Source: Caulobacteraceae bacterium
Lineage (GTDB): Bacteria; Pseudomonadota; Alphaproteobacteria; Caulobacterales; Caulobacteraceae
Assembly (NCBI GenBank): GCA_019748095.1
Contig: JAIEQA010000018.1
Span: forward strand, 112,456-176,455
Reading direction: 5' to 3'
Length of the DNA stretch: 64,000 bases
Shown here: in pieces, positions 1 to 64,000 of the stretch
How positions within the stretch are numbered: position 1 is the stretch's first letter
Layout: each line of letters opens with the position of its first letter
The notes under the pieces: generated by a model
What the model saw: the letters and a program-made list of their open reading frames with translations, nothing else
Told to the model about the DNA's origin: nothing
The model's database searches: none
Position numbers and translations under genes: made by a program

Positions 1-1148
1 TGTTCCAGCCACTGAACCATGGAGCCGGTGGCCGAGCGCACCGCTTCATCCAGCGAACTCGACTGCCCAAGAACCGTGATGGCGTCGGCGGTTTCAACAC
101 GGGGGCTGGAAAGCACCCTGTTCGGGAGAACCTCCACGCTGAACTCGACGTCCAGCGAGGTTTCGAGCGCCCATTGCGTCGTCTCACCATCGCCCTGGAG
201 CGCATGTCCGTCGCCGAGAAAAATCAGGCCGCCCGGCTGGTACACCGGCAGATACAGGGTTGCGCCCTGAACGATCTGGTTGGAGTCCATATTCCCTCCG
301 AACCGTCCCGTGTCGCCGGCGGAGAAGGGCGCGAACCCGAAGTCGGGTGCCACCGCGACGCCACCCAGCATCGGTCGCACAGGGACCACATAGTCCTTCA
401 ATCCCGCCGGCGCATTCTCCAGCCTGGCGGTCCCGGCGGCGCGATCCAGCAGCCACCGCACCCGCTGGCCCAGACCCGCAGACCGCGTGGCCAGCCCCAG
501 GGGCATCGCCCGGCTGGTGATGCCGTCCAGGCTGTCCGCATAGTCCCGGTTCAGGGCCAGTTTCGTGAAATGGATGGCCAGGACGTCACCGGGATTGGCC
601 CCGACGACGAAGAAGGGTCCCGTCTGCGGGTTGCCATACAGGGCCACGGTGCGGCCGTGCTCGTCCACACCGCCCGAGTCTATGGTCCGCGTCACGATGA
701 CGTCGCCCGGCCGGACCACCATGACAGGGGCCCGCTCGGCCGTGAAGGCGTTGGAAAAGGTCTCAGGATCATAGGTGCGCCGTCCCGGCGGACCGGCCGG
801 GATCTGGATCCGTTGAGCCGTAAAGGCGTGTCTCACCCGGACATCGGGGATGTTGGTGTCCGGATAGTCGGCCCAGCCGGACAGGACATTGTCCGCCTGC
901 GACGCCTCGAATCCATAGAGATCGCCGTCGGAGTCCACCGCTGTGAAGACGAGGCGATCCCCATCACGCCTCCCCTCGACCACCAGAGCGTTCAACCGGC
1001 CAGAGAGTGCGCCGCGATCGTCATCGAGGGTCAGGGTGCTGCGCTCGGCATTGCCCCAGCGATCGACGGACAGAACCCAGGTCTGCGGCTCCGCGAGGGC
1101 GGGCGATGCACACAGCAGCAAAAGGCCAGCGACAAGGATGCGCATCAT
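1..1148 (-). CDS. Acetamidase/formamidase family protein with signal peptide (3' end off window)
   Basis: Manual reverse-strand translation is open from ATG at ~1148 to the window edge: MRILVAGLLLLCASPALAEPQTWVLSVDRWGN...RPGDVIVTRTIDSGGVDEHGR...GNPQTGPFFVVGANPGDVLAIHFTKLALNRD...; missing from the ORF track because there is no stop in the window. Confidence 0.75.
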   Translation of the reverse strand, partial: MMRILVAGLLLLCASPALAEPQTWVLSVDRWGNAERSTLTLDDDRGALSGRLNALVVEGRRDGDRLVFTAVDSDGDLYGFEASQADNVLSGWADYPDTNIPDVRVRHAFTAQRIQIPAGPPGRRTYDPETFSNAFTAERAPVMVVRPGDVIVTRTIDSGGVDEHGRTVALYGNPQTGPFFVVGANPGDVLAIHFTKLALNRDYADSLDGITSRAMPLGLATRSAGLGQRVRWLLDRAAGTARLENAPAGLKDYVVPVRPMLGGVAVAPDFGFAPFSAGDTGRFGGNMDSNQIVQGATLYLPVYQPGGLIFLGDGHALQGDGETTQWALETSLDVEFSVEVLPNRVLSSPRVETADAITVLGQSSSLDEAVRSATGSMVQWLE

Positions 1149-1257
1149 CTGTCTCCTTGGAAAGGTGTCGACGGTAGAGGCGCGCCGCGACGCGGCACGT
1201 TAGTCATCAGAAAGATCCGGTCGGGACGGCAAGGAACCCGCCCCTGCCCTTCGCGGC

Positions 1258-2712
1258 TCAAAGCCCCGCGAGGGCGGCCCGGGCGCTGGTGCTGGAGGGG
1301 TCGAGGCGGAGGGCGTTCTCATAGCTTCGGCGGGCCTCGTCGCGGCGGCCGGCACCGAGGTAGGCCTCGCCCAGGCTATCATGCACATTGGCCGATTGGG
1401 GGTGCGCCGCGACGTTCCATTCGAAGACCCGGATCGCAGCCTCCCGGAAGCCCTTGCGCATCAGGCTGTAGCCCAGGGTGTTCAGCGCGCGTTCGCTGAC
1501 GTCATAGGCCTCGGTGCCGTCAGTTGGAGCCGCGCGGAAGGCGGCCTCCATGGCGTCCACGTCGTCGCGGGCGGCAAGGGGGGTGAGCAGGTCGCCGAGC
1601 AGGCGTTTGGGGGCCGGTGCCGGGGCACCGTGGACGACGGCGAACAGGGCGCGGCCCATCTCGACCGTCGTGGCCCCCTGCCAAAAGTTGTTGAGGATCA
1701 CGACGACCGTCCCGTCGTCGGCCCGGGTGAACAGGCTCTGGTAGCCGGGGATGCTGCCGGTGTGGGTCTGGACCGTCATGCGGTCAGTCCCGGTCGTCGG
1801 CCAGCGCTCCACGCCCCAGCCCAGACCATATTCATCGGCGTCCTGGGTGAACATGCGGGCTTTCAGGTCGGTCGGCAGCAATCGGTCGCCGGACAGGGCC
1901 CGGCTGAAGGCCAGCAGGTCCTGCGCCGTGGAAAAGGCCCCGGCGGCCGCATAGCTGACCGTCGGGTCGACGGGCATGGGCCGGTCCATCACGCCGAAAT
2001 CCGACCGCGCATAGCCGCTGGCCAGATGCGGCACGACCGTGCGGGGGTCATACACACCGCTCTGCGTCATGCGGGCGGGGGCCAGAACGCGGTCTCGAAG
2101 GGCGTCGGCATAGGGCGTCCCGGTCACCCGTTCCACAATCATTCCAAGCAAATAGAAGCCGTTGTTGTTGTAGCGCATCTGACCGGGCGGGCTGGAGAGT
2201 TCCGGCGGGATCCAAGCCCGGGCGAAGGCGTCGGGGGTGAAGGTCTGGCGCGCCGTGGTCTGCCAGAAGGGGTCGTAGTAGCTGCCCGGCAGGTCCTTCA
2301 GCCCCGAGGTATGCGCCAGCAGCTGTTCGACGGTCACTGCGCCGGCGGGCGTATCGGCATAGAGCTCCGGCAGATACTCGCCCAGTGAACCGTCGAGGCG
2401 CAGTCGGCCGTCATGGACCAGAGACAGGACGAGAACGGCGGTGAGCGGCTTGGTCAGCGACCCGATGCGGAAGACGGCGTCAGGGGCCAGCGGGGTGCCG
2501 AGCTCGAGCGAGGCCTGGCCCCGGGCCTGATGCACGATCACCCCGTCGGCGTTGGCCACCAGCACCACGCCGTTGAAACCGCGATTACGGACATAGCCGT
2601 CGATCGTTTCGGCCAAACGGGTTTCGACGGGGTCCGCCTCAGCGGCGCCGGCGGAGGCGGTCGGGGCAACCGCGAGCATCAGGGACAGGAGGGCCGACAG
2701 AACAATACGCAT
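1258..2712 (-). CDS. Serine hydrolase / class C beta-lactamase-like protein with C-terminal TPR-like segment
   Basis: Signal peptide; FRIGSLTKPLTAVLVL (SxxK motif), AHTSGLKDLPG, RYNNNGFYLLG; C-terminal SLGEAYLGAGRRDEARRSYENALRLDP TPR repeat. Confidence 0.85.
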   Translation of the reverse strand: MRIVLSALLSLMLAVAPTASAGAAEADPVETRLAETIDGYVRNRGFNGVVLVANADGVIVHQARGQASLELGTPLAPDAVFRIGSLTKPLTAVLVLSLVHDGRLRLDGSLGEYLPELYADTPAGAVTVEQLLAHTSGLKDLPGSYYDPFWQTTARQTFTPDAFARAWIPPELSSPPGQMRYNNNGFYLLGMIVERVTGTPYADALRDRVLAPARMTQSGVYDPRTVVPHLASGYARSDFGVMDRPMPVDPTVSYAAAGAFSTAQDLLAFSRALSGDRLLPTDLKARMFTQDADEYGLGWGVERWPTTGTDRMTVQTHTGSIPGYQSLFTRADDGTVVVILNNFWQGATTVEMGRALFAVVHGAPAPAPKRLLGDLLTPLAARDDVDAMEAAFRAAPTDGTEAYDVSERALNTLGYSLMRKGFREAAIRVFEWNVAAHPQSANVHDSLGEAYLGAGRRDEARRSYENALRLDPSSTSARAALAGL

Positions 2713-2781
2713 TCCCCAAGCTCAGCCTTTGGGCGGCGGCGCAGCAAGTTACGCTTTAGACAGGGGACGAGGGGAGAGCCC

Positions 2782-3717
2782 CTAGGCCGCCTTCGCCATC
2801 CGGGCCTTGGACAGGTCGTCGTAGGCGATGAGTTCGGCGGCCATGGCCTCGAACTCGGACAGGGGGACCATGTTGGGGCCGTCGGAGGGAGCGTGGTCGG
2901 GGTCCTGGTGGGTTTCCATGAAGACGGCGTCGACGCCGACGGCGACGGCGGCGCGGGCCAGGACCGGCACGAACTCGCGCTGGCCGCCGGAGGAGGTCCC
3001 CTGCCCGCCCGGCTGCTGGACGCTGTGGGTCGCGTCGAACACGACGGGGCAGCCGATCTCGCGCAGCACCGGCAGGGCACGCATGTCGCTGACCAGGGTG
3101 TTGTAGCCGAAGCTGGCCCCGCGCTCGCAGGCCATGACGTTCGGATTGCCCGCCCCGACGACCTTGGCGATGACGTTCTTCATGTCCCAGGGGGCCAGGA
3201 ACTGGCCCTTCTTGATGTTGATGGCCTTGCCGGTGGCGGCGGCGGCCAGCAGCAGGTCGGTCTGGCGGCTGAGGAAGGCGGGGATCTGGAGCACATCCAC
3301 GGCCCGGGCGGCGATGGCGCACTGTTCCTCATTGTGGACGTCGGTCAGGACCGGCAGGCCGGTGACCTCGCGGATCTCGGCGAAGATCGGCAGGGCCCCC
3401 TCAAGCCCGATGCCGCGGGCGGCCGAGGCGCTGGTGCGGTTGGCCTTGTCGAAACTGGTCTTGTAGATGATGCCGACGTTCAGACGTTGGCCGATCTCCT
3501 TGAGCGCATGGGCCATTTCCAGCGCGTGCTGGCGGCTTTCCAGCTGGCAGGGGCCGGCGATGAAGGCGATGCGCGCGCCGCCGCCGATGACGACCGGCGT
3601 GGTGATGCCGGAACCGGACAGGGTGATGACGGGGTTGGGTGCGCTCAACGGAATGGCCTTCTCTGTGCGACATTTGACGGGTGGCGCAGGGTCTCCGCCG
3701 CGCCTAAGGGCGGTCAA
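2782..3717 (-). CDS. kdsA: 3-deoxy-8-phosphooctulonate (KDO-8-P) synthase
   Basis: [63 protein letters not shown] motifs. Confidence 0.95.
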
Positions 3718-3764
3718 ATGGCCCCGTCCGTCAGGGGACGCAACCTATCACGGAGATCAAAGGC

Positions 3765-5228
3765 GTGACCACTCAGGGCCCGAAACCCGTTCTCGTCTGG
3801 TTTCGCCGCGATCTGCGTCTGGCCGACAACCCGGCCCTGACCCGGGCGCAGGCCACAGGGCGGCCTGTGGTGCCGGTCTATATCCACGATGAGGGGGCGG
3901 CCGTGCGGTCGCTGGGGGCCGCCAGCCGCTGGTGGCTGGACCGGTCGCTGCGGGCGTTGGCGGCGTCGCTGGCCGAGCGCGGCGCGACCCTGATCCTGCG
4001 ACGGGGGGATTCGGAGGCCGAGTTGCGCCGGCTGATCGACCAGACGGGGGCCGACACCGTGTTTCTGAACCGGCTGTTCGAGCCGGACGGCTGGGCGCGT
4101 GACGCCGACATCGCCCACGCGCTGAAGGCCGACGGGGTGGAATGCAAGGGCTACAACGGCACCCTGATGGCGCGCCCGGGCAGTGTGCTGAATGGCACGG
4201 GTGGCCCGTACAAGGTGTTCACGCCGTTCCTGAGGGCCCTGCTGGCGACGGCCGACGCCCCGGCACCGATGCCGGTGCCGAGCGACCTGTCGGGTGCCCC
4301 GCCACTGGACAGCGACAAGGTCGAGGACTGGGGCCTGCACCCGACCGCCCCCGACTGGTCGACGGGCTTCGACTGGACGCCCGGCGAGGCGGGAGCGGAG
4401 GCGGCGCTGGCGGCCTTCGTGGCCGGGGGGCTGTCGGACTATGGCGCGGGCCGGGACATCCCGTCACGCCCGGCGACCAGCCGGCTGTCGCCGCATCTAC
4501 ACCGGGGCGAGATCAGCCCGTGGAAGGCCATTGCGGCGGCCCGGGCGGCGGCGGCGGCCGGCATGGTCAAGGCGTCGGAGGCCGACAAGTTCGTGGCCGA
4601 GATCGGCTGGCGCGAGTTTTCGGCCCACCTGCTGCACCATTTCCCGACCCTGCCGGAGCGCGCCTTCCGGCCGGAGTACGACGCCTTTCCGTGGCGGGAC
4701 GACGAGACGGGGTTCCGGGCTTGGACCCGGGGGATGACCGGCTATCCGATCGTGGATGCGGGCATGCGCCAGCTGTGGACCACGGGGTGGATGCACAACC
4801 GGGTGCGGATGATCGTGGCGTCGTTCATCATCAAGGACCTGCTGATCGACTGGCGGCTAGGCGAGGCCTGGTTCTGGAACACGCTGGTGGATGCCGATCT
4901 GGCGTCGAATTCGCAGAATTGGCAGTGGGTCGCGGGATCCGGAGCGGATGCGTCACCGTACTTCCGAATCTTCAACCCGGTCACCCAGGGCCAGAAATTC
5001 GATGCCGACGGTCGCTACATCAAACGCTGGTGCCCCGAGTTGGCCAGCCTGCCCGCCAAATGGGCCCACGCGCCCTGGACCGCGCCACCCGAGGTGCTGC
5101 GCGAGGCGCGGCTGCGACTGGGCTTCGACTATCCCCGACCGATCGTGGACCATGCGCAGGCGCGTGACCGGGCGCTGGCAGCGCTCAAGATCATCACCGG
5201 TCGTGGACAAGATGCCGCACAGGATTGA
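3765..5228 (+). CDS. phr: Deoxyribodipyrimidine photolyase / cryptochrome family
   Basis: PVLVWFRRDLRLADNPAL N-terminus; WTTGWMHNRVRMIVASFIIKDLLIDWRLGEAWFWNTLVDADLASNSQNWQWVAGSGADASPYFRIFNP. Confidence 0.95.
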   Translation: MTTQGPKPVLVWFRRDLRLADNPALTRAQATGRPVVPVYIHDEGAAVRSLGAASRWWLDRSLRALAASLAERGATLILRRGDSEAELRRLIDQTGADTVFLNRLFEPDGWARDADIAHALKADGVECKGYNGTLMARPGSVLNGTGGPYKVFTPFLRALLATADAPAPMPVPSDLSGAPPLDSDKVEDWGLHPTAPDWSTGFDWTPGEAGAEAALAAFVAGGLSDYGAGRDIPSRPATSRLSPHLHRGEISPWKAIAAARAAAAAGMVKASEADKFVAEIGWREFSAHLLHHFPTLPERAFRPEYDAFPWRDDETGFRAWTRGMTGYPIVDAGMRQLWTTGWMHNRVRMIVASFIIKDLLIDWRLGEAWFWNTLVDADLASNSQNWQWVAGSGADASPYFRIFNPVTQGQKFDADGRYIKRWCPELASLPAKWAHAPWTAPPEVLREARLRLGFDYPRPIVDHAQARDRALAALKIITGRGQDAAQD

Positions 5229-5261
5229 CCCCGGTTTGAGGATGACCGCAGGTTTATTGGC

Positions 5262-6482
5262 ATGACCGTCTTTGTTGACCAATCCAGCGCCACGGCCGAC
5301 CGGACGCCCCGGGTGTTCGCCCTGCTGATCCGCCTGCTGTCGGCCAACTGGACCTATGGGCGGCTGACCCTGACCCTGCCCAATGGCGAGGTCCATCGAC
5401 TGGAGGGCGAGACTCCGGGGCCGAATGCGGTGATGACCGTGATCGACTACCGGTTCGCAGCCCGGGTGCTGGCCAATGGCGATATCGGCTATGCCGAAGG
5501 CTATATGGCCGGGGAATGGGACAGCCCGCATCTGGCCGTGCTGCTGGAGACCCTGGCCAGCAACTATGATCATATCCGCCGGCTGTTCGACGGCAATGTG
5601 CTGATGCTGGCGGTGAATTGGATCGGCCACAAGCTGAACCGCAACAGCCGCAGCGGCTCGAAGAAGAACATCACCGCCCACTATGATCTGGGCAATGCCT
5701 TCTATGCCGCCTGGCTGGACGGTTCGATGACCTATTCGGCAGCGCGGTTCGCCAGTCCGTCCGAGCCGCTGGAGGTGGCCCAGACACGCAAATACGCCGC
5801 CCTCGCCCGGGCCATGGACCTGAAGCCCGGCATGAGCGTGCTGGAGATCGGCTGCGGCTGGGGCGGGTTCGCCGACTATGCGGCGCGGGAGGTCGGGGCC
5901 ACCGTCACGGGCGTAACCATATCTCAGGAACAGCATGATCTGGCCCGGGAGCGTCTGTTCAACGCGGGGCTGTCAGACCGGGTCAACATTAAGCTGATGG
6001 ACTATCGCGACATCACCGGGACCTTCGACCGGGTGGCCTCGATCGAGATGTTCGAGGCGGTCGGCAAGGAATACTGGGGGGCCTATTTCGACAAGGTCCA
6101 CGACGTCCTGAAGCCGGGCGGCCGGGCGGGGCTGCAGATCATCACCATCCAGGATGAACTGTTCGAAGAGTACAACGCCCGGACCGACTTCATCCAGAAA
6201 TACGTCTTCCCCGGCGGCATGCTGCCCAGTGAGGCGCGGCTGCAGCCGGTGGTGGAGGCCTCGGGCCTGCGCTGGGATGCGGTCGAGCGGTTCGGCATCG
6301 ACTATGCCGACACCCTGCAGCGCTGGGACCAGAGTTTCCAGGCGGCCTGGGCCGATATCCAGCGGATGGGCGGGTTCGACGAACGGTTCCGGCGGCTGTG
6401 GCGGTTCTATCTGGCCTATTGCGAGGCCGGGTTCCGGTCGCGCCGGACCGATGTGATACAGCTGGCACTGTCGCGTTCCTGA
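5262..6482 (+). CDS. cfa: Cyclopropane-fatty-acyl-phospholipid synthase
   Basis: KKNITAHYDLGNAFYAAWLDGSMTYSAARF, VLEIGCGWGGFADYAA, SIEMFEAVGKEYW. Confidence 0.93.
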   Translation: MTVFVDQSSATADRTPRVFALLIRLLSANWTYGRLTLTLPNGEVHRLEGETPGPNAVMTVIDYRFAARVLANGDIGYAEGYMAGEWDSPHLAVLLETLASNYDHIRRLFDGNVLMLAVNWIGHKLNRNSRSGSKKNITAHYDLGNAFYAAWLDGSMTYSAARFASPSEPLEVAQTRKYAALARAMDLKPGMSVLEIGCGWGGFADYAAREVGATVTGVTISQEQHDLARERLFNAGLSDRVNIKLMDYRDITGTFDRVASIEMFEAVGKEYWGAYFDKVHDVLKPGGRAGLQIITIQDELFEEYNARTDFIQKYVFPGGMLPSEARLQPVVEASGLRWDAVERFGIDYADTLQRWDQSFQAAWADIQRMGGFDERFRRLWRFYLAYCEAGFRSRRTDVIQLALSRS

Positions 6483-6484
6483 AG

Positions 6485-6509
6485 CCCTTCTCCCCTAAGG
6501 GGAGAAGGG
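6485..6509. terminator. Perfect 11-bp-arm hairpin between convergent genes (candidate bidirectional terminator)
   Basis: CCCTTCTCCCC-TAA-GGGGAGAAGGG fills the gap between the cfa stop (6482) and the stop of the convergent gene (6510). Confidence 0.7.
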
Positions 6510-8081
6510 TCAGCGTGGGACGGCACCGAGCTGCAGACGCGTCGCCTCGGCTTCGGCCAGAAGGGCGGCGCGGCGTTCGGGGCCGAACTTTTCCAGGGTG
6601 CGATAGGGCATGGCGAGGCGGACGTTGTCGCGCAGCCGGCTATAATTCCGTTCGAGAAAACCCCAGTATAACCGGTTGAACGGACAGGCATTCTCGCCGG
6701 TCTTGGCCTTCACGTCATAGCGGCACCCCCCGCAGTGGTCGCTCATCCGGTCGATATAGGCCCCCGACGCGGCATAGGGTTTGGAGCCGACGATGCCGCC
6801 GTCGGCGAAGATGGCCATGCCCCGGGTGTTGGGCATCTCGACCCACTCGTAAGCGTCGGCATAGACGCTGAGGTACCAGTCATCGACCTCATCCGGATGG
6901 ACGCCCAGCAGCAGGGCGAGGTTGCCGGTCACCATCAGCCGCTGGATGTGATGGGCATAGGCGTGATTCCGCGTGCTGGCCACGGCGTCGGCGACACAGG
7001 CCATGTCGGTCGCCCCGGACCAGTAGAAGGCCGGGAGGGTCCGGTCGGCGTCGAGGGCGTTGCGCCGGCCATATTCGGGCATCTTCAGCCAGTAGATGCC
7101 GCGCACGAACTCGCGCCAGCCCAGGATCTGGCGGATGAAGCCCTCCACCGCATTGAGGGGCGCGCGGCCGGCACGGAACTCGGCCTCGGCCCGGCGGCAG
7201 ATGTCGAGCGGGTCGAGCAGGCCCAGGTTGAGCGAGGTCGAGATCAGCCCGTGCCACATCCACGGCTCGCCCTGGGCCATGGCGTCCTGCCAGTCTCCAA
7301 ACCCGGGCAGGATGTGGCGCAGGAAGTCGTCCAGTACCGCCTCGGCTTGCTCGGCCGTCGTCGGCCATCCGAACCGGTCGAGGGTGCCGAAATGGTCGGG
7401 GAACAGGCGGGCGACATCCGCCAGGGCCCCGAGGGCCACGGCATCGGGGACGGTACGCAGTCTTTCCGGAGGACGGATGCCTTTCGGCAGGCGTTTGCGA
7501 TTCTCGGCGTCATAGTTCCACTGGCCGCCGACGGGCTGGCCGTCGTCCATCAGCAGGCCGGTCTCGCGCCGCATCTCGCGGTAGAAGAACTCCATCCGCA
7601 GCTGGGACTTGCCGGACGCCCAGCGGCGGAACCGGTCGTGGGTGCAGATGAATCGGTCATCCTGGCGAATTTCGACTCCGGAATTGGTCGATTTGGCGAA
7701 GGCAGACAGGGCTTCCGCAAGCCGCCATTCCCCACATTCGGTCATGACCACGCCTTCGAACGGCTGGTCTTCCAGCGCGCGCTCAAGTTCGCCGGCGATG
7801 CTGTGGGTATTGGCCGGATCGTCGATCCGGACGTAGCGGACCGTGACGCCGCGCGACTCCAGTCTCAGGGCGAAACTGCGCATGGCGGCGAAGATCAGGG
7901 CGATCTTCTGTTTGTGGTGACCGACATAGGTGGCCTCGGCCCGGACCTCGGCCATGAGGACGACATCGCGGGCGGGTTCCAGCCCGGCCAGCGCCGACAG
8001 GCCGTCCGACAGCTGGTCGCCCAGCACCAGCCGCAGCCGCCCCCTGCCCGTCTGCGGGGCCTGCGTGCTAGGTTCGGGCAT
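6510..8081 (-). CDS. Cryptochrome/photolyase-related protein, FeS-BCP (PhrB-like) type
   Basis: LRLVLGDQLSDGLSAL N-terminus; DHCGGCRYDVKAKTGENACPFNRLYWGFLERN cysteine cluster; start taken as MPEPSTQ (track ORF extends further upstream). Confidence 0.88.
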   Translation of the reverse strand: MPEPSTQAPQTGRGRLRLVLGDQLSDGLSALAGLEPARDVVLMAEVRAEATYVGHHKQKIALIFAAMRSFALRLESRGVTVRYVRIDDPANTHSIAGELERALEDQPFEGVVMTECGEWRLAEALSAFAKSTNSGVEIRQDDRFICTHDRFRRWASGKSQLRMEFFYREMRRETGLLMDDGQPVGGQWNYDAENRKRLPKGIRPPERLRTVPDAVALGALADVARLFPDHFGTLDRFGWPTTAEQAEAVLDDFLRHILPGFGDWQDAMAQGEPWMWHGLISTSLNLGLLDPLDICRRAEAEFRAGRAPLNAVEGFIRQILGWREFVRGIYWLKMPEYGRRNALDADRTLPAFYWSGATDMACVADAVASTRNHAYAHHIQRLMVTGNLALLLGVHPDEVDDWYLSVYADAYEWVEMPNTRGMAIFADGGIVGSKPYAASGAYIDRMSDHCGGCRYDVKAKTGENACPFNRLYWGFLERNYSRLRDNVRLAMPYRTLEKFGPERRAALLAEAEATRLQLGAVPR

Positions 8082-8916
8082 GACCGACAGTCCCCTGATC
8101 TCGACCGACGACCTCGCCGCCCTGATGGATGATCCGACGCTGCGGATCGTGGATGGGTCCTGGCATCTGGATGGCCGGGATGCCCGGGGAGATTTCGAAC
8201 GCGAGCGACTGCCGGGCGCGGTCTTCTTCGACCTTGAGGCGGTGTCTGACCACAGCTCGGACCTGCCGCACATGCTGCCGACTGCCGCAGCCTTTGCCGG
8301 GGCGGTCGGAGGGCTCGGGATCGCCGAGAGCGATACGATCGTCGTCTATGACACGGTGGGCCTGCGGTCCGCGCCCCGGGTGTGGTGGACCTTCCGGCTG
8401 ATGGGGGCAACGAACGTCCGGGTGCTGGACGGGGGGCTGCCGCGCTGGCGGGCAGAAGGCCGCCCGCTGGTCTCGGGGCCGGCTGCGACCCCGCCCCCTG
8501 CCCGCTTCGTACCCTCGCGCCGCAGCGGTGCGGTCGCGGATCTGCCGATGGTTCTGGCGGCCCTGACCGGTGAGGCGCAGATTCTGGACGCACGGCCGGC
8601 GGCCCGGTTCGCCGGTGAGGCGGCCGAGCCCCGGGCGGGTCTGCGGTCGGGCCATATGCCGGGGGCGGTCAATGTGCCCTTCCTTGCGGTGCTGGCAGAC
8701 GACGGGCGTCTGCTGGACCGTGAGGCGCTGCTCGCCCGGTTCCGTGAGGCCGGTGTGGCCTTCGACCGGCCGATCATCACCAGCTGCGGCTCGGGCGTGA
8801 CGGCCGCCATCCTGACCCTGGCGCTGGCTGAACTGGGCGAGGACAGCGCCCTTTACGACGGGTCCTGGGCCGAATGGGGCGGCCGGTCCGACACGGCGGT
8901 CGTCACAGGCCCCTGA
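8080..8916 (+). CDS. Sulfurtransferase (rhodanese; thiosulfate/3-mercaptopyruvate sulfurtransferase type)
   Basis: MTDSPLISTDDLAALM...LRIVDGSWHLDGRDARGDF; DARPAARFAGEAAEPRAGLRSGHMPGAVNVPF; SCGSGVTAAILTLAL active-site loop. Confidence 0.9.
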   Translation: MTDSPLISTDDLAALMDDPTLRIVDGSWHLDGRDARGDFERERLPGAVFFDLEAVSDHSSDLPHMLPTAAAFAGAVGGLGIAESDTIVVYDTVGLRSAPRVWWTFRLMGATNVRVLDGGLPRWRAEGRPLVSGPAATPPPARFVPSRRSGAVADLPMVLAALTGEAQILDARPAARFAGEAAEPRAGLRSGHMPGAVNVPFLAVLADDGRLLDREALLARFREAGVAFDRPIITSCGSGVTAAILTLALAELGEDSALYDGSWAEWGGRSDTAVVTGP

Positions 8917-8951
8917 GCCCGGATGCCAGCGAACGTTTAGAGGTCGCCTTT

Positions 8952-8976
8952 GGTGAGCCCACGCCGTGGGCCCACC
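8952..8976. terminator. Inverted repeat between convergent genes (candidate terminator)
   Basis: GGTGAGCCCAC-GCC-GTGGGCCCACC, one mismatch in 11-bp arms. Confidence 0.5.
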
Positions 8977-8991
8977 TCAAGCGATCAGGCG

Positions 8992-10320
8992 TCAGGCGAC
9001 GGTGGCCACAGCGACCGGAGGCTCCGGCTCCGGTGCCACCGGGTCGTCCTTCTCGCCGCGCGAGACGACCGTGGCCAGGACGAGATCGCCCGTCACGTTC
9101 AACACCGTCCGGCACATGTCGAGGAAGCGGTCGACGCCCAGGATCAGGCCGATGCCCTCGGCCGGAACCCCGACCATGACGAGGATCATGGCGATAACCG
9201 GCAGCGACCCCGCCGGCACACCGGCCGTGCCGATGCCTCCGAGGATACAGACCAGCATGACGACCACCTGCTGGGTGATCGACAGCTCGATCTGGAAGAA
9301 CTGGGCCAGGAACAGCACGGTCACGCCCTCGAACAGGGCGGTGCCGTTCTGGTTGGCCGTCGCCCCCACCGTCAGGACGAAGCGCGAGATCTTGCGCGGC
9401 AGCTTCAGCTCTTCCTCGGCCGCCTTGAGCGCGACCGGGAGGGTGGCGTTGGACGAGGCGGTCGAGAAGGCCACAATCATCGGCCGCTGAACGCCCTTGA
9501 AGAAGCGGATCGGCGACATCTTGCCTAGCAGCAGGACGACCAGCGGATAGACCACGAACATGTGGATCGCCATCGCGCCCACGGCCACGCCGACGAAGGC
9601 CGCCAGCCGCACCAGCAGGTCCCAGCCGAACAGGGCCGCGAGGTTGAACATCAGGCAGGCGATGGCGATCGGGGCCAGTTTGATCACCAGATTGATGAGC
9701 TTCATCGTGACCTCGAGAATGCCCTCGATGGTGATTTTCAGCTGGTCCGTCGCCGGGCTCCGGGCCATGACCAGCCCGATGCCGAACAGCAGGGCGAAGA
9801 TCATGACGGGCAGGATCTGGTTGCCGGCCGCCGCGGTGAAGACGTTGGAGGGAATCAGGTCGAGGAAGAACTGACCGAACTGGACACCTTCCGGTGCGTT
9901 GCCGACAATCGCGGCAGCCCCGTCCGCACCCTCGGCCAGCAGACGCTGGGCCAGGGCGGGATCGACGCCATCCCCGGGTCGGAAATAGTTGACCATCCCC
10001 AGACCGATCAACACGGCGATGGTCGACACCAGAATGGTCAGAAGCAGGGTCTTGGATCCCGCCCGTCCAAGGGACTTGAGATCGCCCATCTCGGCGACAC
10101 CGACGACGAGGGCGGAGAACAGCAGGGGGATCACCAGCATGAACAGCAGGCGCAGGAAGATCTGGCCGGCCGGGCCGGTGATGTTGGACGTCACCCACTG
10201 GACCCAGAACACGTCCGGTCCAACGTACTGATTGACAAAGAGTCCCGATCCGAGACCCACGATAAAGCCGATCAGCATCAGCCAGTGGAGCGGAATTCCG
10301 CCCGTCTTCTTCGTAGTCAT
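8992..10320 (-). CDS. Dicarboxylate/amino acid:cation symporter (DAACS family)
   Basis: LFMLVIPLLFSALVVGVAEMGDL, STASSNATLPVALKAAEEEL, GGIGTAGVPAGSLPVIAMIL, DRFLDMCRTVLNVTGD. Confidence 0.93.
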   Translation of the reverse strand: MTTKKTGGIPLHWLMLIGFIVGLGSGLFVNQYVGPDVFWVQWVTSNITGPAGQIFLRLLFMLVIPLLFSALVVGVAEMGDLKSLGRAGSKTLLLTILVSTIAVLIGLGMVNYFRPGDGVDPALAQRLLAEGADGAAAIVGNAPEGVQFGQFFLDLIPSNVFTAAAGNQILPVMIFALLFGIGLVMARSPATDQLKITIEGILEVTMKLINLVIKLAPIAIACLMFNLAALFGWDLLVRLAAFVGVAVGAMAIHMFVVYPLVVLLLGKMSPIRFFKGVQRPMIVAFSTASSNATLPVALKAAEEELKLPRKISRFVLTVGATANQNGTALFEGVTVLFLAQFFQIELSITQQVVVMLVCILGGIGTAGVPAGSLPVIAMILVMVGVPAEGIGLILGVDRFLDMCRTVLNVTGDLVLATVVSRGEKDDPVAPEPEPPVAVATVA

Positions 10321-10369
10321 TCGTCCCCCGAAAAGCCGCCGTCTCCCATCCGGGAGATCAACGAAAATG

Positions 10370-11515
10370 TCACCGCACAGGCAGGCCGTAGATCAGGCCG
10401 CCAGGTCTGGCGTTCCATTGTGCATTCAACCCGCGCGCCAGGTCGAGCGGTGATTGCGAACCCACGTTACGCTCGAAGATCTCGCCATAGTTCCCGACCC
10501 CCCCGATCGCATCGGCCGCCCAGGTCCGGGGCAGCCCCAGCCGTGTCCCGAATTCGCCCTCTGTGCCCAGCAGGCGGCGGATACCGGGGTTGCGCGACCC
10601 CTCCGCCGAGGCGTCGACATTGGCCTGGGTCACGCCCAGTTCCTCGGCCAGGATAAGGGCATTCAGCGTCCAGCGGACGATCGCCGTCCACTGTTCGTCA
10701 CCGCGTCGGGTCACGGGCCCGAGGGGTTCCTTGGAGATCACATCCGGCAGGATGACGTGCTGTTGCGGGTCCGACAGGGTGGTGCGGGCGGCCGCCAGGG
10801 CCGAGACATCGGCGCTGAAGGCGTCGCAGTCCTCGCGCCCGTAGGCCAGACGGGCGGCCTCCTCGGTGGGCAGGACGATGGAGCGGTAGTCGATGGCGCG
10901 GCTGCGGAAATAGTCGTCGACGTTCAGGGCACTGGTCGATCCGGCCTGGACGCAGACACGCGCGCCGGTCAGTTCGGCCGCACTGTTCAGGTTCAGGGCG
11001 CGCCGCACGAGGAAACCCTGTCCGTCATAATAGTTGACGCCGGCAAAGCTGAGTGTGCCGCCGGTGTCACGCTCCATCGTCCAGGAGGTATTGCGCCACA
11101 GGACATCGATCCGGCCGTCGACGAGCGCCTCGAACCGGTCGCTGGCAGTCAGGGGCACGAACCGGACCGCGTCAGGATTGCCGAAGATCGCAGCGGCCAG
11201 ACCGCGGCAGAAATCGACGTCGAAGCCGCGCCACTGGCCGCGATTGTCCAGATAGGCGAAGCCGACCAGACCCTGGTTGACGCCGCAGCTGAGCCGGCCG
11301 CGCCGCTTGATCGCCGTCAGGGTCGGGCTTTCGACCGGCGCATTCACCGACGCGACCGGAACAGGGGCAGGCAGTTCGCTGTCTGCTCCAGCGGGGTCAC
11401 GGTCCTGGCCCCGACCGCAGGCACCCAGAAGCGCGAGACCGGCGAGACCCGCCAGCCGCATCCAGAAACCTGTGGCCTGATCGCCCATGGTTCGTCCCGC
11501 GTCATGCTTTGGCAC
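10370..11515 (-). CDS. Amino-acid ABC transporter substrate-binding protein (AapJ-like), predicted lipoprotein; true start may be internal (~11461)
   Basis: LAGLALLGACG lipobox; LTAIKRRGRLSCGVNQGLVGFAYLDNRGQWRGFDVDFCRGLAAAIFGNPDAVRFVPLTASDRFEALVDGRIDVLWRNTSWTMERD. Confidence 0.88.
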   Translation of the reverse strand: MPKHDAGRTMGDQATGFWMRLAGLAGLALLGACGRGQDRDPAGADSELPAPVPVASVNAPVESPTLTAIKRRGRLSCGVNQGLVGFAYLDNRGQWRGFDVDFCRGLAAAIFGNPDAVRFVPLTASDRFEALVDGRIDVLWRNTSWTMERDTGGTLSFAGVNYYDGQGFLVRRALNLNSAAELTGARVCVQAGSTSALNVDDYFRSRAIDYRSIVLPTEEAARLAYGREDCDAFSADVSALAAARTTLSDPQQHVILPDVISKEPLGPVTRRGDEQWTAIVRWTLNALILAEELGVTQANVDASAEGSRNPGIRRLLGTEGEFGTRLGLPRTWAADAIGGVGNYGEIFERNVGSQSPLDLARGLNAQWNARPGGLIYGLPVR

Positions 11516-11592
11516 CGGTCCGCCGCCGCCTCTTGCGCCCCTGCTGCTTTAGAGGCCTTTGGAGACTCATTCGCAACCCGTGGAGCGCTGCT

Positions 11593-12768
11593 TTGGACCC
11601 GCTTTCAGACCGGACCCGCCTGATTGCGCCGGCAACGCGTCGGGGTCAGGGGCGGCGTCCGGTGAATCCGCCGATCGAACGGGCCTCGACCCTGCTGTCA
11701 GATACGGTGGACGCGATGCGCGATGCCGGGGCGGGTCCGGTCTACGGGATCGAAGGCACGACGTCACAGAGCGCGCTGCGGACGGCCGTCGCGGATCTGG
11801 AGCGGGCCGATGAGGCGTGGCTGGTGCCGTCCGGCCTGTGTGCCGTCACCCTGCCGCTGCTGGCCCTGACACGGCCGGGCGACGAGGTCCTGACGACGGA
11901 CGCCCTGTACGGGCCGGTGCGGCGCTTTCTGGAGCGGCATCTGGCGGCCCGGGGGGTGACGACCCGGTTTCATGCGCCGGATGCGACGGCCGACGCGATC
12001 ACCGGCCTGATGAGCGGCCACACCCGTGTCCTGCTGCTGGAATCTCCCGCCTCCCTCACCTTCGAGATGGTGGATGTTCCCCGGACTGCCGCAGCCGCCC
12101 GTGCACGCGGTGTGCGGACGGTGATGGACAACACCTGGGCGGCAGGGCTGGCGTTCAAACCGGTCGCGCATGGGGTCGATGTCAGCGTTCAGGCCCTGAC
12201 CAAATATGTCGGTGGGCATTCCGACCTGATGCTGGGCGCGATCAGCGCCAGCGATCCGCATGTGCGCAAGGCCCTGGCCGAGGCGAACGAGGACCTTGGG
12301 CTATGCGTGTCGCCCGACGATGCGTGGCTGGCGCAGCGCGGTATACGGACCCTGCCGCTGCGCTATGGCGAACAGGCACGCTCGGCACTGGCGGTGGCGC
12401 ACTGGCTGGCGGACCGGCCGGAGGTGGCCCGGGTGCTGTATCCCGCCCTGCCCGGCGATCCGGGCCATGCACTGTGGGCGCGGGACTATACCGGGGCGGC
12501 GTCGCTGTTCGGTGTGGTTCTGGCGGGCGGCACGGTGGACGGGGCCGAGCGGTTCCTGAACGCCCTGACCCGATTCGGGCTGGGCTATTCCTGGGGCGGG
12601 TTCGAGAGCCTGATCACCCATGAGACGCCGCAGATGGCCTGGCGGCAGGCCACGCCGGCACTGGAGGGCCCCCTGCTGCGCCTGCACATCGGGCTGGAGG
12701 ACCCGGCCGACCTGATCGCCGATCTGGATCAGGGGCTGGCGGTGTGGCGGGACGCCGTCACCGGATAG
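11593..12768 (+). CDS. metC: Cystathionine beta-lyase (PLP-dependent); start uncertain (track ORF begins at 11509)
   Basis: VYGIEGTTSQSALRTAVADLE; VMDNTWAAGLAFKPVAHGVDVSVQALTKYVGGHSDLMLG PLP-lysine motif; SWGGFESLI. Confidence 0.88.
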   Translation: MDPLSDRTRLIAPATRRGQGRRPVNPPIERASTLLSDTVDAMRDAGAGPVYGIEGTTSQSALRTAVADLERADEAWLVPSGLCAVTLPLLALTRPGDEVLTTDALYGPVRRFLERHLAARGVTTRFHAPDATADAITGLMSGHTRVLLLESPASLTFEMVDVPRTAAAARARGVRTVMDNTWAAGLAFKPVAHGVDVSVQALTKYVGGHSDLMLGAISASDPHVRKALAEANEDLGLCVSPDDAWLAQRGIRTLPLRYGEQARSALAVAHWLADRPEVARVLYPALPGDPGHALWARDYTGAASLFGVVLAGGTVDGAERFLNALTRFGLGYSWGGFESLITHETPQMAWRQATPALEGPLLRLHIGLEDPADLIADLDQGLAVWRDAVTG

Positions 12769-13033
12769 GGGCGACCGTGACGATCTCGGGCATCATGCCC
12801 AGGACGAAGGACCGCAGATTGCTCTGCGGCTGCAGCATGCCGCGCAGCAGGTTCACCGTATTGGCCGCCTCGTCCTCGAAGACGAACCGGCTCTGGACGA
12901 AACGGCAGTTGACCAGCGCGGGCTGTTCGCCGCCCCGGAACACCAGTTCGGCGTTGCGAAATTCGCAGTCGTGGAACTGGTTGCCGTCCAGCGGCTGGCG
13001 GCCCTGAAGGACCTGATTGCGAAACTCGGCCAT
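12758..13033 (-). CDS. Conserved hypothetical protein with pentapeptide-like motifs
   Basis: MAEFRNQVLQGRQPLDGNQFHDCEFRNAELVFRGG...; 3' end overlaps the metC 3' end. Confidence 0.55.
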   Translation of the reverse strand: MAEFRNQVLQGRQPLDGNQFHDCEFRNAELVFRGGEQPALVNCRFVQSRFVFEDEAANTVNLLRGMLQPQSNLRSFVLGMMPEIVTVAPIR

Positions 13034-13053
13034 GACATGTCCCGTAAGGAAGG

Positions 13054-13130
13054 TGGCGCGCCCAGCAGGACTCGAACCTGCAACATCCCGCTTAGAAGGC
13101 GGGTGCTCTATCCGGTTGAGCTATGGGCGC
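13054..13130 (-). tRNA. tRNA-Arg(TCT)
   Basis: Reverse complement GCGCCCATAGCTCAACCGGATAGAGCACCCGCCTTCTAAGCGGGATGTTGCAGGTTCGAGTCCTGCTGGGCGCGCCA folds as a cloverleaf; CCA encoded. Confidence 0.97.
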
Positions 13131-13211
13131 TCGGGTTGAACGGTTAGCCGCAAAGCGCGCTGCGGCTCAAGCCGCGAGACGCCGCGCGTCGAGCGGTAGC
13201 CGCACCTTCGT

Positions 13212-13517
13212 TCAGTGCGTCCAGGGCTGTTTGCGGCCGGTGGCGAAATTGTCGGCATAGGCCTTGAGAATCACCGGTGGCTCCTGGGGCTCATGCAGGC
13301 GGAACGGGATGCCGTGGCGTTCGGCATAGGCGACGGCGTCTTCCTTCGTCTCGAACGACAGGCGCACCTGGCCGTTCATATCGGTCGAGCTGGTCCAGCC
13401 CATCAGGGGATCCAGCGTCCGGGCCGAGGCAGGCTCGAACTCCAGACGCCAGTCTTTCGTCCTGGCCTTGCCGGACTGCATCGCGGTCTTGGCGGGGCGG
13501 TAGATGCGGGCGAGCAT
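13212..13517 (-). CDS. ETC complex I subunit (NDUFS4-like accessory subunit)
   Basis: MLARIYRPAKTAMQSGKARTKDWRLEFEP...DPLMGWTSSTDMNGQVRLSFETKEDAVAYAERHG. Confidence 0.9.
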   Translation of the reverse strand: MLARIYRPAKTAMQSGKARTKDWRLEFEPASARTLDPLMGWTSSTDMNGQVRLSFETKEDAVAYAERHGIPFRLHEPQEPPVILKAYADNFATGRKQPWTH

Positions 13518-13650
13518 GGTCTGGACCTTCGATCGGCGAATGGCCCCATCCTATAGGGTGGCAAGACGGGACCGCCAAGATGCCGGTGCTGGGCGCGGTG
13601 TGACGGATCGGCTATTCCCGCCGGAGAAGGCGGCGGGGGAACACCGGACC

Positions 13651-14382
13651 ATGAGCAACCAATTCAGTTTCAAACAGATCATCGACATGGTTTCGGCCGT
13701 GCGGCTGATGCGATTCCGGGACAATCTGAACCCGCGCGAGGCCTGGCTGCTGTTCTGCGTGACCCATGCGGCCCGCAGTCACGCCCAGCTGTTTCAGGAC
13801 CTTTGGGTGCTGCACGAGACGGGCGAGCAGCGTAACGGCTTCTTCGTCGAGTTCGGGGCCGCCAACGGCGTGCGCTACAGCAACACCCTGCTGCTGGAGC
13901 AGGACTACGGCTGGACCGGTCTCCTGGCCGAACCGGCCCGGTCCTGGTACCCGGCCATCCGCGAGAACCGGACTGCGACGGTGGATGAGCGCTGCGTCTG
14001 GAGCCGCTCGGGCGAGACCGTGGAGTTCGTGGAACAGGCCAATGCCCTGCATTCCGGCATGCAGGGCTATTCCATCGTCGACAACGACGCCACGACCCGG
14101 ACCTATGCCGTCGAGACCGTCAGCCTGAACGATCTGCTGGCCCAGCACGGGGCCCCGCGCCGGATCGATTTCCTGTCACTGGATACGGAGGGCTCGGAGC
14201 TGGAGATCCTCGAGGCGTTCGATTTCGATCACTGGGACGTGCGGCTGATCGCGGTCGAGCATAACCACCTGCCGGCGCGCGCGCAGCTGTATGCGCTCCT
14301 GACTGCGAAGGGCTACGTCCGGAAGCTGGAGACCCTGTCGGACGTCGACGATTTCTATGTGAAGGCGGAACCGGCCGCCTGA
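13651..14382 (+). CDS. FkbM family methyltransferase
   Basis: QRNGFFVEFGAANGVRYSNTLLLEQDYGWTGLLAEPA...SLNDLLAQHGAPRRIDFLSLDTEGSELEILEAFDF. Confidence 0.88.
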   Translation: MSNQFSFKQIIDMVSAVRLMRFRDNLNPREAWLLFCVTHAARSHAQLFQDLWVLHETGEQRNGFFVEFGAANGVRYSNTLLLEQDYGWTGLLAEPARSWYPAIRENRTATVDERCVWSRSGETVEFVEQANALHSGMQGYSIVDNDATTRTYAVETVSLNDLLAQHGAPRRIDFLSLDTEGSELEILEAFDFDHWDVRLIAVEHNHLPARAQLYALLTAKGYVRKLETLSDVDDFYVKAEPAA

Positions 14383-14404
14383 GCCACGCCGGGCCCGGGG
14401 ACGA

Positions 14405-14481
<77 letters not shown>

Positions 14482-14530
14482 GCGGAGGTGTCTGCCAGCA
14501 ACTGGCCGCCTCCGCAACGCCCGATCGTCT

Positions 14531-15004
14531 TCAGGGGCGGAAGAAGGGGTGTTTGACCGTGTCTCCCGCCTGGGCCCCGATCTCGTCCGCCCGGCCGGCG
14601 CGAAGCTCAAGCACCCCATTGGCCGGGCCGTTGGAGGGAATGGTCGTCTCGGAATAGGGCGTCGTATGGCGGGCGATCGAGACGATGCGACCGGCGGGAT
14701 CGATATAGAGGATGTCCAGTGAGCTGGGCGTGTTGCGCATCCAGAAGCCCCGCTCGGCAGAGTCCGGGAACTGGAACAGCATGCCGCGGTCGTCGGGGAG
14801 CGGCGGGCGGAACATGAGGCCCCGCTCGCGCTCCGGCTCATCGTCCGCGATCTCGACCAGGAAGTCATGCTCTCCCGTGGCCGTGACGACGGTGAGGGCC
14901 TCCAGCGGACGGCCAGCCTCGTCTGTGGGTGCGGGCGTCCGGGCGGCACAGGCGGACAGGCAGACCGCGGCAGCAGACAGAATCAGGAGACGTCTCGACA
15001 GCAT
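14531..15004 (-). CDS. DUF192 family protein with signal/lipoprotein N-terminus
   Basis: MLSRRLLILSAAAVCLSACAAR; ERERGLMFRPPLPDDRGMLFQFPDSAERGFWMRNTPSSLDILYID. Confidence 0.88.
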   Translation of the reverse strand: MLSRRLLILSAAAVCLSACAARTPAPTDEAGRPLEALTVVTATGEHDFLVEIADDEPERERGLMFRPPLPDDRGMLFQFPDSAERGFWMRNTPSSLDILYIDPAGRIVSIARHTTPYSETTIPSNGPANGVLELRAGRADEIGAQAGDTVKHPFFRP

Positions 15005-15026
15005 GATCGCCCTTTCGGGGCGGCCG

Positions 15027-15593
15027 TCAGCCGCCCGGCTTGATTTCCGCAACCACCAGACCCTTGGGGCCCTCGGCGAAGCGCACCGCGACCGTCTCGC
15101 CCGGAACCAGATCGTCCAGTCCGCAGCGCCGCAGGGTCTCGATATGAACGAAGATATCGCCCGGATCGGTCGCGCGCACCACGAATCCATAGCCCTTGGT
15201 GCGATTGAACCATTTCACGGTCGCGGCCTCCAGATCGGCGGTGGCCTCCATGTGCGCGCCGTGGCCCAGTGAGCGGGCATCCCCCTTCAGCCCGTCATAG
15301 GGAGATCGTCGGGGGGGCGAAGGCTCGAGCTCGCTTTCACCCAGTTCATGGACCGTCGTGACCTGCCAGCCCTTGGAGCGGCGTGCACAGTCAACAGTGA
15401 TGGTCGCGCCCTCGCCGGCCGACGCCCAGCCGCCATCCCTCAGGCTGCTGATGTGGAGCAGCACATCGGCGCGTTCGGTATGGCCGGGCTCGTCAGGCAC
15501 GATGAAGCCATAGCCCTTGCCGGCATCAAACCATTTTACCCGGCCGGAAATCCGGACCGTATCCGGTGCCTCCAGCCCCTCGTAGTCAGACAC
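15027..15593 (-). CDS. Cold-shock protein with two CSD domains
   Basis: [19 protein letters not shown]...DVLLHIS and [34 protein letters not shown] start VSDYEG assumed. Confidence 0.88.
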
Positions 15594-15810
15594 GTCATGC
15601 TCCCCGTCTGCTCTCCCCGCAGACGCAACACGTTTAACACGGTTCTGTGAACACCGGAAAACCGAAAACGGGTATTTCAGACATTGCTCAACCCGACGTG
15701 CTGCCGACGTCCAAGGCGAATGGAGATGGTGCGACGATTTGTCGGCCTGGCCCACGGCCGCAGGGCACCCGAAGGCGGCAGTTGATCACGATGTCCGGGG
15801 GGTCACCGCG

Positions 15811-15885
15811 TGGCAGTCCCTAGGGGAGTCGAACCCCTCTCTTCAGGTTGAAAACCTGACGTCCTAACCGATAGACGAAGGGACC
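15811..15885 (-). tRNA. tRNA-Glu(TTC)
   Basis: GGTCCCTTCGTCTATCGGTTAGGACGTCAGGTTTTCAACCTGAAGAGAGGGGTTCGACTCCCCTAGGGACTGCCA on the minus strand. Confidence 0.97.
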
Positions 15886-15944
15886 GCTGCGCGAGAGCGG
15901 GCGATATAGCGGGCGAGTTCGGAGGGCGCAAGCGGCCTTTCGAA

Positions 15945-17762
15945 CTAAGTTGCCATCCGCGGATCGGCGACGTCCTCGATCTCGAACTGGACCCCCCTGC
16001 GGCCGTTCCAGTCGTCCGCCTTCAGACGGCCCACGACGCTCAGTCCGCCTTGGCCCGACAGCAGGGCCTGGCCCGTGGGCAGGTCGGCGCAGCGCCAGGC
16101 GATGGCCTTGACCGACGCTCCGTCGGCCCCCGTCAGCCGGCACCGGACATGGCCGCCGTTCATCTGGACGGCCTCACGCGCCCGGACGCCGTCGAGGGCA
16201 AACAGGGGCTCTGGATTGGCAGGACCGAAGGGGGCGAGGCGTTCAAAGGCCTCGAACAGGTCCCGTGTCGCCGCGCCGGGATCCAGCAGGGCGTCGACCT
16301 CGACCCAGTCCAGCGCCTCGGCCCCCGCCTGTTCGCCGGCCATGGCGGCGTTCAGAAAGTCGCGCAGGGCGTCGATGGTGTCGGGACGGACCGTCAGACC
16401 CGCCGCCATGGCGTGACCACCCCCGGCCAGCAGCAGGCCCTGCTGCCACGCCGACTGGATGGCACGGCCCAGATTCATCCCGGGCTGGGAGCGGCCCGAG
16501 CCCTTGCCCACACCGGCCAGGGCATCGACGCCGATGACCACGACGGGCTTGCGCCAGCGCTCGCGCAGGCGACCGGCGACGATGCCGACCACGCCGGGGT
16601 GCCAGTCCTCGCCTGCAACCACGACCACGGCGGAGCCGTCGGCGTGGTGACCGGTGGCCTCGACGCGGCGGGTGGCCGTCTCGGTCACCTCGCGCTCGAC
16701 CTCGCGGCGGGCGATGTTGAGCGCGTCCAGTTCCCCGGCGAGCGACCTGGCCTCATCCGCATCGTCGGTCGACAGCAGACGTGCCCCCAGATCCGCGCGC
16801 CCGATCCGGCCCCCGGCGTTGATTCGGGGCCCCAGGATGAAGCCGGCGTGATTCGATTTGGCCGGGCCCGGTTCGACACCGGCGACGGCCAGCAGGGCCT
16901 TCAGCCCCGGATTGGTCCAGCCGGACATGACCTGCAGCCCCAGACCGGTCAGGGCCCGGTTGAAGCCGGTCAGGGCGGTGACGTCGCAGACAGCCCCCAG
17001 CGCCGCCAGATCCAGCCACTGGCGGATGTCGGGCTCAGGCCGGTCGGCGAACAGGCCGTGACGCCGGGCCTCGCGGTTCAGGGCCGCCAGCAGGACGAAC
17101 ACCACCCCGGCGGCGGCGAGGTTCCCCTGCCCCGAGGTGTCGCCGGGGCGATTCGGATTCACCACGGCCAGACAGGCCGGCGGCTCCTCGCGCATCATAT
17201 GGTGGTCGATGACCACGACCTTCAGGCCGATGGCGCAGGCGTGGGCGATCGCCTCATTGGCGGCCGCGCCGCAGTCGACGGTGATGACCAGATCAGCACC
17301 CGACGCCTTGAGCCGGTCGAAGGCCAGCGGACTGGGGCCATAGCCCTCGGTCAGCCGGTCCGGGACATAGATGGGGAGCTCGGCCCCCATGAGGCGGAAC
17401 CAGCGGACCAGCAGGGCGGCGCTGGAGGCTCCGTCGACATCATAGTCGGCAAAGACATGGATCCGGTCGCCCGCCTGCAGGGCTGCGACGATGGCCGTGG
17501 CGGCGGCGTCCATATCCATGAAGGACGAGGGGTCGGGAAACAGACGCTTCAGGGTCGGGGCGAGGAAGTCCGCCCCCTGATCGGCCGTCACCCCCCGGGC
17601 GGCCAGTGCCCGCGCGAGCGGCTCGATCAGCCCCAGGCCCTGCATATGGGCACGGACGACGCCCGCCTCGGCCGGCCTCTGGCGCCAGGCGCGCCCGGAC
17701 AGGGAGCGCGAGACATCAAGGAACGCCGGTGCCGGAGCCGGGACCGACGCACCGTCGGGCAT
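15945..17762 (-). CDS. recJ: Single-stranded-DNA-specific exonuclease RecJ
   Basis: IHVFADYDVDGASSAALLVRWFR; VITVDCGAAANEAIAHA; VVVIDHHMMREEPPACLAVVNPNRPGD; FILGPRINAGGRIGRADLGARLL. Confidence 0.94.
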   Translation of the reverse strand: MPDGASVPAPAPAFLDVSRSLSGRAWRQRPAEAGVVRAHMQGLGLIEPLARALAARGVTADQGADFLAPTLKRLFPDPSSFMDMDAAATAIVAALQAGDRIHVFADYDVDGASSAALLVRWFRLMGAELPIYVPDRLTEGYGPSPLAFDRLKASGADLVITVDCGAAANEAIAHACAIGLKVVVIDHHMMREEPPACLAVVNPNRPGDTSGQGNLAAAGVVFVLLAALNREARRHGLFADRPEPDIRQWLDLAALGAVCDVTALTGFNRALTGLGLQVMSGWTNPGLKALLAVAGVEPGPAKSNHAGFILGPRINAGGRIGRADLGARLLSTDDADEARSLAGELDALNIARREVEREVTETATRRVEATGHHADGSAVVVVAGEDWHPGVVGIVAGRLRERWRKPVVVIGVDALAGVGKGSGRSQPGMNLGRAIQSAWQQGLLLAGGGHAMAAGLTVRPDTIDALRDFLNAAMAGEQAGAEALDWVEVDALLDPGAATRDLFEAFERLAPFGPANPEPLFALDGVRAREAVQMNGGHVRCRLTGADGASVKAIAWRCADLPTGQALLSGQGGLSVVGRLKADDWNGRRGVQFEIEDVADPRMAT

Positions 17763-18733
17763 CAGACCGGACGGGTCGTGCGGATGCGGCGCACGGTCCG
17801 GGTCGAGGAATCCATCACCAGCGTGTGGGTGGTGACGAAGCCGCCATGCATATGCACCCCGTCCAGCATGGCCCCCTTCGTCACGCCGGTGGCGGCGAAG
17901 ACCGCATCCTTGGAGACCAGTTCGTGCAGATCGTATTTACGGTCGAAATCGGTGACGCCCGTGCGCTCGGCCCGGGCGCGCTCGTCGTCGTTGCGGAACA
18001 GCAGCCGGCCCTGGAAATGGCCACCGACGCATTTCAGCGCCGAAGCCGCCAGAACGCCCTCGGGCGCCCCACCGGACCCCAGATACAGGTCGATGCCCGT
18101 TTCCGGCTCGGCCGTGTGGATGACCCCGGCGACGTCGCCGTCGGTGATCAGCATGACCCGGGCCCCGACCTCACGCAGGGCCGCGATCAGGGCCTCGTGA
18201 CGGGGGCGATCCATGACGCAGACCGTGATATCATCGGAACGCACGCCCTTGGCCGCCGCCAGAGAGCGCACATTGTCCGCCGGGCTCATGTCCAGATCGA
18301 CCGTGCCGGGCGCATAGCCGGGGCCAATGGCGATCTTGTCCATATAGGTGTCGGGCGCATGCAGCATGCCGCCGGCGGCGGACATGGACAGCACCGTCAG
18401 CGCGTTGGCCATGGCCTTGGCGGTCAGGGTGGTGCCTTCCAGCGGATCAAGCGCGATGTCGATGGCGGGCCCTTTGCCGGTGCCGACCTTCTCGCCGATG
18501 TAGAGCATAGGGGCTTCATCCCGCTCGCCCTCGCCGATCACGATCTTGCCGTCTATGTCGAGGCTGTTCAGGGCGGTCCGCATCGCATCGACGGCCAGTT
18601 GGTCGGCGTGCTTCTCATCGCCACGGCCGATCTGGGCCCAGGAGGCGATGGCGGCCAGTTCGGTGACCATGGCGGCGTCGGCCGCCAGGGTTGAGGAAAA
18701 GGCGGTCGAGGGGGTGGGGGCGTTTGCAGCCAT
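17762..18733 (-). CDS. glpX: Class II fructose-1,6-bisphosphatase
   Basis: GKIVIGEGERDEAPMLYIGEKVGTGKGPAIDIALDPLEGTTLTAKA; 1-nt overlap with recJ. Confidence 0.94.
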   Translation of the reverse strand: MAANAPTPSTAFSSTLAADAAMVTELAAIASWAQIGRGDEKHADQLAVDAMRTALNSLDIDGKIVIGEGERDEAPMLYIGEKVGTGKGPAIDIALDPLEGTTLTAKAMANALTVLSMSAAGGMLHAPDTYMDKIAIGPGYAPGTVDLDMSPADNVRSLAAAKGVRSDDITVCVMDRPRHEALIAALREVGARVMLITDGDVAGVIHTAEPETGIDLYLGSGGAPEGVLAASALKCVGGHFQGRLLFRNDDERARAERTGVTDFDRKYDLHELVSKDAVFAATGVTKGAMLDGVHMHGGFVTTHTLVMDSSTRTVRRIRTTRPV

Positions 18734-18793
18734 GTCGGTACTCCTGAGGAGATGATCCCCGGATTCTCTCGACCGGGCGAAGGGTTTTGCGGG

Positions 18794-19261
18794 TCAGCGC
18801 GGAGGTGTGCGGTCGATCGGTGGCGGGGCCGCGCCGCGCCGGCGGGTCTGTTCGGCAAAGGCCTCGATCTCGGCCGGGGTCTGGGGCGTCAGCGGAGCCA
18901 TGGCGCGGGGGTCCATACGGCTGTTGACCTCGGCCACGAAGGTCGCCGGATCCTGGAGGGTCCATTCAATGCGGGCGGCGTCGGTGGCGAGTCCGTCGCT
19001 GGCGGTCTGCAGGGTCGCAACCCGGCCTGCGACCTCGACCGGTTCCGGCAACGGATCGGTGGATCGGGGGAAGTCGGCCCAGCGCGGATAGACCCGGTTG
19101 GCCTCGACGAGGGCGGCAATGCGGGGTGTGATCGCGGCTTCAGCCTGTTGTCCCGCGACAGGGGCCGTGGCGCAACCGGCCAGAACCGCAAGCCCGGACG
19201 CGACCAGCAAGGATCCGCCTATCTTTTTCGCCCAACGCGCGTTCATCTCGGGGGCGTTCAT
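18794..19261 (-). CDS. Hypothetical lipoprotein
   Basis: LLVASGLAVLAGCATAP lipobox. Confidence 0.6.
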   Translation of the reverse strand: MNAPEMNARWAKKIGGSLLVASGLAVLAGCATAPVAGQQAEAAITPRIAALVEANRVYPRWADFPRSTDPLPEPVEVAGRVATLQTASDGLATDAARIEWTLQDPATFVAEVNSRMDPRAMAPLTPQTPAEIEAFAEQTRRRGAAPPPIDRTPPR

Positions 19262-19336
19262 ATGCGATGATCGTGACAGGCGGAAGGGCGGAGCACACGT
19301 CCTCCCTTTTCAGCGAAGCGCGCGGAGAGTCTCCCG

Positions 19337-21322
19337 ATGGCCAAATCCCCCCGGACCCCGACCGAGCCTGCGGCGGCCGCGCGTGCGCCCCGCAAGTCCG
19401 GCCGACCGACCTCGGCCAAACCCCGGACCGTCAAGCCCAGGGCGGTGAAGGTTGCGGCTGACCCGGTCCTCGCCCCGGAAGCCGCCGCGCCGGAACGGAC
19501 CCCGCCACCCCCGGCCACGCCGGAAGCCGCTGTCCCCTCGCCTTTCGCCGCCGTGGGGGCCGACCAGCGCCAGATGCTGGAGACCCTGTCGCTGAATCTG
19601 GCCCGGGCCGCCATGACGGCCCAGTCGGCCATTGCCGAGGCAGCCCTGAGCCAGGCCGACCGGCCTGCGGCCCTGTCGCCCGATCCCTTCAATGTCGGGC
19701 CGGCGATGAATGCGGTGATGACCAGTCTGGCCGGGCGTCCGGACAAGCTGTTCGCGGCCCAGGCGGACCTGTTCAACCGCTATATGGACCTGTGGGCGGC
19801 CTCGACCCGCCGTGCGGCCGGCGAGGAGCCGGGCACGCCGTCGAAGGACAAGCGGTTCAAGGACCCGGCCTGGTCCGAGAACCCGATGTTCGACATCATG
19901 CGCCAGTCCTATCTGGTCACCTCGGACTGGATGAACGGGCTGGTGGCCTCGGTCGAGGACGTCGACCCGCGCACAAAGCGGCGCGCCGAGTTCTTCACCC
20001 GGCTGCTGACCGACGCCTTTTCACCCTCGAACTTTCTCGCCTCGAACCCTGCGGCCCTGAAGGCCATGGCCGAGACCAACGGCGAATCGCTGGTCAAGGG
20101 GATGCAGAATTTCGCCGCCGATCTGGAACGGGGCCTGGGCAAGCTGAAGATCAGCCAGGCGGACTATGGCCAGTTCGTCGTCGGCGAGAATGTCGCCACC
20201 GCCCCCGGCCAGGTGGTCTGGCGCGACGAGCTATTCGAGCTGATCCAGTTCGACCCGGCGACGGACAAGCAGCGCGCCATTCCGCTGCTGATCTTCCCGC
20301 CGTGGATCAACAAATTCTACATCATGGACCTGCAGCCGCAGAACTCGCTGATCCGCTGGCTTTCGGCCCAGGGGTTCTCGGTGTTCGTCTGTTCGTGGGT
20401 CAATCCGGACAAGGACAAGGCCGGGTTCGGCTTTGACGAGTATCTGGAAAAGGGCATCTACCGCGCCATCGAGAAAACGCTTGATCAGACCGGGTCCAGG
20501 ACGCTGAACACGGTCGGCTACTGTATCGGCGGCACCCTGATGGGCGCGGCCCTGGCCCATATGGCGGCGAAGAAAGACACCCGCGTCGCCTCTACCACCT
20601 TCTTTGCCGCCCAGCATGACTTCGCCGAGGCCGGCGACCTGCTGCTGTTCACCGACGAGCACTGGCTGAAGGAAATCGAGCAGCAGATGGATGCGGCCGG
20701 CGGGGTCCTGCCCGGAGCGGCCATGGCCGAGACCTTCAATGCGCTGCGGGCCAACGACCTGATCTGGTCCTTCTTCGTCAGCAACTATCTGATGGGCAAG
20801 TCGCCGGCGGCATTCGACTTGCTGTTCTGGAACGCCGACCAGACGCGGATGCCCAAACGGCTCCACCTCGACTATCTGCGGTCGATGTATGGCCAGAACC
20901 TTCTGGCGAAGGGGGAGTTCGTGATCGGCGGGGTCAAGGTCGATCTGTCAAAGGTGACCATCCCGCTGTATTTCCAGGCCAGCCGCGAGGACCATATCGC
21001 GCCGATGAATTCGGTCTATCGCTCGGCGCGGGCGTTCAAAAACGCAGACGTGACACTCACCCTCGCCGGGTCCGGCCATATCGCGGGGGTGATCAATCCG
21101 CCGTCGGCCAACAAATACCAGCACTGGACCAATGCCGCCCTGCCCGCCTCGCTGGGCGAATGGCAGACGGGGGCGGTGGAACATCCCGGCAGCTGGTGGC
21201 CCCACTGGGCGAACTGGCTGCATGACAAGTCGGGCGACTGGGTTCCGGCCCGGGATCCGAAGGCCGGACCGCTGAAGCCGATCGAGCCGGCCCCCGGCAG
21301 CTATGTGAAGGTGAAGAGTTGA
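19337..21322 (+). CDS. phaC: Class I poly(R)-hydroxyalkanoic acid synthase with basic Ala/Pro-rich N-terminal extension
   Basis: NTVGYCIGGTLMGAALAHMAA lipase-box-like motif; LLIFPPWINKFYIMDLQPQNSLIRWL; GSGHIAGVINPP. Confidence 0.94.
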   Translation: MAKSPRTPTEPAAAARAPRKSGRPTSAKPRTVKPRAVKVAADPVLAPEAAAPERTPPPPATPEAAVPSPFAAVGADQRQMLETLSLNLARAAMTAQSAIAEAALSQADRPAALSPDPFNVGPAMNAVMTSLAGRPDKLFAAQADLFNRYMDLWAASTRRAAGEEPGTPSKDKRFKDPAWSENPMFDIMRQSYLVTSDWMNGLVASVEDVDPRTKRRAEFFTRLLTDAFSPSNFLASNPAALKAMAETNGESLVKGMQNFAADLERGLGKLKISQADYGQFVVGENVATAPGQVVWRDELFELIQFDPATDKQRAIPLLIFPPWINKFYIMDLQPQNSLIRWLSAQGFSVFVCSWVNPDKDKAGFGFDEYLEKGIYRAIEKTLDQTGSRTLNTVGYCIGGTLMGAALAHMAAKKDTRVASTTFFAAQHDFAEAGDLLLFTDEHWLKEIEQQMDAAGGVLPGAAMAETFNALRANDLIWSFFVSNYLMGKSPAAFDLLFWNADQTRMPKRLHLDYLRSMYGQNLLAKGEFVIGGVKVDLSKVTIPLYFQASREDHIAPMNSVYRSARAFKNADVTLTLAGSGHIAGVINPPSANKYQHWTNAALPASLGEWQTGAVEHPGSWWPHWANWLHDKSGDWVPARDPKAGPLKPIEPAPGSYVKVKS

Positions 21323-21693
21323 AGATTGAACCGAACCAGGCGCTGGCCTTCTCCACAGGCATGGCGCTGATCCTGCTGGTCCTGACGGCGGGTGTTTTCG
21401 GGCGTCCTGATTTCCTCGTGCGGTATGTCCTCGTCGCCGCCGGGTTTTCCGCCGCCTATGTGGTCATCAACACCCTGATCGAGCGCCGCGCCGCCGTCCT
21501 GCCACCGCCCCTGATCCCGGACAGGGTCGTCGGAATGCCGATCGCCATGACCATTCCGCTGCTGGTTCTCGGCTTCGCTGCGGCTCCGGTGATCCTGCCC
21601 GGACAGGATTTCGCCCTGCTGATCATTGTCGCCACCGTCCTGTTCGGGCTGACGGTCCGTTCGGCGATGCGCGTCAGGCGGGCTGAAACCTGA
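21319..21693 (+). CDS. Hypothetical small membrane protein (TTG start, overlaps phaC stop)
   Basis: Two to four hydrophobic helices; translationally coupled position. Confidence 0.55.
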   Translation: MKIEPNQALAFSTGMALILLVLTAGVFGRPDFLVRYVLVAAGFSAAYVVINTLIERRAAVLPPPLIPDRVVGMPIAMTIPLLVLGFAAAPVILPGQDFALLIIVATVLFGLTVRSAMRVRRAET

Positions 21694-22177
21694 GCGCCAC
21701 GCCGTTGTTGCAATAGCGCTTGCCGGTCGGCCTCGGGCCGTCGTCGAAGATGTGGCCCTGGTGCCCGAGGCAGCGGGCGCAATGGTACTCGGTCCGGGGA
21801 AAGCCGATGGCGAAATCGGTCTTGGTCCCGACCGCGCCCGGCATCACATCATAGAAGCTGGGCCAGCCGGTGCCGGAGTCGTATTTGGTCTCCGAGCGGA
21901 ACAGGGGCAGGTCGCAGCCCCGACACAGGTACGTCCCACGCCGACGCTCGTCGTTCAGCGGGCTGGTGTAGGGCCGTTCGGTCGCCTCGCGGCGCAGGAC
22001 ATTGTAGCTGGCCGCCGGGAGCCGCTCACGCCACTGGGCGTCGGTAATGCGGCGGAAGGGCGAGTTGGCGTACTGTGCCGTGGACGCATCCGCCTCGCCC
22101 GACGAACAGGCACCGAGAGCAGCGGCCGTGGCCCCGAGCAGCAGGGTCCGGCGGGACGGGGTCAGGAACTGGGTCAT
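21674..22177 (-). CDS. msrB: Peptide-methionine (R)-S-oxide reductase, Tat-like signal
   Basis: SRRTLLLGATAAALGAC; GTYLCRGCDLPLFRSETKYDSGTGWPSFYDV; EYHCARCLGHQGHIFDDGPRPTGKRYCNNGVALRF. Confidence 0.94.
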   Translation of the reverse strand: MTQFLTPSRRTLLLGATAAALGACSSGEADASTAQYANSPFRRITDAQWRERLPAASYNVLRREATERPYTSPLNDERRRGTYLCRGCDLPLFRSETKYDSGTGWPSFYDVMPGAVGTKTDFAIGFPRTEYHCARCLGHQGHIFDDGPRPTGKRYCNNGVALRFQPA

Positions 22178-22230
22178 GGACTGACATACGTCGGCAAGAC
22201 CGGCGCGGTTTCAAGCCTGCTGCACCCTTC

Positions 22231-22286
22231 CTTTCGTCATCCTCCGGCAAGCAGCTCTTGCGGCGCAGACCGGGGGATGACGAAAG
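22231..22286. repeat. Extragenic palindrome (12-bp perfect arms), REP-like or terminator
   Basis: CTTTCGTCATCC ... GGATGACGAAAG with inner CCGG/CCGG, between argC stop and msrB start. Confidence 0.7.
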
Positions 22287-22299
22287 ATGGGAAGAGAGC

Positions 22300-23235
22300 T
22301 CAGCTGAGCCCCGTCCCCTCGTCCAGCCCCAGCATCAGATTGAGGTTCTGGACCGCCGCGCCCGAGGCCCCCTTGCCGAGGTTGTCCAGCAGGGCGACCA
22401 GCCGGGCCTGACAGCCGTTGCGATCGCCGAAGACGTGCAGACGCATCCGGTTGGTACCGTTCAGCCCCTCCGGGTCCAGACCGGTCATGGCGTCGGTGTC
22501 GTCCAGCCCCGCGACCTCGACGAAGCGACAGCCGTCATAGGCCTCGACCAGGGCCCCGTGCAGGCGGTCAATCGAGGGGGTCTCGGGCAGGGCAGACAGA
22601 TGCAGGGGCACCTCGACCAGCATGCCTTGCCGATAGTGGCCAACGGCGGGCGCGAACAGGACGTCGTGGCGCAGCCCCGCGTGACGGGTCATCTCGGGCA
22701 CGTGCTTATGGCGGAGCGACAGGCCATAGGCGCGGAAGGCCGGGGCAGCGTCACCCTGTTCAAACTCGGCAATCATTGATTTTCCACCCCCGGAGTAGCC
22801 CGAGACGGCGTTGACCGTCAGGGGCCAGTGGGCGGGGATCAAACCCGCCTTCACCAGCGGCCGGACCAGGCCGATGAAGCCGGTGGGATAGCAGCCGGGG
22901 TTGGACACCCGGCGCGAGCCGACGATCTCGCCGCGCTGGACCGCGTCCATCTCTGGAAAGCCATAGGTCCACCCGGTGGCGACGCGGAAGGCGGTCGAGG
23001 CGTCGATGACCCGGACATCCGGGTTCTCGATCATGGCCACGGCCTCTTTCGCCGCCTCGTCCGGCAGACACAGGATGACGGCATCAGCCGCATTCAGCGC
23101 CTCGGCCCGTGCCGCCGGGTCCTTGCGCCGGTCGCCGGTCAGGGAGATGAACTCGAGATCCCCCCTGCCCTCCAGCCGCTGCCGGATCTCCAGCCCCGTG
23201 GTCCCGGCCTCGCCGTCGATGAAGATGGTGTGCAT
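22300..23235 (-). CDS. argC: N-acetyl-gamma-glutamyl-phosphate reductase (type 2)
   Basis: MHTIFIDGEAGTTGLEIRQRL; DASTAFRVATGWTYGFPE; RVSNPGCYPTGFIGLVRPLV. Confidence 0.93.
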   Translation of the reverse strand: MHTIFIDGEAGTTGLEIRQRLEGRGDLEFISLTGDRRKDPAARAEALNAADAVILCLPDEAAKEAVAMIENPDVRVIDASTAFRVATGWTYGFPEMDAVQRGEIVGSRRVSNPGCYPTGFIGLVRPLVKAGLIPAHWPLTVNAVSGYSGGGKSMIAEFEQGDAAPAFRAYGLSLRHKHVPEMTRHAGLRHDVLFAPAVGHYRQGMLVEVPLHLSALPETPSIDRLHGALVEAYDGCRFVEVAGLDDTDAMTGLDPEGLNGTNRMRLHVFGDRNGCQARLVALLDNLGKGASGAAVQNLNLMLGLDEGTGLS

Positions 23236-23300
23236 GGCCCCGTCCTAAGCCCCCTGCCTGCGCATGAAAAGGTCGGAAGGGCGCGGCGCGGAAACGGCTA

Positions 23301-23906
23301 CTACTCGTCATACTCACGAAGGAGTCGTTGCAGTCGCCGACCTTCCGGCCTCAGCCGGAAGGCATAGTCGGCCGCCGTCCCGATCCCGACCAACACAAGT
23401 AGCCCACCGAACAGCACCGAGCCTTGCAGGACGTCCCGAGAGGACATCTTGCCCACCTCGAGCAGCTGCCACAGCACCAGGGCGACGACGCCGACCATGG
23501 CTCCCATGAACAAGCCGCTCAGCCATACGCGCTGACGCGCGGTGTCGTTTTCATCCATCAACGCACGCAGGGTATCCGGTGCCGACGCGTACGGGTCTGG
23601 ATGTGCGTGCAGATGCTTGTTGTACGCGTGCCTGACAGTGAAAAGTGCGATCCAGGGCAAGGCGAGCAGCAGGAAAAGACCCCATTCCACACCCGGATCA
23701 AGGAGAAACTGGCCGGTCACCACCTCCCAGATCACCTTCGCCGTCCAGACGAACAGCGCCAATCCAATCAGCCCGGTGAACATCTCGAAATCCCGCCGCT
23801 TGCGCTTCAGGGCACCCATGGCTTCCTCCATCAGTTGACCGGCCGAAGCCGCATTCGGTGAATTCGCGTTCGAGCGCCAGACGCGCTCCAGCCGTTCAAA
23901 GTCCAT
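23301..23906 (-). CDS. Hypothetical membrane protein, possible anti-sigma partner of adjacent ECF sigma
   Basis: Four hydrophobic helices; overlaps the 3' end of the sigma factor gene. Confidence 0.55.
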   Translation of the reverse strand: MDFERLERVWRSNANSPNAASAGQLMEEAMGALKRKRRDFEMFTGLIGLALFVWTAKVIWEVVTGQFLLDPGVEWGLFLLLALPWIALFTVRHAYNKHLHAHPDPYASAPDTLRALMDENDTARQRVWLSGLFMGAMVGVVALVLWQLLEVGKMSSRDVLQGSVLFGGLLVLVGIGTAADYAFRLRPEGRRLQRLLREYDE

Positions 23907-24402
23907 CGCCGTTCGCCTCCATCTGGGCCGCGATCCATGCCCGCGCGCGGTTCAGCCGCACGCCGACGTTTGTTTCTGAAAGCCCATGCAGGCGGGACAT
24001 GTCGCGGTAGCTTGCGCCCTCCAGCGAGAGCAGGACGAGAGAGCGATCCAGGGTGCCCAGCATCCGGATGACCGCATAAAGTCGATCCAGCACTACGGCA
24101 TCGTCGGCACCTTCTGATCCGACGTTCAACAACGGCCAGTCCTGCTCAATGGAGGCCGCGCCGCGGATCCGTCCGAACTCACGACGTCGCCAACTGATGG
24201 CGCGGTTGTGGGCGACCCGGTAAATGAAGGTTGCAGGCGCGCTGTCGCCGCGGAACGACGCCGCCGCTTTCCAGACGGCGATCATCAGTTCCTGCAGGAG
24301 ATCGTGTTGATCGGCCGGTTCAGCGAAAGCGCGACTGATCCGGTGGAGCACCGCAAGGTGATCCTTCATCCAGCTTTTGAATCGTTCGTCGTGCGGCGTC
24401 AT
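23896..24402 (-). CDS. ECF-type RNA polymerase sigma factor
   Basis: AEPADQHDLLQELMIAVWKAAASFRGDSAPATFIYRVAHNRAISWRRRE; SLEGASYRDMSRLHGLSETNVGVRLNRAR. Confidence 0.88.
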   Translation of the reverse strand: MTPHDERFKSWMKDHLAVLHRISRAFAEPADQHDLLQELMIAVWKAAASFRGDSAPATFIYRVAHNRAISWRRREFGRIRGAASIEQDWPLLNVGSEGADDAVVLDRLYAVIRMLGTLDRSLVLLSLEGASYRDMSRLHGLSETNVGVRLNRARAWIAAQMEANGDGL

Positions 24403-24481
24403 TCCATCAGTTAGACGCCGCTGCCGGACCGACCTTACAGTCGTGCGGCAAAAAAGGCGGTTTCACCCGAATGGCGCAAAG

Positions 24482-24512
24482 AAAAAGGGCGCTCCGGTTT
24501 CCCGAAGCGCCC
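24482..24512 (-). terminator. Intrinsic terminator of rplM-rpsI operon
   Basis: Minus strand GGGCGCT...AGCGCCC hairpin followed by TTTTTC. Confidence 0.8.
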
Positions 24513-24536
24513 CAAATCCAAACCGAATGAAACGGC

Positions 24537-25043
24537 CTAGCGCTTCGAGAACTGGAAGGAACGGCGGGCCTTGGCACGGCCGTACTTCTTGCGCTCGACG
24601 ACGCGGCTGTCGCGGGTCAGGAAGCCGTGCGGCTTCAGGACCGGGCGCAGGGCCGGCTCATAGTGGGTCAGGGCGTGCGACAGGCCGTGGCGGATAGCGC
24701 CGGCCTGACCGGACAGGCCCGAGCCTTCAACCGTGCAGACCACGTCGAACTCGGTCTCGCGACCGCAGACGACCAGCGGCTGGGCGATCATCATGCGCAG
24801 GATTTCGCGGGCGAAATACTGCAGCTGATCCTTGCCGTTGATGGTGAACTTGCCGGTGCCAGGCATGACCCAGACGCGGGCGATGGCGTTCTTACGCTTG
24901 CCGGTCGAATAGGCGCGGCCCTGGGCGTCGACCTTGCGGACATAGACCGGAGCCGAGTTGTCGTAGCCGTTGTCCGAGGTGGTGAGGCCCTTGAGGGCGT
25001 CGAAGCCGGTCGCGGCGGGCGCGTCGTTCTGCACGTCGGTCAT
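24537..25043 (-). CDS. rpsI: 30S ribosomal protein S9
   Basis: [36 protein letters not shown]...[32 protein letters not shown]. Confidence 0.97.
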
Positions 25044-25045
25044 GA

Positions 25046-25522
25046 TCAGAGGCTCCGGAAGTTCTTGGCGGACATCGACTTGAAGTCGATCGTCTCCGGC
25101 TGTTGGGCGTCGTGCGTGTGGGTCGGGCCGGCGAAGATGCGCAGGTGCGTCATCTGCTGGCGGGCCAGCGGGCTTTCCTTGGGCAGCATGCGCTCGACGG
25201 CCTTCTCGAGCACGCGCTCGGGGAAGCGGCCGTTCAGGACCTTCTGCGGGGTGGTCGACTTGATGCCGCCCGGGTGGCCGGTGTGGCGATAGTAGACCTT
25301 GTCGGTCAGCTTCTTGCCGGTGAACACCACCTTGTCGGCGTTGACGACGACGACATGGTCGCCAGAGTCAACGTGGGGGGTGTAGGTCGGCAGGTGCTTG
25401 CCGCGCAGGCGCATGGCGATGAAGGTCGCGAGACGACCGACCACGACGCCTTCGGCGTCGATGACGATCCACTTCTTGTCGACCTCGGACGGCTTCAAGG
25501 CAGCCGTGGTGCTCTTCAGCAT
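25046..25522 (-). CDS. rplM: 50S ribosomal protein L13
   Basis: [55 protein letters not shown]. Confidence 0.97.
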
Positions 25523-25693
25523 GAGGGTTTCCCGATCGGAGGGTCGCCCCGGACGGTCCGGCGCGAGCGAAGGCGGGTCAGTAGAGGATGCCTGTGCACG
25601 CGTCAATGCCGCTCGCGATGGCAAACATCCATCAACACACTGATTTAGCTGATAAATCGGATAACGGTATTAAAATACCGTATCGATATCGAC

Positions 25694-26785
25694 CTACAGA
25701 CGGGGGCCCGACATGAAAAGTCGGGGCTGGGAACGCCGGACCAGCCACAGATTGGCGGTCGCCAGCCCCAGAACAATCGCCGCGCCCGCCTGATGCAGCC
25801 CGCCCAGCCATAGCGGCACGACGTGGATCAGGGTGACGACGCCCAGCGCCGCCTGCAGCCAGATGGAGCCCACCACCACGAAGGCGGCGAGGCCCAGACC
25901 CTCGGCCAGACGCCAGCGCCAGGCCTGGACCGCATAGACAGTCGCCCCGATCAGCAGGGCATAGCCCCAGACCCGGTGATTGAACTGCACGAGCGACAGG
26001 TCGTGCAGGAAGGCCAGACCGCCCATGCCCCAGTCGACGGGGGCGAGGATCTGGCCGTTCATCAGGGGCCAGTCGGTGTAGATGAAGCCCGCCTTGGCCC
26101 CGGCCACCAGTCCGCCCAGCAGACACTGGATGAAGACCGCGCCCAGCAGGACCATGGCCCCCCGACTCCAGCCGGCCGGCGGGCGGTTGTACTCCTGCCC
26201 CGACCAGGCCTCGAGCCCCGTCCAGATCAGGGCAGCAAAGATGATGAAGGCCAGCCCCAGATGGACTGTCAGCCGCTCGGGGGCGACATCGACCCGCTCG
26301 GACAGGCCCGAGGACACCATCCACCAGCCGATCAGCCCCTGAAGCCCGCCGAGGCCCAGCAACAGGGCGCAGCGCCAGATCAGCCGCGTGGGCAGGGCGT
26401 GACGTCCGAGGAAGGAGCGCTCGGGCAGCAGCCGGAAAGCCAGGAAGGCAAAGAAGGGGATGGCGAAGACGACGCCGATCAGCCGACCGAACAGCCGGTG
26501 CGCCCACTCCCACCAGAAGATGTACTGGAACTCCGACAGGCTCATCCCGGCATTGACCTGCTGGTACTGGGGGATGGCGCGGTATTTTTCGAAGGCCTCG
26601 GACCAGTCCGCCGCATTCATCGGCGGCAGGGCCCCCATGATCGGCTTCCATTCGGTGATCGAAAGCCCCGACCCGGTCAGCCGGGTGATCCCGCCGATCA
26701 CCACCATGGCGAACACCATGGCGGCGGTGAAGAACAGCCAGATCGCTACGGCCCTGGACTGATCGCCGCTGCTGAAACGGTTCAT
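25694..26785 (-). CDS. ctaA: Heme A synthase (COX15/CtaA)
   Basis: [65 protein letters not shown]. Confidence 0.94.
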
Positions 26786-26878
26786 TCGACGCCCGACGCT
26801 CCGACAGATACAGTGACGCCGGTTGCGGCGACGGTGGGGATATGCTCCCCGATCGTGGCGAGATCAAAGTCTGAAGTC

Positions 26879-27169
26879 ATGACGCGAGGTCGCAGCGCGA
26901 CCCGCCGGGAGGCCCGATTGGAGTACGCCGACATCATCGTCGCGGTTGTGGGCGTCTTCGCCCTCGGCTGGATCGCCGATTCGCTGACCGGACGCCGCGG
27001 GCTGTTCGTCGCCACCCTGGTCGCCGGAACCGGGGCCATCTGCGGCGGCTTCCTCGCTGTGCGGGTGTTCGGGATCACCACCATGGATGAACTGGACTGG
27101 CTGGTCTGGTCGGGGGCCGGGACCGTCCTGTGCCTGATCACCTTCTACCTGTTCCGGAACACACGCTGA
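26879..27169 (+). CDS. Hypothetical membrane protein
   Basis: MTRGRSATRREARLEYADIIVAVVGVFALGWIADSLTGRRG... three hydrophobic segments. Confidence 0.6.
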   Translation: MTRGRSATRREARLEYADIIVAVVGVFALGWIADSLTGRRGLFVATLVAGTGAICGGFLAVRVFGITTMDELDWLVWSGAGTVLCLITFYLFRNTR

Positions 27170-27405
27170 TGGGTCTTCGCGCACGCAGGGCCCTGGCCTC
27201 TCTGGGGATCGTCCTGTTCCTGGTGTTCTACATCTGGCTGGTGATCGCCATCGGCACCCGGGTACCCGATCACCCGCTGGCCACCCTCGCCTTCTACGGC
27301 GTCGCCGGCACCGCCTGGGGCATTCCCTTGCTCCCGCTGCTGTCCTGGGCCGAAGGCAAGCCGATGTGGGGACGACGGGGACCGCCGGCAGACACCAACG
27401 AATAA
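27169..27405 (+). CDS. DUF2842-like small membrane protein
   Basis: MGLRARRALASLGIVLFLVFYIWLVIAIGTRVPDHPLATLAFYGVAGTAWGIPLLPLLSWAEGK; TGATG coupling to the upstream gene. Confidence 0.7.
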   Translation: MGLRARRALASLGIVLFLVFYIWLVIAIGTRVPDHPLATLAFYGVAGTAWGIPLLPLLSWAEGKPMWGRRGPPADTNE

Positions 27406-27454
27406 GGGGCCGCCAACCGGCGACCCCCTAAATCCGACCGTATCGAAAGATCGA

Positions 27455-27499
27455 TGGTCGGAGCGACAGGATTCGAACCTGCGACCCCTTGACCCCCAG
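27455..27499 (-). other. attL-like 3' fragment of tRNA-Pro(GGG)
   Basis: Minus strand CTGGGGGTCAAGGGGTCGCAGGTTCGAATCCTGTCGCTCCGACCA: anticodon loop to CCA; the 5' half is not tRNA sequence. Confidence 0.85.
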
Positions 27500-27674
27500 T
27501 GACCATTTTTGGGCTTTTTTGAAACGCGGTGAAACAACAGAATAGGCTGAAAAGCTATTGAAAATACGGCTGAAACTGCTACATACTGATCCAGCCGGTT
27601 TCGTCATGACCCTCTAATTTTTGTGACCAAATCTGTGACCAAATCGGTGGGTTTCAGTACCAGCGAGTTTGCGT

Positions 27675-29114
27675 ATGACCAGCCTCGACCCGTCCGCGTC
27701 GGCCCCCAAGATCCTTCTGACCGCTGGCCCGCGCGGCACCATTCATATGAAGGTGCCGCCAGGCGTTCGTCGTATCCGTGACAGTCTTACGCCCGGCCTG
27801 GACATCCTGATCGGGAAGACCAAGCGCACCTATGCGGTGAAGCTGAGGGTCAAAGGCCGTCCCGGTCAGTTGGTTGTTCGGTTGGGCGACGTCGATCAAA
27901 TGGACCTCAAGGACGCGCGGCTCCAGGCCAGGGCCGCGATCGACGACGCGCGTCGAGGCATCCTGCCAGAGCAAGCGAGCGAGCGCCGGGAACAGGCCAT
28001 GCGCGCTGAAGCAGCGGCGGCTCGCAAAGCGGAACTGGAGGCCGAGCGGGCGCAGTCCGTCACCTTCAAATCCGTCGCGGACGACTACCTCGCCGACAAA
28101 CTTCCCGGTGGCGGCGGCAGGCTGGCCTCCCAGCCCGAACTCAAACGTAAGCTCGAGAAGGAATTGAAGGGTTGGCATAAGCGGCCGATTGCCGAAATCA
28201 CGCGCGCCGAGATCAAGACCCTGGCTAGAACCAAGGCCAAGGCGTCGGAAACCTCAGCCAACCGGCTGCTGTCCTTCATCAAGCGCGTCTTCGCCTGGGC
28301 CGAGGATCAGGACATCATCGACGATAATCCCGCGCTCGGGGTGAAGAAACCGGGGGCCGAAGCCGAACGGATGCGCTATCTCGAGGATGACGAGATCCGG
28401 TTGTTCTGGAAGGCGGCCGACACCATCCCCGAGCCGGCCGGACGACTCTTCCAGCTCTGCCTGGTCACAGGCCAACGCCGGGGCGAGGTCGGCGGACTGC
28501 GGCGTTCAGAACTCGGCGAGTTTCGTTTCAAGGACCGCGAGGGAAAGGCAAGCTCGGTCAAAGCTTGGTTGCTGCCTGCAGGCCGAACGAAGCGGCGGCG
28601 CGATCATGCCGTACCCCTTTCGCCCTTGGCTCAAGCCATCATCGCCGGCGTTCCCGCACTGAAGAGTGAGCAAGGCGAGGTGACGGACCACGTCTTTGCC
28701 ACGGCGGGCCATAGGGACCAGGCCCCCTCGGGTTGGTCGAAGTTCAAGCGAGCGCTGGACGAGGCGATCGGGCGACTGATCGCCGAGGAAGCGGGCGAGG
28801 ATTTCGATGCCGCGCGACATCGTCTGGCGGACTGGCATATCCACGATCTACGGGCGACCTGCGCGACCCATCTCGACATGGAGGAAGTGGATAGCCAGAC
28901 CATCTCGCGGATTCTGAACCATGCCGAGGGCGATTCAAAAAGCATCACCAAGCGGTACAAGCGTTACGCATACGACCGCGAAGCCTCGGAAGCGCTCAAT
29001 CTCTGGGCTGAGAAGCTCGAGCGCTTGACCCAGGCAAGGCGGGACACGGCCCCGCCCTCCCTCTTCGCCTTCAATGACCCAGTGCTTGTCAGTGCCCAGC
29101 GGCAGGCGGCCTGA
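27675..29114 (+). CDS. int: Tyrosine-type site-specific integrase
   Basis: LCLVTGQRRGEVGGLRRSEL; HIHDLRATCATHLDMEEVDSQTISRILNHAEGDSKSITKRYKRYAY (R..HxxR..H..Y catalytic set). Confidence 0.93.
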   Translation: MTSLDPSASAPKILLTAGPRGTIHMKVPPGVRRIRDSLTPGLDILIGKTKRTYAVKLRVKGRPGQLVVRLGDVDQMDLKDARLQARAAIDDARRGILPEQASERREQAMRAEAAAARKAELEAERAQSVTFKSVADDYLADKLPGGGGRLASQPELKRKLEKELKGWHKRPIAEITRAEIKTLARTKAKASETSANRLLSFIKRVFAWAEDQDIIDDNPALGVKKPGAEAERMRYLEDDEIRLFWKAADTIPEPAGRLFQLCLVTGQRRGEVGGLRRSELGEFRFKDREGKASSVKAWLLPAGRTKRRRDHAVPLSPLAQAIIAGVPALKSEQGEVTDHVFATAGHRDQAPSGWSKFKRALDEAIGRLIAEEAGEDFDAARHRLADWHIHDLRATCATHLDMEEVDSQTISRILNHAEGDSKSITKRYKRYAYDREASEALNLWAEKLERLTQARRDTAPPSLFAFNDPVLVSAQRQAA

Positions 29115-29283
29115 AGGCCCTGAGATGGTTCTCGCCCTTGCTCCCTATCGCCGGAAGGCACTCTTTGGCCGACCCATGACCGCCGAAGCCGACGGCTCTG
29201 TCGGTCATGACCGTCGGGCCCCACCCTGTCGGGGGCAGGCCATGACCTATTGAAACCGGGCCGCTTTGGTCGATAAGCGAGGC

Positions 29284-30177
29284 ATGAACGATATTCCGCT
29301 CCGGCAAAACCAGGACGCCAATCTTCGGCTGCTGCGGGCGCGCCAGGAGATGTTTCATCGGGCAAAGCTGGTTTTCATCGCGCAACTTCTCCTAACCGTG
29401 CTGCTGCCGGTTTCGGGGGCGATCTGGGGCTTGGTTCACGAAGACCAACGCGCGACCATCGCTCTGTTGAGCTTGGTCATGACCGTCGTGGATGCGGCGC
29501 TGCTCGACCGGGCGCAGCGTCGGTTCGTCCGCAACGGTGCCAAGGCGGCCGAGGCGTTCGACTGCAGCGTGCTCCAGCTGCCCTGGAACACCCTGGCGGC
29601 GGGAAAGCCCTTGGACGACGAGGCCGTCGAGGAAGCCGCGACGTCATGGGAACGACGCCGCCAGAACAAAGGGCTGATCGACTGGTATCCGAATGAGGTC
29701 GGTCAAGCCTCTCTCTCGCTCGGCCGCCTGATCTGCCAACGAACGAACCTTTGGTACGATGGCCGGCTCCGGCGATTGAATGGATCTCTCGCTCTCCTCT
29801 TGGCCTGGGCATTGCCGATCACTCTGTTGCTCGCTTGCTGGTGGCTCAACCTGCCGTTTCGCGAGATCGCCATCGTCCTGACGCCAGCTGCCCCCGTCAT
29901 GGTCTGGGCCATCCGCGAGCATTTCCGGCAGAAGGATACGGCCGAGGCGCAAGAGCAAACCAAGGGCGAGGCAGAGGCCTATCTGTCGGCCATCAAGCGT
30001 GGAGAACTGAGCGAGCCCGAGGCCCAGCAGGCCGCTCGCGACGTCCAGAACGCCCTGTACGCCAGACGCGCGGCCAGCCCCATGATCATCCCGGGGCTGT
30101 ACCAACTCGCCCGCCCGGGCCTGGAACGTCAGATGAAGGCCGGGGCCGCGGAACATGTCCGCGACCCCAAATCCTAG
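29284..30177 (+). CDS. S-4TM family putative pore-forming effector (CBASS effector)
   Basis: MNDIPLRQNQDANLRLLRARQEMFHRAK; four predicted TM helices in two pairs; DCSVLQLPWN, DWYPNEVG, ICQRTNLWYD as in S-4TM proteins. Confidence 0.8.
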   Translation: MNDIPLRQNQDANLRLLRARQEMFHRAKLVFIAQLLLTVLLPVSGAIWGLVHEDQRATIALLSLVMTVVDAALLDRAQRRFVRNGAKAAEAFDCSVLQLPWNTLAAGKPLDDEAVEEAATSWERRRQNKGLIDWYPNEVGQASLSLGRLICQRTNLWYDGRLRRLNGSLALLLAWALPITLLLACWWLNLPFREIAIVLTPAAPVMVWAIREHFRQKDTAEAQEQTKGEAEAYLSAIKRGELSEPEAQQAARDVQNALYARRAASPMIIPGLYQLARPGLERQMKAGAAEHVRDPKS

Positions 30178-30187
30178 ATGCGCTCTG

Positions 30188-31072
30188 TCAGGACGCGGGG
30201 AAGAACTCGCCGAAGACCTCTCGCCAGATCCTGACCGCCTCCCCTTCTCGGCCCTGCGCCTCGGCGCGGTAGGCCCGCGTCGCGGCCATCTCCGCGGCCT
30301 CCAGCTTGAGACGGGCGGCCGAGCAAAGCGCGGACGTCATCTCATCAGACACCGGCGGCCCCAGATGAGCAGGATCGGCCCAGTCCTCGTGAACGCTCGC
30401 GGCCGCCGCCGCGAAGAAGCGTCGCGCCTCATCCGGGAAGGTGTTGAACGGCCCGTCGATGAGATCCAACGCCATCACCTCAACCAGGAACGAGGGCTCG
30501 ATGGGCCGACCGTTCGCTCGGTTCCAGCTCTTGAGCATCTTCACCAGCGGGACCCAGTTGCCCGAGAGATCCCGGTTCTTGGCCGTGGTCAGATCGTTGT
30601 GTGTCGCCGGATTGGTCTTGATCCAGGTTCCGAGCTGTTCGTCCGGAATCTCGTAGTCCGAGCCGGAGGCGAAAGCGGGCACCACGTCCAGGCTGACGAC
30701 CTTGCCGTCTTCATGCTGGGTCTGGTTGCGCTTCTCGAACCAGACGGTCACGCACCGTCGATCGCGGACGACCTGATCGCGGCCATAGGCGTCGACCAGA
30801 CAGGCCTCCAGGTCATCGAGCACGGCTTTCGGGTGCGCCTTTCGGCGCTCCGACTCCTTCGTGCCCAGAACGACGAAGATGTCGATGTCCTTGAGCGGCT
30901 TGGTCTTGGTGTGCCGGCCGTAGGATCCTGCCAAGAAATCATGATCGACGTCGAAAGACGCCTGGACCGTGGCCCGAACGTCTTTCTGCCGCCGACTGGC
31001 GTCGTCCTGTTCCGTCTTCGTCAGCTCCAGGCGGGATTTGAAGGTGGCGAAAGCGTCGCTGACCTTGCTCAT
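30188..31072 (-). CDS. CBASS oligonucleotide cyclase (CD-NTase)
   Basis: FLAGSYGRHTKTKPLKDIDIFVVLG (GS...DxD motif) and VVSLDVVPAF third acidic residue; ATGA overlap with HORMA gene. Confidence 0.9.
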   Translation of the reverse strand: MSKVSDAFATFKSRLELTKTEQDDASRRQKDVRATVQASFDVDHDFLAGSYGRHTKTKPLKDIDIFVVLGTKESERRKAHPKAVLDDLEACLVDAYGRDQVVRDRRCVTVWFEKRNQTQHEDGKVVSLDVVPAFASGSDYEIPDEQLGTWIKTNPATHNDLTTAKNRDLSGNWVPLVKMLKSWNRANGRPIEPSFLVEVMALDLIDGPFNTFPDEARRFFAAAAASVHEDWADPAHLGPPVSDEMTSALCSAARLKLEAAEMAATRAYRAEAQGREGEAVRIWREVFGEFFPAS

Positions 31073-31572
31073 GACGGTCTCCAGTAGTTGAGGCCCGCAG
31101 TGATATCGTGCGTGGCGATGGCGGTGCCGGTCGCGCGGCTGACGAGTCCGGCGGTCGAACGCTTGGTGCAGCTCGACATCCCAGGCACGTCGGGTCGGCC
31201 GGGGCGCGTCGTCAGGATGATCGTGTAGGTGCACCCGCTGGGCGGACGTCCGACCTTGTCGATGGTCCGCTGGAGATGCTGGCGATCGACCCACATGTCA
31301 TCGTCGACGCCGCTGCCGGCATAGGTGATGGGAAAGTCCCAGCGGAGCTGAAGATCGCGTGACCCAGGCTTGTGGAACTCGATCGTCACCGTGGTCAGCC
31401 AGCCGCTTTCAAGCCAGGTTCGCGCGGCATTGCCCACGATGGCCCAGTCGTCGACGAGTTTCTCGGGGGACAGACCGGCCGCCTGGACGATACGGGTCAG
31501 CTGATTGCGCATGTGATCCGCAACGAAGGCCGCGGTGTGGGTGCGGGTATAGGTGAAGGTTGAGACGGCCAT
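31069..31572 (-). CDS. cap7: Bacterial HORMA-domain protein of CBASS (Cap7-like)
   Basis: STFTYTRTHTAAFVADHMRNQLTRIVQAAGLSPEKLVDDWAIVGNAARTWLESGWLTTVTIEFHKPGSRDLQLRWDFPITY...PGRPDVPGMSSCTKRSTAGLV. Confidence 0.8.
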   Translation of the reverse strand: MAVSTFTYTRTHTAAFVADHMRNQLTRIVQAAGLSPEKLVDDWAIVGNAARTWLESGWLTTVTIEFHKPGSRDLQLRWDFPITYAGSGVDDDMWVDRQHLQRTIDKVGRPPSGCTYTIILTTRPGRPDVPGMSSCTKRSTAGLVSRATGTAIATHDITAGLNYWRPS

Positions 31573-32042
31573 CAGTGCGCGGCTCCCCAGTCGATCGTGA
31601 GCGCCGATGCCGCGGCGGGTTGCGCGTTGGACGCCTGTTCCGCCAGCGCGCCAGGAGTGTCGTTGAAGTCATGAACGACCAGACGCGGTGCCCGCTTCTT
31701 CAAGGTCTCCGTCACCCAGTCGATGTCGACAGGATCGCAGGGCACATACAGCGTCCAGTCTTTCGCCGTCGGGTTCCAGTCGAGCGCCGCGACGTCGAGT
31801 CCCAGACTGACCGCATCGGCACCATAAGAGAAATAGAGCACCAGGCGGTGGCCATCGCCCTTCAGCGTCATTGGGTGGTCGGCGTAATGCTCCTCGGCGA
31901 GCAGGCTCGCCATCACCGTGGTCGCCGCCGTCAACTGAGCCGTGTCGACGGAATCCGACTGGGTGATCAGGTCGATGACCGCCGCCCAGGTCTCGGACCC
32001 CGACCGGGCCGGGACGGCCGCGATATCCCTACGCAGCTTCAC
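31572..32042 (-). CDS. CBASS-associated protein, possible second HORMA-like (Cap8-like) protein; GTG start
   Basis: VKLRRDIAAVPARSGSETWAAVIDLIT...; position between HORMA and TRIP13 genes with overlapping ends. Confidence 0.6.
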   Translation of the reverse strand: MKLRRDIAAVPARSGSETWAAVIDLITQSDSVDTAQLTAATTVMASLLAEEHYADHPMTLKGDGHRLVLYFSYGADAVSLGLDVAALDWNPTAKDWTLYVPCDPVDIDWVTETLKKRAPRLVVHDFNDTPGALAEQASNAQPAAASALTIDWGAAH

Positions 32043-32910
32043 GGCCGACCTCCTTGCCCGCCTGTGCGGCAGCCTTGATCGCGGCCAGCAGTTGCTGGCT
32101 CGTGACGAGGTTGGGATCGCGCGCCGTCGCCAGCGACCCGGCGAGGGCGCCGACGACCGCCTTGCGCAGGCGCCGCCCATCCATACCGTTGGACGCGGTG
32201 ACGAACAGGGCCATGTCGCGCCCGAGGCCGGCGACCTTGGGCCATTGGCGTGCCAGGGCGTCCAAGGTGTCGCGGATGATCTCGGCCCGGGCCTCGGCGT
32301 TCGGCGGCGGGATGGTTTCGATCAGGTCCGCGCGGGACAGGAAGGCGGCGTCGACCGCCTGCGGATAGTTGGTTGTCGCAATCAGCAGGATGTTCTTGTG
32401 GGTCCGCGTCAGCAGATCGAGCCCGGCGAGCACGGCGTCGGTCGCCCGGTGCACATCGACAGGATTGGCTTCCAGGCTCATCCGGCGCCGATCGGCCGCC
32501 AAGGTCTCCACTTCATCCAGCAGCACGACGGCGACGCCACCCATGCCGGCTTCCGGAATGGTTTGGGTGAACAGGGTGGTGACCTGCTGCTGGCTCTTGC
32601 CGAGCGAGGCGCTCGCCAGACCGTGCGGGTCGATCTGCAGGAAGGTCACCTTCTGGCCCGGAAGCATAGACGCCACCTTGGTGGCGAGGCCCCGGGCCAG
32701 CGTCGTCTTGCCGGTTCCGGGAATACCGGCCAACACGATCAAACCATGGAGCGGCGCGGCGTCGAACGGGACGGACCGGCGGACGGTCAAGGCCAGCATC
32801 GATTGGGCGAGAAGGCGATCCTTGACGCCCTGATCGATCTTGATAGCAGCCCACGCGGTCTCGAACTGGACGTCGGGCAGAGGGCAGCGGTAGGCGATTC
32901 CTGAATTCAT
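32029..32910 (-). CDS. cap6: TRIP13/Pch2-like AAA+ ATPase of CBASS (Cap6-like)
   Basis: GLIVLAGIPGTGKTTLARGLATKVAS Walker A; VVLLDEVETLAADR Walker B; ILLIATTNYPQAVDAAFLSRADLIETIPPP. Confidence 0.87.
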   Translation of the reverse strand: MNSGIAYRCPLPDVQFETAWAAIKIDQGVKDRLLAQSMLALTVRRSVPFDAAPLHGLIVLAGIPGTGKTTLARGLATKVASMLPGQKVTFLQIDPHGLASASLGKSQQQVTTLFTQTIPEAGMGGVAVVLLDEVETLAADRRRMSLEANPVDVHRATDAVLAGLDLLTRTHKNILLIATTNYPQAVDAAFLSRADLIETIPPPNAEARAEIIRDTLDALARQWPKVAGLGRDMALFVTASNGMDGRRLRKAVVGALAGSLATARDPNLVTSQQLLAAIKAAAQAGKEVGREAA

Positions 32911-33558
32911 GGTTCAGTCCTTTCGGTTCGGGGAAGAAGAATCCGAGAGGGCTGTGTCGCGGCCACGGTTGTGTGGGCGCGACGGCGATGCATAAGATCG
33001 CGCCGCTGGCTCGGATGAGTCGGTATCGGGGAGAGATCGGCCTCCTGAGTGACGGCCAAGTCGAAGTTGGCCGGCCTCTCCCCACCTTGTTCACGCTCAG
33101 ATCACTTGACAGCCCCGTTGTCTGATGCCGACCAGACCGTCGCGCGCGACGGCCGCGTCGTCGTTTGAATTCTGAGGGAATCGGAACAGCCAACGCCCAA
33201 TGCTCAGGGACTCGTTAAGGCGAGTCGCAGGCGACGCAAAGGGAACGTTAACGCGTCTTCACTCTGATGCGATTCGTGCCCTGTGTCGAATGCCACGTCA
33301 AGATGTTGTGGTGATATTGTTGTTCGACCCCACATACGGGCTTCGTCGAAGGAATCATGCCGCGTTGGGGCAGCCCGCCGTTCTTGGCATCTTTCGATGA
33401 GGGAGGCTTTGGCAATCGTGATGGATCCTGCTCTTGCGGCCTCTCCACGCCGCCCAATTCAGGTCAGCCCGCCGGGCGCGTGGACGCCAGCCTCAGACTG
33501 TGGCAAGTAACATATCCTTGCACTTTGGGCGTATAGATATAGGAAATGTAACATCGCG

Positions 33559-34170
33559 ATGGCGACCATGACCCACATCGAACGCGCCCTCGCCGTCGCT
33601 CAAGCCCAAGGCGTCGCGCGCACCCGCGATTTCGTCACCGCCGGCGTCCCCCGCGTCTATCTCAAACGCCTCGTCGAGGATGGTCGACTGAGCCAGGTCG
33701 GCCGCGGCCTTTACAGACCTAACGACGTTTCTCTGCCCACGACCTCCAGCCTGGCCGAAGCGGCGCGCGTGGTACCGAACGGGGTGATCGCGCTTTTGTC
33801 CGCCCTGCGATTTCACGGACTGACCACCCAGGCCCCTCATGCCGTCTGGCTTCTCATCGACACGCGGGCGTGGACTCCTGTAAATCCGCCTATGCGGCTG
33901 AAGATCGTTCGAGCCAGCGGCCCCTCGCTGACGGAGGGCGTGGAGCCGCATGACATCGACGGCGTCACTGTGCCCATCACATCGCCCGCCAAGACCGTGG
34001 TCGACTGCTTCAAATACCGGCGGAGGGTCGGGCTCGACGTCGCCCTGGAGGCGCTTCAGGATTTCATGAAGGACAGCGCACGCCGTCGCCAGCGCGACGC
34101 GCTCTGGAAATATGCCGAGATCGACCGGGTCCAAACCGTGATCCGCCCTTATCTTGAAGCGCTCAGTTGA
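33559..34170 (+). CDS. abiEi: Type IV toxin-antitoxin system AbiEi family antitoxin
   Basis: ALAVAQAQGVARTRDFVTAGVPRVYLKRLVEDGRLSQVGRGLYRPND winged-HTH; TSPAKTVVDCFKYRRRVGLDVALEAL. Confidence 0.88.
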   Translation: MATMTHIERALAVAQAQGVARTRDFVTAGVPRVYLKRLVEDGRLSQVGRGLYRPNDVSLPTTSSLAEAARVVPNGVIALLSALRFHGLTTQAPHAVWLLIDTRAWTPVNPPMRLKIVRASGPSLTEGVEPHDIDGVTVPITSPAKTVVDCFKYRRRVGLDVALEALQDFMKDSARRRQRDALWKYAEIDRVQTVIRPYLEALS

Positions 34171-35087
34171 CCCGCCGACCGGTCCGCAATGTCGCCGCCT
34201 CGGTCCGAGATCGGCTGACCGCAAGGGCACGGCTGCGCCGCGAGGACGTGCAACTCGTCTTCCTGCGCTACGCGATCGAACGTCTTCTCTATCGATTGAG
34301 CGTCTCCAACCACCACGACCGCTTCATCCTGAAAGGCGCCATGCTGTTTGCCCAATGGGCGCCGACGCCGCACCGACCGAGCGGCGACCTCGATCTCCTG
34401 GGTCTCGGCGACAGCGCCCCTGATGTCGTGCGAGACATCTTTCGCGAGGTTGTGGCGATCCCTGTCGACGATGACGGCGTGCTGTTTCTGCCAGATACGC
34501 TGGTCGCCGAAATAGCGCGGCCCGACGCGGAATACAGCGGCGTGTCGGTGGACGTCAGCGCGGAGATCAACGGCGCGAAGCTCAAGGTCCACATCGACAT
34601 CGGATACGGAGACGCCATCACGCCGGCGGCCGTGCAGATCGAATATCCATCGCTCCTGGATCAGCCGAGGGCCAAGCTGCTGGCCTATCCGCGAGAGACC
34701 GTCGTCGCCGAGAAGTTCCAGGCCATGGTCGAACTGGGGATGGCCAACACGCGGTTGAAGGACTTCTTCGATCTGTGGGCGATCGCCAACACCTTTGAGT
34801 TCGACGGCGAGACTTTGGCGGAAGCGCTCGCCCGCACCTTCGATCGTCGCGATACGGCACTCCCTACAAGCGATCCATTGGCGCTCACGTCCGCCTTTGC
34901 CGAACGAAAGCAGAGAGAATGGACGGCCTTTCTCGATCGGACCGACATCGCGATGGCGTCGAAATCCCTACCCGAGACCCAGGCGCTGATCGCGGCCTTC
35001 GTCCTGCCGCCGGTATTGGCTCGCGCCAGAAATGAGCCCTTTGTCCGGCGCTGGACCCCCGACGACGGTTGGATGGAGACGACATGA
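34167..35087 (+). CDS. abiEii: AbiEii nucleotidyltransferase toxin
   Basis: DRFILKGAMLFAQWAPTPHRPSGDLDLLGLGD; KVHIDIGYGDAITP; YPRETVVAEKFQAMVELGMANTRLKDFFDLW; TTGA overlap with abiEi stop. Confidence 0.9.
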   Translation: MTRRPVRNVAASVRDRLTARARLRREDVQLVFLRYAIERLLYRLSVSNHHDRFILKGAMLFAQWAPTPHRPSGDLDLLGLGDSAPDVVRDIFREVVAIPVDDDGVLFLPDTLVAEIARPDAEYSGVSVDVSAEINGAKLKVHIDIGYGDAITPAAVQIEYPSLLDQPRAKLLAYPRETVVAEKFQAMVELGMANTRLKDFFDLWAIANTFEFDGETLAEALARTFDRRDTALPTSDPLALTSAFAERKQREWTAFLDRTDIAMASKSLPETQALIAAFVLPPVLARARNEPFVRRWTPDDGWMETT

Positions 35088-35134
35088 ACACCCTTTGATT
35101 TTGGGGTGCATGGCGACGGGCTCAGCGGAAAACC

Positions 35135-35536
35135 TCAGAACTCAAAGGCTCGCTGAAGCTCATCGCCCGACCCCCGCTTAGGCTTCGCGCGAGGGATCGG
35201 ATCGGCGGGCTTGGGCCGTGGGGCCGCGTTCGGCGCCCCTCGCCTCTGTGGCGTTGAGGCCGCGAGCGCCTTCGCCTCCTCCTCACGCTCAGCGACTCGA
35301 AAGGCAGGAAGCTCGGATTCCGAACGCGGCGCTCTGGACGCCTGCCAGGCGTTGACCTCGCTCTCCAACCAGCCCACGCGACCCGGCGAAATCTGTCTCG
35401 GTGTCGGGAAGTCTCCCGCCTTCTGCCGTCGCCAGGCCGTCGTTCGACTGAAGCCGGTCAAGCTCTTGACGGTCTTCCATCCAAGGAAGCGATCGCCAGG
35501 CGGTGGTGTCCGCTCGCTGTCCACAGAGGTCGTCAC
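35135..35536 (-). CDS. AlpA-like helix-turn-helix protein
   Basis: RFLGWKTVKSLTGFSRTTAWRRQKAGDFPTPRQISPGRVGWLESEVNAW. Confidence 0.75.
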   Translation of the reverse strand: MTTSVDSERTPPPGDRFLGWKTVKSLTGFSRTTAWRRQKAGDFPTPRQISPGRVGWLESEVNAWQASRAPRSESELPAFRVAEREEEAKALAASTPQRRGAPNAAPRPKPADPIPRAKPKRGSGDELQRAFEF

Positions 35537-35775
35537 GATCCGACTCCCGCGTGCTGGTCGGCGATGCCCTCGGCAAGAAGGTCGTCCGCGCGCCGCTCAA
35601 AAGCGACCGCCAAGACCTCAGCATCCCGAGCCGCATCGACCGGATCCCGCTCCGCCCACGCAAGGAGAACGGCCTTCAGCGAAAAACTCATGGACGGATC
35701 CGCCATCAGGTCCTCCGGCGTCGGACGCCCAGACGACTCTCGCCGGGGGCGAGATGAAGAAGTCAGACGCGTCAT
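35533..35775 (-). CDS. Hypothetical protein
   Basis: MTRLTSSSRPRRESSGRPTPEDLMADPSMSFSLKAVLLAWAERD...; ATGA overlaps on both sides. Confidence 0.5.
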   Translation of the reverse strand: MTRLTSSSRPRRESSGRPTPEDLMADPSMSFSLKAVLLAWAERDPVDAARDAEVLAVAFERRADDLLAEGIADQHAGVGS

Positions 35776-36050
35776 GGCGCACGCCTTTCGTCTGCCGGCC
35801 TCTCCCACGACGCACGGCGCAGGCCCGAATCCTGGGCCTCGGCCCAGCCGCGCAGCACGCCGCGTGGATAGAGGGGCTTGCCGCGTATGTGGCGGCACGG
35901 CGGTCCGTTGCCGACCGACCAGGCCCGCGCCAGGGTGGTCGGCTTCATGCTGATCCCGAACCTCTGGAGGAACTCGGACGCTTGGTTGCGCGTAAGCAGG
36001 TCGTCATCCCGTTCGATGGCACTTCCCGCATCGTGCTGATCCGGAGTCAT
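35772..36050 (-). CDS. Hypothetical HTH-type protein
   Basis: MTPDQHDAGSAIERDDDLLTRNQASEFLQRFGISMKPTTLARAWSVGNGPPCRHIRGKPLYPRGVLRGWAEAQ. Confidence 0.6.
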   Translation of the reverse strand: MTPDQHDAGSAIERDDDLLTRNQASEFLQRFGISMKPTTLARAWSVGNGPPCRHIRGKPLYPRGVLRGWAEAQDSGLRRASWERPADERRAP

Positions 36051-36655
36051 CGCGCGGCTCCCGTGCGGCATTCCCGTGAACTGCGCACCCCACGGCCGGC
36101 GGTCAGGGCAAGGTAGCAGTCCACCACGCTGACGACATACTCCTGGGTCTCGCGGATATCCGGAATGCGGCCCAGGCGCGCGACGCGGCCGGGTCCGGCG
36201 TTATACGCGGCCAAGGCCAAACGAAGATCACCAAACCGGAGCATCTGCCTTGCCAGATAGGCCGCGCCGCCCGAGAGGTTCTCGGCCGGATCGAAGCGGT
36301 CGCGCACACCGAGCTCGGCGGCGGTCCCGGGCATCAACTGCGCCAGGCCGCAGGCCCCGACTGGCGAACAGGCCTCGTTGCGATAGGCGCTTTCGACCAC
36401 GACCAGGGCATGCAGAAGCTTGGGATCCAGCCCGTGCCGCTCCGCCGCCGTGGCGATCGCGGCCATGAACGGCTGGCTGAGCGGAGCCAGACGCGGCGTG
36501 TCCAGGGGTTCTTCGGCCGATGACTCGGCGACCGGTTCGACCGTGTCGATGGCCGCGAACAGATCGCCGCCCGCCGCGCGCCAGTCAGCGGTCTGGGCCG
36601 AGGCCGTGCTGGCGCTCAGCAGGGCCGCGAGGGTGATGAGGGTCCGTCTCACCAT
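36047..36655 (-). CDS. Lytic transglycosylase (VirB1-like)
   Basis: ERHGLDPKLLHALVVVESAYRNEACSPVGACGLAQLMPGTAAELGV...AYLARQMLRFGDLRLALAAYNAGPGRV. Confidence 0.92.
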   Translation of the reverse strand: MVRRTLITLAALLSASTASAQTADWRAAGGDLFAAIDTVEPVAESSAEEPLDTPRLAPLSQPFMAAIATAAERHGLDPKLLHALVVVESAYRNEACSPVGACGLAQLMPGTAAELGVRDRFDPAENLSGGAAYLARQMLRFGDLRLALAAYNAGPGRVARLGRIPDIRETQEYVVSVVDCYLALTAGRGVRSSRECRTGAAR

Positions 36656-37161
36656 GTCAGGGTCTCCTTGTAGACGCCGTCCACCTCGGACCGGCGGACC
36701 GGGCCGAAATAGCGGCTGTCGAAACTTCCCGGCGTGTCGCCGAGCAGGAACAGTTCATCGGGGGCGAGCGTCCGGCAGCCGCGCCAGACCGGCAGCGCGA
36801 CGCCGCGCCGGTCATGCTCAAGAACTGGCGAGAGGCGCGACGGCGTCCGCACCTTGCTGCCTTCTGCGCAGACGCGGTCGCCGCCGACGGCCGCGACGCG
36901 CTTGATCAGCTTGACCTCGGCCGGCATCCCGAGCCTGGCCAGATGGGGCCGGATGCTGGAAGGCTGGGCGATGGCGACCACACTGCCGTGGGCAATCGGG
37001 GCGTCGGCCTGCCGGACATAGAGGCCCTCGGGCAGGCTCGGACTCTCATTGACGAGCGCGAGCGCCGGAGCGCGGTCGGCGGACACAGCAATGATGGCCA
37101 ACGCGGCGACCGGGATGAGCGTCCAAGCGACCCATTGTCGATACTGCAGGAAGAGCGTCAT
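36649..37161 (-). CDS. S26 family signal peptidase (TraF-like)
   Basis: NESPSLPEGLYVRQ; LIKRVAAVGGDRVC; LFLLGDTPGSFDSRYFGPVRRSEVDG. Confidence 0.9.
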   Translation of the reverse strand: MTLFLQYRQWVAWTLIPVAALAIIAVSADRAPALALVNESPSLPEGLYVRQADAPIAHGSVVAIAQPSSIRPHLARLGMPAEVKLIKRVAAVGGDRVCAEGSKVRTPSRLSPVLEHDRRGVALPVWRGCRTLAPDELFLLGDTPGSFDSRYFGPVRRSEVDGVYKETLTW

Positions 37162-38321
37162 GGCCGATAGGGCTCCAGGATGAGATCACGGGTGATCAGC
37201 ACCCGCACCGGCGCGCCGGCGCGCAGGCGGATGGACGGGCGGACCTGAAGCTCGCGGTCGATCAGACTGTCGCCGACCCGTGCGCCCTCGATCGCCGTGG
37301 CGTCGCCGACGTCGCCGAGCAGACCGCCGCCGCCGTCATCGTCGTCGCGGGCGATCTGGCCCAGGGTGGTGATGGCCCCGGCGAACAGGGTGGCGACCGC
37401 GAGGGGGAACAAGCGCCGATCGACCCGGCCCTGGACGCCAACCGCCCCTTGGGCATCGACGCCGGGTTCCTCGGTCAGGATCAGGCTCTTGCCGTTCGGC
37501 AGGATCAGCCGCTCCCAGGTCAGGAAGGCGCGGCGGTCACCGTAGCTGCTCTCGCCGTCGTGGCGACCGATCAGCCGGGTGCCTTGTGGCAGGAGCAAGT
37601 GTCGGCCGCTCACGGAGTCGAACACGTTCTGGGTGACGGTGGCGACGACCGGCCCGGAGCGAGAGGTATCGATCCCGGTCAGGAGCGCCGCCGGGACGAT
37701 GGCCCCGGCTTTCAGCTCGAACGGCGAAAGAGGATTCATCAGGGCGTGGCCGTTGTAGACGGCCCCGTAGTCTCGACCCGGACCGGCCGACGACGCGCCA
37801 CCGGCAGGCGTGGGGCCGCCCGATGCCTGTGCGCCGGACCCGCCGCCGAAGAACAGGCCTGATCCCGCCGCCTCCTGGGCCACGCTACGGCCGCGAGGCG
37901 CGGACGGCGCGGCGGCGGCAGCGTAACCGTAATCCGGCGAGCGCACCCGGTCCGTGGCGCGCGTGGCAGCCACGGCCGGCTCGGACTCACCCGACCGCGT
38001 GCGGGGCTCGGGCAGTTGATCGCCCGGTGTGAGGCGGTCGTAGCTGGACGGCTGATCAGTCACCACATCGGCGGGCCGGACCGTGCCCCGCGCCTCCTCG
38101 AGCCGTCCCTCCTCCACGCGCTCCCGCGCATTGGCCCGAAGCTCGGGCTGAACCACAAAGGCCCAGGCGAGGGAGCCAGACAGAAGCGCGGCGGCGCCGA
38201 TCATCACGACCTGGACGACGGATTTTCGCAGGCGCACGGCCGTCGGTCGCGGGGCCCGGGTCGACAGGTCCGGCGGCGGCGCCTTGGGCAGAGGCGCATC
38301 CGGATGGATGGGGTCGGTCAT
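37158..38321 (-). CDS. trbI: TrbI/VirB10-like conjugal transfer protein
   Basis: PFELKAGAIVPAALLTGIDTSRSGPVVATVTQNVFDSVSGRHLLLPQGTRLIGRHD. Confidence 0.93.
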   Translation of the reverse strand: MTDPIHPDAPLPKAPPPDLSTRAPRPTAVRLRKSVVQVVMIGAAALLSGSLAWAFVVQPELRANARERVEEGRLEEARGTVRPADVVTDQPSSYDRLTPGDQLPEPRTRSGESEPAVAATRATDRVRSPDYGYAAAAAPSAPRGRSVAQEAAGSGLFFGGGSGAQASGGPTPAGGASSAGPGRDYGAVYNGHALMNPLSPFELKAGAIVPAALLTGIDTSRSGPVVATVTQNVFDSVSGRHLLLPQGTRLIGRHDGESSYGDRRAFLTWERLILPNGKSLILTEEPGVDAQGAVGVQGRVDRRLFPLAVATLFAGAITTLGQIARDDDDGGGGLLGDVGDATAIEGARVGDSLIDRELQVRPSIRLRAGAPVRVLITRDLILEPYRP

Positions 38322-39448
38322 GAGCGGCCTCCCGCGACGCGGTCGGTGCGACCGATGCGAGCGGCGCTGCCGAGGCGATGGAGCCGGACGATCTGCGGCC
38401 GACGGTCGCCGAGCCGCAGCTCGGCCCGGTCGAACACCCGATCGACGACGAACAGACCGCCCTGCTGGCGATAGTTGACCATCTGCGCCTCGCCATCCGG
38501 GGCGATGATGAACAGGGCCGGTGCCTCATCGACCTGTAGATCCGGCGAGAAGGTGATGAAGGTGCGCGTCCCGTCGTTGAACACCGAGGTCGGCGTCCAG
38601 CGCGGGGCACGTCCACGTGGATCGATACGGTAGTGGGCGTCCAGCGGTCCGGTTGGGACCGCCACGGGATCGGAAACCTGCTCCTCGACGCCGCCGAAGG
38701 CCCCTGCCCCGCCCGGCGGGATCACCGCGCCGATGTCCCAGGCAACAGCGGCGTTGAAACCGTCCGGCGAGCCGCTTTTCAGCTGCAGGAAATACACCCG
38801 CTGCGAGGTCGTGAGGACGAGGTTGGTCTCGAGCCCGCGTTCGAGCGGCTTGAGCAGCACATGGGCGCGCTGGTTGGGTCCCGAGCCGGAACTGGCCTCG
38901 CCGATCTGCCAGCGCACGGTGTCGCCCGCCGCCTTGGAGGTGACGGTCTCGCCAGGCGCTAGGGTCAGTGTGGTAACCCGCAGCGGCGCGGTCCAGATCT
39001 CATAGACCCGGCCCGGATCGTAGGAGAACACCTGCACACCGCCGACGAAACTGTCCGAACTCGAGGCGGCGCGCGCCTCGGCGTTGGCCGCCGCGATCGC
39101 GGTCGGGCCGACGACGGGTTGCGGCCTAGGGGCGGGTTCCGGCGGCTGATCGACTGGCGGTGCCCCGAGCAAAGCGGGAGCGTCCGGCGCGACCGCCTCA
39201 TCCTCGACCGCGTCGCCCTCAGCCACGACATCGACGCCGGCGTCAGCGCCCGAGACCACATCGAGATAAGCCCGCTCCGTTGGGCTCGAAGGCAGGACAC
39301 GGGCCGCCGGGAGGCTCACTGCCACCGGCGCCAAACGCGGAACCTCCGGCAGAGGCGCCTCGCCGCCGCTGCTGAAGGGGCGGATAAGGGCACAGCCGGA
39401 GAGAAGGAGGCCGCAAGCGACCAGGCTCAAGAGGCGTCGGGGGTCCAT
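38318..39448 (-). CDS. trbG: TrbG/VirB9-like conjugal transfer protein
   Basis: RVYEIWTAPLRVTTLTLAPGETVTSKAAGDTVRWQIGEA; WTPTSVFNDGTRTFITFSPDLQVDEAPALFI. Confidence 0.92.
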   Translation of the reverse strand: MDPRRLLSLVACGLLLSGCALIRPFSSGGEAPLPEVPRLAPVAVSLPAARVLPSSPTERAYLDVVSGADAGVDVVAEGDAVEDEAVAPDAPALLGAPPVDQPPEPAPRPQPVVGPTAIAAANAEARAASSSDSFVGGVQVFSYDPGRVYEIWTAPLRVTTLTLAPGETVTSKAAGDTVRWQIGEASSGSGPNQRAHVLLKPLERGLETNLVLTTSQRVYFLQLKSGSPDGFNAAVAWDIGAVIPPGGAGAFGGVEEQVSDPVAVPTGPLDAHYRIDPRGRAPRWTPTSVFNDGTRTFITFSPDLQVDEAPALFIIAPDGEAQMVNYRQQGGLFVVDRVFDRAELRLGDRRPQIVRLHRLGSAARIGRTDRVAGGRS

Positions 39449-40110
39449 GATACGTCCTCGATTTTCAGTCCCAGGGGGTTTTTCATCAGCTCGGCCTCGG
39501 TGCGGGGCGGCTGAAGGGTGGTGGTGATCAAGGCGCGCCAGCGTTCGGTCCCGGCGGCCTGGCCGTTGATGAAACGGGTCTCGCGCCACTGCAGGTCGTA
39601 GGTCCGCTCGGTGCGGCGCACGACGTTGAGCACCTCGACATTGACCGCCTCGCGCCCGACCTCGGCGAACGGGTCGTGGGTCTGGGCCCAGGCGTTCAGG
39701 AAGGACGCGGCCTTTGGCGTGACCAGGTCATAGGCGCGCAGCCAGTTCTGGCGGATGACGATGGGGTCGATCGACTTGGAGCGCACATCGCGGATCCAAT
39801 CGGCCAGGGCCCTCCCGGTCTGGGCCTCGGTCGGCTCGTAGCGGCCGCCGATGGCGGTGATGCGCTGAGTCTGGCCCAGATCGGAGACCTCGACCACGAA
39901 GGGCTTGACCACGGCCCGCTCGGCCTGGACCCACCAGCCCGCGCCGAGAAAGCCCGCCAGCACCAGATTGGCCAAAGCAATACGCCGCCAGTTCCGGGCA
40001 TGGGCCAGCGACAGACCCATGCGGTCATCCCAGACCTGGCCGGCCCGTTGATAAGGCGTGCTCTCCGGCGCGGAGGCCAGGGCGCGTTTGGGTTTGAAGA
40101 AGGGATGCAT
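39427..40110 (-). CDS. trbF: TrbF/VirB8-like conjugal transfer protein
   Basis: MHPFFKPKRALASAPESTPYQRAGQVWDDRMGLSLAHARNWRRIALANLVLAG; the 646-aa track ORF is an upstream over-extension. Confidence 0.92.
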   Translation of the reverse strand: MHPFFKPKRALASAPESTPYQRAGQVWDDRMGLSLAHARNWRRIALANLVLAGFLGAGWWVQAERAVVKPFVVEVSDLGQTQRITAIGGRYEPTEAQTGRALADWIRDVRSKSIDPIVIRQNWLRAYDLVTPKAASFLNAWAQTHDPFAEVGREAVNVEVLNVVRRTERTYDLQWRETRFINGQAAGTERWRALITTTLQPPRTEAELMKNPLGLKIEDVSWTPDAS

Positions 40111-40112
40111 GA

Positions 40113-41510
40113 TCAGGACTCCTCCGATCTCAGGCTGGGTGACACCGCCCCGCTGGTCTCGCCGGCGGGCAACAGTCCTCGCCCATGGTTGGCCACAAAA
40201 AACGCCTGCATCGCCGCCGCTCGGGCCGCAGGGCGGCCTGCCGGTTGACCCGAGGTTGCGGTTGCGCCCGCCGCCTTGTGGAAGGCTTTGCGCGCGGCCT
40301 CGGCCTCGGCATTGATCTGGGCGGCGGGGCGGGCGGGGGCCGCCTGGCCGGGATCGCCTTCGGTGGGGGATGGCGCGCTGTCCTTGTGCGGCGCGCCGGT
40401 CCATGCGGTCGAAGGCTCGGCGACACCGGAGGGGCCTAGGGCGGATCGGGTCGAGGCCCAGGGATTGGACGTGCCTCCTGACGCCGGCGAACGCGGCCCG
40501 GACGGCGGGGGGTTGTCGTTGGACGGTCTCGGCGGTGCCGAGGGCGGGGTGGGCGGTCGCCCTGCCCCCGCGCCGGCGGCGGCACGCGCCGATCCCGCGA
40601 CCCGGGACGCGGTGCCACCGACGGCCGCGCCTGCGCCGGCGATCCCGGCTCCGGCAAGAAGCCCCGCGCCGCCGACCGCCAGCGCGCCAGTGACGGCCGA
40701 GCCGGCACCGAGCGCAGGACCGCCGGTGACGAGGGCGGAGGCGAGATTGGGAATGAAGATGGCCAGCATGGCCAGCAGCATCGACGCCACCAGAATAGTC
40801 AAAGCTTCGTAGAGATCGGGGTTGGCGGAGGGCTGAAGCTGGTCGAACACGGTCCGCGCGCCCGAGACCACAATGGCCAGGGCCAAGACCTTCAAACCCG
40901 AGGAGACAACATAGCCGAGCGGCCGTTCGGCCAGGAAGGCCGACTTGGACCAGATCCCGAACGGCAGGAGCACGAAGCCACCCAGGGTGACGATCTTGAA
41001 CTCCAGCAGGGTGACGATGATCTGGAGGGCTAGAATCCCGAACGCCAGCATGATGCCGATCATGGCCAGGCCCAGGATCAGGGCGTCCGTCAGATTGCCG
41101 GCGACATCGAGAGGATTGTTCACCGGCGCCGGGGTCTCGCCCAGCGCTTTCACGATCTCCCAGCCCTGCTGGAGGATGGCGCCGGGGTTCAAAAACTCGC
41201 CTTGGGAGAGCGAACCGCCGCCGGCCGTAAGTCCCAGTTCGATGAAGCCCGCATAGAGCGTCTCGGACAAGGCGTGCCAGTCGTTGATGACGTAGGCGAA
41301 GAACCCGATCAGCAGGATCTTGCCGAAGCCGGACGCCAGAATCTCGCGGTTCGGCGAGAGCAGCCACTGGATTCCGGTAAGAGCGACAACGAGGACGATC
41401 ATTAGGCCGAAGACGCCGTTGACCGCGCCCTGCAGGGCGTTGAACCCGGCCGAGACGGTGTTGGAGAACACCACCATCAGCTCATTGGTTGTCTCCGGGC
41501 TGACCGCCAT
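40113..41510 (-). CDS. trbL: TrbL/VirB6-like conjugal transfer protein
   Basis: Polytopic membrane protein with Pro/Ala-rich C-terminus between trbF and trbJ. Confidence 0.9.
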   Translation of the reverse strand: MAVSPETTNELMVVFSNTVSAGFNALQGAVNGVFGLMIVLVVALTGIQWLLSPNREILASGFGKILLIGFFAYVINDWHALSETLYAGFIELGLTAGGGSLSQGEFLNPGAILQQGWEIVKALGETPAPVNNPLDVAGNLTDALILGLAMIGIMLAFGILALQIIVTLLEFKIVTLGGFVLLPFGIWSKSAFLAERPLGYVVSSGLKVLALAIVVSGARTVFDQLQPSANPDLYEALTILVASMLLAMLAIFIPNLASALVTGGPALGAGSAVTGALAVGGAGLLAGAGIAGAGAAVGGTASRVAGSARAAAGAGAGRPPTPPSAPPRPSNDNPPPSGPRSPASGGTSNPWASTRSALGPSGVAEPSTAWTGAPHKDSAPSPTEGDPGQAAPARPAAQINAEAEAARKAFHKAAGATATSGQPAGRPAARAAAMQAFFVANHGRGLLPAGETSGAVSPSLRSEES

Positions 41511-41523
41511 GACCGTCGCGCCC

Positions 41524-42339
41524 TCAATTCCGCGCGTTCGGAAGCGGGTTGAAGCTCGGCGCGGCCGGCGTCGCGCCGTCCCGTCCCCAGAACTGACGGC
41601 GGGCGTCGGCCCCGGCGGCGCGTTCCGCCGCCGTGCGCGCGGTCTCCTCGGCCATCAACCGCGACTGGGCGAGCATGATGGTGCGCATCGAGCTCAGGTC
41701 TTCGGCCAGGACGGCGAGGATCTGGGTCGAGGACTGGATGGCGGCGGTCTGGCCCTCGGCCCGCTCGCTCGCCGACAGGGCGCCCTGCAGCCGGCGGTCG
41801 CGTCCCTGGCTCAGCCGCTCCAGCTCGGCGGCGGTGCGGGCCAGGTCCTGCGCCGTCTCGCGCGCCGCTGTCGTCCGCCGCTGGCTCTGCTGCAAGGCAT
41901 TGGCCGGGTCGAGGCCCTCGACAGCGGTCGGATAGAGGTCGGTGAACTGGCCTTCGAGCTGGGTGACGGTCGAGGCGACGCCCCGGACGTTCCTAGCCAG
42001 CTCGCCGATGTCGCGCAGGGTGGAGGTGGTCTCGCCCAGATGGCTGTAGGGCGAGGCGGCCAGCTCGCGAGCCTGGTTGGCCAGCATCCGGGCCTCGTTG
42101 GCGAGACTGTCGAGCTGGCGCGAGGCCTGCAGCGCGTTCTCGATGTGATTGCGCGGGTCGAACACCACGGCCTGCGGTGGGGCCGGCGGCGGAGTAGGCG
42201 GCGGATTGGCCTTGGCCGGCGCGGGCTCGGAACAGGCCGCCAGGGCGACCGCGATACCCCCGAGCAGAAGCCCCCTACTCCGCCGCGATGGGCAGGTCGA
42301 AAGCGTCCAAGCCCATTGAATCGAAGATGGCGTCCACAT
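41524..42339 (-). CDS. trbJ: TrbJ-like conjugal transfer protein with lipobox and Pro-rich linker
   Basis: GIAVALAACSEPAPAKANPPPTPPPAPPQAVVFDPRNHIENALQASRQLDSLANEARMLANQARELA. Confidence 0.87.
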   Translation of the reverse strand: MWTPSSIQWAWTLSTCPSRRSRGLLLGGIAVALAACSEPAPAKANPPPTPPPAPPQAVVFDPRNHIENALQASRQLDSLANEARMLANQARELAASPYSHLGETTSTLRDIGELARNVRGVASTVTQLEGQFTDLYPTAVEGLDPANALQQSQRRTTAARETAQDLARTAAELERLSQGRDRRLQGALSASERAEGQTAAIQSSTQILAVLAEDLSSMRTIMLAQSRLMAEETARTAAERAAGADARRQFWGRDGATPAAPSFNPLPNARN

Positions 42340-44728
42340 GGGTCACTCCCTTGGCTTTGAGGAATTCACGGGCAAAGGCCGACGGATCGGCGTGGGTGTC
42401 GCCGAGCCGCTCCAGCACGTCGTCGATCAGGGTCTGGTCCTCGGGCGAGGACGCGCCGCAGAGTGCTAAGGCCACCCCCGACAGCTTCAGATCGAACAGC
42501 CGACGCCCCCGGGGCTGGCGCCAGTAATAGGCGCGCTTGGGCGTGGCGAAGGCGATCAGCTCCAGCTGGCGACGGTTAAGACCGAAGCCGCGATAGAGGT
42601 CGGCCGAGGACGGCTCCAGCGCCCGCGGATTGGGCAGGAAGACCTGGGTCGGGCAGCTCTCGATCAGGCTGGACGCGATCGGCGAGGCGGCGATGTCGTC
42701 CAGCGACTGGGTGGCGAACACCACGGCGACGCGCTTCTTCCTCAGCGTCTTCAGCCATTCGCGGATCTTGGCGGCGAAGGCAGTTTCGCCGAGGAAGAGC
42801 CAGGCCTCGTCCAGGATCAGCATGGTAGGGCGGCCGTCGAACTCCCGCTCCAGATGATGGAACAGAGCCGAGAGCACCGGGGCCACGGCCGAGGGCGTGG
42901 CCATCAGACTTTCCAGTTCGAAGGTGTCGAACCGGGTCGGCTCCAGCGCCTCGAACGCCCCGTCCAGCAGGGCGCCGTGCGGCCCCTTCAGGGTCAGGGG
43001 TTCCAGGGCAGCGGCCACGGCCCGGTCCTGCACGAGAGCGCAGAACACCGTGAGCGTGCGCTGCGAGACCGGCGCATCCGCCAGCGCCGCGAGGGCAATC
43101 CAGATCTCTTCGCGCAGGCGCGGGCTCGGATCGAGGCCGGCCAGTTTGCAGGTTTCGGCCAGCCATTCGGCTGCCCAGGCCCGCTCCGGCTCCTGATCCA
43201 CCCGCGCGAGCGGCTGCAGGGCGAACGGCGTGCCGGCCTCAAGCGCCCGCCACCGTCCGCCGGCCGCCAGGGTCGCGGCGCGGGCCGAACGGCCCTTGTC
43301 GAAGAACACCACCCGCGCGCCGGGATAGCGGAACCATTGCAGGGCCAGGAAGGACAGCAGCGCTGACTTGCCCGAGCCGGTGGGGCCCACGACCATGGCG
43401 TGGCCGACGTCCCCAACATGCAGGACGAGCCGGAACGGGGTGGAGCCCGTCGTCCGCGCCACCGCCAGCGGCGGGCCGTCCAGATTGGCGTCCATTGCCG
43501 GGCCGGCCCAGACGGCTGAGACCGGCAGCAGATCGGAGAGGTTCAGGGTGGAGACCAGGGGTCGCCGGACATCGGCATAGGGCTCGCCGGGCAGGGAGCC
43601 GAGCCAGGCCTCGACCGCGTTCAGATCCTCGATCCGGGCGACGAGCCCCTGGGCGTTCAGGGCCGCCTCGATGGCGCGGGCCTTTTCGGCGGCGACCGCT
43701 TCGCTCGCGTCCATCACCGTGACGGTCAGGGTCAGATAGCCGAAGGCGCAGGCCTCAGCCCCCAGGGCTTCCAGCGCCCCGTCGCATTCCTCGGTCTTGG
43801 AGGCGGCGTCGGTGTCGAGAAGCGGCACCTCCTCCTTCGTGATGGCCTCACGCAACAACGTGCCGACACCTTTGCGCTTGGCGAACCAGCGCTTCCTCAG
43901 CTTGACGATCTCACGCTCGGCCTCGGCCTTGTCGAGCCCGATCCAGCGCGCGCTCCAGCGATAGGCAAAGGGCAGCGATCCGAGGGCGTCCAGCAGACCG
44001 GGGCGGGTCGTCGACGGCAGACCTCGCACCGAGACCACCTTCAGCCAGCGATCCCCGAGCTTCGGAGCCACGCCGCCGGTGAGGCCCGCGTCCGTCAGCC
44101 AGGCGTCCAGGAACATCGGTGTCTCGGGCGGCCGGACGGCGAAGGCCTTTGGCGAGACGCAGTCGTGCAGCCAGGTCAGCAGGGCCTGATCGTCTAGGGC
44201 CTCCACTTCCGGCAAGGCGTCGGTCAGGAGGTCGAGCACCCCGCCGGCCTCGCGGCGGAAGGTGTCCAGCGCCGTGCGCCAATCCCGCCCCCCCTTCTCC
44301 AGGCCGTCGAACAGCCACCGCTCCATCCGCCGGGCGTCGTCCATCGGCGGGAGCCAGGTCAGGGCGGCGCTGAAATCGGTTTCGAATGCGGGGTCGGCCC
44401 CCTCGAACAGGGCGCGCCGCTCGGCGTCGACCAGCCAGGCCGCCTCGACTGCGATCTCGCCGTCGGGATAGGCGGCGGCCGGTCGGCGGCTGGCCTCGAC
44501 ATGCAAACACCAGCCGGTGCCGAGGCGCTTCAGCGCGTTATTGAGCCGGGCCCGCACCGCCATCAGCTCGTCCTCGGTCGAGGATTCCAGATCCGGTCCC
44601 CGGAAGCGGAAGCCCGAGGTGAAGGAGCCATCCTTGTTCAGCACCACGCCGGGGGCGACCAGAGCCGCCCACGGCAGATGGTCCGCCAGGGCCGCCGGTC
44701 GACGGCGATGCTCGTCGAGGAACCGCAT
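42275..44728 (-). CDS. trbE: TrbE/VirB4 conjugal transfer ATPase
   Basis: GHAMVVGPTGSGKSALLSFLALQWFRYPGARVVFFDKGRSARAATLA; TMLILDEAWLFLGETAFAAKIREWLKTLRKKRVAVVFATQSLDD. Confidence 0.95.
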   Translation of the reverse strand: MRFLDEHRRRPAALADHLPWAALVAPGVVLNKDGSFTSGFRFRGPDLESSTEDELMAVRARLNNALKRLGTGWCLHVEASRRPAAAYPDGEIAVEAAWLVDAERRALFEGADPAFETDFSAALTWLPPMDDARRMERWLFDGLEKGGRDWRTALDTFRREAGGVLDLLTDALPEVEALDDQALLTWLHDCVSPKAFAVRPPETPMFLDAWLTDAGLTGGVAPKLGDRWLKVVSVRGLPSTTRPGLLDALGSLPFAYRWSARWIGLDKAEAEREIVKLRKRWFAKRKGVGTLLREAITKEEVPLLDTDAASKTEECDGALEALGAEACAFGYLTLTVTVMDASEAVAAEKARAIEAALNAQGLVARIEDLNAVEAWLGSLPGEPYADVRRPLVSTLNLSDLLPVSAVWAGPAMDANLDGPPLAVARTTGSTPFRLVLHVGDVGHAMVVGPTGSGKSALLSFLALQWFRYPGARVVFFDKGRSARAATLAAGGRWRALEAGTPFALQPLARVDQEPERAWAAEWLAETCKLAGLDPSPRLREEIWIALAALADAPVSQRTLTVFCALVQDRAVAAALEPLTLKGPHGALLDGAFEALEPTRFDTFELESLMATPSAVAPVLSALFHHLEREFDGRPTMLILDEAWLFLGETAFAAKIREWLKTLRKKRVAVVFATQSLDDIAASPIASSLIESCPTQVFLPNPRALEPSSADLYRGFGLNRRQLELIAFATPKRAYYWRQPRGRRLFDLKLSGVALALCGASSPEDQTLIDDVLERLGDTHADPSAFAREFLKAKGVTHVDAIFDSMGLDAFDLPIAAE

Positions 44729-44735
44729 GGCTGGC

Positions 44736-45026
44736 TCACCCGTCCAGATGTCCGGGCAGCGCCAGGTGACGCCGCAGGACATCGAAGAAGCGCCGGTCGG
44801 TGCGGGCGGCATAGAGGCCGATCGCATGGGCGATGGCCCACCATAGCAGACCCAGCCACCAGATGCGCAGCGCCAGGCCGAGCATCAGGGCGATCGTGCC
44901 CATCAGAATGGCGTAGTCGCGCGGCATCCCGGCCATCAGCACCGGCTCGGCCAGGGCCTGGGCAACCGGCAGCTCATAGCCCTCGGGCCGGCGGTCGAGC
45001 GAGATCTGCGAGGTCTGGCCCATCAC
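44736..45026 (-). CDS. trbD: TrbD/VirB3-like protein
   Basis: EGYELPVAQALAEPVLMAGMPRDYAILMGTIALMLGLALRIWWLGLLWWAIAHAIG. Confidence 0.9.
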   Translation of the reverse strand: MMGQTSQISLDRRPEGYELPVAQALAEPVLMAGMPRDYAILMGTIALMLGLALRIWWLGLLWWAIAHAIGLYAARTDRRFFDVLRRHLALPGHLDG

Positions 45027-45343
45027 CCGATCTCCACGCCGCCGGCGAAGCCGAAGAAGTCGAGGAAGAAGGTCGAGGCGGCGAAGGCGATGGAGAGGCC
45101 GAACATGATGCCGAGGCCCCGCCGCATCGACGAGCCGTTCTCACTCATGGCGATCCCGGCCCCGAACAGGACCACGGCCACCACGGCCGCAGCCTGGACC
45201 ACGGGTCCGGTGATGGACTCCACCACCTGCTGCAGCGGCCCTTCCCATGGCATCCCCGACCCGCCCGCCAGGGCCTGGCCCGCCATCAGCAGGCCGCAGG
45301 TCGCCGTCGCGGCCGAAAGGCCGCGTAGAAGTATTCTACGCAT
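45023..45343 (-). CDS. trbC: TrbC/VirB2 pilin
   Basis: Signal peptide plus GGSGMPWEGPLQQVVESITGPVVQAAAVVAVVLFGAGIAMSENGSSMRRGLGIMFGLSIAFAASTFFLDFFG. Confidence 0.92.
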   Translation of the reverse strand: MRRILLRGLSAATATCGLLMAGQALAGGSGMPWEGPLQQVVESITGPVVQAAAVVAVVLFGAGIAMSENGSSMRRGLGIMFGLSIAFAASTFFLDFFGFAGGVEIG

Positions 45344-45616
45344 CGGTTGCTTCCTGATTGTTGGCGCGTCAGCCGGCGCCGCGAATCAAGAAAAACAAAC
45401 TCATCCACATGTTGTCAACAGTGATGACGATTATTTTTGCACAACTCAAATTCAAGTTAGAGGTGACTTGGACGAACTCACATCACGAACTCAGAATGAC
45501 CCTCATAAGGGACTTGGTGTAAGTCAGTCTGTGACTTGTCGTGACTTGCTTCCTATTCAGCAGTGTCGGAGAGTTTCTGTGCCTTGCCTCAGTACGATCC
45601 CCATTTGTTCGGCGTC

Positions 45617-46573
45617 TCAAGCCAGAGTGCGCAGGCGATAGCCGTCGTCTTCAGCACCGTCGACCGCGAGCACGGTTTCCACCCGGCGACCCTCGGGCGT
45701 GCGCCGGATGTGGACGATCCGATCCACGGCCTGGCCGATCGCGCGTCGCGGGACGGTGCTCGAGACCTCGGCGATCAGATCCTCCAATCGGCGCAGGGCC
45801 TCCTCGGCGGAGTTGGCGTGCAGGGTTGAGAGCCCGCCGGGATGGCCGGTGTTCCAGCTTTTGAGCGTCTCCAGCGCCGCCGCCCCCTCGCGCATCTCGC
45901 CGACCACGATCCGGTCCGGCCGCATCCGCAGCGCATCCCGCACCAGATCGACCACGCCGATGACCTTGGGGTATCGCCGCGTGAGCACCGACACCACGTC
46001 CCAGGCCGAGCATTGGAGTTCTGGCGTGTCCTCGACCAGGAAGACGCGGTCATCGGCGAAGGCCGGCTCCGCCAGCACCGCATTGGCCAGGGTGGTCTTG
46101 CCCGACCCGGTCCCACCGGAGATCAGGATGTTCCGGCGCTCCACCGCCGCGGACCGAAGCGCCTCCGCCTGCGCCTCGCTCATCACGCCGTCGCGGACAT
46201 AGTCGGCCAGTCGCCAGATCACCGCCGGGCGTTTCCGGATCGAGAACGCCGGTGCCGATGACACCGGCGGCAAGACCCCCTGAAACCGCTCGCCGGTTTC
46301 GGGCAGGACGCCCGAGAGGCGCGGATCGTCCCGCGTGACGGGCTCGCCGACATAGTCGGCGATCAGCTTGATGGTCCGGTCGCGGGCCTCGGCCGACAGT
46401 CGTTCACCGGTGTCGCGGCGGCCCGACCCGAGCACGTCGAGCACGATGCGGCCATCGGGATTGGCGAGGATCTCGACCACGGTCGGCTCGACCAGGGCCG
46501 CCAAGACCGTGTCGCCCAACGCGTGGCGCAGGGCTTCGAGCTTGCGCTCGGCGACGATGGGATGGGCGCGCAC
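45617..46573 (-). CDS. trbB: TrbB/VirB11 conjugal transfer ATPase
   Basis: RRNILISGGTGSGKTTLANAVLAE; FLVEDTPELQC; MRPDRIVVGEMREGAAALETLKSWNTGHPGGLSTLHANSAEEAL. Confidence 0.95.
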   Translation of the reverse strand: MRAHPIVAERKLEALRHALGDTVLAALVEPTVVEILANPDGRIVLDVLGSGRRDTGERLSAEARDRTIKLIADYVGEPVTRDDPRLSGVLPETGERFQGVLPPVSSAPAFSIRKRPAVIWRLADYVRDGVMSEAQAEALRSAAVERRNILISGGTGSGKTTLANAVLAEPAFADDRVFLVEDTPELQCSAWDVVSVLTRRYPKVIGVVDLVRDALRMRPDRIVVGEMREGAAALETLKSWNTGHPGGLSTLHANSAEEALRRLEDLIAEVSSTVPRRAIGQAVDRIVHIRRTPEGRRVETVLAVDGAEDDGYRLRTLA

Positions 46574-46574
46574 C

Positions 46575-47027
46575 TCAGTTGGCCGTGCCGAAGGATCGGG
46601 GCTCGCTATCGAACCTAGTCGCCGGCTCTGGCCGAGGGTCGCGACCCTGGACGATGCGGGACGCCGCCGCGTCCAGAAGCCGATCGATGCGGCGGTCCAC
46701 CGCCGCCTGGACGGTCGGATCCTGGTCGGCGACCGCATCGGGGAGGCGCAGGAACATGGCCTTGGCCACCTCGATCAGGACTTCCTGGACGATCTGCATG
46801 TCGCGCGAGTTCGAGCGCATATGATCCCGGAGGGACCGCTCCATCTGCAGCAGACGGTCCTCGGGATCGGCCTGGGGGGCCTTGGCCAGCCCGCGAGCGA
46901 TCGCCCGGCCCGCCGCCTGGCTAAGGGTGGCCTTGGAGGCCTTGGCCTCCCGATTGAGGCCGGCGACGACACGGGCGTCGGTGAGATAGACCTGAACCCG
47001 CGTGCGGGCAGCGACCGTCTTGGGCAT
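46575..47027 (-). CDS. CopG-like ribbon-helix-helix regulator of the tra/trb operon
   Basis: TRVQVYLTDARVVAGLNREAKASKATLSQAAGRAIARGL; located between traG and trbB. Confidence 0.8.
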   Translation of the reverse strand: MPKTVAARTRVQVYLTDARVVAGLNREAKASKATLSQAAGRAIARGLAKAPQADPEDRLLQMERSLRDHMRSNSRDMQIVQEVLIEVAKAMFLRLPDAVADQDPTVQAAVDRRIDRLLDAAASRIVQGRDPRPEPATRFDSEPRSFGTAN

Positions 47028-47036
47028 GGGGTACTC

Positions 47037-48929
47037 CTACAACTGACTTCGCACCTGACTCTGGCCTTGCAACTGATCCAGGGCCGCCTGCTGGGCGGCC
47101 ATCTCCCCCGCGACCCGTTCGTAGATCTCCGCAGCCTTGGCGGCCGCCTTCTTGTCGTCGATCGCCCCGGCGACCTCCTTGAACAGAGGCAAGGTCGCCT
47201 CGGGGTTTTCTCCGAGCGCACGGCGTCCGGCCCAGGGATGGGGCGCGCGGCCGGGGGTGTCGATCCGAGCGGCCTGATCCGGCGGCGGCAGCTTGGCCCG
47301 GGACCGGAACGGCTCGCGGCGATCGTATTTGAGTTTCTTGGTCCGCAGCGGTTTGAACCCGGCGACGAAGACCAGTTGGTCGTCGTCGGGCAGGGCGCGG
47401 ATTTCGGCAGGCTCCAGCAGCGGACGTTCGACCTCCGAGCGCGAGACCGAGCTGCGACCGGCTCCAAGACCGGCAGGACCGCTGCGGCTCGTACGGGTCT
47501 CAGTCACCGAGCCGGTGAGCTTGGAGACCTTGTCCTGGGTCAGAGGATCGAGAGCGGCGAAGGCCGTGTAGAGGTGGCAGTTGTCCAGAATGGTGTTGTG
47601 CGGGCCGTAGGTCTCGACGATGTCGTTCAGCGACTGGGCCACGAACATCGTCTTGATGCCGTAGCCACTCATCAGCCGCAGCGACTTCTCGAAGAAGGCG
47701 AGACGTCCCAGCAACGGGAACTCATCCATCAGCATCAGCAGCTTGTGGCGCTTGGGCCGGCCCGTAGAGTCTGTCTTCTCGTGGGCCGTGAGCGACTGGG
47801 CGGCGGCGTAGAACAACAGCCGGACGAGAGGACGGAGCGCGGCCGCATCGGCCGGCGCGACCTGAACGTAAAGCGAGACCGGAGCCTCGGCGCACATCAG
47901 ATCGCCCATGCGGAAGTCGGAGGCTGACAGGCAGCGCTCGACGTCCTCGCCCGCCAGCCATTTGAGATAGGACCGCGCCGTGCCCTGGACCGAGGTGCGG
48001 AAGCGGTCGTGCATGGCGGCATAGCCCTTGACCGCCGTCTTGATGAAGGGGTGGGTCTCGGGCTCCCCGTTCGGGCCGGGCCGATGCAGCGTCTTGACCA
48101 TCACGTCTGCGGCGTCGTCGAGGTCGGCGAGGAGCTCGCGGACCTTGAGCAGCGTCTTGTCGGCGTCCTCGGCAGTGTAGAGGACGTGGAGAATGACGGC
48201 CTCGAGGATCTCCGAGGCGGCCTTGTCCCAGATGGCTTCGTCGTCGCGCGCACCGCCGGGGTCGGACAGAATGGCGACCAGACGCTGGATCTGGGCCAGT
48301 TCGCCCGGGCCGGGGGAGATTTCGGCGAGGGGATTCCAGCGGGCGGAGGCTGGATTGCGGGGATTGATGGACAGCGCATGAGAGAAGGTCGTTCGCCAAC
48401 CCGCCGACAGCGCGAACAGCTCGCCTTTGGGGTCATGGGCAAGGACGCTGCCCGTCCATGACAGCAGGGTGGGGACGACATGGCCCCTACCCTTTCCAGA
48501 TCGAGTGCCTCCGGTCACCAGCGTCGGTCTGAGATCGACCGTCGCCAGCAGGCGTCCCCGCAACACTCCGATCATTGCCCCGGTGGTGATCAGAAGCGAC
48601 GCGCGCCTCGCCTCTTCAAGGCCACCCCAGCCACGGACCCGAGGATTGCGCGCGTCGGCATCGAACAGAACGCCGAGGCCCAGGCCCGCCGATGCCCCCA
48701 GGAGCATGAGTGCGGTGCTCGCCGCGAAGGCCTGGGGTTCTTCAGCGCCGAACCGCGCACGCCACTCAAGGATCGACCAGGGCTGATAGAAGACCCAATC
48801 GGGGCCCAACCTCCAGCCAGCACCAAGGACGCTGGCCCACTGGAAGGTCCAGCCGATGTATTGCGTCGCGGCCTGTAGCCCGGCGAGAACGCCCAGACTG
48901 CCGGCCGCAAGCTTCAGACCCAAGCTCAC
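47037..48929 (-). CDS. traG: TraG/VirD4 type IV coupling protein
   Basis: PTLVTGGTRSGKGRGHVVPTLLSWTGSVLAHDPKGELFALSAGWR; LLMLMDEFPLLGRLAFFEKSL. Confidence 0.95.
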   Translation of the reverse strand: MSLGLKLAAGSLGVLAGLQAATQYIGWTFQWASVLGAGWRLGPDWVFYQPWSILEWRARFGAEEPQAFAASTALMLLGASAGLGLGVLFDADARNPRVRGWGGLEEARRASLLITTGAMIGVLRGRLLATVDLRPTLVTGGTRSGKGRGHVVPTLLSWTGSVLAHDPKGELFALSAGWRTTFSHALSINPRNPASARWNPLAEISPGPGELAQIQRLVAILSDPGGARDDEAIWDKAASEILEAVILHVLYTAEDADKTLLKVRELLADLDDAADVMVKTLHRPGPNGEPETHPFIKTAVKGYAAMHDRFRTSVQGTARSYLKWLAGEDVERCLSASDFRMGDLMCAEAPVSLYVQVAPADAAALRPLVRLLFYAAAQSLTAHEKTDSTGRPKRHKLLMLMDEFPLLGRLAFFEKSLRLMSGYGIKTMFVAQSLNDIVETYGPHNTILDNCHLYTAFAALDPLTQDKVSKLTGSVTETRTSRSGPAGLGAGRSSVSRSEVERPLLEPAEIRALPDDDQLVFVAGFKPLRTKKLKYDRREPFRSRAKLPPPDQAARIDTPGRAPHPWAGRRALGENPEATLPLFKEVAGAIDDKKAAAKAAEIYERVAGEMAAQQAALDQLQGQSQVRSQL

Positions 48930-49388
48930 AACACGCGTCCGTCAGTGACCGGCTTTCGCCAAATCGCCCGCACCCCGGACAGGATATGGGACGGGGATCT
49001 TTCAATTTCCGCGCGACGGCGATTTTTGGGCCGTTGCATAAGAGTTTTGCGACATTCTCAGCCAGTAGCGGATGTACCCTGCTCGCTTTCCGCTAAGCGA
49101 CATTCTCGGAAGCGGACGGTCCCCACAACAGAGCGCGCCAGTTGCAGACGTTAGCCCTTCGCCAGAAACACGACATTCATACAGACCCTGTCCTGGCTGA
49201 AAAATCCCGTTCAAAGCTGTTGGTCAGGACATTTGCGGACTCGGTGCGGACGTCCGACGGTCCCGGCACACGCCTGATCGTGCAGACGAGGATCAAGTCG
49301 TGGGCGCGATGCATCGATCGTCGAGGGACAGGCGCGTTTGGAACGTATCCATCATGAGCAGCGGACTTCGCTACCCGAGGAGAGTTTG

Positions 49389-49757
49389 ATGGTCGATTTC
49401 ACACGCACAGCCCTGGGCCTTATGAGCGCCGCGACCCTCGTCGCCGCCGCCGCGACCCCGGCCTTCGCTCACGCCACTCTCGTGCGCACCAACCCCGCCA
49501 GGGACACGACGGTCGCGCCGCTCCAGCGCGTCCAGCTGACGTTCAGTGCCCATGTCGAGACCCGCTTCTCGACCGTGCAGGTCGTTTCCGCCTCCGGGCA
49601 AACCGTCGCCGGCGAGAGCGCAGTCGGATCGGACAACCGCACGCTGACGGCGACGCTGACCCGACCGCTGGCACCGGGTGCCTACCGCGTCGAGTGGCGG
49701 ATCGTGTCGGCCGACGGCCACAGGATGCAGGGCGACTACGGCTTCACGGTCCGCTGA
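49389..49757 (+). CDS. copC: Copper resistance protein CopC
   Basis: AFAHATLVRTNPARDTTVAPLQRVQLTFSAHVETRFSTVQVV...GAYRVEWRIVSADGHRMQGDYGFTV. Confidence 0.92.
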   Translation: MVDFTRTALGLMSAATLVAAAATPAFAHATLVRTNPARDTTVAPLQRVQLTFSAHVETRFSTVQVVSASGQTVAGESAVGSDNRTLTATLTRPLAPGAYRVEWRIVSADGHRMQGDYGFTVR

Positions 49758-49759
49758 TC

Positions 49760-50689
49760 ATGACGCCCGCCTGGGTGGAGGTTCTGAACCGCCTGGCTCA
49801 GTACGGCTTTGGCCTTGTCCTGTTCGGCCTGCCGGCCTTCGCCGTCTATCGCCGCAAGGCATGGAAGGCGTCGGGAGGGACTGGTGTACCCTTTCGGGTC
49901 ACCCTGATTGCCAGCGCGCTGGGTCTTCTGATCGCGGCGTTGGCGGCGAGCATGGCCCTGACGGTGAACATGTACGGCACCTTGGCCGACGCGCTGGACG
50001 TCGAAGCCGTTTGGTCAGTGATGACCGGTCTCCAGGTCGGGGTGGCGCTCGGGGCTCGGTTGGTGCTGACGGCCGTCTTCCTGCTCGTCCTTCTCTTCAT
50101 ACCCGACAGGACGACGACGCAACTGGCGCTCACCCTCATTGGGGGTGTGATTGTCGCTAGTTTTGCCTGGTCCGGCCATGGCGCGGCGACCGAGGGGTTG
50201 TGGGCACTAACTCATCTGATATCCGACGTACTTCACCTTCTGGCCGCAGCGATCTGGATCGGAGCCCTCGTGGCCCTGACTGGCGTCCTGGGTCGCGCAT
50301 CAGCCCCCCGAAACGCAGCCTTGGTCGGGGACGACCTCAAGGCCTTCTCCGCCCTCGGAACAGCGGCAGTGTTGGTCATCGTGATCACCGGCCTGATCAA
50401 TAGCGCGTTCCTCGTCGGCGTGGAACGGATCGGGCAGATGGCGAGCCATCCGTATGGTCAAATACTGATCGCCAAGATCGCCCTGTTCGTCGTCATGCTC
50501 GGGCTCGCCGCCGCCAACCGCTTCGTTTTGGTACCGCGTCTGGAGCGGCTGGACCTCGCATCGGCCCCGTCCCTGTCCCTGTCCCTGTCCAGGCTGAAGA
50601 TCAGCGTCGGCGTCGAGACCATGTTCGGCCTTCTGGTTCTTCTGGCGGTCGCAGCCATGGGCCGGATCGCGCCCCTGTCGGGCGGGTGA
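49760..50689 (+). CDS. copD: Copper resistance protein CopD
   Basis: Polytopic membrane protein immediately after copC; HLISDVLHLLAAAIWIGALVALTGVLGR. Confidence 0.9.
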   Translation: MTPAWVEVLNRLAQYGFGLVLFGLPAFAVYRRKAWKASGGTGVPFRVTLIASALGLLIAALAASMALTVNMYGTLADALDVEAVWSVMTGLQVGVALGARLVLTAVFLLVLLFIPDRTTTQLALTLIGGVIVASFAWSGHGAATEGLWALTHLISDVLHLLAAAIWIGALVALTGVLGRASAPRNAALVGDDLKAFSALGTAAVLVIVITGLINSAFLVGVERIGQMASHPYGQILIAKIALFVVMLGLAAANRFVLVPRLERLDLASAPSLSLSLSRLKISVGVETMFGLLVLLAVAAMGRIAPLSGG

Positions 50690-50746
50690 GGGTCTCACGC
50701 CGATGTTGCGTATACTGATCGGGGCGAGGACGCGCGGACCAACACG

Positions 50747-51028
50747 ATGACACCTCTGGATCGACATCTGACGGCACTGGCCGGCGCGCCGACGGATCGC
50801 GATCTGTCCGGTCTGGATCGGGAGGTCTGGCGCGTGATCGACGCGCGTCCCGTGCTGTCCACGCGACGCCTCCGGCCCATCCAGTGGGCTGCCGTCTCGG
50901 CCGCGCTGGTCGTCGGGGCGGTCACGGGCACCTTCGCCATCACATCATTCGACCGGCCGAGCGAGATGTCGGTGTTCTCGGCTCATTCGCCACTTGCCCC
51001 CTCGACCCTGCTGGCGGACCACGCGTGA
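50747..51028 (+). CDS. CnrY-like anti-sigma / small single-TM protein
   Basis: MTPLDRHLTALAGAPTDRDLSGLDREVWRVIDARPVLSTRRLRPIQWAAVSAALVVGAVTGTFA; first gene of a Y-X-H coupled unit. Confidence 0.6.
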   Translation: MTPLDRHLTALAGAPTDRDLSGLDREVWRVIDARPVLSTRRLRPIQWAAVSAALVVGAVTGTFAITSFDRPSEMSVFSAHSPLAPSTLLADHA

Positions 51029-51465
51029 GCGCGACGAAGCGGTACCTGATCCTCAGCATCGTGCTGGCGGTCATCGCCGGGGCGATCGGCGCGGCGTGCA
51101 CGGTGCACTGGCTGTCCCATCGCGAACAGACGTCGTCGTTGCACCAGCTGGTACACGACGACCTCGGCCTGACAGCGGAGCAGCTGACTCGCATCGACGC
51201 CGCCGAGGCCCGGTTCGCCACCCGCCGCGTGGCGCTGGAGCAGGAGATGCAGGCTGCAAATCGCCAACTGGCCAGCGCCATCGAGGCCGACAAGTCCTAT
51301 GGACCGGAGGCCCAGGCCGCGATCAACCGCTTTCACGGCGCGATGGGCGAACTCCAGGAACAGACCATCTTGCATGTGTTCGAGATGCGCGACGTGCTGA
51401 CGCCCGAGCAGCAGGTCCGGTTCGATCGAACGGTGACGGCGTCCCTGACCGAACAGGAGCGGTGA
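51025..51465 (+). CDS. CnrX-like periplasmic heavy-metal sensor
   Basis: Single N-terminal TM then HQLVHDDLGLTAEQLTRIDAAEARFATRRVALEQEMQAANRQLASAIEADKSYGPEAQAAINRFHGAMGELQEQTILHVFEMRDVLTPEQQVRFDR. Confidence 0.8.
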   Translation: MSATKRYLILSIVLAVIAGAIGAACTVHWLSHREQTSSLHQLVHDDLGLTAEQLTRIDAAEARFATRRVALEQEMQAANRQLASAIEADKSYGPEAQAAINRFHGAMGELQEQTILHVFEMRDVLTPEQQVRFDRTVTASLTEQER

Positions 51466-52055
51466 CGTCCGAGGTCGATCAGGCGGGGGCCGACGACGAT
51501 GCCCGGCTCGCTGTCGCGGCGGCGACTGGCGACACGCGTGCGTTCGGGGTCCTGATGCGGCGGCACAAGGACGGAATCTACCGCTTCTGTCGCCGCTATG
51601 TCGGCGACACCGACGACGCCTATGACCTGACGCAGCAGACTTTCGTCTCGGCCTGGTCGGCGCTGGGCCGGTACGACCCGAACCGCGCCTTCACCACCTG
51701 GCTTCGCGCCATCGCCCTGAACAAATGCCGGGATCATGGACGTAGGGCCACCGTTCGACGGCTGATCTTCGGGACGAGGCCCAGCACCGAAGCCAGCTTG
51801 ATTGAGGTCGCCAGTGACGCCCCGTCCGCCGAGACCCAGGCTCAGGACACTCAGGCGTTACGAGCGCTCGACCGCGCACTTTCGACCTTGTCGGATGCGC
51901 TGAAGACGCCCCTGATCCTGACCGCGCTGGACGGCCTGAGCACCGCCGAGGCCGCCGCCGTCATGGGCGTCTCGCCCAAGGCTGTGGAGACGCGCCTCTA
52001 TCGCGCGCGCAAGGCGCTAGGCGCACAGATGGAAGCGTTTTTCGAAAGGGCGTGA
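51462..52055 (+). CDS. CnrH-like ECF sigma factor
   Basis: HKDGIYRFCRRYVGDTDDAYDLTQQTFVSAWSALGRYDPNRAFTTWLRAIALNKCRDHGRR; ALDGLSTAEAAAVMGVSPKAVETRLYRARKALG. Confidence 0.87.
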   Translation: MTSEVDQAGADDDARLAVAAATGDTRAFGVLMRRHKDGIYRFCRRYVGDTDDAYDLTQQTFVSAWSALGRYDPNRAFTTWLRAIALNKCRDHGRRATVRRLIFGTRPSTEASLIEVASDAPSAETQAQDTQALRALDRALSTLSDALKTPLILTALDGLSTAEAAAVMGVSPKAVETRLYRARKALGAQMEAFFERA

Positions 52056-52059
52056 TGCC

Positions 52060-52575
52060 TCACGCGGCGGGGGCGGCGCGCGAGGACCAATGGATGTGCT
52101 GGATGCGCCAGCCGTCGGGTCCGCGCTTCAGCACCATGGTCTCGACGGTCAGGCGGTCGATGGTTCGATCCCCGGCCAGACCGGTGGTCCGGCCTTCGCT
52201 CGTCACCCAAGCTACCGCGCCGTCGGCCCAGCCCGCGCGGCGTGTTGTCGTCGCCTCCGTTACGGCAGCGAAGGAGGCGTCTGCCTCAAGGTGATGGGCA
52301 GCGTATTCATCGCGCGACCGTTCCGCGCTGCCCTCCTCAAGGACCATCACATCTTCGGCCAGCAAGGCTAGAGCCTTATCCGTCTCGTTGGCTTTCAACG
52401 CAGCATGAAAGGCATCGACGACCGCAGCGGCTTCTGACGATTCGGATGAAACGACGCCGGCCGACCCCGAGCTGACCTGGGCTCCCGCCGCGCCTGCCAT
52501 GGACGAGAGGAGCGAGGCAGTAAGTGCGGCAACAACGAGAGAGCGAGGCATGGAAACTCCAGATCGGTGGGTCAT
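52060..52575 (-). CDS. Exported NTF2-like/SnoaL-fold protein
   Basis: Signal peptide; AAVVDAFHAALKANETDKALALLAEDVMVLEEGSAERSRDEYAAHHLEAD...GWRIQHIHWSSR. Confidence 0.75.
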   Translation of the reverse strand: MTHRSGVSMPRSLVVAALTASLLSSMAGAAGAQVSSGSAGVVSSESSEAAAVVDAFHAALKANETDKALALLAEDVMVLEEGSAERSRDEYAAHHLEADASFAAVTEATTTRRAGWADGAVAWVTSEGRTTGLAGDRTIDRLTVETMVLKRGPDGWRIQHIHWSSRAAPAA

Positions 52576-52625
52576 TCCGCCGACGTCCGCGACGAACGGT
52601 TCAACGTGAGCGTGATTGAGGTCTC

Positions 52626-52823
52626 TCAGTCGACGGTGGGAGCCGGGGCCGGTTGTGGAGTCGGCTCCGGAGCAGGTGCCGGTGTGGGCATCGGCATGGT
52701 GTGGTCCATCCCGCCTTCTGACTTCATCTTTTCACAGCAGCACGCCTCGGCTGCGAAGGCCGCCCCAGCGCTGAGCAAGGTCAGGGCACCGGCGAGGGCG
52801 AGGGCCTTCTGGGTTCGGGTCAT
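52626..52823 (-). CDS. Small exported Cys/Met/His protein with Pro-Ala tail
   Basis: MTRTQKALALAGALTLLSAGAAFAAEACCCEKMKSEGGMDHTMPMPTPAPAPEPTPQPAPAPTVD. Confidence 0.65.
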   Translation of the reverse strand: MTRTQKALALAGALTLLSAGAAFAAEACCCEKMKSEGGMDHTMPMPTPAPAPEPTPQPAPAPTVD

Positions 52824-52859
52824 GGTCGTCTCCGTGATGTTGGGGTTGGAACGCTACAC

Positions 52860-53387
52860 TCAGTGGACCATGAAGCCGAACGTGCCGGTCATGGTGTGGT
52901 CGGTTCCGGCAGCGGTCCAGGCGACCGTATAGGTGCCGGCCGGCAGCGTCGGGACAGGCGAGGTCACAGTGTCGACGGCGGAGTCGGACAGGGTCGCCGA
53001 CAGCGGGATACGCTGCCCGGCGGAGTTGGTCAGGCTGACCGACTGCACCGTCATCGCGTGCGGCAGGGTCATGGAAATCTCGGTCGGCGAGGCGTTCAGC
53101 ATGGCCCCGGCGGCGGGCGTGGAGGCCTTCAGAGCGGTTCCGGTCGGGGCGGGGACGGCCATGCCCCCCATCGCCGACATGTCGTGACCCGCGTGGGCAT
53201 CGGCAGGCATGGAATGGCCCGCATGAGGATCGGCGGGCGCGGCCGTCTGAGACGCAACCTGAGGTGCCGCCGCCGGCATGGTGTGACCGGCGTGCGGGTC
53301 GGCCGCCGGAGCGGTCTGGGCGCTGGCTGAACCGGCTGCGAGGACGACTAACAGGCCGGCAGTTGTAAAGGTGAGGGTCTTGGTCAT
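52860..53387 (-). CDS. CopC-domain copper-binding protein with HAGHxMPA repeats
   Basis: DPHAGHTMPA, DPHAGHSMPA, DAHAGHDMSA repeats followed by a CopC-like domain LKASTPAAGAMLNASPTEISMTLPHAM...GTFGFMVH. Confidence 0.85.
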   Translation of the reverse strand: MTKTLTFTTAGLLVVLAAGSASAQTAPAADPHAGHTMPAAAPQVASQTAAPADPHAGHSMPADAHAGHDMSAMGGMAVPAPTGTALKASTPAAGAMLNASPTEISMTLPHAMTVQSVSLTNSAGQRIPLSATLSDSAVDTVTSPVPTLPAGTYTVAWTAAGTDHTMTGTFGFMVH

Positions 53388-53422
53388 GGATGTCTCCTTG
53401 GGATGAAATCGCGACGTCTGGA

Positions 53423-54778
53423 TCAGGTTGGGCGGCGGGGCGGCGAGCCGAAGTTGCGGTCGGTGCTGACCCGGCTGGCGACAGTTCCTGGCGGGTGATC
53501 GTACCAGCCGGGATCGCCGTAATCGCCGGGGGCGACGTCGTCGCGGACCTTCACCAAGGTGAACATGCCGCCCATCTCCATGTTCCCGAACGGACCCCGT
53601 CCGGTCATCATGGCCATGGTGTTGGCCGGACCCTGATGGCCCGCGTCCGTATGCTCCTGATGCTCGGCCATGCCGTCGCGGCCCATGGCCATGTAGCCGG
53701 GCAGCATCTGGCGCACCCGCGCCTCGACCCCGGTCTGGTCGACGCCGGTGGGGTTGGGCACATCATGGCCCATGGCGTTCATGGTGTGATGGGCCATGTG
53801 GCAATGCAGCGCCCAGTCGCCGGGCACGGCGGTAAACTCGATGTCGCGCATCTGGCCGACGCTGACGGTCTCGGTCACCTCGCGTCGCCACTGACTCTGG
53901 GGCCAGCGCCCGCCGTCCGAGCCAGTGACCTGGAACTCGACGCCGTGCAGATGGACCGGATGGTTCCACATCGACAGATTGCCGACGCGGATGCGGACGC
54001 GGTCTCCGGTCCGCGCGACCAGCGGCTCGATCGCCGGGAAGACCTTGGAGTTGAAAGTCCAAAGGTCGAAATCGACCATCACCGCCGGGTCGGGCCGCCA
54101 CGTCCCCGGATGCAGCGCCCAGTTATGCAGCAGGAAGGCGAAGTCGCGGTCGATCGCCTCGCGCTGGCGCGGGTGGATGATGAACAGGCCCATCATGCCG
54201 TAGGCCATCTGCGTCATCTCATCGGCGTGCGGATGATACATGTGGGTGCCGTGCTGGCGCAGGGTGAACTCATAGACGTAGGTCTCGCCCGGCTGGATCG
54301 GCGGCTGGGTCAGCCCGCCGATGCCGTCCATCCCGGCCGGCAGGATAAGCCCATGCCAGTGCACCGTGGTGTGTTCGCCCAACGCGTTGGTGACGAAGAT
54401 GCGGACCCTGTCACCCTCGACGGCCTCAATCGTCGGACCGGGCGTCGAGCCGTTGTAGCCCCAGCAGGTCGCAGTCGAGCCCGCGCCGAATTCATGCTGG
54501 ACCTCTTCGGCGATCAGATGGAACTCCTTCACGCCGCCGTTCATCCGGTAGGGCAGAGTCCAGCCGTTCAGCGTCCGCACAGGCGTGTAGCGTCCATCGC
54601 GCGGGCTCATCGGCTCAGGGCCCTCCACGATCGGGGCGGCGGCGGGAGCCGCTTCAGCTGGCATCGGCATGGCATGGCCGGAATGATCTTGGGCCACGGC
54701 GCGGCTGACCGGACCGGCGGCCGAGGCCAGCGCTACGGTTCCGGTCGCCAGCATGATGTCTCTGCGGCTCACGCTCAC
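53423..54778 (-). CDS. Multicopper oxidase (CopA/copper oxidase type), Tat-like signal
   Basis: SVSRRDIMLATG; HTTVHWHGLILP, HGTHMYHPHADE, MWNHPVHLHGVEFQV, DWALHCHMAHHTMNAMGH copper-ligand motifs. Confidence 0.93.
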   Translation of the reverse strand: MSVSRRDIMLATGTVALASAAGPVSRAVAQDHSGHAMPMPAEAAPAAAPIVEGPEPMSPRDGRYTPVRTLNGWTLPYRMNGGVKEFHLIAEEVQHEFGAGSTATCWGYNGSTPGPTIEAVEGDRVRIFVTNALGEHTTVHWHGLILPAGMDGIGGLTQPPIQPGETYVYEFTLRQHGTHMYHPHADEMTQMAYGMMGLFIIHPRQREAIDRDFAFLLHNWALHPGTWRPDPAVMVDFDLWTFNSKVFPAIEPLVARTGDRVRIRVGNLSMWNHPVHLHGVEFQVTGSDGGRWPQSQWRREVTETVSVGQMRDIEFTAVPGDWALHCHMAHHTMNAMGHDVPNPTGVDQTGVEARVRQMLPGYMAMGRDGMAEHQEHTDAGHQGPANTMAMMTGRGPFGNMEMGGMFTLVKVRDDVAPGDYGDPGWYDHPPGTVASRVSTDRNFGSPPRRPT

Positions 54779-56331
54779 GAGTGGCCTCCGTGGTTGCTGT
54801 GATCGGGAGCCGGGACGGGCGCTGGCAGGACGGGCACGGCACCGTGCTGCGAGTGGTCCATGCCTTCCATCGCTCCGCCCGCTGGCGGCGTCAGTATGTC
54901 CGACACGCTTGGCGTCGGCGCGCTGGCCTGACGCTCACTCGGCAGACGCGCCCCCACGACGCGCATTAGATCGATCCGCGCCAGCCAATAGTCCCGCACT
55001 GCCTCCAGATAGCTTTGGTAGGCGTCATATTCCTCGGTCTTGGCCCGGATCAGATCGAACACGCCAATCAGCATGTAGTTCTGTTGCTCCTGGCTGCGCG
55101 CCACGACGATCTCGCGCTGGGGCACCAGTGCCTCGCGGTGGATGCGCACGATGTCGCTCATGACTCGCACCCGTTCCGCGCCCGCGTCGACGGCATTGGC
55201 GGAACTCAACTCGATCCGCGCCAGGCGCGCGCGTGCGACTTGAAGCTGGGCCTGCGCCCGCGCCACCCGCGCCTGGCCCTGGTTGAAGATCGGCAGTTCG
55301 AGGTCGAGCGTCGGCCCGCTGATCCGCGCGCCGTCGATCTCCTCCTCGCGTTCATAGCCGATGCCGGTGTCGCCCAGCAGGCGGAAGGCGCGCGTCACGC
55401 CGGCCGCGCCGGCGCTGATCTCGGCCTCCCGTCGCGCGGCCAGAAGGGTCAGGCTGCTCTCTGCCGCCATGCGCCTGAGTTCAGCCGGATCGTCCTCGAT
55501 CGCGACCGGCAGCGGCAGCACTGTCGTCGACTGCCAGTCGGCCTCGGGTCCGGTCAGGCCGATCAAGGTGGTCAGTTCCAGTCTCGCCATCCGGGCGTCC
55601 ACCGCCGCCCGCGCGGCGTCGATCCTCGCCTCGCTGGCGGCGGCCTGTTCGCGGCTCAACTGTAGTTCGGAGATGTTGCCGGCGTCGAAGTAGCGCTGCG
55701 CCAGATCGGCCGACGCATCGAGGCCTTCGGCGACGGCCGCACGCATCTCGGCGACCTGCCGGGCGGCGACATGGGCATACCAGGCGGCCTCGACATCCAA
55801 ACTCACGTCCATCACCGCCGCAGCGATCTGATAGCGCGCCCGCTCATGCTCGGCCCTGGCCAGCCGCACCCGCGAGGGCAGCACCAGCAGATCGACGAGG
55901 GGCATGGCAAGGCCGTAGGAAAGTTGCGATCCCGGCCCGTCTTCGACCGCCAGCCGCGAGGCGCTGAGGCGCGGATTGGCGATCTGCACCGCCTCGAGGA
56001 TGTCGGCGCGGGCCAGCCCCAGTTCGCCGTACTGCTCCTGAAGCCGGGGGCTGCGGAGCATCGCCATCTTCACCGCGCGGTCGACGGTCATGGGCTCGGC
56101 CAGCCAGGCCTGAACGGTTGCCTGGTCCTCTGCCAAGCGGTTGGTCTCCCAACCCAGGGCGGGCGCACCGCGATCGGTCAGCAGCTGGTTGATCTCTGCC
56201 GAGTCCTGGATCGGATCAACGGTGGCGCAGGCGGCGAGGGTCGCAACGAGACCAAAGGCCAGAACTGGGCGCATGGCTGCACGGCACGGCAGCCGCGTCC
56301 TTTCGGCCAGACGGATCATCAAGTTGGGCAT
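54775..56331 (-). CDS. TolC-family outer membrane protein; start possibly internal
   Basis: LVATLAACATV lipobox; VDRAVKMAMLRSPRLQEQYGELGLARADILEAVQIANPRLSASRLAVEDG; coiled-coil efflux duplication. Confidence 0.88.
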   Translation of the reverse strand: MPNLMIRLAERTRLPCRAAMRPVLAFGLVATLAACATVDPIQDSAEINQLLTDRGAPALGWETNRLAEDQATVQAWLAEPMTVDRAVKMAMLRSPRLQEQYGELGLARADILEAVQIANPRLSASRLAVEDGPGSQLSYGLAMPLVDLLVLPSRVRLARAEHERARYQIAAAVMDVSLDVEAAWYAHVAARQVAEMRAAVAEGLDASADLAQRYFDAGNISELQLSREQAAASEARIDAARAAVDARMARLELTTLIGLTGPEADWQSTTVLPLPVAIEDDPAELRRMAAESSLTLLAARREAEISAGAAGVTRAFRLLGDTGIGYEREEEIDGARISGPTLDLELPIFNQGQARVARAQAQLQVARARLARIELSSANAVDAGAERVRVMSDIVRIHREALVPQREIVVARSQEQQNYMLIGVFDLIRAKTEEYDAYQSYLEAVRDYWLARIDLMRVVGARLPSERQASAPTPSVSDILTPPAGGAMEGMDHSQHGAVPVLPAPVPAPDHSNHGGHS

Positions 56332-56410
56332 GGGCCTCGATCGAAAGCGGGTCTTGCATTCGATACGCGGACGGGCGCGTCACCCCTCACCGCTTCTCTG
56401 CGACGCGCCG

Positions 56411-58777
56411 TCACAACCGCACGGCCCGAAGGCGAAGCGCGTTGCCTATGACGCTGACCGAGGACAAGGCCATAGCCAGCGCCGCCACGGCCGGCGACAG
56501 CAACAAGCCGAATGCTGGGTAGAGCAGTCCCGCCGCGATCGGGATACCCAAGGCATTGTAGCCGAACGCGAACACCAGGTTCTGGCGGATATTGCTCATC
56601 ACCGCCTTCGACAGATGTCGAGCACGCACGATCCCCTGCAGATCGCCGCCGAGAAGGGTCACGCCCGCGCTCTCGATCGCGACGTCAGACCCTGCACCCA
56701 TGGCGACGCCCACGTCAGCTGCTGCAAGGGCGGGGGCGTCGTTCACGCCATCGCCGGCCATGGCGACGACCCGGCCTTCGGACCGCAGACGCTGGACGAC
56801 CGAGGCCTTGTCCTCGGGCAGAACCTCGGCCTGGACGTCGTCGATGCCGAGCTGGCGCGCGACGGCCTCGGCCGTGGTGAGGTTGTCGCCGGTCATCATC
56901 ACCAGCCTCAGCCCGGCGGCCTTCAATGCGGTAATGGCGTCAGCGGTGGTGGCCTTGATGGGGTCCGCGATGCCCAGAACACCGGCAACCTTTGCGTCCA
57001 CAGCCACAAAGATTGCCGTGGCTCCGTCCCTCCTGAGCGCCTCTGCCTCGGCTTCCAGCGCCGACACATCCACGTCGAGGCCCTCCATGAAGCGCGCATT
57101 GCCCAGGGCCACGGGCCGTCCGTCGATCCGACCGGACACCCCGCGCCCAACCGGGCTGTCGAAGTCTGTGGCCTCTGAAAGAGCGAGTTTCCGCTCGGTC
57201 GCGGCCGCCACGATGGCGTCAGCCAGCGGGTGTTCGCTGCCTCGCTCAAGGCTGGCGGAGAGGCGCAGAAGTTCGTCTTCATCAAAACCCGGCGCGGTGC
57301 GGATAGCCGTGACCGACGGACGCCCCTCGGTCAGGGTGCCGGTCTTGTCCAGTACCAGGGTGTCGACCTTCTCAAACCGTTCCAGCGCCTCGGCGCTGCG
57401 GATCAGGACACCGGCATGGGCCCCCCGTCCCACCCCGACCATGATCGAGATCGGCGTGGCGAGACCGAGGGCACAGGGGCAGGCGATGATCAGGACCGAC
57501 ACCGCCGCGACCAGGGCATAGGACAGCCGGGGCTCTGGGCCGACCAGGCCCCAGACGATCGCCGCCAGCACGGCCATGGCGATGACCATGGGCACGAACC
57601 AGCCGGAGACCGTATCGGCCAGCCGCTGGATCGGGGCACGGCTGCGCTGGGCCTGAGCCACCATCTGGACGATGCGGGACAGAAGGGTGTCGGCCCCGAC
57701 CTTGTCGGCGCGCATCACGAACGACCCGGTGCGGTTCAGAGACCCGCCGACGACGGCCGCACCGGCCTCCTTGGTCACGGGCATCGACTCCCCGGTGACC
57801 ATCGACTCATCGATCGAGACGCGGCCGTCCAGGATCACCCCATCCACCGGCACCTGTTCGCCCGGCCGAACCCTCAACCGGTCACCGACCACGACCAGGT
57901 CCAGAGTCACGTCTTCATCGGCACCGTCGTCACGGACGCGGCGCGCGGTCTTGGGCGTCAGGTCTAACAGGCCGCGGATGGCACCCGACGTCTGTTCCCG
58001 CGCGCGCATTTCCAGGATCTGGCCGACGAGCACCAGCACCGTAATCACCGCCGCCGCCTCGAAATAGACCGGGGCGCTGCCGTCCATACGCAGGAATGCG
58101 GGCGGGAACAGGCCGGGGGCCAGCACCGCCACGACGCTGTAGCCCCAGGCTACGCCGACCCCCATGGCGATCAGGGTGAACATGTTCAAATTGCGGGTCC
58201 GCAACGACTCCCAGCCGCGCTGAAAGAAGGGCGCCCCGGCCCACAGCACTACGGGCGTCGCTAGCGCGAACTGGATCCAGTTCGAGGTTTGGCCCGGAAT
58301 CCGCATGGCCAGTCCTGTGAGGTGCCCCCCCATTTCGAGGGCGAAGACCGGGAGCGTCAGCACCAGCCCGACCCAGAACCGGCGGGTGAAGTCGATCAGT
58401 TCATGGTTGACCGGCGCTTCGGCCGTCACCGTCTCCGGTTCCAGCGCCATGCCGCAGATCGGGCAGGCCCCAGGGCCTTCCTGACGGATCTGCGGATGCA
58501 TGGGGCAGGTGTAGATCGTACCCGGCGCGGCCGGAGCGGGCTCACTCTTCGGGCCGAGGTAGGTCTGCGGCGAGGCGATGAACTTGGTGCGACAGCCCGC
58601 CGAACAGAAGAAGTAATCCGTGTGTTCGTGCGTGGCGCGGTGCGCCGTCGTCGCCGGATTGACGCTCATGCCGCAGACCGCGTCGATGGCTGTTTTGGCG
58701 TCCCCGGCGGCTTTCGCGCCCGAGCAACAGCAGGATTTCGGGGCTTCGGCGGGGGTCGAGGTTTGTGAGTGGGACAT
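56411..58777 (-). CDS. copA: Copper-translocating P-type ATPase with YHS-like and CxxM/H metal-binding N-terminus
   Basis: [66 protein letters not shown] and [26 protein letters not shown]. Confidence 0.95.
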
Positions 58778-58808
58778 GGAGCGTCTCCTGACGGCGAACG
58801 CAGGACAT

Positions 58809-58825
58809 ATACCCTATGGGGGTAT
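58809..58825. promoter_or_regulatory. CsoR-type operator candidate 1
   Basis: ATACCCTATGGGGGTAT; extended ATATACCC-TATGG-GGGTATAT arms. Confidence 0.75.
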
Positions 58826-58833
58826 ATCACAAG

Positions 58834-58850
58834 ATACCGTCATGGGGTAT
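58834..58850. promoter_or_regulatory. CsoR-type operator candidate 2
   Basis: ATACCGTCATGGGGTAT, same 17-nt geometry (ATACC-N7-GGTAT), centre 25 bp from candidate 1. Confidence 0.6.
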
Positions 58851-58875
58851 AACGCGCTTGAACCGGAGGCGACCC

Positions 58876-59151
58876 ATGCAGGCAGACACAAAACCCAAGG
58901 TGCTCAATCGGCTGAGCCGGATCGAGGGCCAGGTCCGAGGGATCAGCCGGATGGTCGAGGATGACCGCTACTGCGTCGATCTTCTCACCCAGCTCCAGGC
59001 GGTGCGCGCGGCGCTGACCCGGGTCGAAAGCGAGGTTCTGAAGGACCACCTCGACCACTGCGTTATGCAAGCCATGACAGGCGACGACATGGCCGAGCGA
59101 AAGGCCAAGGCCGGTGAATTGATCGAACTCCTTGGTCGCGCCCTGCGATAG
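58876..59151 (+). CDS. csoR: CsoR/RcnR family metal-sensing repressor
   Basis: VLNRLSRIEGQVRGISRMVEDDRYCVDLLTQLQAVRAALTRVESEVLKDHLDHCV (Cys-His-Cys ligand pattern). Confidence 0.92.
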   Translation: MQADTKPKVLNRLSRIEGQVRGISRMVEDDRYCVDLLTQLQAVRAALTRVESEVLKDHLDHCVMQAMTGDDMAERKAKAGELIELLGRALR

Positions 59152-59214
59152 GCGACCCACGGAACAAAGGTCGTCCGCAGGTCGCTACGACACCAGCTTC
59201 ACAAGGACACCGCC

Positions 59215-59640
59215 ATGAAACGTTTCATTCCTCTAGTCGCCGTCTGCGCCTTCGCCGCCACCGCTTGCTCGCCCGAGCCCAAGGCCGCGCCGGCCGACGC
59301 CACCCATACGATGGCCGCCGGCGACAGCATGATGGCGGACGGCCAGATGTCCGGACCCATGGCCATGCTCGCCCCTGCGACGGGCGATTCGACTGCCACC
59401 GGCGAATACAAGGCGGCGATGATGACCATGATGAGCACAATGCCCGCCTTTAGCGGCAACGCCGACGTTGATTTCATGAAACAGATGCGCGTCCACCATC
59501 AGGCCGCGATCGCCATGGCCCGCGTGGAGTTGGCCCATGGCACTAACGCTGAGGCCAAAACTCTGGCCCAGGAAGTCGTCTCCGCCCAGGAACGAGAGAT
59601 CGCGACCATCGACCGTTGGTTGACCGCGAACGGTGGGTAA
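59215..59640 (+). CDS. DUF305-like Met-rich lipoprotein
   Basis: AATACSPEP lipobox; MMADGQMSGPMAML; DVDFMKQMRVHHQAAIAMARVELAHGTNAEAKTLAQEVVSAQEREIATIDRWL. Confidence 0.88.
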   Translation: MKRFIPLVAVCAFAATACSPEPKAAPADATHTMAAGDSMMADGQMSGPMAMLAPATGDSTATGEYKAAMMTMMSTMPAFSGNADVDFMKQMRVHHQAAIAMARVELAHGTNAEAKTLAQEVVSAQEREIATIDRWLTANGG

Positions 59641-59905
59641 ATCCGACCGCAGGCGGGTGTTCGATAAGCGTCCGCATCCTATGGTTTCGGAACCAGAAGG
59701 TCCGAAGGTCTGAGTTGAGCCAGAACCAGTCAGTCCCGATCCGCGAGAATAAGACATCCACCCATGCCGCGTGACCTTGAGAACGCCGCCTTTCTGTCCG
59801 ATGTCTTTGGCCGCTCCCGAGCTATGGCGAACATTCGGACTTGCCCCTCTGGCGTTCACACGGGCCGGTCCCCAGCTTCCAAGGAGCAGTTCGGGAGTGG
59901 CGGTG

Positions 59906-60520
59906 ATGACGACCAAGGCCCATTGGGAAAACGTCTATCAGACCAAGGCGGTGGACGAGGTAAGCTGGTATCGTCCCCATTTGGAGGTTTCGCTGACGCT
60001 CATCGAACACGCGACGCCGGACACCGGTAGCGCGGTCATTGACGTCGGTGGCGGGGAAGCGACGCTGGTCGATGACCTTGTCAAGAGCGGCTATAGCGAC
60101 GTCACGGTGCTCGACATCTCCCAAGCGGCGATTGACGTCGCGAAGGGCCGCCTCGGTCCTGCTGGTGACTCGGTGCATTGGATCACCGGCGATATCACGG
60201 GTGTGGCGCTAGAAGCTGCCCGCTACGATGTCTGGCACGACCGCGCCGTGTTCCATTTCCTGACGAGCCCAGATGACCGGGCCGCATATGTGCGTCAGGT
60301 CTCCCGCTCAGTCCGGCTTGGCGGTCACGTCATCGTCGCCACGTTCGGTTTGGATGGGCCGGACAAGTGCAGCGGATTGGATGTCGTTCGCTACGACGCA
60401 GAAAACCTGCACGGGGAGTTCGGGCCGAAGTTTCGTCTGTTGGACAGCGTCTCCGAGTTGCACGATACGCCTTGGGGGACGCCTCAGCAGTTCATGTATT
60501 GCTTCTGCCGGATGGAGTGA
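59906..60520 (+). CDS. Class I SAM-dependent methyltransferase
   Basis: AHWENVYQTKAVDEVSWYRPHLEVSL; GSAVIDVGGGEATLVDDLVKSGYSDVTVLDIS; DVWHDRAVFHFL. Confidence 0.9.
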   Translation: MTTKAHWENVYQTKAVDEVSWYRPHLEVSLTLIEHATPDTGSAVIDVGGGEATLVDDLVKSGYSDVTVLDISQAAIDVAKGRLGPAGDSVHWITGDITGVALEAARYDVWHDRAVFHFLTSPDDRAAYVRQVSRSVRLGGHVIVATFGLDGPDKCSGLDVVRYDAENLHGEFGPKFRLLDSVSELHDTPWGTPQQFMYCFCRME

Positions 60521-60600
60521 GGCTGAAAGCGATACAGATGTTTGGCGCCGATCGGCCATCGGCTGCTCTACGCATCGTTCCATCAGAAACCTTAAGACGG

Positions 60601-60960
60601 CTAAGGGCGCGGCCCGAAAACGATCACCCCCGCGCCAACTATGCATAGGCTGGCACCGAAGACATCCCAACGATCCGGGCGCATTCCCTCGACCTGCCAG
60701 AGCCAGATCAGTGAGCCAATGACGTAGATGCCGGCATAGGCGGCATAGGCGCGGCCCGCGAAGGCCACGTCGATCCGGGTCAGCGCCCATGCGAACACGA
60801 TCAGCGCCGCTATTCCGGGCAATACCCATAGCGCGCTCCGACCCAAGCGGAGCCAAGCCCAGAAGGCGAAGCAGCCGCCGATTTCGGCGGCGGCGGCTAG
60901 GATCATGTAGGCGAACGACTTCACGAGAGCACTGAGAGCCCGCATCGCATCGGTCGTCAA
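60601..60960 (-). CDS. YnfA/UPF0060 family membrane protein
   Basis: [32 protein letters not shown]...[45 protein letters not shown]. Confidence 0.92.
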
Positions 60961-61039
60961 CGCGGCGTTACGGACGCGACTACTGTGCCCGTTGTGAAAT
61001 CACGCGGTCCACCCTATTCAGGGCCAATCGAGACGTTTC

Positions 61040-61411
61040 ATGAATCAACTGGTCCGCACCTTCTGCCTGATGCTCGCCGTCGCCGTCATGGCGTCGATGA
61101 TGCTTCACGCCCCGTCGGAAGCGCGCGATCAGGCCGAGCACATTGCCGACGAGATCGCCGAACATCACGGCGTCGAGGTGCATGGCCATTCGCATCCCGA
61201 CTGTTCCGAAAGGACCGGCGAGACTGCGCCGGGGCATCACCACCACAACAGCGGCGATACTCATTCCTTCGCCGTGCCTGAGAAGGCCGGGCTGGTTCTC
61301 GCCGTCGCCGGCGCGCGAACATCTCTGCACTGGCCGCAAGGCACGATGCCGAACGGCCTCAGCGGCTCCGGCCCCGACCAACCCCCGAAACGGGTGCGCA
61401 CGATCGTCTGA
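61040..61411 (+). CDS. Exported His-rich protein upstream of czcCB (CzcI-like position)
   Basis: Signal peptide; EHHGVEVHGHSHPDCSERTGETAPGHHHHNSGDTHSF. Confidence 0.65.
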   Translation: MNQLVRTFCLMLAVAVMASMMLHAPSEARDQAEHIADEIAEHHGVEVHGHSHPDCSERTGETAPGHHHHNSGDTHSFAVPEKAGLVLAVAGARTSLHWPQGTMPNGLSGSGPDQPPKRVRTIV

Positions 61412-61461
61412 TCCGGCGCGACCGTCCGGTCGCGCGCGCCCTCGTTTTTCGGAGACATCCC

Positions 61462-62778
61462 TTGAAGACCCCCTCGTCCGGCCTTGCCGGATCGTGGGCG
61501 CGATGGACGACCGTGTCGGTCCTCGCGCTCGCCTTGGCGGCAGCCCTGCCGCCGACCCGCGTGCTTGCCCAGGACGCGGCCTTGCAAACGACCGCGCCGA
61601 CACTTTCGCTCAGGCAGGCCCTGGTGCTCGCGTCCGGCGCGGACCCGGCTGTGGCGGCGGCCAATGCCCGCGCCCAGGCCGCTGAGGCGTCCGTGCGTCA
61701 GGCCGACGTGCGACCGAACCCCACGCTCGGGCTTGAGGTCGAAAATTTCCCGGCCATCGGCGGTGGCGACCTATTCGAACGCTCAGAGGTCACGCTCAGC
61801 TATGAGCAGCGGATCGAACGCGGTGGTGACCGCCCGGCCCGTGTGTCTTTGGCCAGAGCGGAAGGTACCCTGGTCGCGGCGACGGCGCGGGTGCGCCGGC
61901 TGGATCGGCTGGAACAGGTCCAGCGCGCCTGGGCAGAGGCCCTCGCCGCCGAGGCCGAACTGGGGATCGCACGGGAACGCCTCGATCTGGCCGAACAGTT
62001 CCAGACCGAAGTCCAGCGCCGCGTCGACATGGCGCGCGACCCGCTGTTCGCGGGCGCGCGGGCCGAGGCCGAACTTGCTCAGGCCCAGATCGACTTCGAC
62101 CAGGCCGAGATCGCGGCGCGCATCGCAAAAATCTCGCTGGCCAAGTTCTGGGACGGCATGGCCGACTTCAGCCTCGGCGGGACGGCGTTCGAGGACACCG
62201 GCGCGGCGCGGATCGCTGTGGAAGGCACGGCGCAGGCCGATCTCGAAATCTTCCTCGCCCAACGCGACATCGCCGTGGCCAGTGTGGCGGTGGAACAGGC
62301 GCGGCGGACGTCAGACGCCACCGTCCGAGCCGGTGTTCGCCATTTCGGCGACGGTAACGATCTGGGCTTCGTCGTCGGGGCCTCGATCCCGCTGGGTCGC
62401 TATGACCAGAACGCTGGTGCGATCGATCGCGCCCGCGCAGAGGGTTTAGCGGCCGAGGGCGATCTCTCCGCCGCCCGGATCGAGCGGGAGCGCGAGATCG
62501 CGCGGTTGCAGGTCCAGCTATCCGCCCGCGCCAGCGAGGCAAGGCGGATCGCGGAGGAGACGCTACCCCAGGCCGAGCGGGCGGTGACCCTTGTCCGAGC
62601 GGGGTTCAACCGGGGCGGCTTCACCTACAACGACGTCATCTCGGCCCAGACCGCCCTGCTCGAAACACGAGCCCGCCGGGTGGCGGTGCTCAAGCAATTC
62701 CACATCGATCGCGCTCGCCTTGATCGGCTGACAGGTGCGCACGGCGACCTGATCCTCGCCCCGGAGACCCAGCCATGA
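61462..62778 (+). CDS. czcC: TolC-family outer membrane protein CzcC-like
   Basis: LSLRQALVLASGADPAVAAANARAQAAEASVRQADVRPNPTLGLEVENF...; FNRGGFTYNDVISAQTALLETRARRVAVLKQFHIDRARLDRLTG. Confidence 0.88.
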   Translation: MKTPSSGLAGSWARWTTVSVLALALAAALPPTRVLAQDAALQTTAPTLSLRQALVLASGADPAVAAANARAQAAEASVRQADVRPNPTLGLEVENFPAIGGGDLFERSEVTLSYEQRIERGGDRPARVSLARAEGTLVAATARVRRLDRLEQVQRAWAEALAAEAELGIARERLDLAEQFQTEVQRRVDMARDPLFAGARAEAELAQAQIDFDQAEIAARIAKISLAKFWDGMADFSLGGTAFEDTGAARIAVEGTAQADLEIFLAQRDIAVASVAVEQARRTSDATVRAGVRHFGDGNDLGFVVGASIPLGRYDQNAGAIDRARAEGLAAEGDLSAARIEREREIARLQVQLSARASEARRIAEETLPQAERAVTLVRAGFNRGGFTYNDVISAQTALLETRARRVAVLKQFHIDRARLDRLTGAHGDLILAPETQP

Positions 62779-64000
62779 ACCGTTACCCACTCTCGCGGCG
62801 ACTGATCGCCGTGGCTTTCATGGCGCTGGCCGTGGGTGTCTCCGCGTGTGGCCAGGGCGGTGCGGCTGACCCTGCCGAAGCGGAGGCCGAGGCGGGCGAA
62901 TACGAGCGCGGACCGCACAATGGCCGGATGCTGCGGGATGACGATTTCGCGCTGGAGGTCACGATCTTCGAGGAAGGACCGGAACCTCTGTATCGGCTCT
63001 ACGCCTATCTCAAGGACAAGCCTCTTGATCCGCGACAGGTCCAGGCCACGATCGCGCTGACCCGTCTCGGCGGTCGTATTGACCGCTTCGCCTTCACCGC
63101 CACCGAGGACTATCTGACCAGTCCGACGATCGTGGCCGAGCCGCATTCGTTCGACGTCAGCGTCGCAGCGACCCATGCCGGCGAGCGCCACACCTGGGCC
63201 TACGCCTCCTACGAAGGCCGCACCATCATCACGCCGGACGCCGCCCAGGCGGGCGGGGTCACGACGGAGCGGGCGGGCAGCGCCTTCCTGGGTGAATCCC
63301 TGCCGCTGCAAGGTCGGATCGAGATCACGCCCGAGGGCCAGAGCGAGGTCCATGCCCGCTATCCCGGTCGGGTCATGGCCCTGTCGGTGGAACTGGGCGA
63401 CCGCGTGCGGCGCGGCCAGGTCGTGGCGCGGGTCGAGTCGAGCGAGAGCCTTCAGACCTATTCCATCACCGCGCCCATCTCGGGCGTCATCATGGCCAAG
63501 AACGCCAATGTCGGCTCCATTACCGGCAACGGCGAGCCGATGCTGGTGATCGGCGACCCGAACCAGGTCCATGCCGAGTTTTTCCTCTATCCCCGCGACG
63601 CCGAGCGGGTCCGCGTCGGCCAACGGGTCGAGGTGCTCAGCCTGGCGGGTGACCACAGGATCAATGCCCCGGTCGAGGCGATCCTCCCCACGGCCGACAT
63701 CACCAGCCAGACCCTGATCGCCCACGTTCACCTGCCCTCCCAGAACGGGGCATGGCGTCCGGGTCTGGGGGTCCGTGGCACGGTTCAGGTGGCGACCAGC
63801 GAGGTGCCGCTGGCCGTCCGAACCCAGGCCATCCAGCCCTTCCGCGACTTCCAGGTCGTCTACGCCAAAGTCGGCAACACCTACGAGGTGCGGATGCTCG
63901 AACTGGGCCGGCGAACTCCGGAGTGGACCGAGGTGCTCGGCGGGCTCGAACCCGGCACCGAATACGTCGTCGACGGCGCCTTCCTCATCCGCGCGGACAT
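62775..64000 (+). CDS. czcB: RND efflux periplasmic adaptor CzcB-like (3' end off window)
   Basis: ATGA overlap with czcC; YPGRVMALSVELGDRVRRGQVVARVESSESLQTYSITAPISGVIMAKNANVGSITGNGEPMLVIGD. Confidence 0.9.
   Translation, partial: MNRYPLSRRLIAVAFMALAVGVSACGQGGAADPAEAEAEAGEYERGPHNGRMLRDDDFALEVTIFEEGPEPLYRLYAYLKDKPLDPRQVQATIALTRLGGRIDRFAFTATEDYLTSPTIVAEPHSFDVSVAATHAGERHTWAYASYEGRTIITPDAAQAGGVTTERAGSAFLGESLPLQGRIEITPEGQSEVHARYPGRVMALSVELGDRVRRGQVVARVESSESLQTYSITAPISGVIMAKNANVGSITGNGEPMLVIGDPNQVHAEFFLYPRDAERVRVGQRVEVLSLAGDHRINAPVEAILPTADITSQTLIAHVHLPSQNGAWRPGLGVRGTVQVATSEVPLAVRTQAIQPFRDFQVVYAKVGNTYEVRMLELGRRTPEWTEVLGGLEPGTEYVVDGAFLIRAD

What the first reader, a model, noticed from the sequence alone, without database searches (positions are those of the whole stretch)
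29284..32910. Type III-like CBASS with a convergent, opposite-strand S-4TM pore effector
Sequence: four minus-strand genes with overlapping or abutting ends (TRIP13-like AAA+, HORMA-like, HORMA, CD-NTase) and a four-TM protein on the plus strand whose stop (30177) is 10 bp from the cyclase stop (30188). Established: TRIP13/HORMA-regulated CBASS is usually described with effectors, often the NucC nuclease, in the same operon and orientation. Inference: a membrane pore effector under HORMA/TRIP13 control, with its own promoter, would be an uncommon regulatory arrangement. Effector dose is separated from sensor expression, and convergent transcription gives possible antisense control.
Basis: partly seen in the sequence, partly recalled or inferred. 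Interest (0 to 1): 0.82.

Follow-up and report, generated by a model that had tools for sequence, protein, structure and literature searches.

The report
CBASS with a facing pore effector
This is a bacterial anti-phage alarm system of a known kind (type III CBASS) whose predicted cell-killing membrane protein sits alone on the opposite strand, facing the sensor genes; the odd layout recurs in seven related genomes, and the sensor genes are preceded by an undescribed structured element also found ahead of other defence operons.

Summary
Confirmed. At 29284-32910 lie TRIP13, two HORMA proteins and a CdnD-like CD-NTase on the minus strand, faced by an S-4TM effector (PF18159, E 2e-70) with 10 bp between the stop codons. 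The layout is conserved: of 390 Caulobacteraceae genomes, 12 carry the HORMA2 marker and 7 of these (window included) have the same convergent S-4TM, gaps of 0-10 bp and no other SMODS cyclase, in at least four genomic contexts. The S-4TM is under purifying selection (dN/dS 0.04 to the closest copy) and its divergence tracks that of the sensor genes. Trees place it among alphaproteobacterial type I CBASS effectors; a distant S-4TM branch sits inside type III operons of Rhodococcus and an acidobacterium, so type III systems took up S-4TM at least twice. One Caulobacter genome has two complete CBASS operons tail to tail at this junction, suggesting how the layout arose. A separate effector promoter and antisense control remain untested. 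A ~142-nt structured element with covarying helices lies upstream of TRIP13; it recurs upstream of other type III CBASS, Pycsar and E1/E2-JAB operons and is not in Rfam. Verdict: new variant of type III CBASS, mechanism unproven.

The parts
29284..30177 (+). S-4TM (SMODS-associating 4TM) putative pore-forming effector, 297 aa
   Evidence: PF18159 E 2.2e-70; PADLOC 4TM effector; AlphaFold model pLDDT 94.9, all-helical; dN/dS 0.044 to L114
30178..30187 (.). 10-bp gap between the facing stop codons; 0-10 bp in all seven convergent loci
30188..31072 (-). CdnD-like CD-NTase (cyclic oligonucleotide synthase)
   Evidence: PF18144 E 7e-22; NF041117 296.6 bits; PDB 6p8u/6p82/6p8j E about 1e-70; catalytic motif intact
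31069..31572 (-). HORMA2 (bacHORMA_2)
   Evidence: PF18173 E 2.1e-45; PDB 6p8r/6p8s
31572..32042 (-). HORMA1-like protein (GTG start inferred)
   Evidence: PADLOC PDLC00881 E 6.7e-37; PDB 6p8p and 6p8s chain C; below Pfam cut-offs
32029..32910 (-). TRIP13-like AAA+ ATPase
   Evidence: PADLOC PDLC00915 E 4.6e-118; best PDB matches are Pch2/TRIP13
32945..33086 (-). Conserved structured leader element upstream of TRIP13
   Evidence: fold z -4.0; 15 of 35 pairs with changes on both sides, 89.4% of cells paired vs 35-51% for slid controls; recurs upstream of other defence operons; no Rfam match at this position
33270..33302 (-). Conserved TTGACG...ACGAATC promoter-like sequence upstream of the leader (inferred promoter)
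   Evidence: alignment A3; not found by the sigma-70 consensus scan
27669..29114 (+). Tyrosine integrase of the host mobile element, next to and in line with the S-4TM gene (context)
   Evidence: PF00589 E 9.8e-15
33559..35087 (+). AbiEi/AbiEii toxin-antitoxin pair on the other side (context)
   Evidence: PF13338, PF08843; PADLOC

Best explanation
The block is one functional type III CBASS. On phage infection the HORMA proteins bind and switch on the CdnD-like cyclase, TRIP13 resets them, and the cyclic oligonucleotide made by the cyclase binds the S-4TM protein, which breaches the inner membrane and kills the cell before phage release. The S-4TM gene was taken over from a type I CBASS that stood tail to tail with the type III operon; the type I cyclase and any original type III effector were then lost, leaving a hybrid with sensor and effector on opposite strands. 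Shown: gene identities, intact motifs, conservation of the convergent pair, selection on the 4TM, and absence of any other SMODS cyclase. Inferred: the ligand match, pore formation, abortive infection and the order of events. The 0-10 bp gap leaves no room for a terminator between the genes, so overlapping transcripts are likely; regulation by that overlap is only a possibility (about 0.25).
For: Families and motifs. Convergent pair in 7 of 12 HORMA2-positive Caulobacteraceae genomes. Shared block exactly from the 4TM start codon to upstream of TRIP13, in different surroundings. dN/dS of 4TM 0.044 (window-L114) and 0.17-0.19 at saturated dS. Distances of 4TM and cyclase correlate (Mantel r 0.91, best of 120 permutations). 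Exactly one SMODS cyclase, the facing CdnD, in each of the seven genomes. Trees: 4TM nested among alphaproteobacterial type I 4TMs, cyclases in one clade. Two facing CBASS operons in L029/L117, where the 4TM has its own type I cyclase. Type III operons with S-4TM inside show HORMA/TRIP13 pairing with this effector family elsewhere.
Against: No activity, ligand or phage data. The order of loss is inferred: L117 could instead have gained a cyclase and the KAP gene. In the 4TM tree L111 pairs with L117 (99/98) whereas in the cyclase tree L117 joins the six (99/92), so a second capture or a rooting error is possible. The convergent clade's cyclase is sister to SAVED-type systems (93/76), so its product may differ from what type I S-4TM relatives bind. 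PF18144 may miss some CD-NTases, and one genome is only 77% complete.
Confidence: 0.72

Rival explanations
1. The S-4TM is an orphan passenger or works with another cyclase elsewhere; the type III operon has lost its effector or uses one in trans.
For: Some S-4TM genes have no detected cyclase nearby (8 of 88); the upstream region of the 4TM is not conserved.
Against: Pairing kept in seven genomes, at least four contexts and two genera, with purifying selection; no other SMODS cyclase in those genomes.
Confidence: 0.13
2. Inhibitory signalling as in Panoptes: the cyclase makes a nucleotide at rest that holds the S-4TM off, and phage nucleotide sponges release it.
For: Panoptes uses a membrane effector held off by a cyclic dinucleotide (PMC12657218); separate expression of sensor and effector would suit a guard design (inference).
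Against: HORMA/TRIP13 is described as a switch that controls cyclase activation in type III CBASS (PMC9122588); no mCpol is present; S-4TM is a different family from OptE.
Confidence: 0.06
3. (Compatible with the best explanation, but denies any role for the layout.) The convergent orientation carries no regulation: it is a scar of two facing defence operons that lost parts, and either orientation would work equally well.
For: L117 shows the two-operon state; Rhodococcus keeps the same gene set in one operon.
Against: The gap stays at 0-10 bp although the junction sequence differs in each lineage.
Confidence: 0.55

Closest known systems
Type III CBASS with two HORMA proteins (CdnD, HORMA1, HORMA2, TRIP13; PDB 6p82, 6p8j, 6p8u, 6p8r, 6p8s, 6p8p)
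   Same: All four sensor and regulator genes, same order and strand, intact motifs
   Different: Effector is S-4TM on the opposite strand; in the sampled relatives it is mostly NucC-like (DUF6602) or SAVED on the same strand. A leader element precedes TRIP13; in many of the plasmid relatives an HTH plus ImmA/IrrE pair stands there instead
Type I CBASS with S-4TM effector (cyclase and S-4TM in two-gene operons)
   Same: Same effector family and the same alphaproteobacterial 4TM clade
   Different: Here the cyclase is a HORMA-controlled CdnD and faces the effector
Type III CBASS with S-4TM inside the operon (Rhodococcus opacus pLPS8 L025, Rhodococcus zopfii L094, Acidobacteriaceae L093)
   Same: TRIP13, HORMAs, cyclase and S-4TM together
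   Different: S-4TM is downstream on the same strand and belongs to a distant 4TM branch
Facing pair of CBASS operons in Caulobacter sp. RYN_462 (L029/L117)
   Same: Same facing junction and closely related type III genes (80% identical cyclase)
   Different: 4TM has its own type I cyclase and a second 4TM; a KAP/PifA-like gene follows the type III cyclase

Membership tests
Type III CBASS | CD-NTase with intact catalytic residues | tested here: met
Type III CBASS | HORMA protein(s) encoded beside the cyclase | tested here: met
   bacHORMA_2 above cut-off; second HORMA by PADLOC and PDB matches
Type III CBASS | TRIP13-like AAA+ ATPase encoded beside the cyclase | tested here: met
Type III CBASS | Effector gene adjacent | tested here: met
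   S-4TM adjacent but on the opposite strand
Type III CBASS | Cyclic oligonucleotide made on phage infection and needed for protection | not testable with these tools
   needs biochemistry and phage assays
S-4TM effector family (PF18159) | Full-length match to the family profile above its cut-off | tested here: met
   positions 1-291 of 291, 237.7 bits against 26.9
S-4TM effector family (PF18159) | Four transmembrane helices | tested here: met
   four hydrophobic 19-mers; long helices in the model
S-4TM effector family (PF18159) | Forms a pore when bound to a cyclic nucleotide | not testable with these tools
   no relative in the PDB by sequence or fold
Panoptes (OptS/OptE) | mCpol synthase with S-2TM-beta effector | tested here: not met
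   cyclase is SMODS and effector is S_4TM; neither mCpol nor S-2TM-beta is reported for these proteins
Known regulatory RNA families (Rfam 15) | Leader at 32945-33086 matches a described family | tested here: not met
   no match at this position at E <= 1

The most novel reading that the evidence does not exclude
The element upstream of TRIP13 is an undescribed class of structured regulatory RNA shared by several kinds of nucleotide-signalling and ubiquitin-like antiphage operons in Caulobacteraceae (type III CBASS with 4TM, SAVED or NucC effectors, a Pycsar cyclase with E1/E2/JAB, an MBL with E1/E2/JAB), and together with the facing, separately transcribed effector it sets sensor and effector doses independently.
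Probability: 0.35. Interest if true: 0.75.

Novelty: new variant of a known kind. Interest (0 to 1): 0.6.

Why it matters
It shows that a HORMA-controlled cyclase and an S-4TM effector drawn from a type I CBASS lineage can form a stable unit, so sensor and effector modules of CBASS can be recombined without being in one operon. That makes two questions testable: whether signal specificity changed when the effector was swapped, and whether separating effector from sensor transcription limits self-killing. The shared leader element, if it acts as RNA, would be a common control layer for different antiphage systems.

Tried and rejected
Searches for the S-4TM in phage records, solved structures and viral protein structures gave nothing significant. 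The first viral-contig scan found no relative; the profile scan found four loci, all type I-like. The genome-contig scan used one motif that the L112/L115 copies lack, so it underestimates convergent cases; the family-wide HORMA2 survey filled that gap for Caulobacteraceae only. Phylum and class surveys added no convergent case. A remnant of the type I cyclase next to the window's 4TM was looked for with profiles and not found. The apparent extra gene between cyclase and 4TM in L034, L036, L038 and L042 looks like the C-terminal part of the cyclase. A weak TRIP13 match in L035 (31 bits) was discounted as a generic AAA hit. MAFFT alignment of distant leader copies misplaced the stems; the model-based alignment was used. 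DNA-level searches for the leader in plasmids found nothing; two viral-contig pattern scans gave one hit not confirmed by the model. Attachment-site direct repeats were not found in the window. Papers on S-4TM, and the Ye 2020, Burroughs 2015 and Millman 2020 papers, are not in the held library, so the literature check is incomplete.

Full report
Observation. The window lies in a 3.6-Mb Caulobacteraceae genome (Brevundimonas is my guess from genome size, not tested). The minus-strand genes overlap by 1-14 nt, and nucleotidyltransferase and Walker motifs are intact. The cyclase is closest to the chains 6p8u, 6p82 and 6p8j, and the HORMAs to 6p8r/6p8s and 6p8p. From memory these come from the two-HORMA CdnD CBASS study of Ye et al. 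2020, which is not held here.

Context. A tyrosine integrase (27669-29114) stands beside the 3' part of a tRNA-Pro gene (about 27460-27500), and type IV secretion genes follow from about 36 kb, so the locus appears to lie in an integrative conjugative element. The same 35-bp tRNA stretch occurs at two more places in the genome. An AbiE toxin-antitoxin pair flanks the other side.

Is the facing layout conserved? A search for bacHORMA_2 in 390 genomes of the family found 12 positives. Seven, including the window, have the S-4TM facing the cyclase; stop-to-stop gaps are 10, 10, 4, 4, 0, 0 and 2 bp. One (G629, the same record as L029) has the facing S-4TM with a KAP/PifA-like gene between, and the other four have NucC-like or SAVED effectors on the same strand as the operon. 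In the six closest members the shared DNA of the cassette starts at the 4TM start codon and ends about 400 bp upstream of TRIP13 (the window and L114 share more), while the DNA beyond differs: integrase in the window and L114, an acyltransferase-like gene in L112/L113, a divergent gene in L115/L116, and an unrelated integrase in L111. L112/L113 and L115/L116 are near-identical pairs and L114 is close to the window, so the seven genomes represent four well-separated lineages.

Is the 4TM maintained? dN/dS between the window and L114 is 0.044 for the 4TM (98% identical), and 0.17-0.19 to L112-L116, where dS is saturated. Protein distances of the 4TM track those of cyclase, HORMA2, HORMA1 and TRIP13 (Mantel r 0.91, 0.76, 0.69, 0.84; at most 2 of 120 permutations as high; five lineages only, L117 included). 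SMODS cyclases number exactly one in each of the seven genomes, the facing one.

Origin. Of 88 S-4TM loci, 67 have a type I cyclase on the same strand (38 upstream, 29 downstream; L035 counted here after discounting a generic AAA hit), 8 have none detected, 7 are the convergent type III cases, 3 are in-operon type III, and three are single cases (L117 dual, L037 divergent, L068 convergent without HORMA). The 4TM tree puts the convergent six in one clade (100/100) inside the alphaproteobacterial type I group (99/95), and the Rhodococcus/Acidobacteriaceae type III 4TMs far away. The cyclases of the seven fall in one clade with that of L117 (100/99), sister to SAVED-type III cyclases (93/76). L029/L117 shows two complete operons tail to tail: second 4TM, type I cyclase and S-4TM against PifA-like KAP gene, CdnD, HORMA2, HORMA1 and TRIP13. 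The simplest account is that such a pair lost the type I cyclase and the KAP gene, but the reverse cannot be excluded, and the position of L111 relative to L117 differs between the two trees.

How it works. By analogy with type III CBASS: HORMA-dependent cyclase activation, TRIP13 reset, cyclic oligonucleotide, membrane effector, cell death. S-4TM folds with high confidence as an all-helical protein (pLDDT 94.9) with no solved relative. Ligand and pore are unknown. With 0-10 bp between stop codons, terminators cannot lie between the genes, so overlapping 3' ends are likely. Whether this matters is untested. No consensus promoter was found for the 4TM.

Leader. The region upstream of TRIP13 folds better than shuffles (z -4.0). 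In a model-based alignment of nine distinct copies 89.4% of pair cells are standard, against 35-51% for slid controls, and 15 of 35 pairs show changes on both sides; the alignment was fitted to the structure, which favours it. A family-wide search of 388 genomes gave ten hits: the eight training loci and two new ones, 37-40 bits, upstream of a Pycsar cyclase/E1-E2/JAB operon (G437) and of an MBL/E2-E1-JAB operon (G589). Weaker hits lie upstream of TRIP13 in a SAVED-type (L119, 25.6 bits) and a NucC-type (L120, 18.4 bits) system. These weak hits are near the level of reverse-strand echoes of the palindromic stem (12-24 bits), so position and visible shared sequence, not score, carry them. No hit was found in the other two type III loci of the family (L118, L121) or on the plasmid relatives near TRIP13. 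RNA, single-stranded DNA hairpin or protein operator cannot be told apart here. No such element was found in the paper library, which is incomplete.

Verdict. The layout is real, conserved and selected, and a new variant of type III CBASS. The regulatory claims are plausible and untested.

Noticed in passing
window 32945-33086 (-); L146 6378-6513 (-); L147 5772-5918 (+); L119 4851-5000 (+); L120 5197-5332 (+): About 142-nt structured element with covarying helices upstream of type III CBASS, Pycsar/E1-E2/JAB and MBL/E1-E2-JAB operons; no Rfam family at the window copy
   Followed up: partly
L029 6102-13837 (same as L117): Two complete CBASS operons tail to tail; the type III cyclase is followed by a PifA-like KAP NTPase (PADLOC PifA 385 bits), a possible unreported CBASS effector
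   Followed up: partly
L025, L093, L094: TRIP13-HORMA-HORMA-cyclase-S-4TM in one operon in Rhodococcus and an acidobacterium, with a distant 4TM branch
   Followed up: yes
L116 4982-5803 (+), L115 1815-2636 (+): A second 4TM protein of another PADLOC 4TM family (PDLC00724) upstream of the leader, same strand as TRIP13
   Followed up: partly
L068 7457-9328: Methylobacterium locus with an S-4TM between its own cyclase and a second cyclase facing it, another tail-to-tail case
   Followed up: no
window 27457-64000: Integrase beside a tRNA-Pro 3' fragment, type IV secretion genes, then P-type ATPase, multicopper-oxidase-like and outer-membrane-efflux-like genes: apparent integrative conjugative element with defence and metal cargo; far end not located
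   Followed up: partly
L147 6077-9895: Pycsar cyclase (PADLOC PycC 705 bits) followed by fused E2-E1 and JAB genes
   Followed up: partly
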